From: Leptolyngbya sp. Heron Island J
Lineage (GTDB): Bacteria; Cyanobacteriota; Cyanobacteriia; Phormidesmidales; Phormidesmidaceae
Direction of reading: 5' to 3'
NCBI RefSeq assembly: GCF_000482245.1
Contig: NZ_AWNH01000112.1
Location: 62,001-126,000 of the forward strand
Length of the DNA: 64,000 nt
In this document: positions 1 to 64,000 of the stretch, piece after piece
Position numbering within the stretch: position 1 is the stretch's first letter
Layout: each line of letters starts with the position of its first letter
Position numbers and translations under genes: made by a program
The notes under the pieces: model-generated
Seen by the model: the letters and a program-made list of their open reading frames with translations, nothing else
Told to the model about the DNA's origin: nothing
Database searches by the model: none

Positions 1-44
1 CTCTGATAGAGACAGCCATCCACCTATGTCCCAGCCTGACGGCA

Positions 45-3000
45 CTACAACACCTTGCTACAGTAGGTTTGAATCTCTTCAGCAGTCTGATCGTGAGTTT
101 GCAAATAGTTCTCTAACCACTCGCAGCTTTGGTTTAATAACCGCTCCAACAACTGGGTCTGACCGCCGCTAATATCTAAATCCAAATCCCATAACAACAA
201 TCGATCATCTTCTCCCACAGTGGCGATCAGCTTTTTATCTCGGCTCATGGTGAGATTTGTTACCCGATCTTGATGACCTCGCAGGGTGGTCAACAGATTT
301 CCAGTTGATGCCGACCACAGCTTTACTGTATGGTCATAGCTGCCGGTGGCAATCAAGTCATCCCCATGGCTAAATCGAATCGATACCACACCGTCCTGAT
401 GACCCTCTAAAGTTTTAAGCAATTTCCCCTCCGCGCTCCAAAGCTTAGCGGTACCATCGGCACTGGCTGTGGCCAGGGTGTTACCATCAGCACTGTAAAC
501 AACGTCGTGCACCCATCCTTGATGGCCTTCTAATTTCTGGGGTGATTGTCCTTCTAAATTATCCCTGGCAACAATTTTATTGTCGGGGTCGTACATGATT
601 TGGTAGACCTCTCCCTGCTGTTGGGCTGCTGCCGTTGCCAGCTTCCCGTCCAGGTTCCACAGGCTTACAAAGTGTTCCCAACCAGACGTAGCGAGGGTCT
701 TGCCATCAAGACTAAAGGAGAGGCTCAATACATCCTTGGGTAAATCTACAATTTTGGTGAGCAAGGTACCGTCTCGTCGCCAGATGCGAACGGTGCGATC
801 GGCAGCTCCCGTTGCAATCAGCTGACCATCGGTACTAAAGGCCACAGCGTAGACCGGTCCTTTGTGATCTGCCAAGGTGGTCACTAACTTACCGGTACGA
901 TCCCACAGTTTTACCGTATAGTCCGAACTTGCTGATGCCAGTATCTCTCCATCTGGGCTATAGCTCAAATTCCAGATCACCGAGTCGTGACCAGGCAATA
1001 CCTTTAAGGATTTCCCGTCTCGATCCCACAAGCGAATCTTGTTATCAGCGCCCGCAGATGCAATCACCTGATCATCGGGAGAAAAAACAACGCTATAAAC
1101 ATTGGCCTGGTGGTCCCTGAGGGAGGTAATCAGCGGGCGGTCTAGCTCCCAAAGACGGATAGTGCGATCGCCACCAGCCGAAATCAGCAAGCCCTCTTGG
1201 TTGAAATGCACCCGATGGATCTGGGCGCTGTGGCCAAAGACAGTGGAAATAGGTTCTCCGGCTAAGGTCCAGGTTCTGACCGTTTTATCCCAGCTGCCAG
1301 AAGCCAAAAACTGACCGTCTGGGCTAAAGCTCACATCGTATACCAATGCATTATGGCCGCGAATGTCTCGAATAAACTGTCCCTTTGTATTCCAGAGACG
1401 AATGGTTTCATCCCAACTAGCTGATGCCACCATGGAACTATCGGGACTAAAGGCCAGCCCCTTGACCTGGGCATTGTGCCCCCGCAACGTGTGTAACAGT
1501 TTGCCATCAGGAGTATACAGGCGAATGGTGCGGTCATCGGCTCCTGAAGCTAACATCTTGCCATCAGGGCTAAATTCCACTGTACGCACAGCGGCAATGT
1601 GGGGAGTCAATGTCTTGATGGGAGTCCCATTTTGCTGCCATAGCCGCACAGTCTTATCTTCACTGGCTGATGCTAGTTTTTGCCCATCTGGTGCAAATGC
1701 CAAGGATGTTACTGGGCCTGTATGGCCTGCCAGGGTGGTTAGCAGGTTTTGCTGTTCTCCCAATTGCCAAATTTGAATCTGGCTATTTTCTAGCCCAATG
1801 GCCAAGCGCTTACCATTCGGGCTAAAGGCCACGCTGAGCACCTGAGTATCCTCAACTTGCAAAGAAGCTATTGAGGTCCCGTCTACGCTCCAAATGCGAG
1901 CGGTGCCATCGGCACTGGCCGAGGCAATCATCTGACCATCGGTGCTAACAGCAGTGTCCCAAATGATGCCCTCATGGCCATTTAAATGGTTGCGCTCGCG
2001 TACCCAGAAGATTGCCTGTTGCAAGGTGGTCACCACCTGGGCGTTATCTGAATCATCTCGTTCATTATTTTTGATGGCAATCCCGGCTCGCATCGCTTCT
2101 AAGAGCGCTTCAAAGGGTTGCTGAGAGGCGAATAGAGCAGCAGAGGTTTCTGTCTGGGCTAGGATGGTCTGAGACTCGGCTCTGGCGTGTTCTTCCTGAG
2201 CAATCCCTTTTTGGATCTGGGCGACCTTTCGTTGGTTATTGGCTTCTATACGTTTTTGATTAGCAAAAATGCCGAGTGCGATCGCAATCAAAGAAACAAC
2301 ACTAATCACCCCCATGCCAATCTGCTGTAGCCGAATGGCCGATCGCTGTCGGCGAATTTCCTCAGCTGCAGATGCGGTTACAAAATCCTGCTGTAGTCTG
2401 GTGGGCTGAGGCGTTTTTCCTTCGGCTTCCAACAGCCAAGTTTCAGTCTCTCGGCGGGCTTTGCCCCGCAACAATAAACTTTCATCCCGTTCCTGCTGGT
2501 CCCACTCCAGAGCCTGCACCAGCAACCGAGTGTGAAACCGCACATAGGTTGGATCACTCTCTAAAGCCCGCAACAGCGCACTCAGGTTAGTCTTAAAGGT
2601 GTTCTTTTTACTGTTGAAGTTAATCCACTGTACAGATGCCAGGGCCGGATGCAGCTCTTTAGTATTGATCGGCTGATACAACACCGTTAACATACGTTTG
2701 TTTAGACTCTGGGCATATTCAACTTCTTCAGCACAGTAGGGAGACTGGATTGAGCGTGGAGAGATCACAAACAGAAAGTTGTCGGCTCCTTCAATACCAT
2801 TGAAAATTTCTGCTTTGTAATCAGCCGCGCCTGCCACAATACTCTCTTGATCAAACCAGGTGGTTTTACCATGGATCTGGAGTTCTTCATTGAGCTGACG
2901 CACAAAGTCGGCATCGGATCTGGAGTAAGAAATAAAGACGTCAATAGACTGATTAGGAGGCTGCTGTAAACTCTCTTTAATGAAGTCTTCATGCAGCGAT

Positions 3001-4274
3001 AGGGGTTTATGCTTGCGATGTTTGCGGGCTATCCTGAGCCAGGTTTCTGCATGGTTGAGGCTATGGTCTCGCAACAACAAACTAGAATTTTGTTCATTGT
3101 GCTGCCACTTCAGAGCCTTGACCAGCAAATTCTTATGCTGTTGATAGTAATCACTGTCCTCTCGCAATTGCTTAACGAGCTTGGCCACATCCTGACGATA
3201 GGCGCTGCCATCGACATCATTTTTATTGACAAAGTTAATAAATTGAATCGCTCGTAGATCGTCAGACATTGTGTCTAGGTCTACGGGGCGCATCAAAAGG
3301 GGAATAACCTTTTTATTTAACTGCCGTGCATAGTCCAGCTCTTGCTGGCAATATTTAGAGGCTAAGGAATCGGGGGAAATCAGGTAGACCATATAGCTGG
3401 CCTCTTCAATCCCCTTATTAATTGCCGTCTGAAAGTCGGCCCCCACGCCAATATCGGTACGGTTAATCCAGGTCGTAAAGCCTGCTCGCATCAGGGACAT
3501 GCGGAGCCGATCCATTAGCTGCCGATCCTTCTCAGAATAAGAGAGAAAGACATCGGTCATCAGACCGTTGGCATTTTTGATACTTTGGCAGATATATTCG
3601 CAGTGGAGGGCTGTGGGTTCACAAGGAGCTTGTTCCAGGCTAAATTCTTGCTTGAGCCAACCTTCAGCCTGTCGACGATTTTGTCCAATTAATAAATATT
3701 TAGACTGTCTTTGATGACGCTGCCAGGCTAAGGCGTGAGACAGCAACAGCGTATGCTGCTGGACATAGTCCTGCTGGCGCTCAAAGATATCGAGCAGACC
3801 CTTGAATGATATTTGGAAATCATCAATCCCTTCTCGGAAGTACACCCAGTTAATTTTGCTGATGATTGGGTGCATGTTAGAGAAGCTGGAATGCAGTCCC
3901 TTGGCCCGATAGTCCTGCCAATCGGCCTCGGTACCATTGGGGTTCCGTGTCTGCCAGGTATCCCGGTCAATGCTCTCCACATGGAGGAGGGGAATGATGC
4001 GTTTCCCCAAACGGAGGGCGTGTTCAATTTCTAACCGACAGTAGGGTGAATTGATTGAATGGGGAGCGATTACAAATAAAAAGTTCTGGCTCCGCTCAAT
4101 GCCATCATCAATTTGATTTTGATAATCTACCCCCAGGGGAATATCATCAAAATCGAACCAGACGTCCAGACCTTGCTCAATAAGGCAACTATTTAACTTG
4201 CTGGCAAATGCTTTGCTATCGGCTCTACCGTAGGAAATAAATGCATCCTGTAAAGCAAATGTGGCTGATGACAT
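45..4274 (-). CDS. Three-TIR, transmembrane, WD40-repeat protein (1409 aa)
   Basis: Large multidomain signalling protein. Three TIR domains start near residues 8, 239 and 444. Each keeps the TIR core (FISYG/S) and a YCxxE motif whose Glu matches the usual NADase residue. A Trp/Leu-rich helical linker follows each TIR. One transmembrane helix lies near residues 653-672, then a coiled coil, then about 15 WD40 repeats from about 761 to 1370, enough for two seven-bladed propellers. Repeat 12 is degenerate. TIR domains in bacteria act as NAD+-consuming or signalling enzymes and WD40 propellers bind protein partners; the substrate and partner here are unknown. The ATG start is supported by the near-identical beginning of the five-TIR protein at 9519-14009. 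The gene is last on its strand in a minus-strand group, 241 bp after the FHA-CHAT gene, and that gap holds nothing I recognise. Domain calls are firm; a role in defence or regulated cell death is inference. Confidence 0.9.
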   Translation of the reverse strand: MSSATFALQDAFISYGRADSKAFASKLNSCLIEQGLDVWFDFDDIPLGVDYQNQIDDGIERSQNFLFVIAPHSINSPYCRLEIEHALRLGKRIIPLLHVESIDRDTWQTRNPNGTEADWQDYRAKGLHSSFSNMHPIISKINWVYFREGIDDFQISFKGLLDIFERQQDYVQQHTLLLSHALAWQRHQRQSKYLLIGQNRRQAEGWLKQEFSLEQAPCEPTALHCEYICQSIKNANGLMTDVFLSYSEKDRQLMDRLRMSLMRAGFTTWINRTDIGVGADFQTAINKGIEEASYMVYLISPDSLASKYCQQELDYARQLNKKVIPLLMRPVDLDTMSDDLRAIQFINFVNKNDVDGSAYRQDVAKLVKQLREDSDYYQQHKNLLVKALKWQHNEQNSSLLLRDHSLNHAETWLRIARKHRKHKPLSLHEDFIKESLQQPPNQSIDVFISYSRSDADFVRQLNEELQIHGKTTWFDQESIVAGAADYKAEIFNGIEGADNFLFVISPRSIQSPYCAEEVEYAQSLNKRMLTVLYQPINTKELHPALASVQWINFNSKKNTFKTNLSALLRALESDPTYVRFHTRLLVQALEWDQQERDESLLLRGKARRETETWLLEAEGKTPQPTRLQQDFVTASAAEEIRRQRSAIRLQQIGMGVISVVSLIAIALGIFANQKRIEANNQRKVAQIQKGIAQEEHARAESQTILAQTETSAALFASQQPFEALLEAMRAGIAIKNNERDDSDNAQVVTTLQQAIFWVRERNHLNGHEGIIWDTAVSTDGQMIASASADGTARIWSVDGTSIASLQVEDTQVLSVAFSPNGKRLAIGLENSQIQIWQLGEQQNLLTTLAGHTGPVTSLAFAPDGQKLASASEDKTVRLWQQNGTPIKTLTPHIAAVRTVEFSPDGKMLASGADDRTIRLYTPDGKLLHTLRGHNAQVKGLAFSPDSSMVASASWDETIRLWNTKGQFIRDIRGHNALVYDVSFSPDGQFLASGSWDKTVRTWTLAGEPISTVFGHSAQIHRVHFNQEGLLISAGGDRTIRLWELDRPLITSLRDHQANVYSVVFSPDDQVIASAGADNKIRLWDRDGKSLKVLPGHDSVIWNLSYSPDGEILASASSDYTVKLWDRTGKLVTTLADHKGPVYAVAFSTDGQLIATGAADRTVRIWRRDGTLLTKIVDLPKDVLSLSFSLDGKTLATSGWEHFVSLWNLDGKLATAAAQQQGEVYQIMYDPDNKIVARDNLEGQSPQKLEGHQGWVHDVVYSADGNTLATASADGTAKLWSAEGKLLKTLEGHQDGVVSIRFSHGDDLIATGSYDHTVKLWSASTGNLLTTLRGHQDRVTNLTMSRDKKLIATVGEDDRLLLWDLDLDISGGQTQLLERLLNQSCEWLENYLQTHDQTAEEIQTYCSKVL

Positions 4275-4515
4275 GGAACTTCAAAATTCATTTCAAGTTT
4301 CACCAGGTCAGCTCATGGGGTAGATGTGCTGATGTGTGATGACCGTAATTTGCCCCTAGGCAGGTGTGTTTTTTTACATTATTAGCGTGTTTGTAAGTAA
4401 ATCAAACATTGTTTGGCTAATCTCTAACTTGAATTAACACAGATAAAGCAATGGCATTCCTCCTACGTGCTCAATGACTGAATGGAGGCTTTCACCCCTC
4501 GTATATACACGCACA

Positions 4516-7500
4516 TTACCAGGGGCTACCCACTAGACTGAACGCCGCCCAATAGTAAGGATGACTAAAATTTTGCTGGCCCGCAATAGCTAATTCAGCA
4601 GGTAGCTTTTGGACACCACCCAATCCTTGGAGCTGATCGCCATCAACCGTGATATCGCCTCGAATCATGGCCAACTGCGCCTGGCGTAGGGCTTCTGCTT
4701 TGATAATCGGCTGATTTTCCTGTAGCTGTCGATACAGCTCAATCATTAAACCTGCTGAGGCTTCGTCACTGACACTCCAGAGACTGGCGATGGAGGTTTT
4801 GGCTCCAGCCAGCACAGCAAAACCGGCAAAGCCTAGCTCAGCTGAACGATTTCCTAGGGCTGTTTGACAGGCGCTGAGGGTGAGCAGTTCCACTGAGGGG
4901 CGATTTAAACCCAGATTACGGAGCTGATCCAAGCTGAGGCGTTCGTTGTGCAGGTATAGAGAAGACTTGGATAAATCTCCAACATTAAACTCGCCATGGG
5001 TGGCTAGGTGAATGATGCCATAGGGGTTTTGCTGACGTTCCTGTTTGAGCTGATTACTGTTAAAGGCGTTGTCTCGTAATACTTTGCTAGTCCATGTAGA
5101 TGCGATCGCATCCAGCTCAACCGGCACACCGGGCAACGTCGCCTGATCGGCAAACGTCGACGTCCCGGCCACCAGAGCGCTTGTATTTCTAATATCTTGA
5201 TACGTTAAATCAGTCAGGCTCAAGCTGGGCATTAACCCGATGTTGTAATTCTGGATAATAAAGTTTTTCCCGTCATGTAGAGCAGCCAGGGGCAGAGAAC
5301 GCAGTCCAGCATCGGTCACAAAACTAATCGTGTCGATATCGTGTTGATCTAAGTGAGGTTGCAACGGTGCAATTAGCCACTGATAAAGTGCTTGAGCCGC
5401 AATGAGATAGCTCGTATCCTCTTGAACAGCACGGCTGGGTGTGGATACCTGACGTCGTAACCGCTGGGCCATAGTCAGAATCTCTTGCCGTGTTACCCCT
5501 AAAGGTACAAAGACGGGGTCACCTGTGGCGGTAATCAGCAGTAGTTCAAGCGGAGCTGATGGTTTGGGATCGGTGAGCACATTGCCTGCCTCATCCTCAA
5601 CGCCGTCAAGACCAAAGACTGCATAAATCAGCGCCGGTTTTTTACCTGTTTTCTGCTGCACTGCCAACAGCTGACTTTGGGCGCTGGTTAAATCGACTGT
5701 TGCCGTCGACAGGTCTGCCTCCAGCTGTAGATAGTCATTAAACTCTGTGGTTAGTCGATCTTCAAGTTCCGAAAAACGCTGATTCAGTGAGGCAAGGCCT
5801 GGTCGAGCTGCAACAACCGGCAGATCTTCAGATACCGCCACCGTATCCACCGTTGGATCAAGGTCATCTGTGGAGTCACTAGATTCATTGCGAATACAAT
5901 CACAATCAGTCTCCTCCAGAATTTCTCTCACCTCTTCAAAGATATCTTCCGGCTCTTCCGGGGTTTCCGGCTCTTCGGGCTCTTCCGATCCCTCTGAGGT
6001 GATAATGTCAATATTGCCGACGGTTAACCCCCCCTTAAATGATGCTTCTAAGGTAATCTCACTCAGGGTTAGAGTCCCTGTGATCAGATCTCCCGCCGTC
6101 CCATTTTCCGAGGCACCTCCAATCACAAAGGGCGTATCCGTACTGCCGCCATCGTGAAAGATGCTAATGTTGCCGTTAACGTCGCCACCCTGGGTGATAA
6201 TCGTATTAGACGACGGTAACACTGTGCCAATACCCAATACCAGACCTGCAAAGGCGTTGATAGTAACATCTCCGCCGCTACCGAATAGGCTACTGGCATC
6301 GATCGAGGAAAAAACAATATCGTCTTGAGCAATCAGGCCAACATCACCGGCCGGCCCAGCCAGGCTACTAAACATTGAGATACTGGTATCGATCTCACCC
6401 GCCGTAATGGATGAGACTTGTGACTCGATCAGAACATCACCGCCGACACTGTCAGAACTGGTGCTGATAGTATCAACAGAAATAGCATCTTGCGCTTTAA
6501 GCACCACATCGCCACCGGCTGGAATCTCTGGTGGAGCCCCACCGATCGCGGTTAGCCGCGCTAGAGACGTCTGTATCGGTGCAGAGATATCAATGGCACC
6601 TTGAGGAGCCAGAAGCGTTACATCTCCAGAGGAGGTACTTAAGTTGCCACTAACGGCGATGTCTCCCTGTTGCGATTCAATGGTCAACGCCCCGGCACCC
6701 GTATTAATATTGCCAGTGACCGTAATTTGCTCATTGGCTTGCAGTGTCAGCTCTAAATTGTCGAGGCTAGGCAACAAGGAGACTACTGGGATTTCCGGCT
6801 CGGTGATGATAATAGTATCTTGGCTATCGGCAATATCAGCCAGAATCTGGATCTCACCTTCAGCCACAAAGCTTAGACTGCTGTCATCGGCTAAATGGTA
6901 ATCCAGCGGCACCTCTAAAATAATGTTGCCATCCCCTGGGGTATCTCCCGTGGTGCGTACTTCAACATTGCCCCCCTCCGCAAGAGCATTTTCAATTAGA
7001 TCCACCCCTAATCGGGCGTCGGTCGCTAGTATGCCGACGTCAAAGGGATTAATCGGGCTAACATTGGTGGCATCAGTACCCGCCACAATGCGAATATTAG
7101 CGGGGTCTAAGAGCCATAGACCGCCCGTACCATTTGCAGCTGTGACATCTGGTGTAGTGCGGATATCTAACAGCCCCAGACTACTAGTCTCAATCAAGCC
7201 GCCATTACCACCATTCGCCCCACCCTGGCTTGATAGCTCACCCTCGGTTCTCAATAGCTCAGTGCCCCAGGCTATGATGGTGCCGCCATCTCCCAGATCT
7301 TGGGCATCCGCTCGTATCACGGAGGGCTGATCAATTACCGTGGTTGCTGCTAGAGGTACGGTGCCAGCACCCAGCTGATCCCCTCCGACTAATATGGTGC
7401 CACCCCCTGTCTCTCCAGAGGCATCCAATGATGCACCGACAAGGGCAACTTGATCGCCTAGAATACCGATGCCGCCGCCATCGACAGATAGCTGCCCGCT

Positions 7501-8382
7501 GATGATGGTTGTGCTGCCATCTCCAGGAATTTCCAACGCAGAGCCGGACAAACTGACTGTGCCATCTGGATTAACCGTGATGTCGGTAGCCATGCCCTGG
7601 GCACTTGCTCCGGTGAGTAAGGCCGGAACGGTTGAGGCTGTAAATCCAGAGTCTGGTGGGGCGATATCGGTTACGGCTTCAAGCTCTAAGCTTAGTAATG
7701 AACCGGTTTGACTGAGGCGGACGCGATTTTCTCCAGGAACTGCCATCACCAAAATGTCGCCATTGGGAGCCGATAGTTGGCCAGTGTTGATCACCTGTCC
7801 TCCCAGTAGCGTTAAGGACTGGCCTGACTCAACCGCTAGATTGCCTGCATTAACGACGGCACTGGCTGTTTGATTGCCAAACACGTAGCCCGTGGGAGTT
7901 CCACTTAAGATATTAAAATTGTTGTTGGCGCTCAGGATATCAAATAGCTCAGTCCCAAAGGTCAGTCCCGTCGCTGTGGAGGCTGAGAATGCTCCCCCCA
8001 AGTTGAGTTGGGCATTCTCTCCAAAGAGAACACCGGCTGGATTAACTAGATAGAGATTGGCACTGCCGTCTACTGCCAATAAACCGTCGATAATAGAAGC
8101 ATTGCCACCGATGACGCGACCAATAATGTTTTCGGCAGTAATCGGGTTGCTAAACAGGGCTGTTTCCTGGGTGAGTAAGCCAAACTGCTCAAAGCTATGG
8201 AAAAGAACAGTGCTGTCTGCGGATGGATTACCGCCATCAATTTGGTAGGTATTGCCAGTTTGCTGAATGGTGGTTGCCTGGTCTGCTGCGGTAATGGATT
8301 GTGCTTGGGCGGCTGTGGCCAGACCTGGCCCTAGCAAGGTGACTAAGCAGAAAACACAGTGGCGCTTGAGCAGACAGAACAT
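4516..8382 (-). CDS. Secreted FHA/TPS-domain protein with C-terminal CHAT protease domain (1288 aa)
   Basis: An N-terminal signal peptide (about residues 1-27, ending AQAQ) precedes a two-partner-secretion/filamentous haemagglutinin N-terminal domain (about 30-150, with NPAGVLFGENA). A long beta-helix-like region rich in Gly/Ile repeats follows. A Glu/Pro-rich acidic linker (about 797-840) then leads to a C-terminal CHAT domain (from about 910). The CHAT domain keeps the caspase-like dyad: His1129 in LATHGEF and Cys1172 in SACQTA. CHAT domains are caspase-family cysteine peptidases. The FHA-type N-terminus predicts export, normally through an FhaC/ShlB outer-membrane pore, which is not encoded in this window. 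The gene lies 45 bp downstream of the TPR gene and is probably cotranscribed with it and with the five-TIR CHASE2 gene. Substrate unknown. The architecture is confidently read; proteolytic activity is inferred from the dyad. Confidence 0.9.
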   Translation of the reverse strand: MFCLLKRHCVFCLVTLLGPGLATAAQAQSITAADQATTIQQTGNTYQIDGGNPSADSTVLFHSFEQFGLLTQETALFSNPITAENIIGRVIGGNASIIDGLLAVDGSANLYLVNPAGVLFGENAQLNLGGAFSASTATGLTFGTELFDILSANNNFNILSGTPTGYVFGNQTASAVVNAGNLAVESGQSLTLLGGQVINTGQLSAPNGDILVMAVPGENRVRLSQTGSLLSLELEAVTDIAPPDSGFTASTVPALLTGASAQGMATDITVNPDGTVSLSGSALEIPGDGSTTIISGQLSVDGGGIGILGDQVALVGASLDASGETGGGTILVGGDQLGAGTVPLAATTVIDQPSVIRADAQDLGDGGTIIAWGTELLRTEGELSSQGGANGGNGGLIETSSLGLLDIRTTPDVTAANGTGGLWLLDPANIRIVAGTDATNVSPINPFDVGILATDARLGVDLIENALAEGGNVEVRTTGDTPGDGNIILEVPLDYHLADDSSLSFVAEGEIQILADIADSQDTIIITEPEIPVVSLLPSLDNLELTLQANEQITVTGNINTGAGALTIESQQGDIAVSGNLSTSSGDVTLLAPQGAIDISAPIQTSLARLTAIGGAPPEIPAGGDVVLKAQDAISVDTISTSSDSVGGDVLIESQVSSITAGEIDTSISMFSSLAGPAGDVGLIAQDDIVFSSIDASSLFGSGGDVTINAFAGLVLGIGTVLPSSNTIITQGGDVNGNISIFHDGGSTDTPFVIGGASENGTAGDLITGTLTLSEITLEASFKGGLTVGNIDIITSEGSEEPEEPETPEEPEDIFEEVREILEETDCDCIRNESSDSTDDLDPTVDTVAVSEDLPVVAARPGLASLNQRFSELEDRLTTEFNDYLQLEADLSTATVDLTSAQSQLLAVQQKTGKKPALIYAVFGLDGVEDEAGNVLTDPKPSAPLELLLITATGDPVFVPLGVTRQEILTMAQRLRRQVSTPSRAVQEDTSYLIAAQALYQWLIAPLQPHLDQHDIDTISFVTDAGLRSLPLAALHDGKNFIIQNYNIGLMPSLSLTDLTYQDIRNTSALVAGTSTFADQATLPGVPVELDAIASTWTSKVLRDNAFNSNQLKQERQQNPYGIIHLATHGEFNVGDLSKSSLYLHNERLSLDQLRNLGLNRPSVELLTLSACQTALGNRSAELGFAGFAVLAGAKTSIASLWSVSDEASAGLMIELYRQLQENQPIIKAEALRQAQLAMIRGDITVDGDQLQGLGGVQKLPAELAIAGQQNFSHPYYWAAFSLVGSPW

Positions 8383-8427
8383 AATTGAAGGCAGATAAGG
8401 GAAAAATATAGAGGAGCAGAATACCGA

Positions 8428-9513
8428 CTATTCAGAGATAGTGTCGGACTCAATTTGTCGAGATAAACGAGAATCAATAATTTCAATCCGTCGGTCCAAC
8501 CTGGCGATTTCTGTTTCTTCTTGTAGCTGCATGTAGGCCCCACGAGCCTGGCGTAGCTGTTGCAGGGCCTCGTCGAATAATCCCATGGTGGCGTAGACAT
8601 CTGCGAGGTTGACTCGTGTTGTCGCTTCACTCAGGAGATCGTTGTTGGCGGTGGCCAGGGTCAATGCTTGCCCATAGGCTTCAATGGCTAGCTGATTGAG
8701 TCCGCTTTGACTGTAGGTATCTCCCAGAGCGGTGTAAACCAAATCGGAGGCGTTGGGGTTATCTACCAATGCCTGTAAAATAGCCAAGGCATCGGCATAC
8801 ATTTCTTCTAAAAAGAAAACCCCCGCTTGGGCCAGGACGATCTCCTCCATCAAGTCAGCTGAGGTGAGATTTGCTGCAATCGCAGGGGTGACATCCTGTA
8901 GTTGCGATCGCAACACCGGATAATCTTCTTCGAACAACAGCTGGAACCCTGACTCGTAGTAACCATCATCCAAGTTAGACGAGATGTCAGTATCGGTGAC
9001 AACCTCGATGGAATAGTAATGTCCTGCTTCCAGGGCTATCTGAGTCGGAAACGGCAGCTGATTGGTATTTTCCACGGTGGTTTCCCACAGGGCCAGATCT
9101 AGCTGGTCGCGCTCAAATGTCCAACGCCAGAGCCGGACGGTGTAGCTATTAACCTCTGCTATCGGGTTCCAAGAAATTGTGTAGGGCTGTTCTAGGCCAG
9201 GTTCTCGAATCCAGGTATTACGGGGGGAAATTACATAGGGTATGGAGGCGTCATTGCCCCCAACGATACGTCCGGTGCGTTTGCCCCCGGCGCGGGTATT
9301 AGACGCTTGGCCTCGCCGTCGGGCACAGGCCTGCCAAAAAAAACAAGCGGCCTCTGCGACCGGTGGGTTTAACATCGGTGCCACCACACCGATGCCCAAA
9401 ACCAGAGTTAACCCCAGGGCACAAGAACGTCGAGGATAGGTGGGCAAGAGGGGCTGCAGCGCTTTCAATAGCTGCGGCGGTCGTGGCCAGAGTCGTGTTA
9501 AAGATTGAAACAT
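8428..9513 (-). CDS. Exported FN3-like/TPR protein (361 aa)
   Basis: The N-terminus carries a signal-like hydrophobic segment (LGLTLVLGIGVVAPML, then AEAA). Next comes a beta-rich region with an FN3-like signature (YTISWNPIAEVNSYTVRLWRW) and, in the last 150 residues, at least three TPR-type repeats (DLVYTALGDTYSQSG, EAYGQAL, ARVNLADVYATMG). This composition is common in cyanobacterial proteins encoded beside CHAT and CHASE2 genes and suggests an envelope scaffold. I prefer the ATG at 9513 because AAAGGG lies about 8 nt before it. A GTG at 9522 would overlap the stop of the upstream five-TIR gene by 4 nt (GTGA). Either way the two genes look translationally coupled. No enzymatic motif is visible and the specific function is unknown. 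Confidence 0.8.
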   Translation of the reverse strand: MFQSLTRLWPRPPQLLKALQPLLPTYPRRSCALGLTLVLGIGVVAPMLNPPVAEAACFFWQACARRRGQASNTRAGGKRTGRIVGGNDASIPYVISPRNTWIREPGLEQPYTISWNPIAEVNSYTVRLWRWTFERDQLDLALWETTVENTNQLPFPTQIALEAGHYYSIEVVTDTDISSNLDDGYYESGFQLLFEEDYPVLRSQLQDVTPAIAANLTSADLMEEIVLAQAGVFFLEEMYADALAILQALVDNPNASDLVYTALGDTYSQSGLNQLAIEAYGQALTLATANNDLLSEATTRVNLADVYATMGLFDEALQQLRQARGAYMQLQEETEIARLDRRIEIIDSRLSRQIESDTISE

Positions 9514-9518
9514 GGTAG

Positions 9519-12500
9519 TCACCCTTTACGTAAGCGATAGGTCATATAGCCCACTGCACTGCCGGTAATCCCCCAGCCGATCAGGGTAGGAACCCACGGT
9601 ACCCAAACAACCGGACCCACCATGAAACCATAGCAAGCCAGGGTTAATAAGCTGATTGAGCCGACACTGGCTAATAACAACGGCCCCAGCCTGACAAATC
9701 GCCAAAAGACCACCCCGCCCACCCCGCACCAGACTAAAATCCACACGGCTTCTCCCATAAAGGGCCACCAGCTGATCAGGGGGCGATCTTCTAAAACAGC
9801 ATTGATCAGCTGACTGGTCATTTGACCATGGAGATATACGCCCGGGATGGAATCGCCATAGGGGGTATTAAAGTCGTCGGAGTTGCGATCGCTAAAGTCC
9901 GTGTAGCCAATCAGGATGATGCGATCGCGAATAAGTTCGGGCTCTACCTCGTTTTGAATCACCGCATCCAGAGAAACCTGCGGGGCAAAGTCCTTGAGTC
10001 GAGCCCCCTCTGTCTGGGACCCCGGAACCTTATAGGTACGGAAATTTAGTAGGGTTTGGTACCCGATCAGGTCACTCCATCCTATCCCGCCAGTACTACC
10101 ACTGTAGGCCGTACCATTTCCGTAGAGCGCAGGAGGCTCGACCCCCCCTAAATCAATTGTGTCAATAAACGTTTCACCGTCTATTTCGCCATAGTTAACC
10201 TCGTAGTCAATGTTTTCAGCCTCTAAATACTTTTGGGCCAACAGCAAGCTAAAGGATGCCTCAGACACACAGCTACCCTGAGCTGCTGCTGACGGATCTA
10301 GATAAAGATAATGGCGGCGTACAGTTTTACCACCGTCGATCAAAAAGTTAGCAAACCCGACACGGGGAACTGGAATTTCATTGCCAATCTCAGCGGCTGG
10401 ATCAATGGCGGTCTCACAAATGCCTACCAAATTCTCTGTCTCGGCTAATCCTTGTGTTAATGCCCCCTCAGATGGAAAGTCACGGAAAAAATCTAGACCG
10501 ATCAGCCGAGCCCCATGACCGTTAAGCACGTCAAGCGCTTCCCGCAGAGCCTGGTCGGGAATGGTCCCAATGCCGGGTTCGTAGCGATTGGCAATGATTT
10601 GTTCCCGTAACCACCGACCGCTGGCGCTATCGACTTTAACAATTAGCAGACGTTCATCCTGGTCAACATTATTGGGGCGCAGCCGCAAAAGCTGATCATA
10701 GGCGTGGGTTTCTAAGGGCTGCAGACCACCAAATAGCCGAACTACAGAAACAGCGATGGCAGTCACAGCCGTGGCCAGAGCCACAGAGCGGACTTTGATT
10801 TTTTTAAATGGCAGTGCCTGGCTGGCCTTGATATAGGCTTTTTGTAATGCTGTTACCGGCGGTGTTTTATTCGCGGCTTGCTGAAGCCAGCGTTCTGATT
10901 CCGCTAGATCCTTGCCCCGTAGTAAAAAGCTATCATCCCGCTGAGATATATCCCATTCAGAGGCTTTGACTAAAAGTCGGGTGTGCGATCGCACATGGTA
11001 TGGTTCGCTTTCTAACGTCCGAAACAACTCCCCAAAGTTCACCAAAAAGTCGCCATCATGCCGCCGAAAATCACTCCAGGGCAGAGATTCAATCCCTTCT
11101 GGCAGACTGGATTTAATCACATCCCGATAGATCACCGGCAAAATCCGCTTATGTTGTGAATGGGCGTAGGCCAGCTGGTTTAAACAGGGCTGGCAGCGCA
11201 CAGAACTCGGTGACATGACAAACAAAACCGTTTCAGTATTGTCGATCAGCTGATGAGTATCCTCCAGTCGATCCGTTTCCCCAGCTGATCCTTCAGGCGA
11301 TAGCCAGGCGCTTTTGCCCTGAACTAATAGGGTTTCATTGAGTCGCTGAGAGAAATCAAAGTCATCAATGTGATGAATAAAAAACACCCCTAAGGTTTGA
11401 TCGGGAGATTGTTTTTGGCTGGCATCTAAAAACGCCAGCTGTAGTGATAAAGCCCCATGTAGGGTACGACTCTCAGCTGTTGTAGCCCAGGCCAGATAGG
11501 TGTCTTGCATCTGACGCTGTAACAACAGGCTGGGGTTATGGCGTTGTCGTTCCCATTTGAGCGCGCGCACCAACAGTCGTTTATGCTGATTATGATACGG
11601 AGCATCTCGCCGGATTGTCCGTAGTAGCTCCGCCATATCTTTCTCTAAATCTACCGACGCCTGGTTGTCGGCCAGATTAATAAATTGAATTTTACGAATG
11701 GTTTCTGGAATCAAATTCAGATTGACATCTTCCACCACCATGGGAATCACTCGTTTGTTGAGATCTAATGCCTGGTGAATTTCCTCCTGACAGTAGTCTG
11801 ATGCCAGAGAGTCTTGAGAGATCAAATAGACAACATTGTCAGCTTCTTCTATGCCCCGCCGGATAGCCGTTTCAAAGTCTTCACCCATACGAATATCTAC
11901 CGTATTAGTCCAGACCGTAACCCCAGCCTGGAGCAAGTGATAGCGCACAATCTCTTTAGTAGTTAAATCTTCTTCGGCATAGGAGATAAAGACCTGGGTC
12001 ATACCGCCATCAGCGGCCTTAATACTCTCAGTAATAAATTCTGCCTGTACAAGACTGGGAATACAAGGTGGTTGCTCATTTAAAAACTCTTGCATCAGCC
12101 AAGCTTGAGCCCTTAATCGCTCTTCTCCCATCAGCAGATAAGAGGCTTGATTTTGGCGTCTTTCCCAGGTCAGAGCACTAATTAAAAGTTCGGTATGCTG
12201 ATGTACGTAGTCTTCGTGATGACGACACAAACTTATCAGTTTGTTAATTGCCTCGGTCAAATCATCTAGGCCTTCACGGGCATTGAGCCAATTAATTTTA
12301 CTGATGCCGGGGTGCAGATTGGGGAAGCTAGAATGCCTGCCCGCAGCTCTGTAGTTCTGCCACTGCTCATCATTACCGTTAGGATTTCTTGTTTTCCATG
12401 TAGAATAATCAATCTCTTCCACATGTAAAATCGGAATAATTCGCTTGTTATGCTTCAGCGCCAGGGCAATTTCTTTAGCACAATAGGGGGAGTTAACTGA

Positions 12501-14009
12501 GTGGGGAGCAATTATAAAAATAAAATTGTGGCTTTTTTCAATCCCGTCGTTGATCTGTTCCTGGAAGTCTACACCCAGGGGAATATCGTTTTGATCAAAC
12601 CATACTTGAAACCCTCTATTGTTTAACTGCTGGCACAGATCGCTAGCGAAAACTTTGCTGTCAACGCGACCATAGGAGATAAAGACATCGTAAAACTGAT
12701 TAACTCCCTGGCTAGCTTGGATATAGGCGATGTGTAAATCGGTGGGCGTACTTCCAGCTGGGGCCGGTTCTGATAGCCAAGCCTGTGCTTGAGTAAAGTC
12801 CCCAGACCGGAGCAGAAACTTGCGATCGCGTCTCTGTTGTTCCCAAGCCAGTGCCTTCACCAACAGGCGTTTATGCTGCTCCACATAGTCTGCTGACAGT
12901 CTCAGTGTACGGATCAGCTCATCCACTGCCCGATTGAAGTGAATATCAGACGCTAGAGAAGAAAAATCAATAAACTGCAGCATCTGCAGATGAGTTGGCA
13001 ATGTGGCCACATCCATCGACTGTACCAACAGCGGAATGATCCGTTTGTGATAACGACGAGCGTAGGCAAGCTCCTGCTGACAATATTTTGAAGCTAAAGA
13101 ATTTGGCGAGAGTAATAAAACAATATTGTCAGCTTTTTCGATGCCCCGATTAATCGCTACCTGAAAGTCTTCAGCTGTGGGAATATCCACGGTGTTAATC
13201 CAAGCCGTGAAACCCTCACGCATCAGGCGCTTGCGAATCTTTTCCTGAATTTCCATATCCTCTTCGCTGTAGGATATGAAAATCTGAGTCATCTGGTCAT
13301 TGGCAGCCTTGAGACTTTCTGTAATAAATTCACAGTGTAAATCCGTCGGTATGCAGGGCGGTTGCGCATCCTTGAAGCGTTTGTTTAACCATGCCTCTGC
13401 CTGAGCTAGGGCCTCTGTATCAGTTAATAAATAGTTAGCCTGACGTTGGTGCTGCTGCCAGCTTAAAGCATTCTGCAGTAGCTGAGTATGCTGACGTACG
13501 TAGGCTTGCTGACGGGTCAAAATTGCTTGTAAACCGGCTATCCCCGTCTCAAAATCGTCAATTCCTTCCCGAAAGTACACCCAATTAATCTTGCTAATCT
13601 CAGGGTGCATATTGGGAAAGCTACTATGCACTCCTTTTTCCTTAAGCGCATACCAGCCGCTGATATTGGCATCAGGGTTGCGCTGTTGCCAAGTTTCATA
13701 GGTAATCTCTTCAACATGCAACAGGGGAATAATACGTTTGTTACAGGCTAACGCCAGCTCGATTTCTTGCGCACAGTAGGGGGAGTTAACCGAATGGGGA
13801 GAAATAATGAAGAGAAAATTATCCGCCTTTTCAATCCCGTCATTAATTTGATTTTGATAGTCCACTCCCAGGGGAATATCATCAAAGTCAAACCAAACCG
13901 CTAACCCTGCTTTAATCAGATAATCGTTGATTTGCCTGGCAAACTGACGACTATCTGCTCTGCCATAAGAAATAAAGACATCTTGCAGAGAAGACGAGGA
14001 TAATGTCAT
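9519..14009 (-). CDS. Five-TIR array with transmembrane CHASE2 sensor domain (1496 aa)
   Basis: Five consecutive TIR domains start near residues 8, 240, 439, 670 and 872, each followed by a helical linker of the HTxLLxxALxW type. A transmembrane helix (about 1073-1090), a CHASE2 sensor domain (about 1095-1390) and three C-terminal membrane helices (about 1405-1490) follow. TIR1-4 keep the YCxxE glutamate; TIR5 reads PCLNQ at that place and is probably inactive. TIRs 1 and 3 resemble each other, as do 2 and 4, so an A-B unit has been duplicated. CHASE2 is an extracytoplasmic sensor domain usually placed before kinases, cyclases or CHAT domains; here the effectors precede it. I chose the ATG at 14009 because its N-terminus matches that of the three-TIR WD40 protein; a TTG at 14060 would add 17 residues. 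The gene is coupled to the TPR gene downstream. Ligand and output are unknown. Confidence 0.9.
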   Translation of the reverse strand: MTLSSSSLQDVFISYGRADSRQFARQINDYLIKAGLAVWFDFDDIPLGVDYQNQINDGIEKADNFLFIISPHSVNSPYCAQEIELALACNKRIIPLLHVEEITYETWQQRNPDANISGWYALKEKGVHSSFPNMHPEISKINWVYFREGIDDFETGIAGLQAILTRQQAYVRQHTQLLQNALSWQQHQRQANYLLTDTEALAQAEAWLNKRFKDAQPPCIPTDLHCEFITESLKAANDQMTQIFISYSEEDMEIQEKIRKRLMREGFTAWINTVDIPTAEDFQVAINRGIEKADNIVLLLSPNSLASKYCQQELAYARRYHKRIIPLLVQSMDVATLPTHLQMLQFIDFSSLASDIHFNRAVDELIRTLRLSADYVEQHKRLLVKALAWEQQRRDRKFLLRSGDFTQAQAWLSEPAPAGSTPTDLHIAYIQASQGVNQFYDVFISYGRVDSKVFASDLCQQLNNRGFQVWFDQNDIPLGVDFQEQINDGIEKSHNFIFIIAPHSVNSPYCAKEIALALKHNKRIIPILHVEEIDYSTWKTRNPNGNDEQWQNYRAAGRHSSFPNLHPGISKINWLNAREGLDDLTEAINKLISLCRHHEDYVHQHTELLISALTWERRQNQASYLLMGEERLRAQAWLMQEFLNEQPPCIPSLVQAEFITESIKAADGGMTQVFISYAEEDLTTKEIVRYHLLQAGVTVWTNTVDIRMGEDFETAIRRGIEEADNVVYLISQDSLASDYCQEEIHQALDLNKRVIPMVVEDVNLNLIPETIRKIQFINLADNQASVDLEKDMAELLRTIRRDAPYHNQHKRLLVRALKWERQRHNPSLLLQRQMQDTYLAWATTAESRTLHGALSLQLAFLDASQKQSPDQTLGVFFIHHIDDFDFSQRLNETLLVQGKSAWLSPEGSAGETDRLEDTHQLIDNTETVLFVMSPSSVRCQPCLNQLAYAHSQHKRILPVIYRDVIKSSLPEGIESLPWSDFRRHDGDFLVNFGELFRTLESEPYHVRSHTRLLVKASEWDISQRDDSFLLRGKDLAESERWLQQAANKTPPVTALQKAYIKASQALPFKKIKVRSVALATAVTAIAVSVVRLFGGLQPLETHAYDQLLRLRPNNVDQDERLLIVKVDSASGRWLREQIIANRYEPGIGTIPDQALREALDVLNGHGARLIGLDFFRDFPSEGALTQGLAETENLVGICETAIDPAAEIGNEIPVPRVGFANFLIDGGKTVRRHYLYLDPSAAAQGSCVSEASFSLLLAQKYLEAENIDYEVNYGEIDGETFIDTIDLGGVEPPALYGNGTAYSGSTGGIGWSDLIGYQTLLNFRTYKVPGSQTEGARLKDFAPQVSLDAVIQNEVEPELIRDRIILIGYTDFSDRNSDDFNTPYGDSIPGVYLHGQMTSQLINAVLEDRPLISWWPFMGEAVWILVWCGVGGVVFWRFVRLGPLLLASVGSISLLTLACYGFMVGPVVWVPWVPTLIGWGITGSAVGYMTYRLRKG

Positions 14010-14131
14010 GAGATTTTCAGTATCAGCGTGAAAGTACTCTGCGGTTGAGGGGTGTGTCAATCCCCAAAGCGATACGTTACCAGTTTAGGCTGAGATTAAG
14101 TCTATACTCAGTTCCGCAGATTAGAAACAGA

Positions 14132-15325
14132 TTAAAACCCGTAGTCCCAACGTGCTCGATATCCCCGCGCATCAATGTGGGTAAACACGGAGGCACTGGC
14201 CAGGCCGCCGCGATCGCGCCACCAGGGTTCTAGCTTACGGTTTACTTCCGGTGGAGAAATTCCTTGCACCACAAAATCAACAGCATCCCCCGAGAGATGA
14301 CGAGAACGAGTCGCTCCACCTGCTTTACGGTTTGAGGTTGGATCTCGATACCAGGAATTAACCGTAATCGGACGTCCTCCCAGATAGTCCCTTACTTCTT
14401 CCATCGCTTCAGCGATTTTGAGGATGCCATTGACCACATTCTCATCGACTGGAATACGGTTGCCATTTTTAGTGGCTTCGGCCCAGCTAAAGTGACCGTT
14501 AGTCAGAATAGGATCGCCCAGGTAGACTGTACCGAGTTTAGGGACGGTAATGGGGCGACCGCGATCTCGATCGGCGATCTTAGTTTCAGGCTCAACCGGA
14601 GGGTCTTGCGGTTTGTTATTCGGCTCAGTCCCTTCCAGCTGAATATGCTGGGCAAATACATACCAATCAACCCGATCGTTTTGCCCCATTAAGACGCCAT
14701 CTGGAATCTGAATCTTGACATGATTTGTCTTGTCTGGCTCATCATTCAGCAACTGTAGTCGGGTGCCTGCACTGACCAATATTTTGTCACTTTCTGGTAG
14801 TTTGAAGCCTTGCTCTGGGCTTACCTTAAATAGGGTGTCCGCCAATACCAACATCTCGGTAGACCCTTGGGCATCCCCCACATCGATTAGCTGCTGAGCC
14901 TGAAGATAGTGAATAATAGCTGCAGCACCGATGCGAGCTGTTTTGTCTGTGACTACGTTGGTACCACCCCAGACAAAAGTAGAGTCCTTACCTGCGCCGC
15001 CACGAAACCCATTCCACAGATCAAAGCCCCATAAAAATGCCCCCAGGGTGCGAGTCTTAGCCTGATGAAATTTTTTGGCAATCAGAGTGTCGGTGACCTG
15101 ACGTTCAAACTGAGCAGGCTCGCGAAAGTTCCATTCGCTATAGTGCAAAATTCCAGCAAACCACCAGGGCATACCTGTGGCTTTTTCAACGGCTTCGTAG
15201 TGCGATCTCAACTGCACCATACGCCCTACAATCCCTCTGACCGTAGGCTCCACATCTGACTGAAGTGCGCAATGCTCAAACGCTGACCTATACTCTGTCT
15301 CCAATTTTTTTAGAGTCAAATCCAT
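14132..15325 (-). CDS. Bifunctional peptidoglycan hydrolase: lysozyme-like domain plus M15 peptidase (397 aa)
   Basis: The N-terminal 140 residues look like a helical lysozyme-like domain, with a candidate catalytic Glu64 (HYSEWNF) and the later motif GFDLWNGF. The middle region (about 160-235) looks SH3-like and may bind the wall. The C-terminus is a D,D-peptidase of MEROPS family M15: His343 and Asp350 in SRHLSGDAVDF and His383 in THIDAR are the zinc ligands expected of the family. No signal peptide is visible, as in many endolysins, so export or release would need another route. The gene lies 122 bp upstream of the five-TIR gene on the same strand and diverges from the SLATT-GH19 gene. M15 assignment is strong; the lysozyme-like and SH3-like calls are moderate. 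Confidence 0.82.
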   Translation of the reverse strand: MDLTLKKLETEYRSAFEHCALQSDVEPTVRGIVGRMVQLRSHYEAVEKATGMPWWFAGILHYSEWNFREPAQFERQVTDTLIAKKFHQAKTRTLGAFLWGFDLWNGFRGGAGKDSTFVWGGTNVVTDKTARIGAAAIIHYLQAQQLIDVGDAQGSTEMLVLADTLFKVSPEQGFKLPESDKILVSAGTRLQLLNDEPDKTNHVKIQIPDGVLMGQNDRVDWYVFAQHIQLEGTEPNNKPQDPPVEPETKIADRDRGRPITVPKLGTVYLGDPILTNGHFSWAEATKNGNRIPVDENVVNGILKIAEAMEEVRDYLGGRPITVNSWYRDPTSNRKAGGATRSRHLSGDAVDFVVQGISPPEVNRKLEPWWRDRGGLASASVFTHIDARGYRARWDYGF

Positions 15326-15730
15326 AGAGTTAGTAGATGAAACAACAGAGATAGATAGCTCTTAAGAGAAACTAGGCAAAAACCACAGAATATACTGAAA
15401 GTAAGCGGCAAAAAGATATCAGTACTCTTCTTCCTAAAAAGAACTCCTACAATCCCATTAAACCCTACATTTCAAAACCATCAGGCGCGGTTGATAGGCA
15501 TCATTGCGATTCAACAAACGGGTAACATTTATAAAAACTTCATGGCATCTCAAATAATCGAATTTATACTTTAGCGATGGTGTCCTAATAAAACAAACAA
15601 GATAAATTGTTCGTAAGTTAATTTTTATAAATTAAAGCGTTAATCCCTGAAGCGAAAGCGTGTATTTTTCTAGGCAGAATCCCTTTGCCAAAAAGCTTGC
15701 CCTTAACCCGCATCTAGTCAAAATATTAAG
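15326..15730. other. Divergent intergenic region (405 bp)
   Basis: A/T-rich spacer between the outward-reading M15 hydrolase gene (minus) and the SLATT-GH19 gene (plus). It must hold both promoters. A TATATT box near 15390 on the minus strand is compatible with a -10 element, but I cannot pair it with a convincing -35. No ORF or RNA gene is seen. Confidence 0.5.
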
Positions 15731-17260
15731 ATGGCCAAAAAAAATAGTTACAGCGACTATCTCAAGCAAACCTTAGGTGGCTTGATTGACAAGCTGGACA
15801 TCTCGGATTTGCGTAAGGAGTTTCTCAAAAATCGCTGGCTAGACCAGGTTATGTGGCTGGAAGGACGAGCCACTAAGGAACGTAACCAACACTTTAGACT
15901 CCGGATGATCACCATCATCGGGGGTGTTCTGGTCCCAGCCATGGTGGGTTTCAGAAGTCCAGACAATCAGAGACTTGAGCGCACAATTGCCTATCTTGCC
16001 TTTGGCGTTAGTCAAGCAGTTGCTATCTCCGCCGCAGTGGAAGAGTTTTTTGGGCATGGTGACAAATATCGTAACTATCGCAGTACAGCCGAAAGCATGA
16101 AAATCGAGGGCTGGCAATATATGCAACTGGCTGGCCCCTATCGCAAATTCAAAGCTCACTCAGCTGCCTATAAAGCATTTGCCCAGCGAGTAGAGTCCTT
16201 TATTCAGAAAGATGTAGAAGGGTTTGTTGCTCGTTTAGAAGAGAAACAAGAAGACGACAAACGGGATGCTGATGAGGCGGCCAATAACGCTGAAAAAGCA
16301 CTAATGCGTCTTAATCAGGAGTTAGAAGAACGCGCCCAGCAATTGGAGATAGAAAAAGCTCGATTGGCTGAGCAACAGGCTAGCAGACCACCCCAAGCAA
16401 TAGACAGTAGCGGTTATTCAGGGACTTTGCTGGACATTCAGATGCCCCCCTCTCCAGAAGGAGAAACCATTGAAACAGACAGTCCGGCTGAACCCCTGAC
16501 TCAAATACAGTCCCTGATGTCGACCGCCGCCACACCTAGTCGCCGTCAGGCATCCAAGAAAAACATTCGGGTAACTAGCAATTTACCCCCCTTGGGTCAA
16601 CATGCACTGGAATGGCAAGAAACCGTTGACTTTCAGGCTCTCAAAACAATTTTGACCGAGCAAAATAGCGTTTTAGATGGTGAAGCCAACGGTGGCTCTG
16701 GCGGCGGTGTGGCCGTTGCTGCCGAATCTCAGCTCACCACACCGGATGAGGTGTCCCAGATTTTGGAATGTCCGTTAGAAGACTGCAAAGTCTATTTGCC
16801 TGGCATCCTCGCCGCGATGAAAAAATATGACATCTTAGACAATAAGGTGCTCATTGGCATCCTCGCCACCATTCGTATTGAGACAGGTGGGTTTAAACCT
16901 GTCCATGAATGGGGCGGAGAGAGCTATTGGAAACGTTATGAAGAGCGAGCCGATTTGGGGAACGTCAACCCTGGAGATGGCATCAAGTACCACGGTCGTG
17001 GTTATATCCAGCTAACCGGTCGGGCCAACTACAGCACCTATGGCAAAAAACTGGGAGTAGATCTTGAAGGGAACCCAGATCTGGCCATGGACCCTGAAAT
17101 ATCAGCTCTGGTTTTAGCTTGTTACTTTGAAGAACGTGGCGTAGCCGATGCTGCTCGTGAGGGTGACTGGCGACGAGTACGAAAGTTGGTTAACGGCGGC
17201 TATCATGGCTGGGATGTTTTCTCAAAATATGTTGAGCGAGCTCGAGCTCGCTTGGCATAA
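15731..17260 (+). CDS. SLATT-type (DUF4231-like) membrane protein fused to GH19-like muramidase/chitinase domain (509 aa)
   Basis: Residues 1-170 match the DUF4231/SLATT pattern. Two transmembrane helices (about 58-75 and 85-108) are followed by a Tyr/Arg/Glu-rich helix (KYRNYRSTAESMKIEGW). A coiled coil (about 165-215) and a low-complexity linker (about 218-340) lead to a C-terminal GH19-like lysozyme domain. That domain has ATIRIETGGF (Glu384), PVHEWGGE (Glu393) and the family signature GRGYIQLTGRANY. SLATT proteins are predicted pore-forming effectors in nucleotide-signal conflict systems. GH19 enzymes cleave chitin or peptidoglycan glycan strands and serve as phage endolysins. The fusion suggests a membrane-anchored wall hydrolase. 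It is encoded divergently from the M15 hydrolase and 258 bp before the LSDAT/SLOG gene; that gap shows nothing recognisable. Domain calls are good; effector function is inference. Confidence 0.82.
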   Translation: MAKKNSYSDYLKQTLGGLIDKLDISDLRKEFLKNRWLDQVMWLEGRATKERNQHFRLRMITIIGGVLVPAMVGFRSPDNQRLERTIAYLAFGVSQAVAISAAVEEFFGHGDKYRNYRSTAESMKIEGWQYMQLAGPYRKFKAHSAAYKAFAQRVESFIQKDVEGFVARLEEKQEDDKRDADEAANNAEKALMRLNQELEERAQQLEIEKARLAEQQASRPPQAIDSSGYSGTLLDIQMPPSPEGETIETDSPAEPLTQIQSLMSTAATPSRRQASKKNIRVTSNLPPLGQHALEWQETVDFQALKTILTEQNSVLDGEANGGSGGGVAVAAESQLTTPDEVSQILECPLEDCKVYLPGILAAMKKYDILDNKVLIGILATIRIETGGFKPVHEWGGESYWKRYEERADLGNVNPGDGIKYHGRGYIQLTGRANYSTYGKKLGVDLEGNPDLAMDPEISALVLACYFEERGVADAAREGDWRRVRKLVNGGYHGWDVFSKYVERARARLA

Positions 17261-17518
17261 GTTTTACGTCATCTAAGGTTAACGTTCTTAAATTGCTACA
17301 GACTTACCAAATTGATTGACTAACAGTAGGATATCTGCATCATGTGCACAACCGCTTCAGGCTCTGTGTGATTTTGCGTATATTCTTTACGTACATGCCT
17401 TAAAACCAGATCCTGATACCGATAAACTTTTATGGTTCTGCAGGATAGGGGTATTTTGAGGGTGTAATTGGGTTAGACGCACAGATCATCTGGCCGCTTT
17501 TGTTAAGAGATATACAAA

Positions 17519-18310
17519 ATGCCCAAAACTTCAGTGGACAAACTCGTTGAACATACGTTTTCCAATGGGCAGATTGCCAAAATCCTTAAGGTGGCCGCTG
17601 GTACTGACTATGAACAAGCACTATCACTAGCGGGCTTGCAGGGGCCTACGCCAACTCTGCTAGTGATAGGTGGAGCCAGTCACATGAGTGATGAAAGCCA
17701 AACTAAGCTGCTGCAATTTTTTAATGGCACGTTGGCAACCCTGTCTGCAAGGGTGGGTCTTACTGTTTTAGATGGTGGTACTGATGCAGGTGTCATCCAT
17801 ATGATGGGACAAGCACGTCACCATGTAGACGGTCAGTTTAATTTGGTCGGCGTTGCTCCATTGAGCCGGGTCATTTTTCCCATCGGTAGTCCGCCGCCCC
17901 AGACTGCTAATGATCAAATGTATCCTCCGGTCGAGTTAGAGCCTCATCACACCCACTTTTTTCTAGTTCCAGGCGAAGACTGGGGTAGCGAATCACGTTG
18001 GCTCGCAAGATTTTCTTCGGTTTTAGCCGGGCATTTTCCTTCCATGACTATCCTTATTAATGGTGGTCAGGTTTCCCTGAAAGATTTAAGGCTTAACCTG
18101 GAGCTGGGTAGGCAAGTGACTATCATCGCTGGCAGCGGTCGTTTAGCCGATGCCATTGCAGGGACCATTAGCGGGCTCACCCCGTCCGACGATGAAACTA
18201 TTCAAAACCTGGTTGATGTTTACTACCCTAGCCAGCTATCAGTTTTCGATATCTTATCCAGCCCATTAGATGACCTAAAGGCTCAGTTAGATTTGTATTT
18301 TGATTGCTAA
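17519..18310 (+). CDS. LSDAT/SLOG-family nucleotide-binding protein (263 aa)
   Basis: Rossmann-like protein with the glycine-rich hallmarks of the prokaryotic LSDAT branch of the SLOG superfamily, the fold shared with the TRPM channel N-terminus. These are LLVIGGASH (Gly51-Gly52) and a second loop LDGGTDAGVIHMMGQ (about 83-97). The conserved stretches THFFLVPGEDWGSESRW and TIIAGSGRLADAIAG also fit. SLOG proteins are thought to bind or process nucleotide-derived signals such as ADP-ribose-like molecules. In prokaryotic conflict systems they commonly sit next to SLATT effectors, as here. The start ATG follows AAGAGA by 7 nt. No membrane segment is present, so a cytosolic sensor or regulator of the SLATT-GH19 protein is plausible but unproven. 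Family call is moderate to good. Confidence 0.75.
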   Translation: MPKTSVDKLVEHTFSNGQIAKILKVAAGTDYEQALSLAGLQGPTPTLLVIGGASHMSDESQTKLLQFFNGTLATLSARVGLTVLDGGTDAGVIHMMGQARHHVDGQFNLVGVAPLSRVIFPIGSPPPQTANDQMYPPVELEPHHTHFFLVPGEDWGSESRWLARFSSVLAGHFPSMTILINGGQVSLKDLRLNLELGRQVTIIAGSGRLADAIAGTISGLTPSDDETIQNLVDVYYPSQLSVFDILSSPLDDLKAQLDLYFDC

Positions 18311-18589
18311 TAAATAGGTTATAAGGATGTCTGGCAGCTATCGCTTAACCCTGACTGTGACTGATTTTTCCGGGCTCTCAAAAGGTAGTGGAATCAATAA
18401 TTAAGAATTAAAATCAGCCATTAACAAGGTATGCTAGAGTTCTATGGCAATATGTTGCTACTCTGGCAACACTCGGTTTTCGGTACGATACGCTCACGGT
18501 TCAACTCGACCAGTTCAATTAGACTTCGATTTGATTACTAGAGGGGTCTCCCGTATAACTCGTTGCATATTTACCCTAGGAGATTCTCT
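18311..18589. promoter_or_regulatory. Long 5' region of the RNA-binding protein gene
   Basis: About 280 bp without an ORF precede the rbp start. Cyanobacterial rbp genes of this type usually have long, cold-responsive 5' untranslated regions, and I expect the same here. The strong ribosome-binding site AGGAGA (18578-18583) ends the region. I cannot place the promoter with confidence. Confidence 0.4.
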
Positions 18590-18865
18590 ATGTCCATTTA
18601 TGTTGGAAACCTGTCCTACGATGCCACTCGTGACGACATTGATGCTGTCTTTGCTGAGTATGGAAAAGTCCAGCGTGTTCATCTACCCACCGATCGTGAA
18701 ACCGGTCGTCCTCGTGGCTTTGCCTTTGTAGAAATGTCTTCAGAAGACGAAGAAACAGCTGCAATTGAGGCCCTAGATGGCGCAGAGTGGATGGGCAGAG
18801 ACCTGCGAGTTAACAAGGCGCGCCCTCGTGAACAGCGCGGTGGCGGCGGTGGCGGTCGTTTCTAA
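18590..18865 (+). CDS. rbp: RNA-recognition-motif protein, cyanobacterial Rbp family (91 aa)
   Basis: A single RRM domain fills residues 2-80, with RNP2 (IYVGNLSY) and RNP1 (RGFAFVEM), followed by a Gly-rich tail (GGGGGGRF). Proteins of this family bind RNA, are typically cold-induced, and some help localise mRNAs in cyanobacteria. The ATG at 18590 was chosen because AGGAGA lies 6 nt upstream and the protein then begins MSIYVGNL, as in the family. rpsU follows after a hairpin; this rbp-rpsU pair is conserved in cyanobacteria. Which paralogue (RbpA, B, D and so on) this is cannot be decided here. Confidence 0.93.
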   Translation: MSIYVGNLSYDATRDDIDAVFAEYGKVQRVHLPTDRETGRPRGFAFVEMSSEDEETAAIEALDGAEWMGRDLRVNKARPREQRGGGGGGRF

Positions 18866-18920
18866 GCCAAAATCTGTCTAATCCGGGTTATGTGTTGTAC
18901 ACTCGACCCTGTTCTATCAT

Positions 18921-18946
18921 GGGGCAGTTGGTCTGCCCCATTTTTG
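18921..18946 (+). terminator. Intercistronic hairpin between rbp and rpsU
   Basis: A perfect 7-bp stem, GGGGCAG with CTGCCCC, encloses a 5-nt loop and is followed by ATTTTTG. It looks like an intrinsic terminator or attenuator that would lower rpsU expression relative to rbp, unless rpsU has its own promoter. Confidence 0.75.
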
Positions 18947-18964
18947 TCGTTAAAGGAGAATACT

Positions 18965-19180
18965 ATGGCCCAGGTTATCCTTGGGGATGATGAAGGTATT
19001 GAATCAGCGCTGCGACGATTTAAGCGTAAGGTTGTACAGGCGGGCATTTTTTCGGATATGAAAAAGCATCGCTATTTTGAGACACCGGCTGAGAAGCTAA
19101 AGCGTAAGGCGATCGCAAAGCATCGTCAGAAGCGTTGGAGTCGTAATCGCAGTAACCGCAATAACAGTAATAGAGACTAG
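18965..19180 (+). CDS. rpsU: 30S ribosomal protein S21 (71 aa)
   Basis: Small basic protein with the S21 signature ([17 protein letters not shown], then [11 protein letters not shown]). The ATG at 18965 was chosen because AAGGAG lies 6 nt upstream and the translation then begins [19 protein letters not shown], as in cyanobacterial S21. S21 is a late-assembling 30S protein that aids initiation on mRNAs. The Arg/Asn/Ser-rich tail ([12 protein letters not shown]) is a lineage-specific extension. Confidence 0.95.
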
Positions 19181-19227
19181 GTCGTAAAGGGCTACGTTTC
19201 AATCTAATCAATATCTGTTGACAAAAA

Positions 19228-19276
19228 GTCGATATCGGGTCTGTTTGAGTTCGAACAGGCCGATATCGGCTTTTTA
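19228..19276 (+). terminator. Terminator downstream of rpsU
   Basis: A long inverted repeat (19228-19245 with 19254-19270, one interruption) is built around the two halves GTCGATATCG and CGATATCGGC. It is followed directly by TTTTT. Position and U-tract fit an intrinsic terminator of the rbp-rpsU unit. Confidence 0.85.
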
Positions 19277-19296
19277 GTTTTGGACTTATGTAGCAG

Positions 19297-19410
19297 GCAA
19301 GGAGTTGGTTAGGCAGGATAATTTAGAACCTTGAAACTTTGCTACTTCAGGCATCTTCTTGATTCTCTCACTCTTTTGCCGTGGTGTCCTTGACTATAGT
19401 TCTAGCGTCC
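19297..19410 (+). repeat. Dispersed intergenic repeat, copy 1
   Basis: About 114 bp lying between convergent genes (rpsU and carB). It aligns almost without gaps to 35015-35133. The shared anchors in order are GCAAGGAG, then CCTTGA with ACTT, then TTCA with GCATCT, then TGTCCTT, with the central 40 bp roughly 80 percent identical by eye. No coding potential is seen. It could be a decayed mobile element (MITE-like) or a conserved structured RNA/terminator region. Confidence 0.5.
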
Positions 19411-19436
19411 TGCCGTTGTTAGTAGCAGCGGATACT

Positions 19437-22688
<3,252 letters not shown>

Positions 22689-23027
22689 AGGCGGGCGTTG
22701 AAAAAATCAAGGGTCTATTCGGGGCTCCTGATAGGCAGAACCCGAATCAACAAATCCAGATTATTGTAGGGCTTTCTTTCACCCCCTAAGCGGACATTTT
22801 TTGAGGAGTTTGTAATCAGCTTGGGATCAGTCAATATTTACGCGGGGCTATGTGCACTGGCTGTACGGGCTAAGAATTCCTGAATTTGGAGCGTATTTAA
22901 CCGATATTGTTACGAGGATTGCTCTGGGCTTGTACCAAAATACAGACACTTAAGCAGGCTATTTTGTCTTGAATGATCCCTAAACACATATCTACAGGTG
23001 TAAGAAATTAACAGTCGCTGCTCACAT
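22689..23027. promoter_or_regulatory. Upstream region of carB
   Basis: About 340 bp without a convincing ORF, carrying the carB promoter on the minus strand. A 7-bp inverted repeat (ATTCGGG at 22717-22723 and CCCGAAT at 22741-22747) lies about 30-60 bp before the start codon and may form a leader hairpin. I see no U-tract, so I do not call it a terminator. Confidence 0.35.
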
Positions 23028-23074
23028 AAAAAGACAGGATTGGTGAGTTGCATGTCGAACCCACCAATCCTGTC
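23028..23074 (-). terminator. Terminator of the small lipoprotein gene
   Basis: A perfect 13-bp stem (23033-23045 with 23062-23074, GACAGGATTGGTG and its complement) is followed, in minus-strand reading, by TTTTTATG. This is a strong intrinsic terminator just past the lipoprotein stop codon. Confidence 0.9.
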
Positions 23075-23110
23075 AATCAACTAGCTGAGACTAGGGGCAG
23101 CTATCAGCAA

Positions 23111-23449
23111 TTAGCCTTCGCCGCCTTCGCCACCTTCGCCACCTTCACCGCCTTCGTCGCTTTCGCCGGTGACTGCCTCTTTGGTATCTTCGACAGCACC
23201 CTCAACGGTTTCTTTAACTTCACCTGCTGTGTCCCCAGCGGCATCCACGGCCTCGCCTGCAGCATCAACAGCCTCGCCTGCGGCATCGACAGCTGCATCA
23301 CCGGCAGTATCTACAGCTTCACCAGCGGCATCCACGGCCTCACCCGCAGCATCAGTGGCGTCGTTGACCGCATCGGTAGTACCACCACAAGCAGCTACTG
23401 CCGCTGCCACACCCAGACTCAAAAATAATTGAATTGCACGAATCTTCAT
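23111..23449 (-). CDS. Ala/Glu-rich small lipoprotein (112 aa)
   Basis: Signal peptide with a lipobox ending VAAC, acylated at Cys21, then a low-complexity mature region. Several near-perfect heptads of the form DAAGEAV are followed by VKETVEGAVEDTKEAV and a Gly/Glu tail (GGEGG repeats). The heptad pattern predicts a long amphipathic helix like those of late-embryogenesis-abundant or Lpp-like proteins. Start ATG with GGAGAT about 8 nt upstream, and a strong terminator after the stop, show a real monocistronic gene. The reverse strand of this repeat also stays open but is an artefact of composition. Function unknown; a stress or envelope-spacing role is only a guess. Confidence 0.8.
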   Translation of the reverse strand: MKIRAIQLFLSLGVAAAVAACGGTTDAVNDATDAAGEAVDAAGEAVDTAGDAAVDAAGEAVDAAGEAVDAAGDTAGEVKETVEGAVEDTKEAVTGESDEGGEGGEGGEGGEG

Positions 23450-23826
23450 TTTGCTATCTCCGTTTTGATTGGGATGGTCAAACCATCAGGAAATCATTTT
23501 GCCTACAAACGACATCTTTCCTTCCTTTGATAAAAAAAACTGTTGTAATCGCTGGGTTTGAATAAGTCAGCTATGGCTAAGGATGGAGGAAGGAAGAAGG
23601 AGAGATGAAGAAAATATCTGAAATAGTCAAGTTTTAAGGCTCTAAATCGTCTTAGCTAACCCGTCATCGGCTATATCAAATGAATTTCAAGTATACGAAC
23701 GCCGTTACGTAAATCGGTCATTAATGCAGCAATGGGTAGTTGTGGCTATATGATTACCGTAGGTGTTATTGCTCTCTAGTCTCAATAACTGCCCTCTACT
23801 AATACGCTTTGATTGCACCAACCCCT
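23450..23826. promoter_or_regulatory. Divergent intergenic region, lipoprotein gene and ABC ATPase gene
   Basis: 377 bp between outward-reading genes, so both promoters should be here. A purine-rich stretch (23580-23610) occurs. The short ATGs in it open only frames of about 10 codons. I see no clear operator or RNA structure. Confidence 0.4.
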
Positions 23827-24933
23827 ATGCCTACGGCCTCCCAGGTTTCTGATTCAACATCAACGGTTTTAGCAACGGTATTACAGCTCCATCAAGTCAC
23901 TAAGCAATACCATCAGCAGACCGTACCTGCTATCGATCAGGTTAGCCTTCAACTGCACCAGGGTGAGCTGCTAGCTCTGTTGGGCCCGTCGGGCTGTGGT
24001 AAAACTACCTTGTTGAGAACCATTGCAGGTTTTGAGACCCCTGAAAGAGGATGGATTGAATTGGCTCAGCAGCCAGTGTGTGGTCAGGGTGCCACTGTTC
24101 CTCCTGAGCGTCGTGATGTTGGTATTGTTTTCCAGGATTACGCTCTGTTTCCCCATCTGTGTGTGTTTGACAATGTTTCCTTTGGTCTTAAGCATCTCAG
24201 TCGTCATCGGCGATTGTCCAACAATCAAATTCAAACCTCAGTCAAAGAGGCGATTCATTTAGTAGGGCTAGCGGGGTTTGAGCGACGCTATCCCCATGAG
24301 TTGTCTGGGGGCCAGCAACAGCGGGTTGCCCTGGCACGGGCGCTAGCGCCACGTCCTTCGTTGGTCTTGCTAGATGAGCCTTTCAGTAATCTGGATGTGC
24401 AGGTGCGGCTCTATTTGCGTCAGGAAGTTCGTAGCATTTTAAAGGGAGTAGGGGCTTCCGGCATCTTTGTTACCCACGATCAGCAAGAGGCCCTGGCGAT
24501 CGCGGATACGGTTGCAGTCATGCGAGCGGGCCGTATCGAACAATTGGGTAGCCCTGAAGAGATTTATGAGCAGCCTGCGTCTAAATTTATTGCTGATTTT
24601 GTAACCCAGGCTAACTTTATTCAAGCCCATCGGTCGGCTGAGGGATGGCAAACGATCTTGGGGTTAGTGGATGACTCGATGGTGCAGCCAACTGATCAGG
24701 GATCAGGTAGCTTAATGCTGCGTCAAGAAGAGCTGCATCTCGAATCGGTAGATACTAACGAAACAGCATTGGTGATTTGCGATCGCGAATTCCTGGGTCG
24801 TGAGTATAAATACACCATCGTTCACCCCACCGAAGGGAAGCTGCAAGCACGAACCCCCGCTCGTTTCGATGTGGGCCAGTCTGTGAAAATTATGATCAAG
24901 CCTCACCCTGCGAGCTTGCGCGTGTTTATCTAG
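23827..24933 (+). CDS. ABC transporter ATP-binding protein, FutC/PotA-like (368 aa)
   Basis: ATPase subunit of an importer. Visible motifs are Walker A (GPSGCGKTT), Q-loop ([10 protein letters not shown]), signature (LSGGQQQR), Walker B ([12 protein letters not shown]) and H-loop (VTHDQQE). About 120 C-terminal residues form a TOBE-like regulatory domain. The [17 protein letters not shown] region and overall length resemble iron(III) (FutC/FbpC) and polyamine (PotA) importers. No permease or binding protein is adjacent, so the substrate is uncertain. I chose the ATG at 23827; a TTG at 23809 would add six residues. Confidence 0.88.
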
Positions 24934-25139
24934 ACACCGATCAATCAATACACACTAAAGATAGAAAGACTCACAACTAATCCCGAAGAGAAAGCCACGT
25001 CGCTAACATGAGCGACAGAAGTCAATAGTTGTTATATCCCAGTCAAAGTCTCACGCCGAAGTCCAGCCCTGGCATGCTGGAGACTATCTGACTATCAACA
25101 ACTCTCAACAATTCAGCACTAACAACAATATTGCTCACA

Positions 25140-26015
25140 TTAGCTAGCATGAGCCAACAATGCCTGGCGCATCACATCAACCGGGGGTGTTTGCTGTATC
25201 CAGATTTCTAAGGCGGCAGCTCCCTGTTGCACCAACATTTCTAAGCCATCAAAGGTCACCAATCCAGCGGCTTGCGCCAGACACAGTAGTTGAGTGGGAC
25301 GTGGTGTGTAGATCAAGTCATAAACAATAGTTTGCTGCGCCAGTAAATCAAGTTGTGAGGCTTGCAAGGGAGTCGCCTCAATGTTGGGAGCCATGCCAAT
25401 AGGGGTTGTGTTTACCACTAGGCCTACCCCTGGTAGCAGTTGGTCCAATGCGTGCCAGGGATGAACCGACACACTCGGTTGTAACGAGGACATCTGCCAA
25501 CTTTGGGCAAATGCGTCTAGTTTGTCAATGTTGCGACCCACCACCAAAATTTCTGGACATCCCAGCTGATGGCAAGCTGCGACCACCGCACGGGCAGCCC
25601 CACCATTTCCCAGAATCAGGGCGGGTGAATTCGTCCAATCTTGTCCCAGGGCCTGTAATGGTGCCACAAAACCAGCGGCGTCTGTGTTGGTGCCGCACCA
25701 GCCTCGCTCACTCCACCACACGGTGTTAACCGCTCCAATAGCCTGGGCTACTGCCGAAACCTCCCTCAGCAATGGCATGATGGCTTGCTTGTGGGGGATG
25801 GTGATGTTAAACCCTTGTAAACCTATGGCTGCAAAGCCATCAATAGCCGTTTTAAGCTGCTCTGGCGCAATGGGAAATGGTAAGTAGACATAGTCGATGC
25901 CCAGGGTTGCGATCGCAGCATTGTGCATAATTGGCGACATTGAATGCTTGACCGGATCACCAATCACCCCCAGCAGCCGAGTTGTGCCTTTAATCGTCAA
26001 CGGTTTGATAACCAC
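25140..26015 (-). CDS. aroE: Shikimate dehydrogenase (291 aa)
   Basis: NADPH-dependent reduction of 3-dehydroshikimate to shikimate, in the route to chorismate. Family motifs are present: GVIGDPVKHSMSPIMHNAA, the catalytic Lys in NITIPHKQA, GAVNTV, the nucleotide-binding loop LGNGGAARAV, and NTTPIGM. I propose a GTG start at 26015, giving about the usual number of residues before LLGVIG; a TTG at 26051 would add 12. A TATAAG box lies just upstream of that TTG and favours the shorter form. The gene is divergent from trpB, another aromatic amino-acid gene, across a short shared promoter region. Confidence 0.93.
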   Translation of the reverse strand: MVIKPLTIKGTTRLLGVIGDPVKHSMSPIMHNAAIATLGIDYVYLPFPIAPEQLKTAIDGFAAIGLQGFNITIPHKQAIMPLLREVSAVAQAIGAVNTVWWSERGWCGTNTDAAGFVAPLQALGQDWTNSPALILGNGGAARAVVAACHQLGCPEILVVGRNIDKLDAFAQSWQMSSLQPSVSVHPWHALDQLLPGVGLVVNTTPIGMAPNIEATPLQASQLDLLAQQTIVYDLIYTPRPTQLLCLAQAAGLVTFDGLEMLVQQGAAALEIWIQQTPPVDVMRQALLAHAS

Positions 26016-26157
26016 AGGTTTATGTTGTGAAAAGATGCGTAGCGCTCCCAATTACTTATAATGAAACCTGCTACCTGGCAAGACATCTGAACCTTTCGGA
26101 CGTTTTCACCAGAGCAATGTCTGCTCACCAACCACCAGATTTACACCCGCAACTGCC

Positions 26158-27414
26158 GTGACTGTCACTCCGCTTTCTTCCTCCGTTTCACCTCAACTGA
26201 CTGCAGCTGAGGTGCGCCCCGATAAGCTAGGCCGCTTTGGCCGCTTTGGTGGCAAGTATGTACCCGAAACCTTAATGCCTGCCCTGACGGAGCTGGAAGA
26301 GGCTTTTTATACCTATCGCAATGAGTCTGAATTTCAAGCAGAGCTAAATGGATTGCTCAAGGATTACGTGGGACGAGCTAATCCGCTTTATTTTGCTGAA
26401 CGGCTCACCGATTATTACGCTCGACCGGACGGCAGCGGTCCCCAAATCTACCTCAAGCGCGAAGATTTAAACCACACTGGGGCTCATAAAATTAATAACG
26501 CCCTTGGTCAGGTGCTGCTGGCCAAACGCATGGGCAAAAAGCGAATTATTGCTGAAACGGGTGCCGGTCAGCATGGTGTAGCAACGGCAACCGTTTGTGC
26601 TCGCTTTGGCATTGACTGTGTGATTTACATGGGTGTTCATGACATGGAGCGTCAGGCTCTGAATGTATTTCGCATGCGGCTAATGGGGGCTACGGTCCAG
26701 CCGGTGAGCTCGGGTACAGGCACCCTTAAAGATGCCACTTCTGAAGCCATTCGTGACTGGGTAACTAATGTAGAGAGCACCCACTATATTTTGGGGTCAG
26801 TGGCTGGTCCCCATCCCTACCCAATGATTGTGCGAGAATTCCATGCTGTTATTGGTCAAGAAACTCGCGCCCAGTGTCAGAAGAAATGGAGTGGTCTGCC
26901 CGATATTCTAATGGCCTGCGTTGGCGGCGGCTCTAATGCCATGGGGCTATTCCATGAATTTATCGATGAGCCCTCTGTCCGCATGATTGGCATCGAAGCG
27001 TCAGGTGAAGGGGTAAGCACTGGCAAGCATGCGGCTACGCTCACCGCTGGGCGCGTGGGTGTACTGCATGGAGCCATGAGCTTTTTACTGCAAGATAGCG
27101 ATGGCCAGGTGATTGAACCCCATTCCATCAGCGCCGGTCTTGACTACCCTGGTGTGGGACCTGAGCACAGCTACTTGAAGGAAATTGGTCGCGCAGAATA
27201 TTACGGTGTAACCGATCAAGAAGCCCTGGATGCCTTTCAGCTGTTATCCCAACGCGAGGGTATTATTCCAGCCCTAGAAACGGCTCACGCCTTTGCCTAT
27301 CTAGAGAAATTATGTCCTCAGTTAGAGGGTAGCCCTAAAATTGTGATCAACTGTTCCGGGCGTGGTGATAAGGACGTACAAACCGTAGCCAAAGTGCTGA
27401 AGTTTGATAGCTGA
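26158..27414 (+). CDS. trpB: Tryptophan synthase beta subunit (418 aa)
   Basis: PLP enzyme that joins indole and serine to give tryptophan, working as an alpha2-beta2 complex with TrpA. Signatures are [16 protein letters not shown] near the start, the PLP lysine in [21 protein letters not shown], and the phosphate-binding GGGSNAMG. Length and sequence are of the standard TrpB1 type. The start is GTG at 26158 (MTVTPLSS); no strong ribosome-binding site is visible. trpA is not adjacent. The upstream spacer includes a 9-codon frame with one Trp codon but no terminator hairpin, so I do not propose attenuation here. Confidence 0.97.
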
Positions 27415-27519
27415 TTAGGGTATGGGGCAGTGGTAGCTAAGCGTGGCCTTGTGCTTGAGCACACGGTCCTTACTTGATTCTATTACTGCCGTAGTCCACC
27501 TTTGCCAACTCTAATATTG

Positions 27520-28167
27520 ATGTCACCAGAGGAAGTTCTGAACTTGGAAAACTTTGAGGTTTGCGATCGCGACATTCCCGCTTCTTTGCTGGAGCGCTAC
27601 TTAGCTACCACCGCCATCGCCATTGATACCGAAACCATGGGGCTTAACCCGCTGCGTGATCGTCTTTGCTTAGTGCAACTTTGCGATACGGCTGGCTACA
27701 CCTCAGCGATCCGTATTGAACGGGGACAGACCAGCGCTCCCAATCTGCAGCAGCTGCTTGAAACCCCCAGTATCGCAAAAATCTTTCATTTTGCCCGGTT
27801 TGACCTTGCCACTCTCCAGCATCACCTGACTATTGAGGTTAACCCCGTATTCTGTACCAAAATTGCCAGTAAACTGGCCCGCACCTACAGCCCTAGACAC
27901 GGTTTGAAGGAGTTGGTGAAGGAAATCGTTGGTGTTGAGTTAGATAAAACCGCCCAAAGCTCTGATTGGGGGAATGTATACGAACTAACGGATGAACAGT
28001 TAGCCTATGCGGCTAACGATGTTCGCTACCTGCATGAGCTATCAAAACACCTGACACTGATGCTGCAGCGAGAAGGCCGCTGGCATATAGCTGAAGCCTG
28101 TTTTCAATGTTTACCCACCTTTATCCAGCTAGATTTACAGCAGTATCAAAATATTTTTGAACATTAA
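27520..28167 (+). CDS. Ribonuclease D-like 3'-5' exonuclease (215 aa)
   Basis: Single DEDDy exonuclease domain. Visible motifs are Exo I (IAIDTETMGL), Exo II (FHFARFDLATL) and Exo III (YAANDVRYL). These give the four metal-binding acidic residues and the catalytic Tyr. RNase D trims the 3' ends of tRNA and other stable RNAs. The HRDC domains of E. coli Rnd are missing, as in many short bacterial versions, so the exact substrate is uncertain. The ATG at 27520 was chosen; a TTG at 27502 would add six residues. Confidence 0.9.
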   Translation: MSPEEVLNLENFEVCDRDIPASLLERYLATTAIAIDTETMGLNPLRDRLCLVQLCDTAGYTSAIRIERGQTSAPNLQQLLETPSIAKIFHFARFDLATLQHHLTIEVNPVFCTKIASKLARTYSPRHGLKELVKEIVGVELDKTAQSSDWGNVYELTDEQLAYAANDVRYLHELSKHLTLMLQREGRWHIAEACFQCLPTFIQLDLQQYQNIFEH

Positions 28168-28489
28168 CTGTAGCCAACTCTAGTTTGCTGGGCCGACCCA
28201 CCTGGAAGCACCAGACTCTAATTTCTGGTGGCTAAAACGCATATTGGCCATCGCATAATTACTGTCGTAAATCGAGCGAGGCAGCCATACCCCTTGAATT
28301 TCCTAAACATTCCGGAATGTTTAGGAAATTTGCGGTGAAGTATAAAGTATGGCGGAGGTTTTTCTATCACTCCTTTATGGAGGATCTCTCCTATGTAGAG
28401 TTTCTTTAAAGAAGCTCGTCTGTCAATGGTGTTTGCTATGTCAGTGCGCCATTAATGTCATCAAAGGTGTTCGTTAATTTATTACTTAT
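28168..28489. promoter_or_regulatory. Upstream region of the nucleotide-sugar cluster
   Basis: 322 bp between the exonuclease gene and rfbF. It holds a weak 7-bp hairpin (CACCAGA at 28209-28215 with TCTGGTG at 28224-28230, no U-tract) and the large palindrome at 28297-28330. Presumably the cluster promoter lies here too, downstream of the palindrome. Confidence 0.45.
28297..28330. repeat. Perfect 34-bp spacerless palindrome
   Basis: Each 17-nt arm is the exact reverse complement of the other, with no loop. The axis is between 28313 and 28314 (central TTCCGGAA). It lies 160 bp upstream of rfbF. There is no U-tract on either side, so an intrinsic terminator is unlikely. It may be a protein-binding operator or an element end. 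Confidence 0.9.
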
Positions 28490-29269
28490 ATGAAAGCTGT
28501 CATCCTCGCTGGTGGTTTGGGTACTCGCCTAAGTGAAGAAACTGCAATTAAGCCAAAGCCCATGGTAGAAATTGGCGGCAAGCCAATTCTTTGGCATATT
28601 ATGAAGATCTATTCCCACCACGGCATCAATGATTTTATTGTTTGCTGTGGCTATAAGGGCTACGTCATCAAAGAATATTTTGCTAACTATTTTCTTCACA
28701 TGTCAGATGTTACGTTTGACATGCGCTTTAACCAGATGAACGTTCATGCTGGTAAAGCAGAGCCCTGGCGTGTAACCTTGGTAGACACAGGCGATGCCAC
28801 CATGACCGGCGGTCGTCTGAAGCGGGTTAGAGAGCATATTGGCAATGAAACTTTCTGTTTCACCTACGGTGACGGTGTTTCTAATGTGAATATTACTGAG
28901 CTGATTGAGTACCACAAACAACAGGAAACCAGTGCTACGCTCACAGCAGTACAACCGCCAGGACGATTTGGCGCAATTATTCTAGAAGAAGGTCAGACTC
29001 AGATTAAAAGCTTCCGTGAAAAGCCTGAAGGTGACGGGGCTTGGATTAATGGTGGTTATTTTGTGCTAGAGCCTGAAGTTATCGACTACATCGATGCTGA
29101 CGAAACTGTTTGGGAACAGCAACCTTTAATGAAACTTGCCAATAAAGGTGAGCTGTCAGCCTATAGACATGATGGTTTTTGGCAGCCTATGGATACTTTA
29201 CGAGATAAAAACCGTCTAGAAACTCTGTGGCAACAAAAGCAAGCACCTTGGAAAGTTTGGGCATCCTGA
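28490..29269 (+). CDS. rfbF: Glucose-1-phosphate cytidylyltransferase (259 aa)
   Basis: Makes CDP-glucose from CTP and glucose-1-phosphate, the entry to CDP-linked deoxysugars of surface polysaccharide. The nucleotidyltransferase signature is [18 protein letters not shown], with [13 protein letters not shown] and later [16 protein letters not shown]. Length is typical of RfbF. First gene of the sugar cluster, 291 bp before rfbG; the gap holds only an imperfect inverted repeat (29409-29450 region). No strong ribosome-binding site precedes the ATG. Confidence 0.95.
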
Positions 29270-29560
29270 TTTTCTCAGGAACGGGGCTAGCTCCCATCCA
29301 TCTTACTGCTTCTACTCAGTCATTTCTAAATGAGTTGCTGATCCTGCTGGGATGCTGGTGCAAACGCTTTATTGTTGTTGTGTCTTAGTAGATTTGAACC
29401 GGTATGTTGACCCTACCTCAAGCCATGAATGCTCAAAATTCTTGGGGTAGGGGCATCGGTTTGATATTCAGATATGGATATTGAGTATCTAGCTTGGATG
29501 TTGGGGAACACTCGGAATTTACTACAACTCACATCAGATAAATATTAACTGGATCAATTT

Positions 29561-30673
29561 ATGAGTTCTCAATTTTGGCACAGCAAGCGTGTTCTTATTA
29601 CCGGACACACTGGCTTTAAGGGCAGTTGGTTATCCTTATGGTTGCAGCAGTTAGGGGCTAGCGTTGTGGGCTACTCCCTTGAGCCACCTACTGAGCCTAA
29701 TTTGTTTACTGTGGCCAATCTTGCCCAAGGAATGAACTCCATCCAGGGAGATATTCGTGATTTGGCTAAACTCCAGGCTGTCATGAATGAGTACCGGCCT
29801 GAAGTGGTGCTTCACTTAGCGGCCCAGCCCCTGGTGCGTTATTCCTATAAGAACCCGATCGAGACCTATGCCACCAATGTGATGGGGACTGCCCATGTGT
29901 TGGAGGCTATTCGTACCACTGGTGGTGTGCGAGCAGCGGTTATGATTACCACTGACAAGTGTTATGAAAACAATGAGTGGGTTTGGGGATATCGAGAACA
30001 GGATCGTCTGGGCGGTCATGATCCCTATTCCAATAGTAAGGCCTGTGCTGAACTTGTAACAGCGGCCTATCGTAATTCCTATTTTTCAAAGGATAATGTT
30101 GCGATCGCATCTGCTCGAGCAGGCAATGTGATTGGTGGTGGTGATTGGGCTCTAGATCGCTTAATTCCTGATATGGTTCGAGCCTTTAGCGCCGATCAGC
30201 CTGTGCTGATTCGTAACCTCAATGCCATTCGTCCCTGGCAGCATGTGCTAGAACCGATTTCAGGCTATTTAAGCCTGGCAGAACACCTTTGGAACGATGG
30301 TGCAACCTACGCCGATGGCTGGAACTTTGGCCCCAACGATGAAGATGCCAAACCAGTTTCCTGGATTGTTGAAAAGCTAAGCAATCTGTGGGGTGACAAT
30401 GCCCGTTGGCAGCTTGATGGCGGTGTTCATCCCCACGAAGCAACCTACTTAAAACTAGACTGCTCAAAAGCTAAGCAAACATTAGGTTGGGCACCACAGC
30501 TAACGCTAGCCACAGCGCTAGAGTGGACCGTGGAAGTCTATAAAGCCCATCTACAGGGTGATGACATTCAGGCACTGATGGGCCAGCAGATCGAGCGGTT
30601 CCAACAACTATCTCAGGGTGATAACACTTCTACCAGTCAGTCTCCAACAGAAAGCGTGCTTTCTCCGGTTTGA
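29561..30673 (+). CDS. rfbG: CDP-glucose 4,6-dehydratase (370 aa)
   Basis: Short-chain dehydrogenase/reductase-type enzyme that converts CDP-glucose to CDP-4-dehydro-6-deoxyglucose with bound NAD+. Visible are the Rossmann motif (TGHTGFKGSWLS), the TTDKCYEN segment, the catalytic Tyr/Lys pair in DPYSNSKACAE, and RPWQHVLEPISGY, all diagnostic of RfbG. A Ser/Thr/Gln-rich tail of about 20 residues follows the conserved part. It sits 27 bp before the epimerase gene, so cotranscription is likely. No RfbH-type C3 dehydratase occurs in this window, so the final sugar is not a simple 3,6-dideoxyhexose on this evidence. Confidence 0.95.
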   Translation: MSSQFWHSKRVLITGHTGFKGSWLSLWLQQLGASVVGYSLEPPTEPNLFTVANLAQGMNSIQGDIRDLAKLQAVMNEYRPEVVLHLAAQPLVRYSYKNPIETYATNVMGTAHVLEAIRTTGGVRAAVMITTDKCYENNEWVWGYREQDRLGGHDPYSNSKACAELVTAAYRNSYFSKDNVAIASARAGNVIGGGDWALDRLIPDMVRAFSADQPVLIRNLNAIRPWQHVLEPISGYLSLAEHLWNDGATYADGWNFGPNDEDAKPVSWIVEKLSNLWGDNARWQLDGGVHPHEATYLKLDCSKAKQTLGWAPQLTLATALEWTVEVYKAHLQGDDIQALMGQQIERFQQLSQGDNTSTSQSPTESVLSPV

Positions 30674-30700
30674 CCCTGCTATCAACCTATCCCTGAGTCT

Positions 30701-31234
30701 ATGATCAAATTTGTTAAAACCCCTTTAGAGGGGGCGTTTGTGGTGGAATTACCTCGGTATGGGGATCACCGTGGTTTTTTCTCTCGCTTTTTCTGTGCTG
30801 AGACATTTAAAGCGCAGGGGCTCGCCCACTCCATGGTTCAATGCAATATCTCCCGCTGTAGTTACCGTGGCACTCTACGGGGACTACACTATCAAACAGC
30901 TCCTGCTCCAGAGGCCAAATTCATTCGCTGTACTCGCGGTGAGATTTGTGATGTGTTGGTTGATATGCGTCCCGAATCGCCAACCTATCTAAAGCACTAC
31001 ACGATTCAGCTAAGTGCTGATGCCAATCAGGCCATGTACATTCCAGAAATGTGCGCCCATGGCTATCAAGCCTTGCAGGATGATACGGAGGTGATGTATC
31101 TCACCTCTAATGTCTACAATGCTCAGTATGAGAAAGGGCTGCGCTATGACGATCCGCAGATCGGGATTCAGTTACCGATGGCCGTCACCGAGATTTCTGA
31201 CAAGGACAAAAGCTGGCCTGATGTTTTGCCCTAG
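30701..31234 (+). CDS. RmlC-type deoxysugar 3,5-epimerase, copy 1 (177 aa)
   Basis: Cupin-fold epimerase related to dTDP-4-dehydrorhamnose 3,5-epimerase. The active-site His lies in LRGLHYQ. The acid-base Tyr region (SNVYNAQYEKGLRYDDP) and the conserved DHRGFFSR and FIRCTRGEICDVLVD are present. In this cluster the substrate is probably CDP-4-keto-6-deoxyglucose rather than the dTDP sugar, an inference from rfbF/rfbG. It forms, with the next gene, the first of two related epimerase-dehydrogenase cassettes. Confidence 0.9.
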   Translation: MIKFVKTPLEGAFVVELPRYGDHRGFFSRFFCAETFKAQGLAHSMVQCNISRCSYRGTLRGLHYQTAPAPEAKFIRCTRGEICDVLVDMRPESPTYLKHYTIQLSADANQAMYIPEMCAHGYQALQDDTEVMYLTSNVYNAQYEKGLRYDDPQIGIQLPMAVTEISDKDKSWPDVLP

Positions 31235-31396
31235 TTAAACTCCGTAGCAAAGAGAGTTTTAACAGATACGCCGATCTGTTATTGAGTCGACTGGCTATCT
31301 TCATAGCTCAATTAGGGGGAAGTCCATAGCTCTTTGTCGGTCAGTAGATCAGTAAATTTGTTGTTTATTTATTTCATTCGCTGAGGCACATATATA

Positions 31397-32695
31397 ATGC
31401 TTATTGTTGATACCGCCCTAAAAGCTAGAGAAGAAGAGAAGTGCCCCGTTCGTGTGGGTATGATTGGCGCAGGTGCCATGGCTCGGGGCATTGCCATGCA
31501 AATTATTCAATCGACACCTGGTATGCGGCTGAGTGCGATCGCAAACCGCACAGTTGCATCAGCACAGCGTGCTTACGAAGAATCTGGTCAGCAGGACAGC
31601 ACAGTTGTTGACTCTCTAGCCGACTTAGAAACAGCTATCTCCAAGCAGCATCCTGCCATTGTTCAGGATCCGCTGCTGCTAGCCCAGTCAGAATCCATTG
31701 ACGTCATTGTTGAAGCAACAGGCACGATCGAGTTTGCACTTCAATCCGTCTTTGCCGCCATTCGACATGGCAAACACGTTGTTCTAATGAACGCTGAATT
31801 AGATAGCACAGTTGGCCCTATCCTCAAGGTATACGCTGATCGCGCGGGCGTCATCTTAACTGCCTGTGATGGTGACCAGCCAGGGGTGGAGATGAATCTC
31901 TACCGGTTTGTTAAAAGTATTGGTCTTACCCCCCTTGTCTGCGGCAGCATGAAAGGGATGCTAGATCATTACCGCACCCCCAGTACCCAAGCTAAATTTG
32001 CTAAGCAATGGGACCAGGGCGTTCATATGGTCACCAGCTTTGCCGATGGCACCAAAGTCTCATTTGAACAAGCAATTGTTGCCAATGGTACTGGGATGAC
32101 TATCGCCCAGCGTGGCATGTTGGGGTACGAACACCGAGACCATATCGACAACATGACCGATATGTATGATGTCGACCAACTCAAGGAACTAGGTGGCATC
32201 GTAGAATATGCCATTGGTGCTACCCCAGGCCCTGGTGTATATGTGTTTGCCACCCAAGAAAACCCCATACATCAGCGCTATCTTGACCTGTATAAGCTAG
32301 GCAAAGGACCTCTCTACAGCTTTTATACGCCGTATCACCTCTGTTATTTTGAGGTTCCTATGTCTATTGCTCGCGTCGCCCTATTCAATGATGTGATCTT
32401 AGCCCCTGACGGTGCACCTAAAGTAGATGTTATCACCACCGCCAAGAAAGATCTTGCTGCCGGGGAGACCTTAGATGGCATTGGTGGGTATACCTGCTAT
32501 GGTCAATGTGAAAAAGCCGATATAACCTACCAACAACAGCTACTGCCCATGGGTCTCAGTGAGGGTTGTACCCTAAAACGCCCTGTGTCTAAAGATACTG
32601 TCATTACCTACGATGACATTGTGCTACCCAAAGATCGACTATGCGATCAGCTGCGGGCCGAGCAAAATACTTACTTTGCTTCTGCCTTTAAGTAA
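31397..32695 (+). CDS. NAD(P)-dependent dehydrogenase with C-terminal SAF domain, copy 1 (432 aa)
   Basis: COG4091-type protein, long annotated as predicted homoserine dehydrogenase. An N-terminal Rossmann domain (RVGMIGAGAMARGIAMQI) is followed by a central catalytic region (VILTACDGDQPGVEMN, YTPYHLCYFEVP). The C-terminal SAF domain is about 80 residues (LSEGCTLKRPV, TYDDIVLP); SAF domains occur in sialic-acid synthases and related sugar proteins. Its place after rfbF-rfbG-epimerase suggests a reductase or dehydrogenase acting on the CDP-sugar, not homoserine. The paralogue at 33705 is clearly similar along its whole length. A terminator follows at 32758. Confidence 0.85.
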   Translation: MLIVDTALKAREEEKCPVRVGMIGAGAMARGIAMQIIQSTPGMRLSAIANRTVASAQRAYEESGQQDSTVVDSLADLETAISKQHPAIVQDPLLLAQSESIDVIVEATGTIEFALQSVFAAIRHGKHVVLMNAELDSTVGPILKVYADRAGVILTACDGDQPGVEMNLYRFVKSIGLTPLVCGSMKGMLDHYRTPSTQAKFAKQWDQGVHMVTSFADGTKVSFEQAIVANGTGMTIAQRGMLGYEHRDHIDNMTDMYDVDQLKELGGIVEYAIGATPGPGVYVFATQENPIHQRYLDLYKLGKGPLYSFYTPYHLCYFEVPMSIARVALFNDVILAPDGAPKVDVITTAKKDLAAGETLDGIGGYTCYGQCEKADITYQQQLLPMGLSEGCTLKRPVSKDTVITYDDIVLPKDRLCDQLRAEQNTYFASAFK

Positions 32696-32757
32696 GCACG
32701 GTAGCTTAATTCTTTATAAATTCCAGTTAAGTCACTTGAAACATTAGTTTCTGCTCT

Positions 32758-32790
32758 AAAGCCTCCAAAAATGGGGGCTTTTAGTTTATT
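32758..32790 (+). terminator. Terminator after dehydrogenase copy 1
   Basis: A 9-bp stem (AAAGCCTCC with GGGGGCTTT, one G-T pair) encloses a 6-nt loop, and the sequence downstream is T-rich (TTAGTTTATTTT). It separates the first cassette from the second. Confidence 0.85.
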
Positions 32791-32855
32791 TTCCCCAAAA
32801 TCATTGAATAGCAGGGACCTCGATCTGTGGCAGCTGAGTCTGTCTATTTAAATAA

Positions 32856-33077
32856 CTACCAATTTGTCATCGAACTATTGATGTTGTACAACCAGTGACA
32901 GCTTTTAATCGTAGCCATACAAACTGAGTCAGATATGTCTTGTCGCTTCAATCTTTCCATATCAGCTCTCTCAGACTCTCGGTATGACTGCAACTGAGTT
33001 AATAATGGCTCTCCATGATAAAGTCGCGCTAACTTTAGTAATGTTGCATGGTACAAATGGCTAAGAACGCTTTCCAC
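32856..33077 (-). CDS. Doubtful small ORF or gene remnant (73 aa)
   Basis: A GTG-started frame within the 455-bp gap between the two cassettes, on the opposite strand. Its composition looks protein-like (RESERADMERLKRQDI), and it vaguely resembles the N-terminus of CapK/PaaK-like ligases of polysaccharide clusters, but I cannot confirm this. No ribosome-binding site or promoter is evident. It may be a decayed fragment, or chance. The rest of the gap holds only the terminator at 32758 and presumably the promoter of the second cassette. Confidence 0.2.
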   Translation of the reverse strand: MESVLSHLYHATLLKLARLYHGEPLLTQLQSYRESERADMERLKRQDISDSVCMATIKSCHWLYNINSSMTNW

Positions 33078-33150
33078 ATTGGAAAAAGCTCTTGGACTAA
33101 TAGAACCATATTGTTATGTTTCTAATATCTGTTAGCAGATTTCATCATCT

Positions 33151-33708
33151 ATGATCTTTAACGACACCTCGATTCAAGGGGTCTATGTTATTGACCTCGA
33201 GCAACTTCAGGATGACCGAGGATTCTTTGCCCGTACATTCTGCAAGCAAGAGTTTGAAGAACGTGGCTTACAACCTGTCGTTGCCCAGTGCAGCCTTTCC
33301 TTTAATTATAAAAAGGGCACCCTGCGCGGAATACATTTCCAAATACCCCCTGTCACCGAAGCTAAGCTAGTCCGTTGCACCCAGGGAGCGATTTACGACG
33401 TCATTGTTGATTTGCGAGCAGGCTCTCCAACCTATCTATCCTATCTGGCTACAGAGCTGACGGCGGAAAACCGTAAGCTTCTATATGTTCCTGAAATGTT
33501 TGCCCATGGCTTTCAAACATTAACGGATAATACTGAGGTAGCTTACCAGATCACCGAATTTTACACTCCTGGCTATGCGCGAGGACTGCGTTATAACGAT
33601 CCCAAATTGGCCATTGACTGGCCATTACCAGTCACCACCATTTCCAACAAAGATACCAACTGGCCTTTGCTATCTGACCAACCAGTTTCCTTAGGAACGT
33701 CATTATGA
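33151..33708 (+). CDS. RmlC-type deoxysugar 3,5-epimerase, copy 2 (185 aa)
   Basis: Second cupin epimerase with the family residues (DDRGFFART, LRGIHFQ, LVRCTQGAIYDVIVD, FYTPGYARGLRYNDP). By eye it is roughly half identical to copy 1, so the two are old duplicates or came separately. Its stop overlaps the start of the following SAF dehydrogenase by 4 nt (ATGA), which shows translational coupling that copy 1 lacks. Substrate inferred to be a 4-keto-6-deoxy nucleotide sugar. Confidence 0.9.
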   Translation: MIFNDTSIQGVYVIDLEQLQDDRGFFARTFCKQEFEERGLQPVVAQCSLSFNYKKGTLRGIHFQIPPVTEAKLVRCTQGAIYDVIVDLRAGSPTYLSYLATELTAENRKLLYVPEMFAHGFQTLTDNTEVAYQITEFYTPGYARGLRYNDPKLAIDWPLPVTTISNKDTNWPLLSDQPVSLGTSL

Positions 33709-35000
33709 TTATTGTAGACACAGCCCTCAAAGCTCGCGCTGAAGCAGGCGCTCCCGTACGTGTAGGCATGATTGGTGCTGGCTTTATGGGGCGGGGCATC
33801 GCCAACCAAATTATTAATTCCGTACCTGGTATGGAATTAGTCGCCATTTACAATCGCCACTTGGATGGGGCTAGGAGAGCTTATCAAGAAGCAGGTGTAG
33901 AGACTATCCAGACAGTGAGCACCCTAGCAAAACTAGAGGATGCTATCACCAAGGGCAAACCAGCAGTAACTGAAGATGCTTCGCTACTGTGCAAAACAGA
34001 AAATATTGACGCACTCGTAGAAGTCACTGGCACTATCGAATTTGGTGCCCAGATTGTGATGGAAGCCATCAACAATCAAAAGCATGTCATTCTCATGAAT
34101 GCAGAGCTCGACGGTACTGTGGGTCCCCTACTTAAAGTCTATGCCGACCGGGCGGGCGTAATATTATCTAACTGTGATGGTGATCAACCCGGTCTAGAAG
34201 TTAACCTCTACCGTTATGTTAAGAGCATTGGGTTTACTCCCTTACTATGTGGCAATGTTAAGGGGTTGCAGGACCGCTATCGCAATCCGACTACCCAAAA
34301 AAGCTTTGCGGCAAAATGGAAACAGGCTGCCCATATGGTCACCAGTTTTGCTGACGGTACCAAAATCTCCTATGAACAGGCAATTGTTGCCAATGCAACC
34401 GGAATGCAAGTAGCTCGGCGTGGCATGTTGGGCTACGAGTTTAGTGGTCATGTTGATGATATGACCCACCTCTACGATGTAGAACAGCTCAAGTCCCTTG
34501 GGGGAATTGTTGATTATGTTGTTGGTGCTCAGCCTGCCGCTAGTGTCTTTATCTATGCGACCAACGATGACCCCAAACATCATCACTATTTGAAATACTA
34601 CAAACGTGGAGAAGGTCCTCTATACAGCTTCTATACTCCTTATCACATTTGCCATTTTGAAGTCCCTTTATCCTTAGCTCGTGCTGTTCTCTTTAACGAT
34701 GCGGTCATGGCTCCCCTGGGTAAACCTAGGGTGGATGTTGTTGCTTCCGCTAAAACAGATCTTAAAGAAGGCGAAACTTTGGATGGTATTGGCTACTACA
34801 TGACCTACGGTCAATGCGAAAATGCTGATGTAGCTCTAGCACAAAAACTATTACCTATGGGCCTTGCAGAAGGTTGTAAACTTAAACGATCAATTGCTGA
34901 AGATGCTGTAATTACTTACGATGATGTGATTCTGCCAGAAGGGCGATTCTGTGACAGGCTTCGCTTTGAACAAGACGCATATTTTGCTACAGCTGTGTAG
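33705..35000 (+). CDS. NAD(P)-dependent dehydrogenase with C-terminal SAF domain, copy 2 (431 aa)
   Basis: Paralogue of the protein at 31397, collinear throughout: IVDTALKAR start, RVGMIGAGFMGRGIANQI Rossmann loop, VILSNCDGDQPGLEVN, FYTPYHICHFEVP, and the SAF end LAEGCKLKRSI. Identity by eye is well over half, higher than between the two epimerases. Translation is coupled to epimerase copy 2. Both copies keep the same conserved residues, so neither looks inactivated. They may act on different epimers or form a mixed complex. The precise reaction is unknown. Confidence 0.85.
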   Translation: MIIVDTALKARAEAGAPVRVGMIGAGFMGRGIANQIINSVPGMELVAIYNRHLDGARRAYQEAGVETIQTVSTLAKLEDAITKGKPAVTEDASLLCKTENIDALVEVTGTIEFGAQIVMEAINNQKHVILMNAELDGTVGPLLKVYADRAGVILSNCDGDQPGLEVNLYRYVKSIGFTPLLCGNVKGLQDRYRNPTTQKSFAAKWKQAAHMVTSFADGTKISYEQAIVANATGMQVARRGMLGYEFSGHVDDMTHLYDVEQLKSLGGIVDYVVGAQPAASVFIYATNDDPKHHHYLKYYKRGEGPLYSFYTPYHICHFEVPLSLARAVLFNDAVMAPLGKPRVDVVASAKTDLKEGETLDGIGYYMTYGQCENADVALAQKLLPMGLAEGCKLKRSIAEDAVITYDDVILPEGRFCDRLRFEQDAYFATAV

Positions 35001-35014
35001 CTTTTTCAATATCA

Positions 35015-35133
35015 GCAAGGAGAGGGGCGGCTAGGACAAATGAGAGCCTTGAGACTTGACTAATTCAAGCATCTGCTTCATTCCTCCGCCCTCATGCTTC
35101 TGTCCTTAGATATATAAGTGTTCAAGCGTTCTA
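35015..35133 (+). repeat. Dispersed intergenic repeat, copy 2
   Basis: Partner of 19297-19410, in the same orientation, again between convergent genes (SAF dehydrogenase copy 2 and the double-receiver gene). The anchors GCAAGGAG (35015) and TGTCCTTAGA (35101) keep nearly the same spacing as in copy 1. Noncoding. Confidence 0.5.
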
Positions 35134-35154
35134 GTATCGGGGCAGAAGCCACAT

Positions 35155-37338
35155 TTAGCCAGGCTCTGCTAAGTAGGGTTGTAGGTGTGGGCGCAATGCG
35201 GCACGAGCCGCCATGGCATGTTCAAATCGTTTACCTTGGTTCTGTTGAATCAATTTATCAAACCACTCTCCTATCGGTTCTCCAACAGAAGCGAATTGAC
35301 GCCACGGTAAGTCACCACTAACGGTGGGAAGCGTAAGCCGATCGATCGATTGCCCTGTCAAAGCCTGTAGACCAATTAGACCGAGGGCATACACATCGCT
35401 GCTCATGGCCGGTCGGCCAATGCGCTGTTCTAGGGGCTGATAGTCTCGCTGCATTAACAGCTGCTTACGATATTCAGCAGACTGCTGACTAACGCCGATC
35501 ATCACTCGTTTACCTAGACCACTATCGACAAGCACCATGGATTGGCCTGAGTTTTCTCGACCATGGGTTTGAATAAAGGAGTCATCCCTTAAGCCGGCGT
35601 GTACCTGATTGTGTCGATGAAATATGCCAACTTGTTCCAGTAGTCGATCCATCAGTAACAGTACTGATTCTAGTTGCCAGGGTGTTTGCAACTTAGCTTG
35701 TAACAACTGTTCCTGATTAAACGTTTCGCCTAACCCGTGGATAATGTAAAACGTGTTGTCTACTTGTCCGTAGGTATATCCTGGGAATAAGGAGCGTAAG
35801 GCTTCAAACTTTTCTGTTTCTTTTTCCATGACCTGCTTTAAAAGCTCGGCCGTATCTGGGGAATAGGCTTTGAGTGTCTGCAGTAATACTAGAGAATCTG
35901 TTTGTTTATCTAGGGCTATAGAAATGGGCCCTAAGGGTTCTTGACGCAGAAAATATTGGACCTGATAGCGCTGGGCTGCAAATCGAGAGAACGTTGTTTT
36001 AGGAACTAGTGAAATATTAGCGACTGCTGACTGTGTGCCAGCTTTGGGAGAATTGGCAGCCTTGACTGTTTGAGACGTAGTTTCAGCGGGTTGGTCTAGC
36101 TGGTTAGAGTTAACGGGCTCAACCGGCTGTTGTGTTGCTTTTACGATCGCTAGTTGAGTTTCGACACGGGCCAAGGTGACGGCAAAATCGATAGGTTTTG
36201 TGATGTAATCATTTGCGCCTAGTTCAAAGGCCTTAACCATATCATCACTTTGAGCTTTTGCCGTTACCATCAATACAGGCAGCTGATTACGGGAATAGGT
36301 TTGCCGGATACGTTTTAGGGTCTCGATACCATCGATGCCTGGCATCATGATATCTAGCAATACCAGAGCCACATTTTTGTTGTGTTGAATGTAGTCTAAG
36401 GCTGCTTCGCCGCTATCTACAACCACTGACTGATAGCCACGGCGATTAAGACGTCGACTCAGCATGTCACGATTATCTTCGTTATCGTCAACGACAAGGA
36501 TGGGCAAACCGCTGAATATATTGTTGGGTTTGTCAGGGGATGGCGTTGACGAGTTGTCTGCTGGTGCTGTGCTGGCAGCAGGTGTTACCGGAGGAACGAC
36601 CGAAACGTCCGAACTAATCGGGGTGACGGGGGCAATGGGGGGCACTGAGACATCTGCAGTAATCGGGGTGAATTGCTCAGAACTCACTGATGTGTCGGCA
36701 GGATCAGCGGTAATTGGAGTTACTGAACCTAGCGGAGTCCCTGGGGCATTCGAGGTATCTGTGGTGATCGGAGTATCAGAGTCTAGTGGGGTGACGAAAG
36801 CCGCAGGTGATGTGAGCGGTGTGACTGGCACAGTTGGGACTATTGGAGAGATGGGAGCTACCGAAGCTGCAGGTGGAGTAATTGGGGTAACTGATGAAAT
36901 TGGAATGACTGGTGCAGCTTTTGTTTCGGAAACGGTGGTGGTTTTTGAGCTATCGGTCGAAGTGGCCAATTGATCTTTGGCCAAGAAGGCTTTGATCTTG
37001 CTTAGTAGTCTCTTGAGATCAATTGGTTTGGTGTCATAGTCATCACAACCTGCAGCCAATGCCTGGTCGCGATCGCCACGCATGGCATGGGCAGTCAGTG
37101 CAATAATGGGCACCTGCTGTGTATGGGGTTGGGCCTTTAATCGCCTTGTTGCTTCCCAGCCGTCGATCACTGGCAAACTCATGTCCATAAGAATTAGATC
37201 AAATGGCTGAGCAGATGCGATCGCAATCGCTTCAGCACCATCTACAGCGACAGCCAAATCATATCCACGACGACGAAGACGTCGACTTAGCATGTCACGA
37301 TTTAGCTCGTTATCTTCAACCAATAAGATTCTTGCCAT
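35155..37338 (-). CDS. Double-receiver protein with degenerate Ser/Thr kinase-like domain (727 aa)
   Basis: REC1 (1-117, LILMDMSLP phosphoacceptor region), a Pro/Thr-rich low-complexity linker with repeated TPIT/TPIS units (about 118-275), REC2 (about 276-400, LVLLDIMMPGIDG), and a C-terminal protein-kinase-like fold (about 455-725). The kinase fold is recognisable from IFHRHNQVHAGLRDDSF, MVLVDSGLGK and SSDVYALGLIGLQALTG. The HRD motif is replaced by His580-Ala-Gly and DFG by Asp605-Ser-Gly, and the beta-3 lysine appears lost, so it is probably a pseudokinase. Start ATG has GAGGGG upstream. It lies 39 bp downstream of hybrid kinase 1, probably in one operon, and is its likely phosphorelay partner. 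Output mechanism unknown. Confidence 0.88.
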   Translation of the reverse strand: MARILLVEDNELNRDMLSRRLRRRGYDLAVAVDGAEAIAIASAQPFDLILMDMSLPVIDGWEATRRLKAQPHTQQVPIIALTAHAMRGDRDQALAAGCDDYDTKPIDLKRLLSKIKAFLAKDQLATSTDSSKTTTVSETKAAPVIPISSVTPITPPAASVAPISPIVPTVPVTPLTSPAAFVTPLDSDTPITTDTSNAPGTPLGSVTPITADPADTSVSSEQFTPITADVSVPPIAPVTPISSDVSVVPPVTPAASTAPADNSSTPSPDKPNNIFSGLPILVVDDNEDNRDMLSRRLNRRGYQSVVVDSGEAALDYIQHNKNVALVLLDIMMPGIDGIETLKRIRQTYSRNQLPVLMVTAKAQSDDMVKAFELGANDYITKPIDFAVTLARVETQLAIVKATQQPVEPVNSNQLDQPAETTSQTVKAANSPKAGTQSAVANISLVPKTTFSRFAAQRYQVQYFLRQEPLGPISIALDKQTDSLVLLQTLKAYSPDTAELLKQVMEKETEKFEALRSLFPGYTYGQVDNTFYIIHGLGETFNQEQLLQAKLQTPWQLESVLLLMDRLLEQVGIFHRHNQVHAGLRDDSFIQTHGRENSGQSMVLVDSGLGKRVMIGVSQQSAEYRKQLLMQRDYQPLEQRIGRPAMSSDVYALGLIGLQALTGQSIDRLTLPTVSGDLPWRQFASVGEPIGEWFDKLIQQNQGKRFEHAMAARAALRPHLQPYLAEPG

Positions 37339-37377
37339 AATCCCCTCAATTAACCTCAGCCTACAATTACTACCGGG

Positions 37378-40251
37378 TTAATCAGATGTACTAGACACTG
37401 GATCAGTGCTAGTAACTGAATCTGTTGTACTAGGCGTTGAAACCGCCTTGGTCGAAACCATCGCCTGCAGCTCACTTATAAGCTCTTGACGATTGAGATC
37501 CGCCTTTTGATACACCCGAGCTACCCCTTCCAACTGTTGCTGATCGCTAACAGTCAGAGCCTTTGCTGTTACCACAATCACAGGTATATCCTGCCAATCA
37601 GAGTTTTGGCGTAGCATTTGAATAAACTCAAACCCATCCATTTCAGGCATCATTAGATCCAACACAATTAAGTTGGGTAAATGATTATCCAGATACTGCA
37701 ACGCTTCACGCCCATTGGAAGCTAGTTCCACAGTCCAATCTTGCCGTTGTAAAAAACGTCCCATAATCTCGCGCGCATTCACATCATCTTCTACCACCAA
37801 AATAGTGGGAGAAACCTGATTGGCGAGATGAGTTTCTAAAACACTCAGCAGACGCTTGCGATCAATTGGCTTAGTTAGATAATCAGCTGCCCCTAGGCTA
37901 TGCCCCATCGGACGATCATCTACGATCGACAACAAAATAACAGGAATTTCGGAAACGACAGGCATTTCTTTTAGCTGTCTTAGTACTGACCATCCATCCA
38001 TTTGCGGCATCATTACATCCAGCGTGATGGCATCAGGCAGTAATTCACCTGCCAGGGCGAGACCTTGTTCACCACTCGCAGCACAGACCACATCATAGCC
38101 AGCCTCATCTAAAGAACGCCGCAAAATCTCCCGAGCATCGTCATCGTCATCAATAACTAAAACTGTTTGTTTCGTAGACTGTTGTGTCAGCACATTGTGA
38201 GCTAAAACGACTTCGCCTTCAGACGACGATAGGGTCGGCGCAAAAAATGGTTTACCTTTGGGATTCGTCGGCTGCACTACTTGCGGAATCACTAATGAAA
38301 AAGTAGTTCCCTGCCCATAGAGACTTTCTACAGAAATATCTCCTCCCATCATGTTGATAAACTGTTTAGTAATCGCCAGCCCTAGACCTGTACCACCATA
38401 CTTACGAGTAGTAGACGCATCTGCTTGGGTAAAGGCATCAAAAATCTTTTCGACTTGATCATCCTTCATGCCAATCCCCGTATCGCTGACGATGAAGCGG
38501 AACCAGTCTCCGGCATACACTGAGCTATCAACCGCAGGAATTTGCTCAACCGTTAGAGTAATATTGCCATTCTCGGTAAATTTACAAGCATTACTCAGTA
38601 AATTAAACAAGCTTTGTCTTAGCTTAGTTTGATCTGCATGTAATTCACTAATATCATCCGAACAGAAAATCGACAGATGATTGTTGTTTTTGTGGGCAAC
38701 CGGAATGATTGTTCCAGAGATCTCTTCCACCATCTCTGTGATAGAGAAATCTTCAAGAAATAGCTCCATGCGCCCTGCCTCAATCTTAGACAGGTCTAGA
38801 ACTGAATTAATTAGCCCTAACAAATGTTTGCCTGCACCTTGAATCTTTTGGAGATCAGGTACAAAACTATCCTCCCCGACATCAGCCGCTTCTTCCTCTA
38901 GCATTTCGCTGTAACCAATAATGGCATTAAGAGGTGTCCGTAGCTCGTGGCTCATATTGGCCAAAAATTCGCTCTTAGAGCGATTGGCATCTTCTGCTTT
39001 TACCCGTGCTTCCTCTGCCTCTTCCATGGCTTTCATCAGCTTGGTAGTGCGATCTTGTACACGACTATCGAGATCGCGATTTAGCTCCATCAACTGTTCT
39101 TCAGCCTGTTTGCGCTCAGTCACATCCTGTAGAAACAGTGATAAGCCATCGCGGCCAGGATACCCCCTCACCTGCAACCAGCGTTGAGTCGGGGCATAAT
39201 AAGTTTCAAAGCTAACCACCGTCTGTTCGGCCATCGCACGACGATACTGCTGTTCGTAACGAGTTCCCAGGGATTCAGGAAAAATCTTCCAGAAATCCTG
39301 TTCTAAAAGTCCCTGAATACTGCGTTTGAGTACCTCAGCAGCCTGGGCATTTACATAAGTCACCTTCCAGCTTCGATCAACGGCAACAAATGCATCAGTA
39401 ATATTTTCCAACACACTGGTGGTACGCTGGGTAGACTGCCGCAACCGTGCAACCAGACCATAGGCGATTATTCCAATCAGCGCTAATGCGATGATGTAGG
39501 CTACATTTCTATAAATGGCAACTTGTCTGAAGGCTATCCGACTCGATTCATCAAAAGTACTCTCCAACTCACTAATATTCGTAGTGAGCGGTAAATTGAC
39601 GACCTGGTCTAACAGGGCATCGGCAAAAGGCTTGTTCTCCAGCACAGTTTGAGTCAGCTGTGCCACCTGTGCTACGTCTTCTGCACTAGAAAACTCACCT
39701 GCATTGAGTTTAGACTTAACTGTATTTAATTCTGCCTCGATTGTGGTCACCAACTGTTCATCAGTGGCCATGATGTAGATTAAAACGTCGTCAATTAATC
39801 GTTCAAGATCTGCATCACTTGTCTCTTTTAAGCGGTTGACTAAATCAGGTAACTGGATGAGCGCATTTTGTAATTCTGCGTTCGTTGTCTGAAATTGATT
39901 GACCAGCTCAGTTTTTTCCTCTAAAAGCTGAGCATCACGACTAATCAGATTCTGTAGCTTTGCTTGATCCTCTTTGGCTATAAAACTAGGAATTTTTTGT
40001 GCAAGCTCTTGCTGAATGGATAGCTCTTGGGCTAGCGCTTCTTCCAGTGGCTCATCATTTCTTAGGAGCGTGTAGCGTTCTTTTAGTAATGCTAGCTCGA
40101 CGTCTGCATCGCTTTCAACCTGGCTAGCGATTAAATTTGCGTATTCTTGGTATTTACTAACATTAACAGCTTTGCCTTTAACCCCCAAAAATATGAGGAG
40201 GAGAAAAGCTATAGTTACTCCTGCTCCTTTAGATAGAGAGTCTCGATTCAC
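37378..40251 (-). CDS. Hybrid histidine kinase 1: DAHL sensor, PAS, HisKA, HATPase, two receivers (957 aa)
   Basis: An N-terminal membrane helix, a periplasmic all-helical sensor of about 220 residues (TorS/DAHL-like), and a second membrane helix (about 250-270). Then a PAS domain, a coiled coil, HisKA with phosphoacceptor His435 ([12 protein letters not shown]), HATPase_c ([17 protein letters not shown]), and receivers at about 695-812 and 814-940 ([20 protein letters not shown]). The GTG start at 40251 is supported by AGGAGG 9 nt upstream. The double-receiver pseudokinase protein follows after 39 bp. It is clearly paralogous to hybrid kinase 2. The signal is unknown. Confidence 0.93.
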
Positions 40252-40821
40252 TAGAATAACCTCCTAAAAATTTTATCTATATAAGGAGAACAGTCGTTGA
40301 TTTGAACCACAAGCCCGTTGCAATACGTAAATATAAATGAAAAGGTTAAATATTGTCAGAGACTATACCCATGAAAAATAGCGATAGGCTTCATCTCGAT
40401 AAAAATATGAGAAATATGAATGTGCTTAATGAATAATCACTCATTTCTCTATTATGGAAATAAGGAGTTAGTACATTTCCTACAAAAAACTGATGCCCTA
40501 GTTTGTTTTTAACAAATAAAGAATTGATTTACTGGATATCTATACTTAAAATATCAAGGCTTTAATAATCGAATAGTCGCACTCCCTCACTATTTGATTA
40601 GGATAAATACTAGTTTCTGCCTAATTTGGCTGGTACCCCATACTGATGACAGAAAAACTTCTTTATAAAGATGCTTGAGAAGTGCAATAGGTTCCGGAAA
40701 ATACACGTTTATAGTTAAGGACATTATATCTATTGTTACTGCCCATAGTGTTAACATCACGCATGTCAAAAATAACTTCCCATAGTTCGAACAGCTACCT
40801 GTAAAAGCTAGAAAGTAAGGT
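40252..40821. other. Intergenic region between the two hybrid kinases (570 bp)
   Basis: A/T-rich, no ORF of note. It contains the AGGAGG ribosome-binding site for hybrid kinase 1 (40261-40266) and presumably its promoter. I see no strong terminator for hybrid kinase 2 and no recognisable RNA gene, but a small RNA could not be excluded by reading. Confidence 0.4.
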
Positions 40822-43644
40822 TTACCGGGCTACAGGGGTACCGTTGACTTTGGAATAAACAAGAGTTTGTACTTCATTTAGCAAATCCTGTCGATTAAAA
40901 TCAGCTTTTTGATACACCCGAATAACACCGTCCAAACGCTTCTGATCCTTAGCTGTTAGTGTCTTAGCAGTTACAATAATGATAGGGATGTTGCTCCAAT
41001 CAGGACTTTGACGCAGGATCTGGACAAATTCAAAGCCATCCATACCGGGCATCATCAGGTCTAGCACAATTAAGTCAGGTACAGTAGTTTTGAGATACTC
41101 TAGGGCTTGCTGTCCGTTAGCTGCAAGGACGACGGTCCAATCGTGCTGCTGTAAGAAACGCCCCATGATTTCTCTGGCATTGGCATCGTCCTCAACCACT
41201 AAAATTCTCGGGTTTGTTTGCTCAGGGAGTTGAGTGTCTAAAAGCTCAAGCAGATGCAGGTGATCGATAGGCTTCAGCATATAGTCAGTTACCCCTAGCT
41301 GATAGGCGCGATCGCGATCATCGGTCATTGACAGTAAAATCACAGGCACTTGAGATACTGTCGGTAGTGCCTTGAGTTTTTGTAAAACGCCCCAGCTATC
41401 CTGATCGGGTAGCATCATGTCCAGAATAATGGCATCAGGAAGCAGCTCATCGGCTAGTACAAGCCCCTGTTGGCCATCAACAGCACACACAACGTTGTAA
41501 CCAGCATCGGTCAGCCAGCTGTGTATGCTTTCACAAGCATCTGTATCATTATCAATCAAGAGGATTGTTTTTTCTGAAGTGCGACCTGATATTTCGTGGA
41601 CTGTCGAGATTGACTTCCGCTCAATGAGGCGGACCGGTGGGGCAAAGAAGGTTTCATCTGAGGGTCGATCTAGTTGAACAGCTTGGGGGATAGTCAGCGT
41701 AAATGTCGTGCCTTCGCCATAGACGCTGTCGACGGTGACATCACCTCCCATCATGGAAATAAACTGTTTTGTGATGGTCAGGCCTAAACCAGTACCCCCA
41801 TACTTTCTTGTTGTTGATGTATCTGCTTGGGTGAATGCCTGAAAAACTTTTCCCATTTGTTCAGATGTCATCCCAATTCCAGTATCGGTGACTGTAAATT
41901 GCAGATAATTTTCCTGATGCCCTTGAAGGCTACTCATCATCGTTGGCTGAACCGCCAGGGTGATTGTGCCATTTTCAGTAAATTTACAGGCATTGCTCAA
42001 CAGATTAATCAGACTCTGTCGGAGTTTAACTTGGTCTGCATGGAGAGACTCTATATGATCCGGACAGATTAAAGACAGCTGATTATTATTTTTCTGAGCC
42101 AGAGGTTGAATGGTGCCGATAATTTCATTCAATAGGGTCTTGATACAGATATCTTCTAAGAAGAGTTCCATACGACCTGCTTCAATTTTGGACAAGTCGA
42201 GTACTGAGTTGATCAGTCCTAGCAGATGTTTGCCTGCACCTTGAATTTTTTGTAAATCAGGGACAAAGTCATCTTCACCCAGGCTGGTGAAATCTTCTTC
42301 TAACATTTCGCTGTAGCCAATAATCGCATTGAGAGGTGTACGTAGTTCGTGGCTCATGTTAGCCAGAAACTCACTTTTAGACCGATTGGCATCTTCTGCC
42401 TTCACCCTTGCTGTTTCCGCTTCTTCCATAGCATCCGCCAGCTGGGTTGTGCGGTCTTTAACCCGACTATCGAGATCGCGATTCAGTTCGAGCAGTTGTT
42501 CTTCAGCTTGTTTGCGCTCTGTAAAGTCCTGTAAAAAGATAGACAAACCATCAAGACCTGGGTAGCCACGTACCATTAGCCAACGTTCAGTGGGCTCATA
42601 ATAGGTTTCAAAACTGACGACTTCTAAGTTAGTGGCTACAGCTTGGCGGTATTGTTCTGTAAAGCGTTTGCCAAGTGATTCGGGTAGAACCTTCCAAAAA
42701 TCTTGCCCTAACAGTCCTGGAAGATCACATTTAAGAATATCAGCCGCCTGAGCATTAACATAGGTGATTGACCAGGTGCGATCTACGGCAATAAACGCAT
42801 CGGTGATGCTTTCTAATACTCGAATTGTTTTCTGGCTAGATTGCTGTAGGCGATTGATGACCCAAAAGGCTACCATGCCAGAACTAGCAAATGCCAATAT
42901 GTAAATTAGATTACGATATAAAGTAATGCGTGCCTGCGTAGTTTGCTGAATATTATCAAACTGTTGTTCCAGGGCGCGAATATTATTGGTCAGTGGCAAA
43001 TCAAAAACTTGAGTAATGAGCGCATCTGCAGCTGGTTTATTCTCTAAAACTAGCTGCACTACTTGAGCGAGTTGGCGCTGTGTCGCTGCATTGGTATCAA
43101 GTTTGCCGCTAACGCGGTTCAGCTTTACTTTGATGTCATCAACGAGCTTTGTGTCACTGGTGACGGCATAGAGAGATAGATCATCAAGTAGGGCTTCAAT
43201 CTCCAGCCGCAGACTACCACTTAAGCCATTGAGCAAATTGGTTTCCTGTGCTAATGCTGTTCTTACCTCAGCATGATGTGTTTCGAGTTGTTCAATTAGT
43301 TGATGTTTCTCGGCTAATAGTTCAGCGTTAAATGCTAATTGTTTTTGTAAACTGCTGATATCTCTTTCTGATAGGGAAATAGGAATTTGTGCCGTCAGCT
43401 GAGCCTGTACCTTTTCAGCTTCTAGCAAAGCTGTGTTTAGGGTTTGGCCATTTTGTGAAATGGTATAGCGGATATTTTGTAACGCGAGTTGGGTGTCGGC
43501 TACATCAACAAGCTGATCTGAAATTAACGCGCTGTAACTTCGATACTGATCAAAATCGACAGTAACACTTTTGAGACCTAAGATAGTTAGGACTGAGAGT
43601 GTAGCGACAGCAGGTATACCCTTTAAGAAGTGCTTTCGTCTCAC
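40822..43644 (-). CDS. Hybrid histidine kinase 2, paralogue of kinase 1 (940 aa)
   Basis: Same architecture as kinase 1: membrane helix, all-helical periplasmic sensor, second membrane helix, PAS, HisKA (His432), HATPase_c, two receivers (from about 692 and 811). Transmitter and second receiver are highly similar between the two, while the sensor halves diverge, so they probably answer to different cues. In the first receiver the acidic pair reads DND rather than DDD, so one metal-binding Asp is replaced by Asn, though the phosphoacceptor Asp (LDMMLP) remains. GTG start at 43644 with AGGAG about 9 nt upstream. Both copies probably arose by tandem duplication. Confidence 0.93.
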
Positions 43645-44098
43645 CTCAGATTTCTCCTAAAAATCCAAATAAAATGTTCTGACTTATTTTTGAGATCTGA
43701 ATGCGCAACGCGAATCATGCTGACGGCCGTTCTGCTTTAATCTGTACGGTGACAGTTAGATTCTGGATATCAAGAGAGTATGGATCCATATCTCTCATCT
43801 CTTGACTAATATTTATGTATTATTAATTGATAATGACCTCAGTATCTGAATAGTTGTACTATCAAAAAGTTAGACGTCAGAATACCTTGTAAAAAAAGCA
43901 CATCCCGATGGAACTTTAACAGTTAACCAAACTATGACTCGTGGGGAGTTCAGCATTTTAACCGAGAGTAAATCCGTAGCTATGAACAGTCTAAAGTTTG
44001 GCGATCGCATCCTGATAAGTTTTAGATATTACAGACAGTAGGCGATCAGGCATTGTTCCAGGGGATGTGCATTGGGGGGGTACGATCTCTCGGATAGG
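43645..44098. other. Intergenic region upstream of hybrid kinase 2 (454 bp)
   Basis: Noncoding. It carries an imperfect inverted repeat centred on GGATCC (about 43774-43796), a HIP1 site (about 44001) and the kinase 2 ribosome-binding site. The inverted repeat lies about 140 bp before the start codon and could be an operator. The 3' end of the DAHP synthase gene borders it; no clear terminator is seen. Confidence 0.4.
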
Positions 44099-44968
44099 CT
44101 AGGACACCAGATTTAAGGAATGGTGTGGTCTAACGTTGCGACCGACAGCCTCCGCTATGGGAATTAAGCTGTCTATGAGCGCGGCCATCGCTTCAAGGCT
44201 AATGGTCTGACGAGCATCGCTCACTGATTTATCAGGATCTGGATGGCACTCGATGATGAGACCGTCGGCTCCAGCTGCGATCGCAGCCCGAGCCAATGGT
44301 GCAACCAATTCTCGCTTACCTGAGGCATGGCTGGGATCAACCAGGACAGGTAGATGAGTAATTTGCTTAAGGGCCACCACAGCGCCAATATCAAGTACGT
44401 TGCGGGTGTAACTATCAAAGCTCCGAATCCCACGCTCGCAAAGAATAACATTGGGATTGCCATGGCTAGCAATATATTCTGCTGCCATTACAAACTCGCT
44501 CACTGTTGCCGCTAAGCCTCGCTTGAGCAAAATAGGCTGATTTACCTCACCCAGGGCCTTGAGTAAATCAAAGTTTTGCATATTACGGCTGCCGACCTGG
44601 AGAACATCGGCATGGGGAACCAACTTTTCAATTTGATGGATCGCCATGACTTCAGTGATCACCGGCAAGGCGTAGCGTTGGCGGATGGCAGAGAGAATAT
44701 CTAAGCCAACCTCTCCGAGGCCTTGAAATGCGTAGGGTGAGGTGCGAGGTTTGTAAATGCCACCACGTACGCCCTGGATCGGGAGTTTGGCCTGGGCAAT
44801 AGCTTCCATCTGGGCCATGCTCTCGATCGAACAGGGGCCGCCGATAATAAACAGGTCTTTGCCACCCACAGTACGATTGGCTCCGTACGGTCCAGTCAGG
44901 TCAGGCGCGATCTCAATTTCACTAATGTGTTCCGTATGACCCTTGGCAACAAGTTTGGCGTCCTTCAT
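44099..44968 (-). CDS. aroF: 3-deoxy-7-phosphoheptulonate (DAHP) synthase, KDO8P-synthase-like type (289 aa)
   Basis: Condenses phosphoenolpyruvate and erythrose-4-phosphate, the first committed step to Phe, Tyr and Trp. It is a single TIM barrel with [46 protein letters not shown] and [16 protein letters not shown]. No ACT or chorismate-mutase domain is fused, so visible regulation is at the RNA level. The ATG at 44968 (MKDAKLV) is chosen. The frame stays open further upstream, but that part runs through a terminator hairpin and U-tract and codes for an implausible leucine run. Two attenuator-like leaders precede it. Confidence 0.95.
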
Positions 44969-44993
44969 GGTTTTAGGAAGTAGTAGTAACAGC

Positions 44994-45032
44994 AAAAAAA
45001 CAAAAAGCCCGTAGCCTTGGTGGGCTCCGGGC
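44994..45032 (-). terminator. Attenuator 2 terminator, upstream of aroF
   Basis: In minus-strand reading, GCCCGGAGCC (45032-45023) pairs with GGCTACGGGC (45016-45007) around a 6-nt loop, with one mismatch. TTTTTGTTTTTTT follows directly. This strong intrinsic terminator lies only about 25 nt before the aroF start codon, where a terminator makes sense only as an attenuator. Confidence 0.9.
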
Positions 45033-45067
45033 AAGTCAATACAGCAAAGCAATCGCTACCTACCCGG
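45027..45067 (-). promoter_or_regulatory. aroF: Attenuator 2 antiterminator pairing
   Basis: CCGGGTAGGT (45067-45058, the last codons and stop of leader peptide 2) can pair over 10 bp, with two G-U pairs, with ACTTGCCCGG (45036-45027). This overlaps the terminator's 5' arm by 6 nt, so the two structures exclude each other. A ribosome at the leader stop codon would cover the first strand and allow termination. One stalled at the Phe codons, 10-30 nt upstream, would leave it free. Confidence 0.8.
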
Positions 45068-45115
45068 TGGTGGCGTAAAAAAGAAAAAGGTAAATTGCCA
45101 GCTGTAATGCATCAT
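45056..45115 (-). CDS. Phe-rich attenuator leader peptide 2 (19 aa)
   Basis: The frame reads MMHYSWQFTFFFFTPPPGR and then stops: five Phe, one Tyr and one Trp, with four Phe codons in a row. It lies about 90 nt before aroF and ends inside the antiterminator strand. This matches the layout of known Phe leader peptides such as that of E. coli pheA. No good ribosome-binding site is visible, which is common in cyanobacteria. Translation is inferred from composition and the RNA architecture. Confidence 0.82.
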   Translation of the reverse strand: MMHYSWQFTFFFFTPPPGR

Positions 45116-45146
45116 GGTAGTTAAAACAAAACCGGGAATTGGGGAA

Positions 45147-45180
45147 TAAAACAAAACCGCAGAGTGTAAGCTCTGCGGTT
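45147..45180 (-). terminator. Attenuator 1 terminator (or ridA terminator)
   Basis: A perfect 10-bp stem AACCGCAGAG (45180-45171) with CTCTGCGGTT (45164-45155) encloses a 6-nt loop and is followed by TTGTTTTATT in minus-strand reading. It could simply end ridA mRNA. Its 4-nt overlap with the antiterminator and the aromatic leader ORF just upstream argue for attenuation. Confidence 0.85.
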
Positions 45181-45224
45181 CACCAGCGGCCCATGCTAAC
45201 GCTAGGGTTCATCGCTGGTGAACC
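45177..45224 (-). promoter_or_regulatory. aroF: Attenuator 1 antiterminator pairing
   Basis: GGTTCACCAGCG (45224-45213, inside the last codons of leader peptide 1) is a perfect 12-bp complement of CGCTGGTGAACC (45188-45177). The latter shares AACC with the terminator's 5' arm. A third segment, TGAACC at 45211-45206, can also pair with GGTTCA at 45224-45219. It could act as the competing hairpin that forms when no ribosome is present. Confidence 0.78.
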
Positions 45225-45259
45225 TGACTAAACCAAAAGTAGAAAAACTGGTACGGCAT
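45209..45259 (-). CDS. Aromatic-rich attenuator leader peptide 1 (16 aa)
   Basis: The frame reads MPYQFFYFWFSQVHQR and then stops: four Phe, two Tyr and one Trp among 16 residues, six of them in one uninterrupted run. It overlaps the 5' strand of the 12-bp antiterminator, with the aromatic codons 6-25 nt upstream of that strand, the spacing needed for stalled-ribosome control. It has no visible Shine-Dalgarno sequence. Confidence 0.8.
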   Translation of the reverse strand: MPYQFFYFWFSQVHQR

Positions 45260-45299
45260 GGGTTAAAAGTTTGTGAGCTAATACTGCTCGAATACTTGT

Positions 45300-45328
45300 A
45301 CGTTAACGCGCCAAGTTTAAACCGTCAA
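45300..45328 (-). promoter_or_regulatory. Possible promoter of the aroF leader
   Basis: TTGACG (45328-45323) is separated by 17 nt from TAACGT (45305-45300). The -35 is good and the -10 is poor. Transcription would start near 45293 and run through both attenuators. Read-through from ridA, which ends at 45338, is an alternative. Confidence 0.35.
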
Positions 45329-45337
45329 CTATTCTAA

Positions 45338-45727
45338 TTAAACAACTGCGATACACTCAATTTCCACCAAGACATCTTTGGGCAATCGGGCTACCTCAAC
45401 ACAGGCTCTAGCCGGAGCTGTTGCTTCATCAAAGTAGGTGGCATAGACACCGTTCATGGTGCCAAAGTCATTCATATCCTTTAAGAACACAGATGTTTTA
45501 ACCACATCAGCCATGGTGGCTCCAGCTGCCGTCAACACAGCCGTGAGATTATCTAGACACTGCTTAGTCTGGGCCGCCACATCCCCTTCACCCACCAAGG
45601 TGCCACTGGCCGGATCGAGGGCTACCTGCCCTGAGGCAAACACCATTTCCCCGGTGGCCACAATCGCTTGATTGTAAGGACCCACGGGAGCAGGAGCTTG
45701 ATCAGTTTGAATAATTCGACGAGCCAT
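45338..45727 (-). CDS. ridA: RidA family enamine/imine deaminase (129 aa)
   Basis: Hydrolyses reactive 2-aminoacrylate and other enamine/imine intermediates released by PLP enzymes, protecting the cell and branched-chain amino-acid synthesis. The family pattern is clear: APAPVGPYNQAI, FASGQVALDP, the substrate-carboxylate Arg in PARACVEVARLPKDVLVEIECIAV, and standard length. Small trimeric cytosolic protein. The ATG at 45727 is in the expected place. It lies directly upstream of the aroF attenuators on the same strand; a functional link through aromatic aminotransferase chemistry is possible but unproven. Confidence 0.95.
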   Translation of the reverse strand: MARRIIQTDQAPAPVGPYNQAIVATGEMVFASGQVALDPASGTLVGEGDVAAQTKQCLDNLTAVLTAAGATMADVVKTSVFLKDMNDFGTMNGVYATYFDEATAPARACVEVARLPKDVLVEIECIAVV

Positions 45728-45899
45728 AGCCTCACCTTAGATAACTAGCCTGAGTATTTTACCCGAAGGGTACAAACTCCATGGAGCCATTCGAAACAGC
45801 ACCAGTCCTCACTAGTCTGAGGGCCAACAGTCTGAGAGCTAATACTATGGGTGGTACGCTAAAGCACGCACGATAAAACCTGCTTTTCTAAGTAAAACC

Positions 45900-46391
45900 A
45901 TGGCTGACTTAAACCGTGTTACTGAGCTTTACCAGGAATTCCCTGATAACTTTCGCAGTATTATCTTGAGCACCGTTAGTGCCGATGGGATTCCCCAAGC
46001 CAGCTATGCCCCGTTTTTGATCGACCCGGATAAAACCTTATACATATACGTCAGTGGGTTATCCACCCACACTACAAACCTTAAACAAACCAGTCGGGCC
46101 AGCATTCTTTTTATTGAAGACGAAGCCAAAGCCAATGAGATTTTTGCTCGACGTCGACTTACCTATGATTGCACAGCCAATGCTTTACCCCGCGACACCC
46201 CGCAGTGGCAGCAGCTGATTGATCGGTTTGAGCAGCGGTTTGGTCAAGTGATCGGGTTAATGAAAGGACTGCCGGATTTTCAAGTTTTTCAACTACAGCC
46301 CCAATCAGGGCAGTTTGTCATCGGGTTTGGTGCTGCGTATCGAGTGGATACTGACGATTTAAATCGTTTACTGCCCAGACGTCAGAGTTAA
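45900..46391 (+). CDS. HugZ-like pyridoxamine-phosphate-oxidase-fold protein (163 aa)
   Basis: Split-barrel flavin/heme-binding fold of the HugZ/PNPOx-like group: TVSADGIPQASYAPFLIDPDKTLYIYVSGLSTHTTNL, RASILFIEDE, FARRRLTYDC, and the ending GQFVIGFGAAYRVD. HugZ proteins bind and degrade heme for iron use in other bacteria. The activity of cyanobacterial members is unsettled. The gene converges on the TetR gene, and their stop codons overlap by 3 nt within TTAA. Confidence 0.88.
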   Translation: MADLNRVTELYQEFPDNFRSIILSTVSADGIPQASYAPFLIDPDKTLYIYVSGLSTHTTNLKQTSRASILFIEDEAKANEIFARRRLTYDCTANALPRDTPQWQQLIDRFEQRFGQVIGLMKGLPDFQVFQLQPQSGQFVIGFGAAYRVDTDDLNRLLPRRQS

Positions 46392-47008
46392 GCCTCAGGA
46401 TTGGCTAACACTCCATTGAGAAAAATATCGGCCAAGGTCTCTGCCAACTCTTTCATGTCCTGAGGAGAGTTGGCTTCATCAGCCAGTGTCACCTGGCTAA
46501 ACCCGGCAATGGTGAACATGCCTAGAAAGATCCGTGCAACCACTCTGGGGTTCATGGGACGATAGGTACCTCGATCCATAGCGGTTTGAAAAAATGCTTC
46601 AGCCACGTCGGTCATTTTGGCAATAACTTCAGCCTGTACCCGCTCTCGGAGTTCTGGATGAAACTGTGCTTCCATAAAACAGACCCGCAGCATGTCGGTG
46701 TTAGCCGACAGATTTAACATACGTTTACGCATGACCTTGGCAATGGCCTTGTAGTTGGCCATTTCACTCAGTTCAGTGAGTAAGTCAGTGAGTAATTCTA
46801 CCCATCCACGAGTGGCAACCTCAATTAAAATTGCCTTTTTATTTTCAAAATGTCGAAATAGCGTTCCTTCTGCCACACCTGCCGCCTGAGCTAGATCGCG
46901 AGTGGTGGTACCCCCGTAACCATGACGGGCAAAAAGCCGCTGGGCTGCCCCGAGAATTTTCTCTTGAGTATCATCTTGGGACAGCGTCGACGGTTTAGCA
47001 AATTGCAT
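46388..47008 (-). CDS. TetR/AcrR family transcriptional regulator (206 aa)
   Basis: The N-terminal helix-turn-helix of the family is clear: ILGAAQRLFARHGYGGTTTRDLAQAAGVAEGTLFRHFENK. The C-terminal ligand-binding half is mostly helical. I chose the ATG at 47008 (MQFAKPSTL); further possible starts are ATG at 47023 and TTG at 47071. The gene lies 189 bp downstream of pfkA on the same strand, with no terminator obvious between them. Target and inducer are unknown. Confidence 0.9.
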   Translation of the reverse strand: MQFAKPSTLSQDDTQEKILGAAQRLFARHGYGGTTTRDLAQAAGVAEGTLFRHFENKKAILIEVATRGWVELLTDLLTELSEMANYKAIAKVMRKRMLNLSANTDMLRVCFMEAQFHPELRERVQAEVIAKMTDVAEAFFQTAMDRGTYRPMNPRVVARIFLGMFTIAGFSQVTLADEANSPQDMKELAETLADIFLNGVLANPEA

Positions 47009-47197
47009 ACAATAATGCACCATCAAGTGCGGCTGGGTAGAAACGGATATTGCTGATCGCGTAGCAATCAATAGTCACCAATGATAGCCATAGGGGGATT
47101 GCCTATGCCTTGGGGTTATTGTCTATCGTGAGCTGCGCGATCATCTCTTTGGTTAACAGAAGCTTACATTTGGGCAATGGTTGTACACTGCAAATGT

Positions 47198-48340
47198 CTA
47201 AGCTGGCAGGCTGACAATGGGCGTCTTACAGCGAATATGGCTATCGACTTCATAGTAAGCAGTATCACCCAGGCAAATCCCCATGCCCCGGGCGGTTTTT
47301 ACCAGTGTATCTTGAGGATTGACTGCTCGGTATTCAGCAATCGCTTCGGTAATGGGCACATGCACTACCTGGCGATTTTTCCAGCTCACCATATGGTCAT
47401 ACTTTTTGGCGGCAATCAGGTCTACTGCTTCTACACCAAAGGCGGTGGCCAGTACCCGATCTAGTGGTGAAGGGGTTCCCCCTCGCTGCACATGCCCCAG
47501 CGCAGTCACTCGCGTCTCTGCGCCGATGGTTTCGGTAATTTGTTCTGCCAGGTATTCACCGATGCCCCCCAGCCGACACTGTCCCAGGCGATTGGTTTGG
47601 GTGACCTTTTCCCCTGCCTCAGTACAGACTGCTTCCGCGACAATAATAGTGGCGAAATTGCGTTTTAACCCTTTGATTGTTTGGCAAATTTTGTCGATGG
47701 TGTAGGGAATCTCAGGAATGAGAACAATATCGGCCCCACCGGCAATGCCGGCATTCAGGGCAATATGGCCGGCATCACGTCCCATGACCTCTAGAATCAT
47801 TACTCGAGAATGGCTGGCGGCTGTAAAGTGCAAGCGATCTAAGGCCTCGGTGGCAATATTGACGGCGGTGTCAAACCCGATGGAGCGCTCTGTGGAGCCC
47901 AAGTCGTTATCAATGGTTTTGGGAATACCCACCAGGTTTAGCCCGCCTTGCTGGGCTAGGCGGCGTAGGATAGCCATGCTGCCGTCACCGCCAATGCCAA
48001 TCAGGGCATCCAGACCTAACAGATGATAGCCATCAATGATGTCCTGGGAGCGATCGCACGTAGTGCCATCAGATAATGGAAAATCAAACGGATTTCCTTT
48101 GTTGGTGGTACCCAGTACAGTTCCCCCGGCCAACAGTAAATTGTGGGTGCTAGATACATCAAACTCTACATATTCAGGTGGACGGGCCATGAGGCCATGG
48201 GTGGCACGAGAAATTCCTAATACCTCCCAGCCATAGCTGTCGGCTCGATGAACAACAGCTCGCAGGGCAGCATTGAGCCCGGCACAGTCGCCACCACTTG
48301 TAAGTAGACCAATTCTTTTAGTGTCCTGATGCTGTCCCAT
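47198..48340 (-). CDS. pfkA: 6-phosphofructokinase (380 aa)
   Basis: Phosphorylates fructose-6-phosphate in glycolysis. Motifs are LLTSGGDCAGLNA, the nucleotide loop GIGGDGSMA, catalytic PKTIDND, MGRDAGHIALNAG and HVQRGGTPSPLDR. The GGDGS loop is the ATP-type form, while PKTIDND (Lys rather than Gly) is more typical of PPi-dependent enzymes. This mixed signature is known in cyanobacterial and actinobacterial ATP enzymes, so ATP is the likely donor. The ATG at 48340 (MGQHQDTKRIG) is preferred; ATG at 48358 or TTG at 48361 are possible. Confidence 0.94.
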   Translation of the reverse strand: MGQHQDTKRIGLLTSGGDCAGLNAALRAVVHRADSYGWEVLGISRATHGLMARPPEYVEFDVSSTHNLLLAGGTVLGTTNKGNPFDFPLSDGTTCDRSQDIIDGYHLLGLDALIGIGGDGSMAILRRLAQQGGLNLVGIPKTIDNDLGSTERSIGFDTAVNIATEALDRLHFTAASHSRVMILEVMGRDAGHIALNAGIAGGADIVLIPEIPYTIDKICQTIKGLKRNFATIIVAEAVCTEAGEKVTQTNRLGQCRLGGIGEYLAEQITETIGAETRVTALGHVQRGGTPSPLDRVLATAFGVEAVDLIAAKKYDHMVSWKNRQVVHVPITEAIAEYRAVNPQDTLVKTARGMGICLGDTAYYEVDSHIRCKTPIVSLPA

Positions 48341-48361
48341 GATATTCACGTTAGCCATCAA

Positions 48362-48869
48362 AGTTGCGATTTTAAAAACCTACAGCGTTTGCGCTGTCAT
48401 GACGTGGAACAAACTAATATTCTGAAAAATTATTGATAGGAAGATAAAAACCGCAACATTGTTTGTATAGGTTCGTTGCAGTTTTTATGACTATATCAAG
48501 GGAGCAAGGAGTCTTGATGTTCTAAACAACAAACAAGACGACGAAACTGTTGAGACAAACCACAAACTACGGTGAAACTACTGATGACATGCCCAGGGTT
48601 TATGGGTAATTGATTGACCTTTATTAGAGCTTGTTAATCCACCATCAACCCAGCTTAATAAAGCTAAAGCAACAATATTGTTTTAGTAAATGCCCGCCTC
48701 TCAATCCGACGTTTATGGTTTGGGAAGATATAGTCGGCGTAACAGCAAAGCAACGATACACGCATCCAAAAGGACGTGTTGATTTGTACGGATATTGGGT
48801 CATCTTCCGGTTAGGTTAACTAACCCTTGTTAAGAACAATAAGGTTAAGTTTTTTTTCTTTGCAATACG
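48362..48869. promoter_or_regulatory. Divergent intergenic region, pfkA and PEP-CTERM gene
   Basis: About 500 bp with no convincing ORF, carrying promoters for both genes. It contains a hairpin (48446-48457 with 48475-48486, AAAAACCGCAAC against GTTGCAGTTTTT, one mismatch). Read in the minus direction this ends in GGTTTTT and would lie in the pfkA leader; read in the plus direction it ends in AGTTTTT. A terminator between divergent genes hints at a small transcript or leader control. Confidence 0.45.
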
Positions 48870-49679
48870 ATGGCACAGGCCATTCTAAAGACTGTTTTTG
48901 GAGCACTGGCGACATCTATAGCTGTTGTTAGCACAACAGCTCAAATGGCAAGTGCTCAGGGATTTACCGGTAGCTTTGCCGTTGACCAGTGGGATCTGTT
49001 TAATAGTCGCCCAGCGTTCACTGGGATAGACAATTCACGGATTGGTATTGAGGGGACTGATGATGGTAGCATTCGCCCTGTTCTGGATGGGGGAACTCCT
49101 TTAGCTCCTTTTAATGGGTCGGTTGATTTCACCGATGCACCAGACTCGCTGACCTTGTTGGGTAGCGATCAAGCTAGTATCCTCAACGAGTTTGGGCATA
49201 CCTGTGGTACGGCCCCGAGTAGTGTTCTGTTTGTTTGTGACTTGAGCATTACTACGTTGTTTATCACAGTGTCCGAACCAACATACATCTCGTTTAGTTG
49301 GGACTATAGTACTCCTGATCTGCCAATCTTTGACCCCTTTGGCTTCGTGGTGAGTGATTTTTCCCCCACTGATTCACGTGCTAACGGTGTTTTTAAGACT
49401 CTGAGCGATCCAGCAGGGGGCGCTACGCAATCAGGCTCAGTGGGGATGTTTGACCTGATGGTTAAGGCGAATCAAGTCTTTGGCCTACAAATCGGGACAG
49501 ACAATCGCAACGGTCGTGCTCAGGTGACGATTAGGGATTTTCAGGCTAGACCCATCATTTCAGAGCCTGATGAGGTTGATCCGACTCCCGTACCAGAACC
49601 GACATCCGGAGTTGCGATCGCAGTGCTAGCGGGGCTTGGTCTTAGTTTAAACGCTAAGTCTCGTTCAGGAAAACAATAA
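48870..49679 (+). CDS. PEP-CTERM sorting-signal protein (269 aa)
   Basis: Signal peptide (about 1-29, ending ASAQ). A beta-rich mature region of unknown fold follows. The C-terminus has the exosortase sorting signal: VPEPTSG, a hydrophobic helix (VAIAVLAGLGLSL), and a basic end (KSRSGKQ). Such proteins are processed by exosortase and delivered to the outer surface or extracellular matrix. No exosortase is encoded in this window. The last codon is 8 bp from the convergent ABC ATPase gene. Confidence 0.85.
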   Translation: MAQAILKTVFGALATSIAVVSTTAQMASAQGFTGSFAVDQWDLFNSRPAFTGIDNSRIGIEGTDDGSIRPVLDGGTPLAPFNGSVDFTDAPDSLTLLGSDQASILNEFGHTCGTAPSSVLFVCDLSITTLFITVSEPTYISFSWDYSTPDLPIFDPFGFVVSDFSPTDSRANGVFKTLSDPAGGATQSGSVGMFDLMVKANQVFGLQIGTDNRNGRAQVTIRDFQARPIISEPDEVDPTPVPEPTSGVAIAVLAGLGLSLNAKSRSGKQ

Positions 49680-49687
49680 ATAGTTTT

Positions 49688-50935
49688 CTAAGCCTCAACG
49701 CCCAGGACACTGGGGGCCTTGACAATTGTTTCTCCAGTGTCTGAATCAAACAAATGAATATGCTCTACTCGAATGCCTAAGGTGAGCTGATCGTCGGGGC
49801 GAGGAGGATTGTCAATCATTCCGTCGAGACGTACCAGCAGCATAGGGTCATCGGATAAGCCTGCAGGAGAGCTAGGTGCGTTCAAGCCGACAGTCAGGTA
49901 GGTTTCACTCCCTAAGGCTTCGACGCGCTGTACTGTGACCTCCAAATGCTTAGGAGCTGGCACTGTTAGCCGTAGATGTTCGGGCCGAATTCCCAAGGTT
50001 AATGAGCGATCATGATAAGGCGATAAAATCGGCTCCCAATGGCTGGGTAGGGTTACCCGAAAAGCGGGGTGGACTAGCGTCAGCGGAGCCTGCACCTGAA
50101 CTGTGAGAAAGTTCATGGGGGGTGAACCGATAAACGCCGCCACAAATTGATTTACAGGAGCCCGGTAAAGTTCTAAAGGGGCCGCAATTTGCTGAATCAC
50201 CCCCTGATGCATTACCGCAATCCGGTCACCCATGGTCATGGCTTCCACTTGATCGTGGGTGACATAGATGGTTGTAGTGCCCAACTGACGCTGCAGCGCT
50301 ACAATCTGAGCCCGCGTTTCAGTGCGCAGTTTCGCATCCAAATTCGACAGGGGTTCATCCATCAAAAACACCTGCGGATTCCGGGCCATGGCCCGACCCA
50401 GTGCAACTCGCTGTTTTTGACCGCCCGAAAGCTGTCGGGGTAGCCGTTTGAGTAGGGGCGTAATTTGTAAGATTTCGGCGATGGTTTTGACCCGTTTTGA
50501 GATCGCCTGTTCCCGTTCTGGCCAGTAGTGAAACCCTGGCGGCAGTAGCCGAGTTATACCAAACAATGCTTGCTGCCAGCGGGTGATTGGGGGCAAGTTG
50601 CTGGCCGTGCGTCGCAGGCCAAAGGCCAGGTTGTCGTAGACGCTCAGGTGCGGATAGAGGGCATAGCTTTGAAAAACCATGGCCACATCTCGCTGTTTGG
50701 GGGGAAGGTCGTTTACCCGCTGTTTGCCAATGGTAATCGTACCGCCTGTGACACTTTCTAATCCGGCCATCAGCCGCAACAGGGTACTCTTGCCGCAACC
50801 AGATGGTCCCACAAGCACCATGAACTCACCGTCTTCAACATTCAGATGGATGCGCTTAAGCACCGTTGCTGGTTTAGCATCTGAGGATTGACGCGGAAAT
50901 GTTTTGTAAACGTTGTCGATAACAACCTCAGCCAC
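49688..50935 (-). CDS. Sugar-type ABC transporter ATPase, UgpC/MalK-like (415 aa)
   Basis: ATPase subunit of a carbohydrate importer. It shows Walker A (GPSGCGKST), Q-loop (VFQSYALYPHLSVYDN), signature (LSGGQKQR), Walker B (VFLMDEPLSNLD), H-loop (VTHDQ) and a MalK-like C-terminal regulatory domain (LGIRPEHLRL, RVEALGSETYLTV). An insertion of about 40 residues after the Q-loop (SNLPPITRWQQ onward) makes it longer than MalK. No permease or binding protein is nearby; MsmK-like ATPases that serve several importers are often such orphans. It lies 41 bp downstream of the gyrase gene on the same strand. Confidence 0.9.
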   Translation of the reverse strand: MAEVVIDNVYKTFPRQSSDAKPATVLKRIHLNVEDGEFMVLVGPSGCGKSTLLRLMAGLESVTGGTITIGKQRVNDLPPKQRDVAMVFQSYALYPHLSVYDNLAFGLRRTASNLPPITRWQQALFGITRLLPPGFHYWPEREQAISKRVKTIAEILQITPLLKRLPRQLSGGQKQRVALGRAMARNPQVFLMDEPLSNLDAKLRTETRAQIVALQRQLGTTTIYVTHDQVEAMTMGDRIAVMHQGVIQQIAAPLELYRAPVNQFVAAFIGSPPMNFLTVQVQAPLTLVHPAFRVTLPSHWEPILSPYHDRSLTLGIRPEHLRLTVPAPKHLEVTVQRVEALGSETYLTVGLNAPSSPAGLSDDPMLLVRLDGMIDNPPRPDDQLTLGIRVEHIHLFDSDTGETIVKAPSVLGVEA

Positions 50936-50976
50936 GTTTGGTTCCTAGTTGGGTATCAGGACAATAGGGCGTAGCT

Positions 50977-53478
50977 CTAGTCAGCAACGCGATCTACAGA
51001 TACCAGAATATCGGTAATGGTTTCACCACGGGCAGGGGTAAAGATGCGATCGCACGGTTGACTCCGCCCTTGCAGGGCCACCCGATCTATTCTCAGACGG
51101 GCCGCCCGATCTTGACTAGTCAGCACCGTAAAGTCCGCCGTCTCTGGCACCTTTACCAACGTAGTCAGACGATCGCCCGTTTGACTAAACTTAAAGGACT
51201 GAGAGCCGATGCCCCCTCGGCTACTGCGATTGATAGCCGCCACCTGCATCCGTTTGGCATAGCCTTTAATCGACATCAGCAACATTTTGCTATTGTTCTG
51301 AATCGGCAGACAGCCCACTACAGATTCTCCCTTAATGACTCGAATTGCCTGGGTTCCCTGGGAATTACGACTGGTGTCCGGTAACTGCTCACGCTCAATG
51401 GCAAACCGTAACAACCGCCCGCTGGACGAAGCCAGCATCAGGTCCTGCTCTAACTCCGCCACCACCGCATAGGCCAGGTGATCCTCGGGTTTGATTTTAA
51501 TCGCCACTAACCCCCGCCCTGTAATCGACTCAAACTCTGTCAGCGGCAACCGCTTAATTTTCCCTTGGGCAGTCACCAAAATCACCTGCCGCTCCATCAC
51601 TTCATCCGTTAGCAAGATTGGCGGCAAAATCGACTCTGGATCATTGCCAATGGCATCAGGGAGTAAATTGACTAGCGGCTGTCCCTTTGACTGCCGCTGT
51701 GCCAGAGGCACATCGTTAACAGAGAGACTGTAGGCTTTGCCATCACGAGAAAACACCAATAAATTATGGGTTGTCCAGGCAAATTCAGTTTGGGTAGTGA
51801 CATCATCCAGTTCTGTCAGTTTGGATGGCAGTTTCTCCTGTTTTCCTTGTCGGCGTTGGTAGGTGCGTGGGGATAGGCGTCTGGCATATCCTTTGCGGGT
51901 AAACTCAACGACAGTTTCTTCTTCTTGAGCCTCAGCTTCGAGACTCGCCAACATTTCTTTTTCTTCGGCCCGTTCGCTGGCTGTCTGTAGTCGAGTACGT
52001 CGTTCGTCGCCAAAGGTTTTCTTGAGTTTTCTCAGCTCTTTTTTGAGCGCTTTGAGCCGTTCTTTTCGATCCGATAGCAGCAGTTCTAAAGTTTCTTTCT
52101 GGGTCGATAGCTCATCAAACTCGTTGAGCAAATTTTCTTGTTCCAACCCGACTAACCGTCGTAGGGGCATGGCCAAAATTGCGTCTGCCTGACGGTCGCT
52201 TAATTCAAACCGTTCGCTAATTTCCAGCTTGGCCGATGAGCCATCCGGCGCAGCTCGTAAAATTTCAATCACTTCATCGATACTGTCAAGGGCGGTCAAT
52301 AGGCCCTCTACGATGTGCAATCGCCGATCGGTTTTTTCGAGTTCATTGGTGTATTGCCGCACCAAGGTCTCTTCACGGAAATCCAGAAAGGCTTGCAACA
52401 TATGGCGCAGCGGCATCTGTACTGGCTGTCCTCCATCCAGTGCCAGCATGATGGCTCCAAAGTTGCTCTGTAGCGGCGTCATTTTGTAAAGGGCAGTCAA
52501 AATGCTGTGGGGCTGCACTTCTCGCTTTAACTCGATGACGACCCGCATGCCATCGCGATCGCTTTCATCACGAATATCAGCAATCCCATCGAGCCTACCC
52601 TGGTTTACCAGATTGGCCACTTTTTCGATCCAGCCCGCCTTATTGACCTGATAGGGCAACTCTGTAACCACAATGGCATTGCGACGCTGTCGACCCTTGC
52701 CCGGTTGAATTTCTTCAAACCCAGCAATCCCCCGTACAGGAATACTGCCACGACCAGTCCGATAAGCATCATGAATGCCTTTTGTATCAGTAATCTCACC
52801 ACCAGTAGGAAAATCTGGCCCAGGAATTAATTTAAACAGCGCCTCATCTGAAAGATTGGGTCGATCAATAATTGCAATCAAACCATCGACGACTTCACCT
52901 AGGTTATGGGGTGGGATATTCGTGGCCATCCCTACCGCAATACCAGAACTGCCGTTTAGCAATAGATTCGGCAGCTGAGATGGCAGTACGATGGGCTCTT
53001 GTTGGGAGCTGTCGAAGTTATCAATAAAATCAACGGTGGCTTCACTGATTTCCCCCAACAACGCGGTATGGCTGACAGGGGCCAACCGTGTTTCCGTATA
53101 GCGCATAGCTGCCGGAGGATCATTATCAACTGAACCAAAGTTGCCATGGCCATCCAGCAGCGGGTAGCGGCTGGAAAAATCCTGCACCATGCGCACCAAT
53201 GCATCGTAAACAGCCTGGTCTCCGTGGGGGTGATATTTACCCAGCACATCCCCCACCACACGGGCACATTTTCGGAAGGGGCGATCGGGCGTCAACCCCA
53301 GTTCATGCATAGCATACAGAATTCGTCGATGCACTGGCTTAAGACCATCACGCACGTCTGGCAAAGCCCGCCCGACAATTACGCTCATGGCATATTCCAG
53401 ATATGATCGTTGCACCTCTGTATGAAGAGAAGTGACGACAATTTGCTCATCTGAGAACTCATTTAGCTGGTTTGCCAT
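50977..53478 (-). CDS. gyrA: Type IIA topoisomerase subunit A, GyrA/ParC (833 aa)
   Basis: DNA-cleaving subunit. The N-terminal winged-helix domain includes [12 protein letters not shown] (the quinolone-resistance region) and catalytic Tyr127 in AAMRYTE. A tower and coiled coil follow (long [11 protein letters not shown] helix), then a C-terminal beta-pinwheel. The GyrA-box, normally QRRGGKG, reads QRRQGKQ near residue 537. The box is needed for supercoiling by GyrA, so a decatenating or relaxing ParC-like activity is possible. The gene symbol is therefore provisional. Length is slightly short for GyrA. The ATG gives the usual MANQ start. Confidence 0.9.
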
Positions 53479-53718
53479 GATTTCGTATCCTTGAAAGCCG
53501 TCCTAGAGACAGTAAATAGCCTTATCAATGCTGTACCTTATACACAAGCGTTATGCATTCGCAATAGTTAAGATCCAAATCGATCAAGAATTCAATACAC
53601 TTGCTAACGCTTGCGTCCCTGCGTCATTGTTTGGTTAAAAGCCTGGTATGGCCTTGACGAAACTGGCCCAACGCCTAACAACGGTTATAGTAACTTTGCT
53701 GTGTGATCGAAACCGCCT

Positions 53719-54114
53719 ATGAAAACAGTTTTAATCGTGGAAGACGACATGATCAATGCCCGCGTTTTCTCCAAAATTTTGACTAAGCGAGGTGGCTTGG
53801 CAGTCAAACATACGGAGAACGTAGAGGAAGTCATGCAAATTGCTGAAAGTGGCGAAGTAGATGTGATTTTGATGGATGTCTCCCTGTCCCATAGCGTTTA
53901 TCAAGGGAAACCAGTAGATGGCATTCGCATCACCCAGATGCTGAAAGCGAATAGCGCCACAGCTGCACTTCCAATTATTTTAGTGACTGCCCATGCTATG
54001 GATGGCGATCGGGAAAACTTTCTCCAACAGAGTGGTGCTGATGGCTATATTTCAAAACCCATCGTGGACCATCAAAAATTTGTCGACGATGTTAAAGCCA
54101 TGATTGGTGAATAG
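53719..54114 (+). CDS. Single-domain (CheY-like) response regulator (131 aa)
   Basis: One receiver domain with no output domain: acidic pair VEDD, phosphoacceptor in VILMDVSLS, VTAHAMDGD and conserved Lys in YISKPI. The loop after the phosphoacceptor carries an unusual insertion (HSVYQGKPVDG) compared with CheY. Divergent from gyrA across 240 bp, and followed by a two-way hairpin. Partner kinase unknown; the hybrid kinases at 37-44 kb are possible but unlinked. Confidence 0.92.
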   Translation: MKTVLIVEDDMINARVFSKILTKRGGLAVKHTENVEEVMQIAESGEVDVILMDVSLSHSVYQGKPVDGIRITQMLKANSATAALPIILVTAHAMDGDRENFLQQSGADGYISKPIVDHQKFVDDVKAMIGE

Positions 54115-54172
54115 CCATACAGAATCGGATTGGTATCAAAAGAATAAACCTGTGCAAAATGCGATTAGATCA

Positions 54173-54204
54173 AATATACTACCTAGGTATTTAGGTAGTA
54201 TATT
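54173..54204. terminator. Bidirectional hairpin between convergent genes
   Basis: A perfect 13-bp inverted repeat (AATATACTACCTA and its complement) surrounds a 6-nt loop. It lies between the converging response-regulator and TPR genes. A/T-rich flanks on both sides fit a two-way terminator, though the U-tracts are short. Confidence 0.7.
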
Positions 54205-54243
54205 TCTTAAAGGTTCGCAATCTTTGATGGACTAAACATTATC

Positions 54244-55113
54244 CTACAGTCCGGCAAGAACCTCCTGTAGCCCGGGCGTGCCAAACATAGCTTCTGTCGC
54301 GTTTAGCAAACGATTGCCCCAAAGATTTTCTTCTAAAAACTCTAACTCGGCGTAGCGGCTATCTCGTTCTAGAGCAGCAGTGGCTAAAGCAATGGCGGCT
54401 GGGCGATTAATATTAGCGGCATACTGAGCTACGGCAATGGCCAAGGTGGGCTCTGGTTCCTCATCAGACAAATCTAGGGAACGTTCCCATTGCTCAATGG
54501 CCGGTTCTAACTCCCCCATTTCATAGAGTACTAAGCCAATATTGTTGACAGCAGGCCAAAATTCCTCATTGATACTAATTGAGGTTTCATACTGATCAAT
54601 AGCCTTCTGATAGCGATTGAGTTTGTAATAAGCGTTGCCTAAATCAAAGTGAGCGCCAGCATTCCCCGGTTCTAGACCGATCCCCTTTTCGAGGGCGTTG
54701 GCTGCCTGTAGATACTTGGCTTCGCTAAAATAAGCGGAGCCCAGGGTAAACCAAATCACCGCATCATCACTATTGAGCGCTTTGGCATTTTCAAGGGCGG
54801 TCACCGCCGCAGCACTATCGCCCACTTGTAAATGCAAGCTGCCCAACAGTGCTAAAATCTGGGGATTTTGGGGGGCGAGCTGAGCCGCTAATTGAATCCG
54901 GGCTAAGGCTTCGTCATACTGTTGAAACTGCGCTAGCTGGGCAGCTTCTTGCGCCAATGTGAGGCCAGTCGCTGTGAGCCGCTCCTCGTCTAGGGGTAAG
55001 GTGTAGGGAAGCAGTGCTTGAGCATCCACAGCACGAGCTGTCCAGCCACAGCTAAAGAGGGCAAGAGCTGTAGCAAGCGCAGAACGAGTAAGCCGAGATA
55101 TAAGCTGATTCAT
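54244..55113 (-). CDS. Exported TPR protein (289 aa)
   Basis: A signal peptide (about 1-32, ending AVDAQ) precedes at least five tandem TPR units (for example NPQILALLGSLHLQVGD, DAVIWFTLGSAYFSEAK, NAGAHFDLGNAYYKLNR). It would lie in the periplasm or envelope and act as a protein-binding scaffold. The spacing to tamB (216 bp, same strand, no recognisable feature in the gap) leaves open whether the two are cotranscribed. Partner unknown. Confidence 0.88.
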   Translation of the reverse strand: MNQLISRLTRSALATALALFSCGWTARAVDAQALLPYTLPLDEERLTATGLTLAQEAAQLAQFQQYDEALARIQLAAQLAPQNPQILALLGSLHLQVGDSAAAVTALENAKALNSDDAVIWFTLGSAYFSEAKYLQAANALEKGIGLEPGNAGAHFDLGNAYYKLNRYQKAIDQYETSISINEEFWPAVNNIGLVLYEMGELEPAIEQWERSLDLSDEEPEPTLAIAVAQYAANINRPAAIALATAALERDSRYAELEFLEENLWGNRLLNATEAMFGTPGLQEVLAGL

Positions 55114-55329
55114 AGGGTGTGGACGGATGTAAGACTGGAAAAACAGGAAGGAAAACCCTCAGTCAGGGCCAGGTTCGCCATCGATCCAGGCGATCTTGAG
55201 AGCGTCCTTTGGTCTACTTCGTTGATTCTGACTAGTTATCAGTATAGATACACCAACTGGGGGGGGAGCTAGCAATTTGATAAATTTATGGATTTGCAAG
55301 TAGCCGGTTTTGAAGCCAGGGGCAGTGCT

Positions 55330-58300
55330 CTAGAACCGTGTTTCAAACTCTAACAAAACTCGATTACGATCGTCGAAGTTAGTCGTACCACGAATGGTAA
55401 ATTCATCGGTGAGTCGGTATCGCAGGTTGAATTCAGTGGGTGTATTATCGGTCAAAATTTTCACTAGAGATAGGGTCACGTTATCGGTTAAATCAACTCC
55501 AACCTCGGTGGCGACATCCAAGGTAGAGCCACTGTTCTCCTCACTGGAGAAGCGCGAGGCGCTGGTCACTGGGAATAGTCGAAATTCACTGAGGTTAAGA
55601 GTCTGACTAATAAAGTCTTGCAAGCTATTGAGCAAGGCCCCACCAAAAAAGTTGATTACCCCCTGGCCTGATTGGAGAGCGGCAATGTAGCTGCCGCTGA
55701 GCAGGTTAACAATTTCTCGTCTGGAGCGGGGTGGAGAGCTAGAGAATTCAATCACCGCATCGCTAATATCTGAGAGAAATAAACTCTCAAGCAAGTTACT
55801 GGCGCTGCCTTGATAGGTGGCTCGGATACGAATGGTTTCTATGCCAGTGGTGCCTTGAAAGGTATCACTGGAGGTGTCAGCGACTTCAGACCTGGCAAAA
55901 GCAGTGGCCTCGACGACATTACTTTGTTGTGTTTCGGTAACAGATGTTCGCAACCGAATATCCAGTAGGGGATCGGCAATCCCCCGGTCGGGGAGAAACC
56001 GAGCTACATTATCACGACCGGCCAGACGAAAGGTGGTAGTTAAAAGATTAATTCGACCAGATCGTAGCCGAATTTCTCCTTCGGGCTCAATGGCGCGAAA
56101 TGGGCGTAAGGGACCTGTGATGCGTAAATCTCCCTGGGCTACAACATTTAGTAAGTTGCTTTGTTGAATCTGGATATCATCTGCCAGGGTGATTTTGAGA
56201 TTTTCAAACCGAGGTACAAACGGAGAGATCTCTGTTTGTTCAGGTGCGGCTGTGTTGTTGCCTTCGGGTAAGAATAGACGACCGTCGGCTAGTTCGACCA
56301 CCCCGCCCAACTGGGGACCTCCTAATAGCAAACTGCCACCAACGACTACCTGGCCTTGGACACCCCCTCGATAAATACCTCGCAGGTCAAGGTCGATATC
56401 GTCTAAGGTGACTGTAAGCGCACCAGAGGGGTGCACAGGGGGCGTATTGTTTTCAGCATCTAACAGAATCGGGAATGCCTCGATCTCATCGTCCCTGGCA
56501 TCGTCTTCATTTTGATTAGAGGCATCGCCGCCTAAAACTGCCAGCTCATTGCTTTCAATGATGAAGGGGAAAGATAGAGGAAAGCTGCCCGCTGCCTGTA
56601 GCTGGCCGTTCCTGTACTGTCCGCGCAGTTCTTGGACGATTATCTGATCATTTTCAAAGACGACACTGCCCGTAAAATCGGTAAGGGGATCGGGGAGCAG
56701 GGGCGATCGCAACACCGCCTCTCGCACATCCATCGCACCGCTGATATTCGGTCTCATTAAGGTGCCACTGATATCTAGAGACACGCGCCCTTTACCAGAT
56801 TCCCAGCTCACTTGATCGTTTAAAACATTGAGCAGGGCCAGCCCTTCATCCGCGACATTCAGTGATAGGGCAATGCGGTCATCGGCAGGCTGCACCGTCA
56901 TAAAGTCAAAGGCATAGGGAATATCTCCTACCAGCGTCAGAGGTTCGGGATTATCAACCTGGATCAGCTCACCCTGCAGCAGTAGTCGGGCGTTTTCATA
57001 AAGGAATAAGCCTTCAGCTTGTTCAATGGATTGCTGGTTGATGCTGCCATCGGCAAGGATAATATCTCCCCGCACCGTCGGGTTACCCAGACCACCGCTA
57101 AAGTTTGCGATTGCATTTAAACGACCTTCCAGATCCAAAGGCAAGTCAAAAATATCGCTTACCGCTGTTACCGGCAGCTCCTCAGCCACCAGCTGTAAGC
57201 TTGAGCTATCTTGCTCAACTAGTGATAAATTTCCGGCCAGATTGACAAACGCTTTCTGCGGGTTCCCCTCAGCATCCGGCGGCAGGGTTGTTTCCAACCG
57301 TACAGGCTGCAGTGTGAGATTTCCATTAGCAAGTTGGCCCTGGGCAATTACTCGATCTGCTTCAAAATCTTGCCCCCAAGTCCATGATTGCCCATCTACA
57401 TCGAAGACGATTTCAGGCAATTCCTGCGGTCGACCACTCACCCTGACCGTTGCATCAAATTGACCTGTCAGTTCCGCAATCGGGGGAATGGGATTCTCTT
57501 GCTCAGCCAGAAACTCCTGGTCCTGAATCTTCTGAATCTCTGCTAGACGCCGTAGCTGATCGAGTAAGGTAGCCCCGGCATTCCCAGCGGACTGAGTATC
57601 TAGAATCTCCGGGACTTGCTCAAATGGCGGCTGCTCCGCTACCCAGATGGGGGCCTGAAACGTTTGAATCAAATCCTCAAGCTCGGTAATTGCCAGAGCA
57701 GTTAACACATCCCTGACATCCCCGTTTTCCACGGAAACATTCGCGTTATAGGCCAGGGTATCTAGCTGCACATTGCCACTAAACTGATAAATGCTGTTTA
57801 TAACCTCAGCTGTAGCACAACGGGCGAGCACTGGCTGAATAGTCAGCTGTGATGAGCAATCATTAATTATCAGTTCACCTCGTTCCACAAAGACCCGCCG
57901 ATCACGATAGGCAATTTGGCCCGTAATCTGTTGCGCATTGAGATAGCCTATCCCCGGCTGCGCAATAAACACATCTCCTACCAGGGTTTGACGATTGAGA
58001 TCGATCACCCATTCATCTAGAGAAGACACGGTGCCCTTGAGCCCACCCCCTAGCCGGTCAACTTCCGGTAGGCCTAGTGCCTGCAGTGGTAGATCTTGCA
58101 GGGTTGCCCTTAAGATGTCGCCATCTGTACGTCCCGCTGCTTGGGCTCCTTGCCAGCTGATGTCAAAATCTAAGGTGCGCGGAGCTTGAAAATTCACGGC
58201 AATGCCATCAGCCAAACCATCGGCAGTGACAGGTCCACTTTGGCCATCCAAATCCACCATCAACCCGGCTTGAGCTTGATAACTGACTGGTCCCAACAGG

Positions 58301-60711
58301 ACCGGATCAAAGGCAACTTGATTGACCGCAAAGTCTTCAAGTAAGAGAGTGCCACTAAACTGAGGGTTGCTCAAAGTCCCCACTAACCGCCCATTGGATA
58401 ATGAGGCGAAGCCATCAAGCGGCACCGGGCTGGGGAGCTGCGCCAGTGGATAACGCTGGGCATCTAACTCAAGAGAGAACCCGCGAATCCCCTGGAATTG
58501 ATTGCCCTCAAATTGAGGAGAGATCACACCGCGAGCTTGAAGCTGGGCACTGTTAGCCTGCTCAATTAACAATTCTTGGCCAGTCCAGGCAAACTGGCTG
58601 GTAAGGGGAGCATCAAACCCCGCTAGCTGAGGCGCAAACCCCGCTAGGCCCGCTGAAAACGTCAGGTCACCCTGCCCCTGCAAATCTGCCAGGGTACGGG
58701 TATCAATGGTGCCGCTTAAACTAACTGTGCCGCTGGTATTACCCTGGAGCTGGGAGGCCAACTGACTCAGATTCAAGGCATTGAGGGTGGCATCGGTTTG
58801 CCAGCGGCCATCCACCAATTCCGCATTTCCCTGGATGGTGCCGTCAGCCAGTTGCACAGTGTAATCGCCCATGGCGAGAAGATTTTCGAGGCTAGCCCCC
58901 TGTAGCGGCCCTGCTAAATCTACCTCGGCCTCTAAGCTGCCTGGAGGTATCTGGGCAATGCCTAAAGCTGCTAGATCGACATTGCTAGCCACAATATTGG
59001 CCTGCCAACTATCGGTTTCAACGGCACCTGTCCCAGTTAGCGTGCCCGTGCCAACCTGCACTAATGCTTGAGGAATGGTTAAACCACCAGCGGCAAATAC
59101 CGCTGTGGCGTTAGCTGGGTAGATTTGCCCTGCGTAGGCCAGGTTGGGGGCTTGCAGGTTAATGCGGGTTTCCAGTGCCGCTGGCGGACCAACAATTGTG
59201 GCAGTTGCACCTACCACCCCCAAGGTGACAGGCAGCTGCTCAATGTCATAGAGGGCTACGAGCGCATCTCCCGATATATTCGCCGCCTCGGCGGTAAAGT
59301 CGAGTTCTGGCGGTCCATCGGGTAGGTTTGCCAGGTTCAACACTCCGCTACTGCTGACCTGCCCTCCCAGCTCTGGAGTCGCACTGACCTGGGTAACAGT
59401 GACTGCATCTAAGAGGTTTTCGATGCGATCGCTCTCCAGCAGGACATTGGCATTGAGATCGTTGAGCACAACTCGATCCACAGTGACCGGACCATCTGCG
59501 ACAACATCGGCAAACAGCCTGGGCTGCAAAATCGGCCCGGTAATGTTGATATTGCTGTCCAATACACCATCGAGAACAATGGGCGATTCGACCTCAGAAC
59601 TCTCCAGCAGCTGTGCGAGATCTACATCTAAGACCTGGGCGGTCAGGTCATAGTCCCCCTGCCAATCAATGGTGCCCGTTGCTGTCGCCTCTAGTTCCTC
59701 ATAGCTACCCCTGGCGCGATCAAGGGTAATGGTGGTGCCCTGAAATCTGGCAGTGGCATCAATATTCTCAATGGTGTTGCCCCAGGGGCCGGTGTTTGGC
59801 AGTGAGGCCAGCTGCAGCTGACCATCGTCAAGGCTGCCTGCTCCATCCACTGTAATGGGCTGCTCCGGTAGAAATGAGACGGTCCATGAGCCGCTCACTC
59901 GTCCCCCCGTGGCGGCTATGGGCAAATTTTGCTGTCCCAAGGTAGGCAAGAGAAACGCCAGGGCTGTCTCCGCTGCGACTCCTTCGGCATCCACACCCAG
60001 TCGGATTTCCTGCTGAATCGGTTGTTCGCTATTGCCAGATGCCACCGGTTCAATGGCACCTGTGATATCCAGATTGCCACCGTTGGGCGGTGTTGCGATC
60101 GCATTAAACTCCACCCGTTGGCTGTCTTGACCATTCAGCTGCACCGGCTCAATCGCCACGCTGCCATTCACATCACTAATTAGTAACGGTGTGGGCTCTC
60201 CAGCGGGCAATGGTACCAGGGTGATCTGACTATCAACAACATCAATATCGTCCAGCCGTACCTTGACTAGGGGATCTTCAACGGGCTCAAATGTGGGCAC
60301 ATCCACACCTAGCCAGCCCTCATCCGGGTGCTGCTCCACATAGCCATCGGCACCAATTAACCGTAAATCGATATCCAGTTCACGCTGGAATAGGGCCTGC
60401 AGTGGATTAAACCTGACCTCTACGGCCTCTGCTGTGGCAAAGGTAGGGTCAGTTTCAGTCGCATTTAATTTAGAAGGCCCTACCCGTAGACCGTTCCAGG
60501 ACAGTCCCTCTAGCTCTCCGAGTTCCAGTTCGCGTTCTAAAAGATCAGAGAGTCGTCGTTCTAAAAGCGGTGTTAACCCTCGATTGATAAACAGCCAGGC
60601 ACCCAGGGCGACAGCCGTACTAGCTATGAGGGTACCTACCCCGAGGGTAATGGCGGTTATTTTCCAAAATCGCCGACCCTGACGGGGTCTATCTGTATTG
60701 GGCGAAGTCAT
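55330..60711 (-). CDS. tamB: TamB/Tic236-like translocation and assembly protein (1793 aa)
   Basis: An N-terminal membrane anchor (about 18-42) is followed by an AsmA/TamB-like beginning (LTPLLERRLSDLLERELELG). A very long repetitive beta-taco region runs through the middle, and the C-terminal TamB (DUF490) domain contains GEIRLRSGRINLLTTTFRLAG and ends LLEFETRF. The family spans the periplasm and works with Omp85 proteins or in lipid transport between membranes; the plant plastid homologue is Tic236. Length is within the range of cyanobacterial homologues. No Omp85 gene is adjacent. Confidence 0.93.
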   Translation of the reverse strand: MTSPNTDRPRQGRRFWKITAITLGVGTLIASTAVALGAWLFINRGLTPLLERRLSDLLERELELGELEGLSWNGLRVGPSKLNATETDPTFATAEAVEVRFNPLQALFQRELDIDLRLIGADGYVEQHPDEGWLGVDVPTFEPVEDPLVKVRLDDIDVVDSQITLVPLPAGEPTPLLISDVNGSVAIEPVQLNGQDSQRVEFNAIATPPNGGNLDITGAIEPVASGNSEQPIQQEIRLGVDAEGVAAETALAFLLPTLGQQNLPIAATGGRVSGSWTVSFLPEQPITVDGAGSLDDGQLQLASLPNTGPWGNTIENIDATARFQGTTITLDRARGSYEELEATATGTIDWQGDYDLTAQVLDVDLAQLLESSEVESPIVLDGVLDSNINITGPILQPRLFADVVADGPVTVDRVVLNDLNANVLLESDRIENLLDAVTVTQVSATPELGGQVSSSGVLNLANLPDGPPELDFTAEAANISGDALVALYDIEQLPVTLGVVGATATIVGPPAALETRINLQAPNLAYAGQIYPANATAVFAAGGLTIPQALVQVGTGTLTGTGAVETDSWQANIVASNVDLAALGIAQIPPGSLEAEVDLAGPLQGASLENLLAMGDYTVQLADGTIQGNAELVDGRWQTDATLNALNLSQLASQLQGNTSGTVSLSGTIDTRTLADLQGQGDLTFSAGLAGFAPQLAGFDAPLTSQFAWTGQELLIEQANSAQLQARGVISPQFEGNQFQGIRGFSLELDAQRYPLAQLPSPVPLDGFASLSNGRLVGTLSNPQFSGTLLLEDFAVNQVAFDPVLLGPVSYQAQAGLMVDLDGQSGPVTADGLADGIAVNFQAPRTLDFDISWQGAQAAGRTDGDILRATLQDLPLQALGLPEVDRLGGGLKGTVSSLDEWVIDLNRQTLVGDVFIAQPGIGYLNAQQITGQIAYRDRRVFVERGELIINDCSSQLTIQPVLARCATAEVINSIYQFSGNVQLDTLAYNANVSVENGDVRDVLTALAITELEDLIQTFQAPIWVAEQPPFEQVPEILDTQSAGNAGATLLDQLRRLAEIQKIQDQEFLAEQENPIPPIAELTGQFDATVRVSGRPQELPEIVFDVDGQSWTWGQDFEADRVIAQGQLANGNLTLQPVRLETTLPPDAEGNPQKAFVNLAGNLSLVEQDSSSLQLVAEELPVTAVSDIFDLPLDLEGRLNAIANFSGGLGNPTVRGDIILADGSINQQSIEQAEGLFLYENARLLLQGELIQVDNPEPLTLVGDIPYAFDFMTVQPADDRIALSLNVADEGLALLNVLNDQVSWESGKGRVSLDISGTLMRPNISGAMDVREAVLRSPLLPDPLTDFTGSVVFENDQIIVQELRGQYRNGQLQAAGSFPLSFPFIIESNELAVLGGDASNQNEDDARDDEIEAFPILLDAENNTPPVHPSGALTVTLDDIDLDLRGIYRGGVQGQVVVGGSLLLGGPQLGGVVELADGRLFLPEGNNTAAPEQTEISPFVPRFENLKITLADDIQIQQSNLLNVVAQGDLRITGPLRPFRAIEPEGEIRLRSGRINLLTTTFRLAGRDNVARFLPDRGIADPLLDIRLRTSVTETQQSNVVEATAFARSEVADTSSDTFQGTTGIETIRIRATYQGSASNLLESLFLSDISDAVIEFSSSPPRSRREIVNLLSGSYIAALQSGQGVINFFGGALLNSLQDFISQTLNLSEFRLFPVTSASRFSSEENSGSTLDVATEVGVDLTDNVTLSLVKILTDNTPTEFNLRYRLTDEFTIRGTTNFDDRNRVLLEFETRF

Positions 60712-60777
60712 GGAGGCATGGAACTACGTGCGCGACTACTCTAACAAACTTCCATCAAGGATTTTTGTAAGATTTGG

Positions 60778-62367
60778 CTACAATCCTACTGCTATCCCAT
60801 CACTACGGGGATCACATGCCCCTAGAAGCCAATCATCGCGCACCTGAATCATGTGGGCATGCCCCATGGCTTCAGACCAATCGGCTTCAATTTGCAGCTG
60901 ATGACCCCGCTGTCTGAGGCCATGGCGAATCTCAGGTGATATGCGCCCTTCAAGTGCCAGTCGGGCAGAGGACTGGCCCCAGGTCCGCCCCCAGCGCCAG
61001 CGGGGTAGGTTAATTGCGGTCTGGATGTCTAAACCTAAATCCAGTACACGGGTGAGCAGCGCTACCTGGGTTTGGGGTTGACCTTCGCCGCCCATGGTGC
61101 CAAACACAAGTTGGGGCTGTCCGTGTGCTAGGGCTATGGCTGGGATCAATGTTTGCAGGGGACGTTTGCCCGGAGCCACCCGGTTTACATGGCCAGCCAC
61201 GGTGGAAAATATTGTCCCTCGATTGTTGAGAGCAAAGCCCAGATCAGGAGGCACTACCCCACAGCCATAGTCAAAGTACAAACTCTGGAGCAAGGAAACG
61301 GCATTGCCCTGATGGTCGACGACAGCGGCATAAATCGTGTCTCCTCCCATGGCTGGACCCTGCTGGAACCGGGCCTGTTGCCAATCTATCTGAGGTCGGA
61401 GCTGAGCTGCATAGGCTTTGGAAATCAGCAGCTCAATGGGGATATCGGTAAATGTTGGGTCACCTGCCCAGCGATCGCGATCGCAAAATGCCAGTTTGAT
61501 CGCTTCCACGATCAGGTGGTAATAATCCACCTGAGTCAAACTGGCAATGTCATCGGGCTCGATCAAATTCAGAATTTGTAATACTGTCAGCCCCTGGGTA
61601 TTGGGCGGTAGCTGATAAATGGTGTGACCTCGGTATTCGGTGGTCAGCGGTTCTACCCAGTTAGAGCGATGCTGGGCAAAATCTTCCAGGCGTAAGGGAC
61701 TACCCAGGGGAGCGACGTAGTCAATAATGGTTTGTGCGATCGCACCGCGATAAAAAAACTCCGCCCCATCTACAGCTAGTGTCTTTAGCACCTGAGCCAG
61801 GGCAGGATTTTGGATACTGTCACCTACCTGGGCCGCTGACAGAAAGGTGGCGGCAGCGCCAATATCTTGGGCTAAAAGATCTCGGTCTTTACGGGTCCAC
61901 CGAAACTGTGATGAGGACAGCGCATACCCGGTCTCTGCTAGAGCGATCGCAGGCTGTAGCAGTGAAGCCCACGGTATATGGCCAAACCGTTGATGGGCCT
62001 GCCACCAGGCATCGACGGCACCAGGCACCGTCATGGCGGCAACAGCCCCCCTTTGCGGTAGTTCTGCGCCATTTAGAAGAGTATTGGCGTCTAGATAGGT
62101 CGCGGAACGGCCGGAACCATTCAGTCCATGGACCTGTTGCGTGGACGCATCATAGATTAACCACAGTCCGTCTCCCCCCAGACCGTTCATATGGGGATAG
62201 GTGACCGATAGCGCCGCACATACGGCGATCGCAGCATCAACTGCATTACCGCCCTGTTGCAGGACCTGGTGGCCAGCCTTAGAGGCTGGGGTGTGCGGTG
62301 ATACCACCATGCCGTGCAACGAACGAGCCCGGTCCACCGCAATCGGCTCTTGGGCGGGGTTAATCAT
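60778..62367 (-). CDS. ggt: Gamma-glutamyltransferase-like Ntn hydrolase (529 aa)
   Basis: Glutathione hydrolase/transpeptidase family enzyme made as a self-cleaving precursor. Visible are GVVVSPHTPASKAGHQVLQQGGNAVDAA and GLGGDGLWL. The cleavage site is at Thr344 (GGDTIYAAVVDHQGNAVSL), and the 3' half contains GGEGQPQTQVALLTRVLD. The site reads TIYAAVVD rather than the classical TTHYSVVD, as in the YwrD-like branch, so glutathione may not be the natural substrate. No signal peptide is seen. It starts 12 bp after the response-regulator gene, on the same strand, and is probably cotranscribed. Confidence 0.88.
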   Translation of the reverse strand: MINPAQEPIAVDRARSLHGMVVSPHTPASKAGHQVLQQGGNAVDAAIAVCAALSVTYPHMNGLGGDGLWLIYDASTQQVHGLNGSGRSATYLDANTLLNGAELPQRGAVAAMTVPGAVDAWWQAHQRFGHIPWASLLQPAIALAETGYALSSSQFRWTRKDRDLLAQDIGAAATFLSAAQVGDSIQNPALAQVLKTLAVDGAEFFYRGAIAQTIIDYVAPLGSPLRLEDFAQHRSNWVEPLTTEYRGHTIYQLPPNTQGLTVLQILNLIEPDDIASLTQVDYYHLIVEAIKLAFCDRDRWAGDPTFTDIPIELLISKAYAAQLRPQIDWQQARFQQGPAMGGDTIYAAVVDHQGNAVSLLQSLYFDYGCGVVPPDLGFALNNRGTIFSTVAGHVNRVAPGKRPLQTLIPAIALAHGQPQLVFGTMGGEGQPQTQVALLTRVLDLGLDIQTAINLPRWRWGRTWGQSSARLALEGRISPEIRHGLRQRGHQLQIEADWSEAMGHAHMIQVRDDWLLGACDPRSDGIAVGL

Positions 62368-62379
62368 GATGGCTGGGGT

Positions 62380-63144
62380 TTATCCCAATCGATAGCCGAA
62401 GCCGCGGACGGTCTTTAAATACTTAGGCTTGCTGGGGTCTTCTTCGAGTTTTTCACGCAGCCAGCGAATATGGACATCCACCGTTTTGTTATCCCCCATA
62501 AAGTCATAGCCCCAGACGCGATCAATTATTTGATCCCGGGACCAGACCCGACGTGGCCGCCCCATAAATAGCTCTAAAATCTTGAATTCTTTGGGAGACA
62601 GATTTAATTCCACATCGTTGAGAAAAGCGCGGCACTCATTTGGATGTAGAGTCAGCCCCTCAAACCTCAGGGCAGAACTGTCCTCTGACTTTGACCTGGA
62701 CTGATAACGACGTAGCAGAGCACGGCAGCGGGCGATCAACTCGCGCATGCCAAAGGGTTTGGATAAATAGTCGTCGGCTCCAACTTCTAAGCCCACTACC
62801 CGATCCATTTCGGTGCCCTTAGCACTCAGGATCAAAATGGGAACATCTAATCCCCGATGTCGCACTAACCGGCATAGATCCAGACCGTTCATGCCAGGCA
62901 GCATCAGGTCCAGAATCACCAGGTTAATATCTGGAATGGCATCCTTACTACCATCTGCTGATCCGAGTAATTTCTCTAAGGCGGTTGGTCCATCGGCCGC
63001 CACCACAAGTTCAAAGCCTTCTTCAGCTAAGGCCAGGGCTACCGTCTCGCGAATGAGTTCTTCATCTTCAACGACTAATACCTTACCTAAACCTACCCGT
63101 AGCGAAGACTGAACAGAAGCTAGCCCGCTAGAAACCATGGCCAT
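62380..63144 (-). CDS. OmpR/PhoB-family response regulator (254 aa)
   Basis: A receiver domain (VEDEELIRETVALALAEEGF, phosphoacceptor in VILDLMLPGMNG, YLSKPFG) precedes a winged-helix DNA-binding domain (LSPKEFKILELF, RVWGYDFMGDNKTVDVHIRWLREKLEEDP, TVRGFGYRLG). The C-terminus resembles PhoB/SphR-type regulators. I do not assign it to SphR, RpaB or another named regulator. Two starts are possible, ATG at 63144 and ATG at 63138. A non-conserved extension of about 20 residues precedes the receiver. The histidine kinase partner is not in the window. Confidence 0.92.
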   Translation of the reverse strand: MAMVSSGLASVQSSLRVGLGKVLVVEDEELIRETVALALAEEGFELVVAADGPTALEKLLGSADGSKDAIPDINLVILDLMLPGMNGLDLCRLVRHRGLDVPILILSAKGTEMDRVVGLEVGADDYLSKPFGMRELIARCRALLRRYQSRSKSEDSSALRFEGLTLHPNECRAFLNDVELNLSPKEFKILELFMGRPRRVWSRDQIIDRVWGYDFMGDNKTVDVHIRWLREKLEEDPSKPKYLKTVRGFGYRLG

Positions 63145-63462
63145 ACAATGTCGCCTTAATTACCTCATGGTTGGATTCTATCAGGGATATTGCAACGGAG
63201 AACTTTGTTTAAACAGATCATTTTCCGTAAATTCAACTACATAATTTGCCTCGGTGGGCAAATTCCATGGGCCAATACCCGACATCTCACCCCTCAACAA
63301 ATGGCTAAAAACAGACCTGAGGAGTTAACTAAATTTTTATCTTCTCAAAACTTTCGTAATATTTCTGTTGTCAGTATGGGGCAGTATCCTGACAAATTTT
63401 CATGACAAAGTTGGGTGAGCTGATGACTGGAGCCTGTCTTGAAGGGTCAGCGGCATCCCTGT
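63145..63462. promoter_or_regulatory. Intergenic region between malQ and the response regulator (318 bp)
   Basis: Noncoding, with an 8-bp hairpin (AATTTGCC at 63243-63250 with GGCAAATT at 63257-63264). The promoter of the regulator is expected close to 63145. A plus-strand open frame here (63190-63405) has no supporting features. Confidence 0.4.
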
Positions 63463-64000
63463 CTAAGGCCATTGATGGGTAGCCCGACCGTATAGCTCTG
63501 TGAGCATCGTGAACTGTTGGCAAAGAGTGGGGTTGAGCATGTTCGCATCAAACCGCCACTCCCAGTTGCCCTCGGCTAATCCAGGGGTATTCATACGGGC
63601 TTCGGCCCCTAGCCCTAGCAGATCCTGTAGGGGAATAATGGCCAGGGTCGCCACTGAGGATAGTGCCAGTCGAATCATGGCCCAATGGACGGACTCTAGG
63701 TTAAAACCACCCACAAAGGTGACTAGCCGTTGTTTTTCGTAGTCATTGGCGGTGTTGCTATACCAGCCAACGGTGGTGTCGTTATCGTGGGTGCCGGTGT
63801 AAATGACAAAGTTGCGATCGCAATTAAACGGCAAATACGGATTGCGATGGTCTGAACCAAAGGCAAACTGCAGGATCTTCATGCCTGGAAACTCAAATCG
63901 GTCCCGCAGCGCCTCCACTTCGGGGGTAATGATACCCAGGTCTTCTGCTAAGAATGGCAGCTTACCCAGCACGGCTTCTACCCGTTCAAATAGCGCGACT
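63463..64000 (-). CDS. malQ: 4-alpha-glucanotransferase, C-terminal part (cut by window end)
   Basis: Amylomaltase, GH77, which transfers alpha-1,4-glucan segments in glycogen and maltodextrin metabolism. The visible part runs from VALFERVEAVLGKLPFLAEDLG to the stop. It contains the GH77 motifs AEDLGIITPEVEALRDRFEFPGMKILQFAFG, the catalytic-site aspartate loop THDNDTTVGW, and NTPGLAEGNWEWR. The frame is open through the window edge at 64000, so the 5' two-thirds lies outside. Neighbouring regulation is not visible. Confidence 0.95.
   Translation of the reverse strand, partial: VALFERVEAVLGKLPFLAEDLGIITPEVEALRDRFEFPGMKILQFAFGSDHRNPYLPFNCDRNFVIYTGTHDNDTTVGWYSNTANDYEKQRLVTFVGGFNLESVHWAMIRLALSSVATLAIIPLQDLLGLGAEARMNTPGLAEGNWEWRFDANMLNPTLCQQFTMLTELYGRATHQWP

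Follow-up and report, generated by a model that had tools for sequence, protein, structure and literature searches.

Two predicted amino-acid attenuators arranged in series upstream of a cyanobacterial DAHP synthase gene

DAHP synthase is the first enzyme of aromatic amino-acid synthesis, and control by a single ribosome-mediated attenuator is classical, as in the trp, phe and his leaders of E. coli and the Trp, His, Leu and Thr leaders of Rfam. In E. coli trp, a protector (1:2) hairpin brings about termination when the leader is left untranslated, an element that is not universal. The two units described here, which precede aroF in the 64-kb window (the whole stretch of DNA that was analysed), have in common with the classical attenuators a short amino-acid-rich leader open reading frame (ORF), an antiterminator competing with an intrinsic terminator, and a biosynthetic target; they differ in lying two in series, in being cyanobacterial, in matching no Rfam family and in that the end of the ORF is itself the antiterminator strand. 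A survey of 255 genomes suggested that amino-acid attenuator motifs may stem from gamma-proteobacteria, with very few transfers (PMC3766115). The mgtCBR leader of Salmonella (mgtM, mgtP) likewise combines two leader ORFs and attenuator structures in one leader, but its signals are different (ATP and proline), its effects are additive and its hairpins are unlike intrinsic terminators, whereas both aroF units have intrinsic terminators and would answer to the same class of signal; its authors called this tandem a "singular example" (PMC3641672). The uORFC-13-1 motif of Acholeplasma, with 24 representatives, resembles the aroF units in that a predicted uORF with one or more Phe codons and a terminator precede a DAHP synthase gene, and differs from the pair in being a single unit from another phylum (PMC8632094). 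Two serial terminators, the upstream one with an antiterminator, are also found in the rimP leader of Gammaproteobacteria, which comes from a premature-terminator survey whose accessible text reports no amino-acid codon control for it and makes no mention of cyanobacteria (PMC2965389). In the B. clausii metE leader, tandem riboswitches similarly provide serial control elements with two terminators; unlike the aroF leader, they use RNA-bound ligands (SAM and B12) and no leader peptides (cited in PMC3641672). We found no description of cyanobacterial ribosome-mediated attenuation in the open-access literature, and the original prediction likewise knew of none.

The spacer between ridA and aroF on the minus strand contains two complete units, each consisting of a leader ORF, an antiterminator and a terminator (Table 1). 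The original prediction had proposed exactly such a tandem upstream of a DAHP synthase gene, with the end of each ORF forming an antiterminator strand; the sequence bears out this arrangement in both units, every element lies at the predicted bases, and only small corrections were needed, concerning the overlap of 4 nt in unit 1, the promoter start and the contrast in codon content. A search combining an aromatic-rich short ORF, a terminator and a competing antiterminator returned exactly two units in the window, both before aroF; 20 first-order Markov windows of the same 64-kb length and 361 kb of opposite-strand background gave no unit. We propose, with a probability of about 0.9, that two serial ribosome-mediated transcription attenuators, acting as an AND gate, lie upstream of aroF and sense aromatic aminoacyl-tRNAs.

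Table 1. Features of the ridA-aroF region (positions in the window)
Feature	Position	Strand	Basis or detail
ridA	45727-45338	-	
Sigma-70-type promoter	45328-45300	-	-35 TTGACG 45328-45323, 17-nt spacer, -10 TAACGT 45305-45300
Leader ORF 1, MPYQFFYFWFSQVHQR then stop	ATG 45259 to TGA 45209	-	Aromatic codons -12 to -7 from stop
Unit 1 antiterminator 5' strand A, GGTTCACCAGCG	45224-45213	-	Within end of leader 1
Unit 1 antiterminator 3' strand B, CGCTGGTGAACC	45188-45177	-	Perfect 12-bp pairing with A
Unit 1 predicted intrinsic terminator	45180-45147	-	10-bp stem, 45180-45171 (AACCGCAGAG) with 45164-45155 (CTCTGCGGTT), then TTGTTTTA; U-rich tail; in generic terminator listing
Leader ORF 2, MMHYSWQFTFFFFTPPPGR then stop	ATG 45115 to TAG 45056	-	Sequence and coding signature
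Unit 2 antiterminator 5' strand A, CCGGGTAGGT	45067-45058	-	End of leader 2
Unit 2 antiterminator 3' strand B, ACTTGCCCGG	45036-45027	-	Overlaps terminator 5' arm
Unit 2 predicted intrinsic terminator	45032-44994	-	Stem 45032-45007, T5GT7 tail; folds and covariation
aroF, short type I-beta DAHP synthase, 289 aa	44968-44099	-	PF00793 and a weaker overlapping NeuB match only

The two units are built differently. In unit 1, the antiterminator (fold of -38.4 kcal/mol, z -5.3) and the terminator overlap by 4 nt only (AACC, 45180-45177), so that the antiterminator would take away the four pairs on the U-tract side and leave a 6-bp hairpin. In unit 2, the A:B helix comprises 10 bp including two G-U pairs, and the GCCCGG of strand B doubles as the 5' arm of the terminator; in the best-conserved cases, strands A and C are near-identical (AGTTCCGGG), which gives B two alternative partners. 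Covariation was assessed in sets of 38 and 45 non-redundant sequences, with the four helices tallied separately because they are mutually exclusive. The unit 1 antiterminator had 92.3% of cells paired, with 46 double-change cells (14.4 in shuffles) and seven pairs changed on both sides, and the unit 1 terminator had 94.2% paired, with 15 double-change cells (3.3 in shuffles) and four such pairs. The corresponding values for unit 2 were 88.9% and 29 double-change cells (12.0 in shuffles) for the antiterminator in its consensus register, and 92.0% and 40 (10.1 in shuffles) for the terminator. When the helix partner was slid by 1-3 columns, pairing fell to 16-58%. Covariation is thus seen in each of the four competing helices.

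The leaders themselves show a coding signature. Aromatic codons peak at positions -12 to -7 from the stop in leader 1 and at -14 to -7 in leader 2 (104 loci each), and the gaps in the leader alignments are of 3 or 6 nt, apart from three 4-nt exceptions in A2. Of the codon differences that involve one base, 34% and 41% are synonymous in the two proposed frames, versus 15-22% in the other frames, a descriptive comparison that is uncorrected for kinship. The leaders are without a clear Shine-Dalgarno sequence. The contrast originally drawn between the leaders, Phe/Tyr/Trp in the first and mainly Phe in the second, holds in the source genus (that of Leptolyngbya PCC 7375, Adonisia and Leptothoe), but elsewhere both leaders read Phe, Tyr and Trp, and the case for differing amino-acid specificities of the two units is weak outside that genus. 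We also considered whether the leaders chiefly yield trans-acting products, either small stable RNAs or peptides, with constitutive termination; the peTrpL peptide of Sinorhizobium offers a precedent for leader peptides of this kind (PMC7298713). Conserved antiterminators would be unneeded in such a system, and, although the N-termini of the leader peptides differ freely, the aromatic core and the base pairing have been retained, so we judge it very unlikely.

A promoter of the form TTGACN-N16-18-TANNNT precedes leader 1 in 95 of 100 loci, compared with 14 of 2000 shuffles (0.7%), and the same pattern was absent between the leader 1 stop and aroF in all 103 loci searched; the copy in the window is omitted by a generic consensus promoter scan because its -10 element scores low. 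The attenuation model had been said to fail if aroF transcripts started past both terminators, and the sole conserved promoter sits upstream of both units. Its position also bears on whether unit 1 is simply the terminator of ridA, with only unit 2 belonging to aroF and the aromatic ORFs being coincidental. ridA does end at 45338, on the same strand as unit 1 and 79 nt ahead of leader 1; however, the promoter separates ridA from unit 1, covariation is seen in leader 1 together with its antiterminator, and ridA is found upstream of aroF in only 15 loci (from the source genus and two relatives, with some duplicate records), whereas unit 1 is present in nearly all. The adjacency of ridA is thus local, indicating that the units belong to aroF, and we consider the attribution to ridA extremely improbable.

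The conservation of the pair was examined using aroF orthologues gathered from relatives and from named genomes. Two aromatic leaders, resembling M....YFYFWF..VHRE for leader 1 and M.....SWFYGFYFWPR.SSG for leader 2, precede nearly all aroF orthologues at 65-87% identity, and both units are present in loci of Nostoc, Calothrix, Mastigocoleus, Trichocoleus, Oculatella, Coleofasciculus, Leptolyngbya and others. Covariance models of unit 1 (R1) and unit 2 (R2) detected their units in 108 and 105 of 291 Cyanobacteriia genomes, respectively, and comparison of the two lists placed both units in 102 genomes from 13 GTDB families. In the named loci, some of which had trained the models, R1 matched 75 of 76 and R2 matched 76 of 76. 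The 49 genomes that have a complete short aroF in the relatives list and also belong to the 291-genome sample all carry at least one unit, and genomes in both lists without a complete short aroF carry none, with the exception of G017, whose contig ends just past unit 2. As judged by the covariance models, each genome has one real copy, ahead of the same aroF orthologue; the sole second match (G132:C92, E 0.005) was marginal and, like an R2 match in G295 (E 3e-4), had no adjoining aroF and was attributed to chance. Neither model matched the other unit, indicating that the units are not recognisable as copies of one another. An alignment of relatives had been suggested as a check for conserved aromatic codons and covarying stems, and both are conserved across many families; the tandem pair is conserved far beyond the genus, in many filamentous cyanobacteria. 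This is a strongly supported and widely conserved case of predicted attenuation at the entry step of the pathway, and its arrangement of two unlike attenuators in series is unusual.

Some lineages have a single unit, indicating that two units are not indispensable. Unit 1 alone was found in G074 (G074:C30:42301-42412, L161) and G107 (L160), and the R1-only matches all come from the family of these two genomes, except for G172; unit 2 alone occurs in scattered genomes, namely at L039 and in G270 (L153). These natural single-gate lineages, available for each unit, make the system suitable for asking why there are two gates and not one. G118 retains both units, with unit 1 diverged and its terminator now reading GACCCAA/TTGGGTC. 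At G172:C48 (L156), unit 1 is kept before a truncated aroF and unit 2 is missing, and this locus is apparently decaying. At L093, the two units are separated by a tandem repeat (WDGHPCPSYRF/MGIPARP, in two frames) that runs into an ORF overlapping leader 2.

In the proposed mechanism, transcription of the aroF leader would start at the one promoter and meet two independent attenuators in series. In each unit, a ribosome at the leader stop would cover the antiterminator strand and let the terminator form; a ribosome stalled on Phe, Tyr or Trp codons, when the charged tRNA is short, would leave that strand free to capture the terminator 5' arm, and the polymerase would read through. aroF would be reached only with both gates open, and its transcription would for this reason track how much charged aromatic tRNA is available, with the stringency of the two steps multiplied. 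Such a mechanism would imply tight coupling of transcription and translation in these cyanobacteria. The class of mechanism is well supported by comparison of the sequences; we infer leader translation, actual termination, an aromatic amino-acid signal and multiplication of the two steps.

To model the switch, a ribosome was placed at each codon in turn and the RNA that it does not cover was folded. The ribosome edge was set 13 nt beyond the first A-site nucleotide, and unit 1 was scored on the four terminator pairs that conflict with the antiterminator. For unit 1, the predicted probability of the terminator, averaged over 104 loci, was 0.26-0.37 with the A-site at -12 to -9, 0.76 at -8 and at least 0.96 from -7 onwards; in the window, it rose from 0.29 to 0.76 and then to 0.97-0.99 as the ribosome passed the aromatic codons. 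For unit 2, it was 0.01-0.13 up to codon -7 and 1.00 from -6 in the window, and the mean of all loci rose from 0.62 to 0.95. The modelled switch point thus lies at -8/-7 in unit 1 and at -7/-6 in unit 2, with the aromatic codons just ahead of it, in agreement with the earlier claim that these codons are placed for control by ribosome stalling. An edge of 11 nt lets the conserved Trp codon at -8 in leader 1 antiterminate as well, which an edge of 14 nt does not, and because of this dependence on the footprint edge it is uncertain how strongly unit 1 would respond to Trp. Since the mean for unit 2 stays at about 0.62 at equilibrium with a stalled ribosome, kinetics must help; equilibrium folding leaves out the lead that the antiterminator gains while the RNA is being transcribed. 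For an untranslated unit 1 the model favours read-through (0.39), and no strong trpL-like protector hairpin is therefore seen; the folds of unit 2 in the window contain a possible 5' pairing.

Mutually exclusive helices with terminators would also be compatible with direct binding of a ligand, a tRNA or a protein, as in a riboswitch, a T-box or a TRAP-like attenuator, with the short ORFs incidental. One feature could be taken in favour of such binding: the A-B loop of unit 2 contains a conserved CATG (often GTCATGC), about 7 nt past the leader 2 stop (for example, in L040), in 28 of 47 sequences versus about 10% of shuffles. This motif, whose conservation is weaker in unit 1, might be a polymerase pause site, which is one guess. 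However, the Rfam scan of the locus gave no family at gathering score and nothing credible when relaxed, and in both scans no amino-acid leader family, including Trp_leader, and no T-box model matched. Moreover, the conserved primary sequence consists mostly of aromatic codons and helices, the reading frame is kept, and the loops vary in length and sequence. A directly bound RNA is consequently a highly improbable explanation compared with ribosome-mediated attenuation.

The product of aroF has the DAHP_synth_1 barrel (PF00793). Its best match in the PDB by sequence is 3pg8 (272 residues), which covers the barrel only, from residue 34 on, and further matches are the DAHP synthases 1rzm and 1zco; all three are type I-beta enzymes. 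In the Thermotoga maritima enzyme, a ferredoxin-like (FXD) regulatory domain confers feedback inhibition. This domain (PF18152) was absent from the aroF product in a domain search and is present in long I-beta paralogues of other cyanobacteria (L158 and L159). The idea that aroF encodes the sole DAHP synthase of the genome was dropped, as a second gene of the type I-alpha-like class lies at G000:C45:40148-41032 (L164); no such leader was found upstream of it, and no class II enzyme was found. Among 52 loci of pheA, trpE-family genes and other DAHP synthases, none had these attenuators in the upstream parts within the fetched loci, compared with 75 of 80 in the positive control. We consider it rather probable that the tandem AND gate has been retained from a time before many cyanobacterial families diverged, and that RNA control replaces the allostery of the long paralogues for a DAHP synthase without a feedback domain; it would then also be the first description of ribosome-mediated amino-acid attenuation in cyanobacteria. 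The system is relevant to the engineering of aromatic production in cyanobacteria. Downstream of aroF, on the same strand, a large gene encodes a hybrid sensor kinase that contains receiver domains (window 40822-43644).
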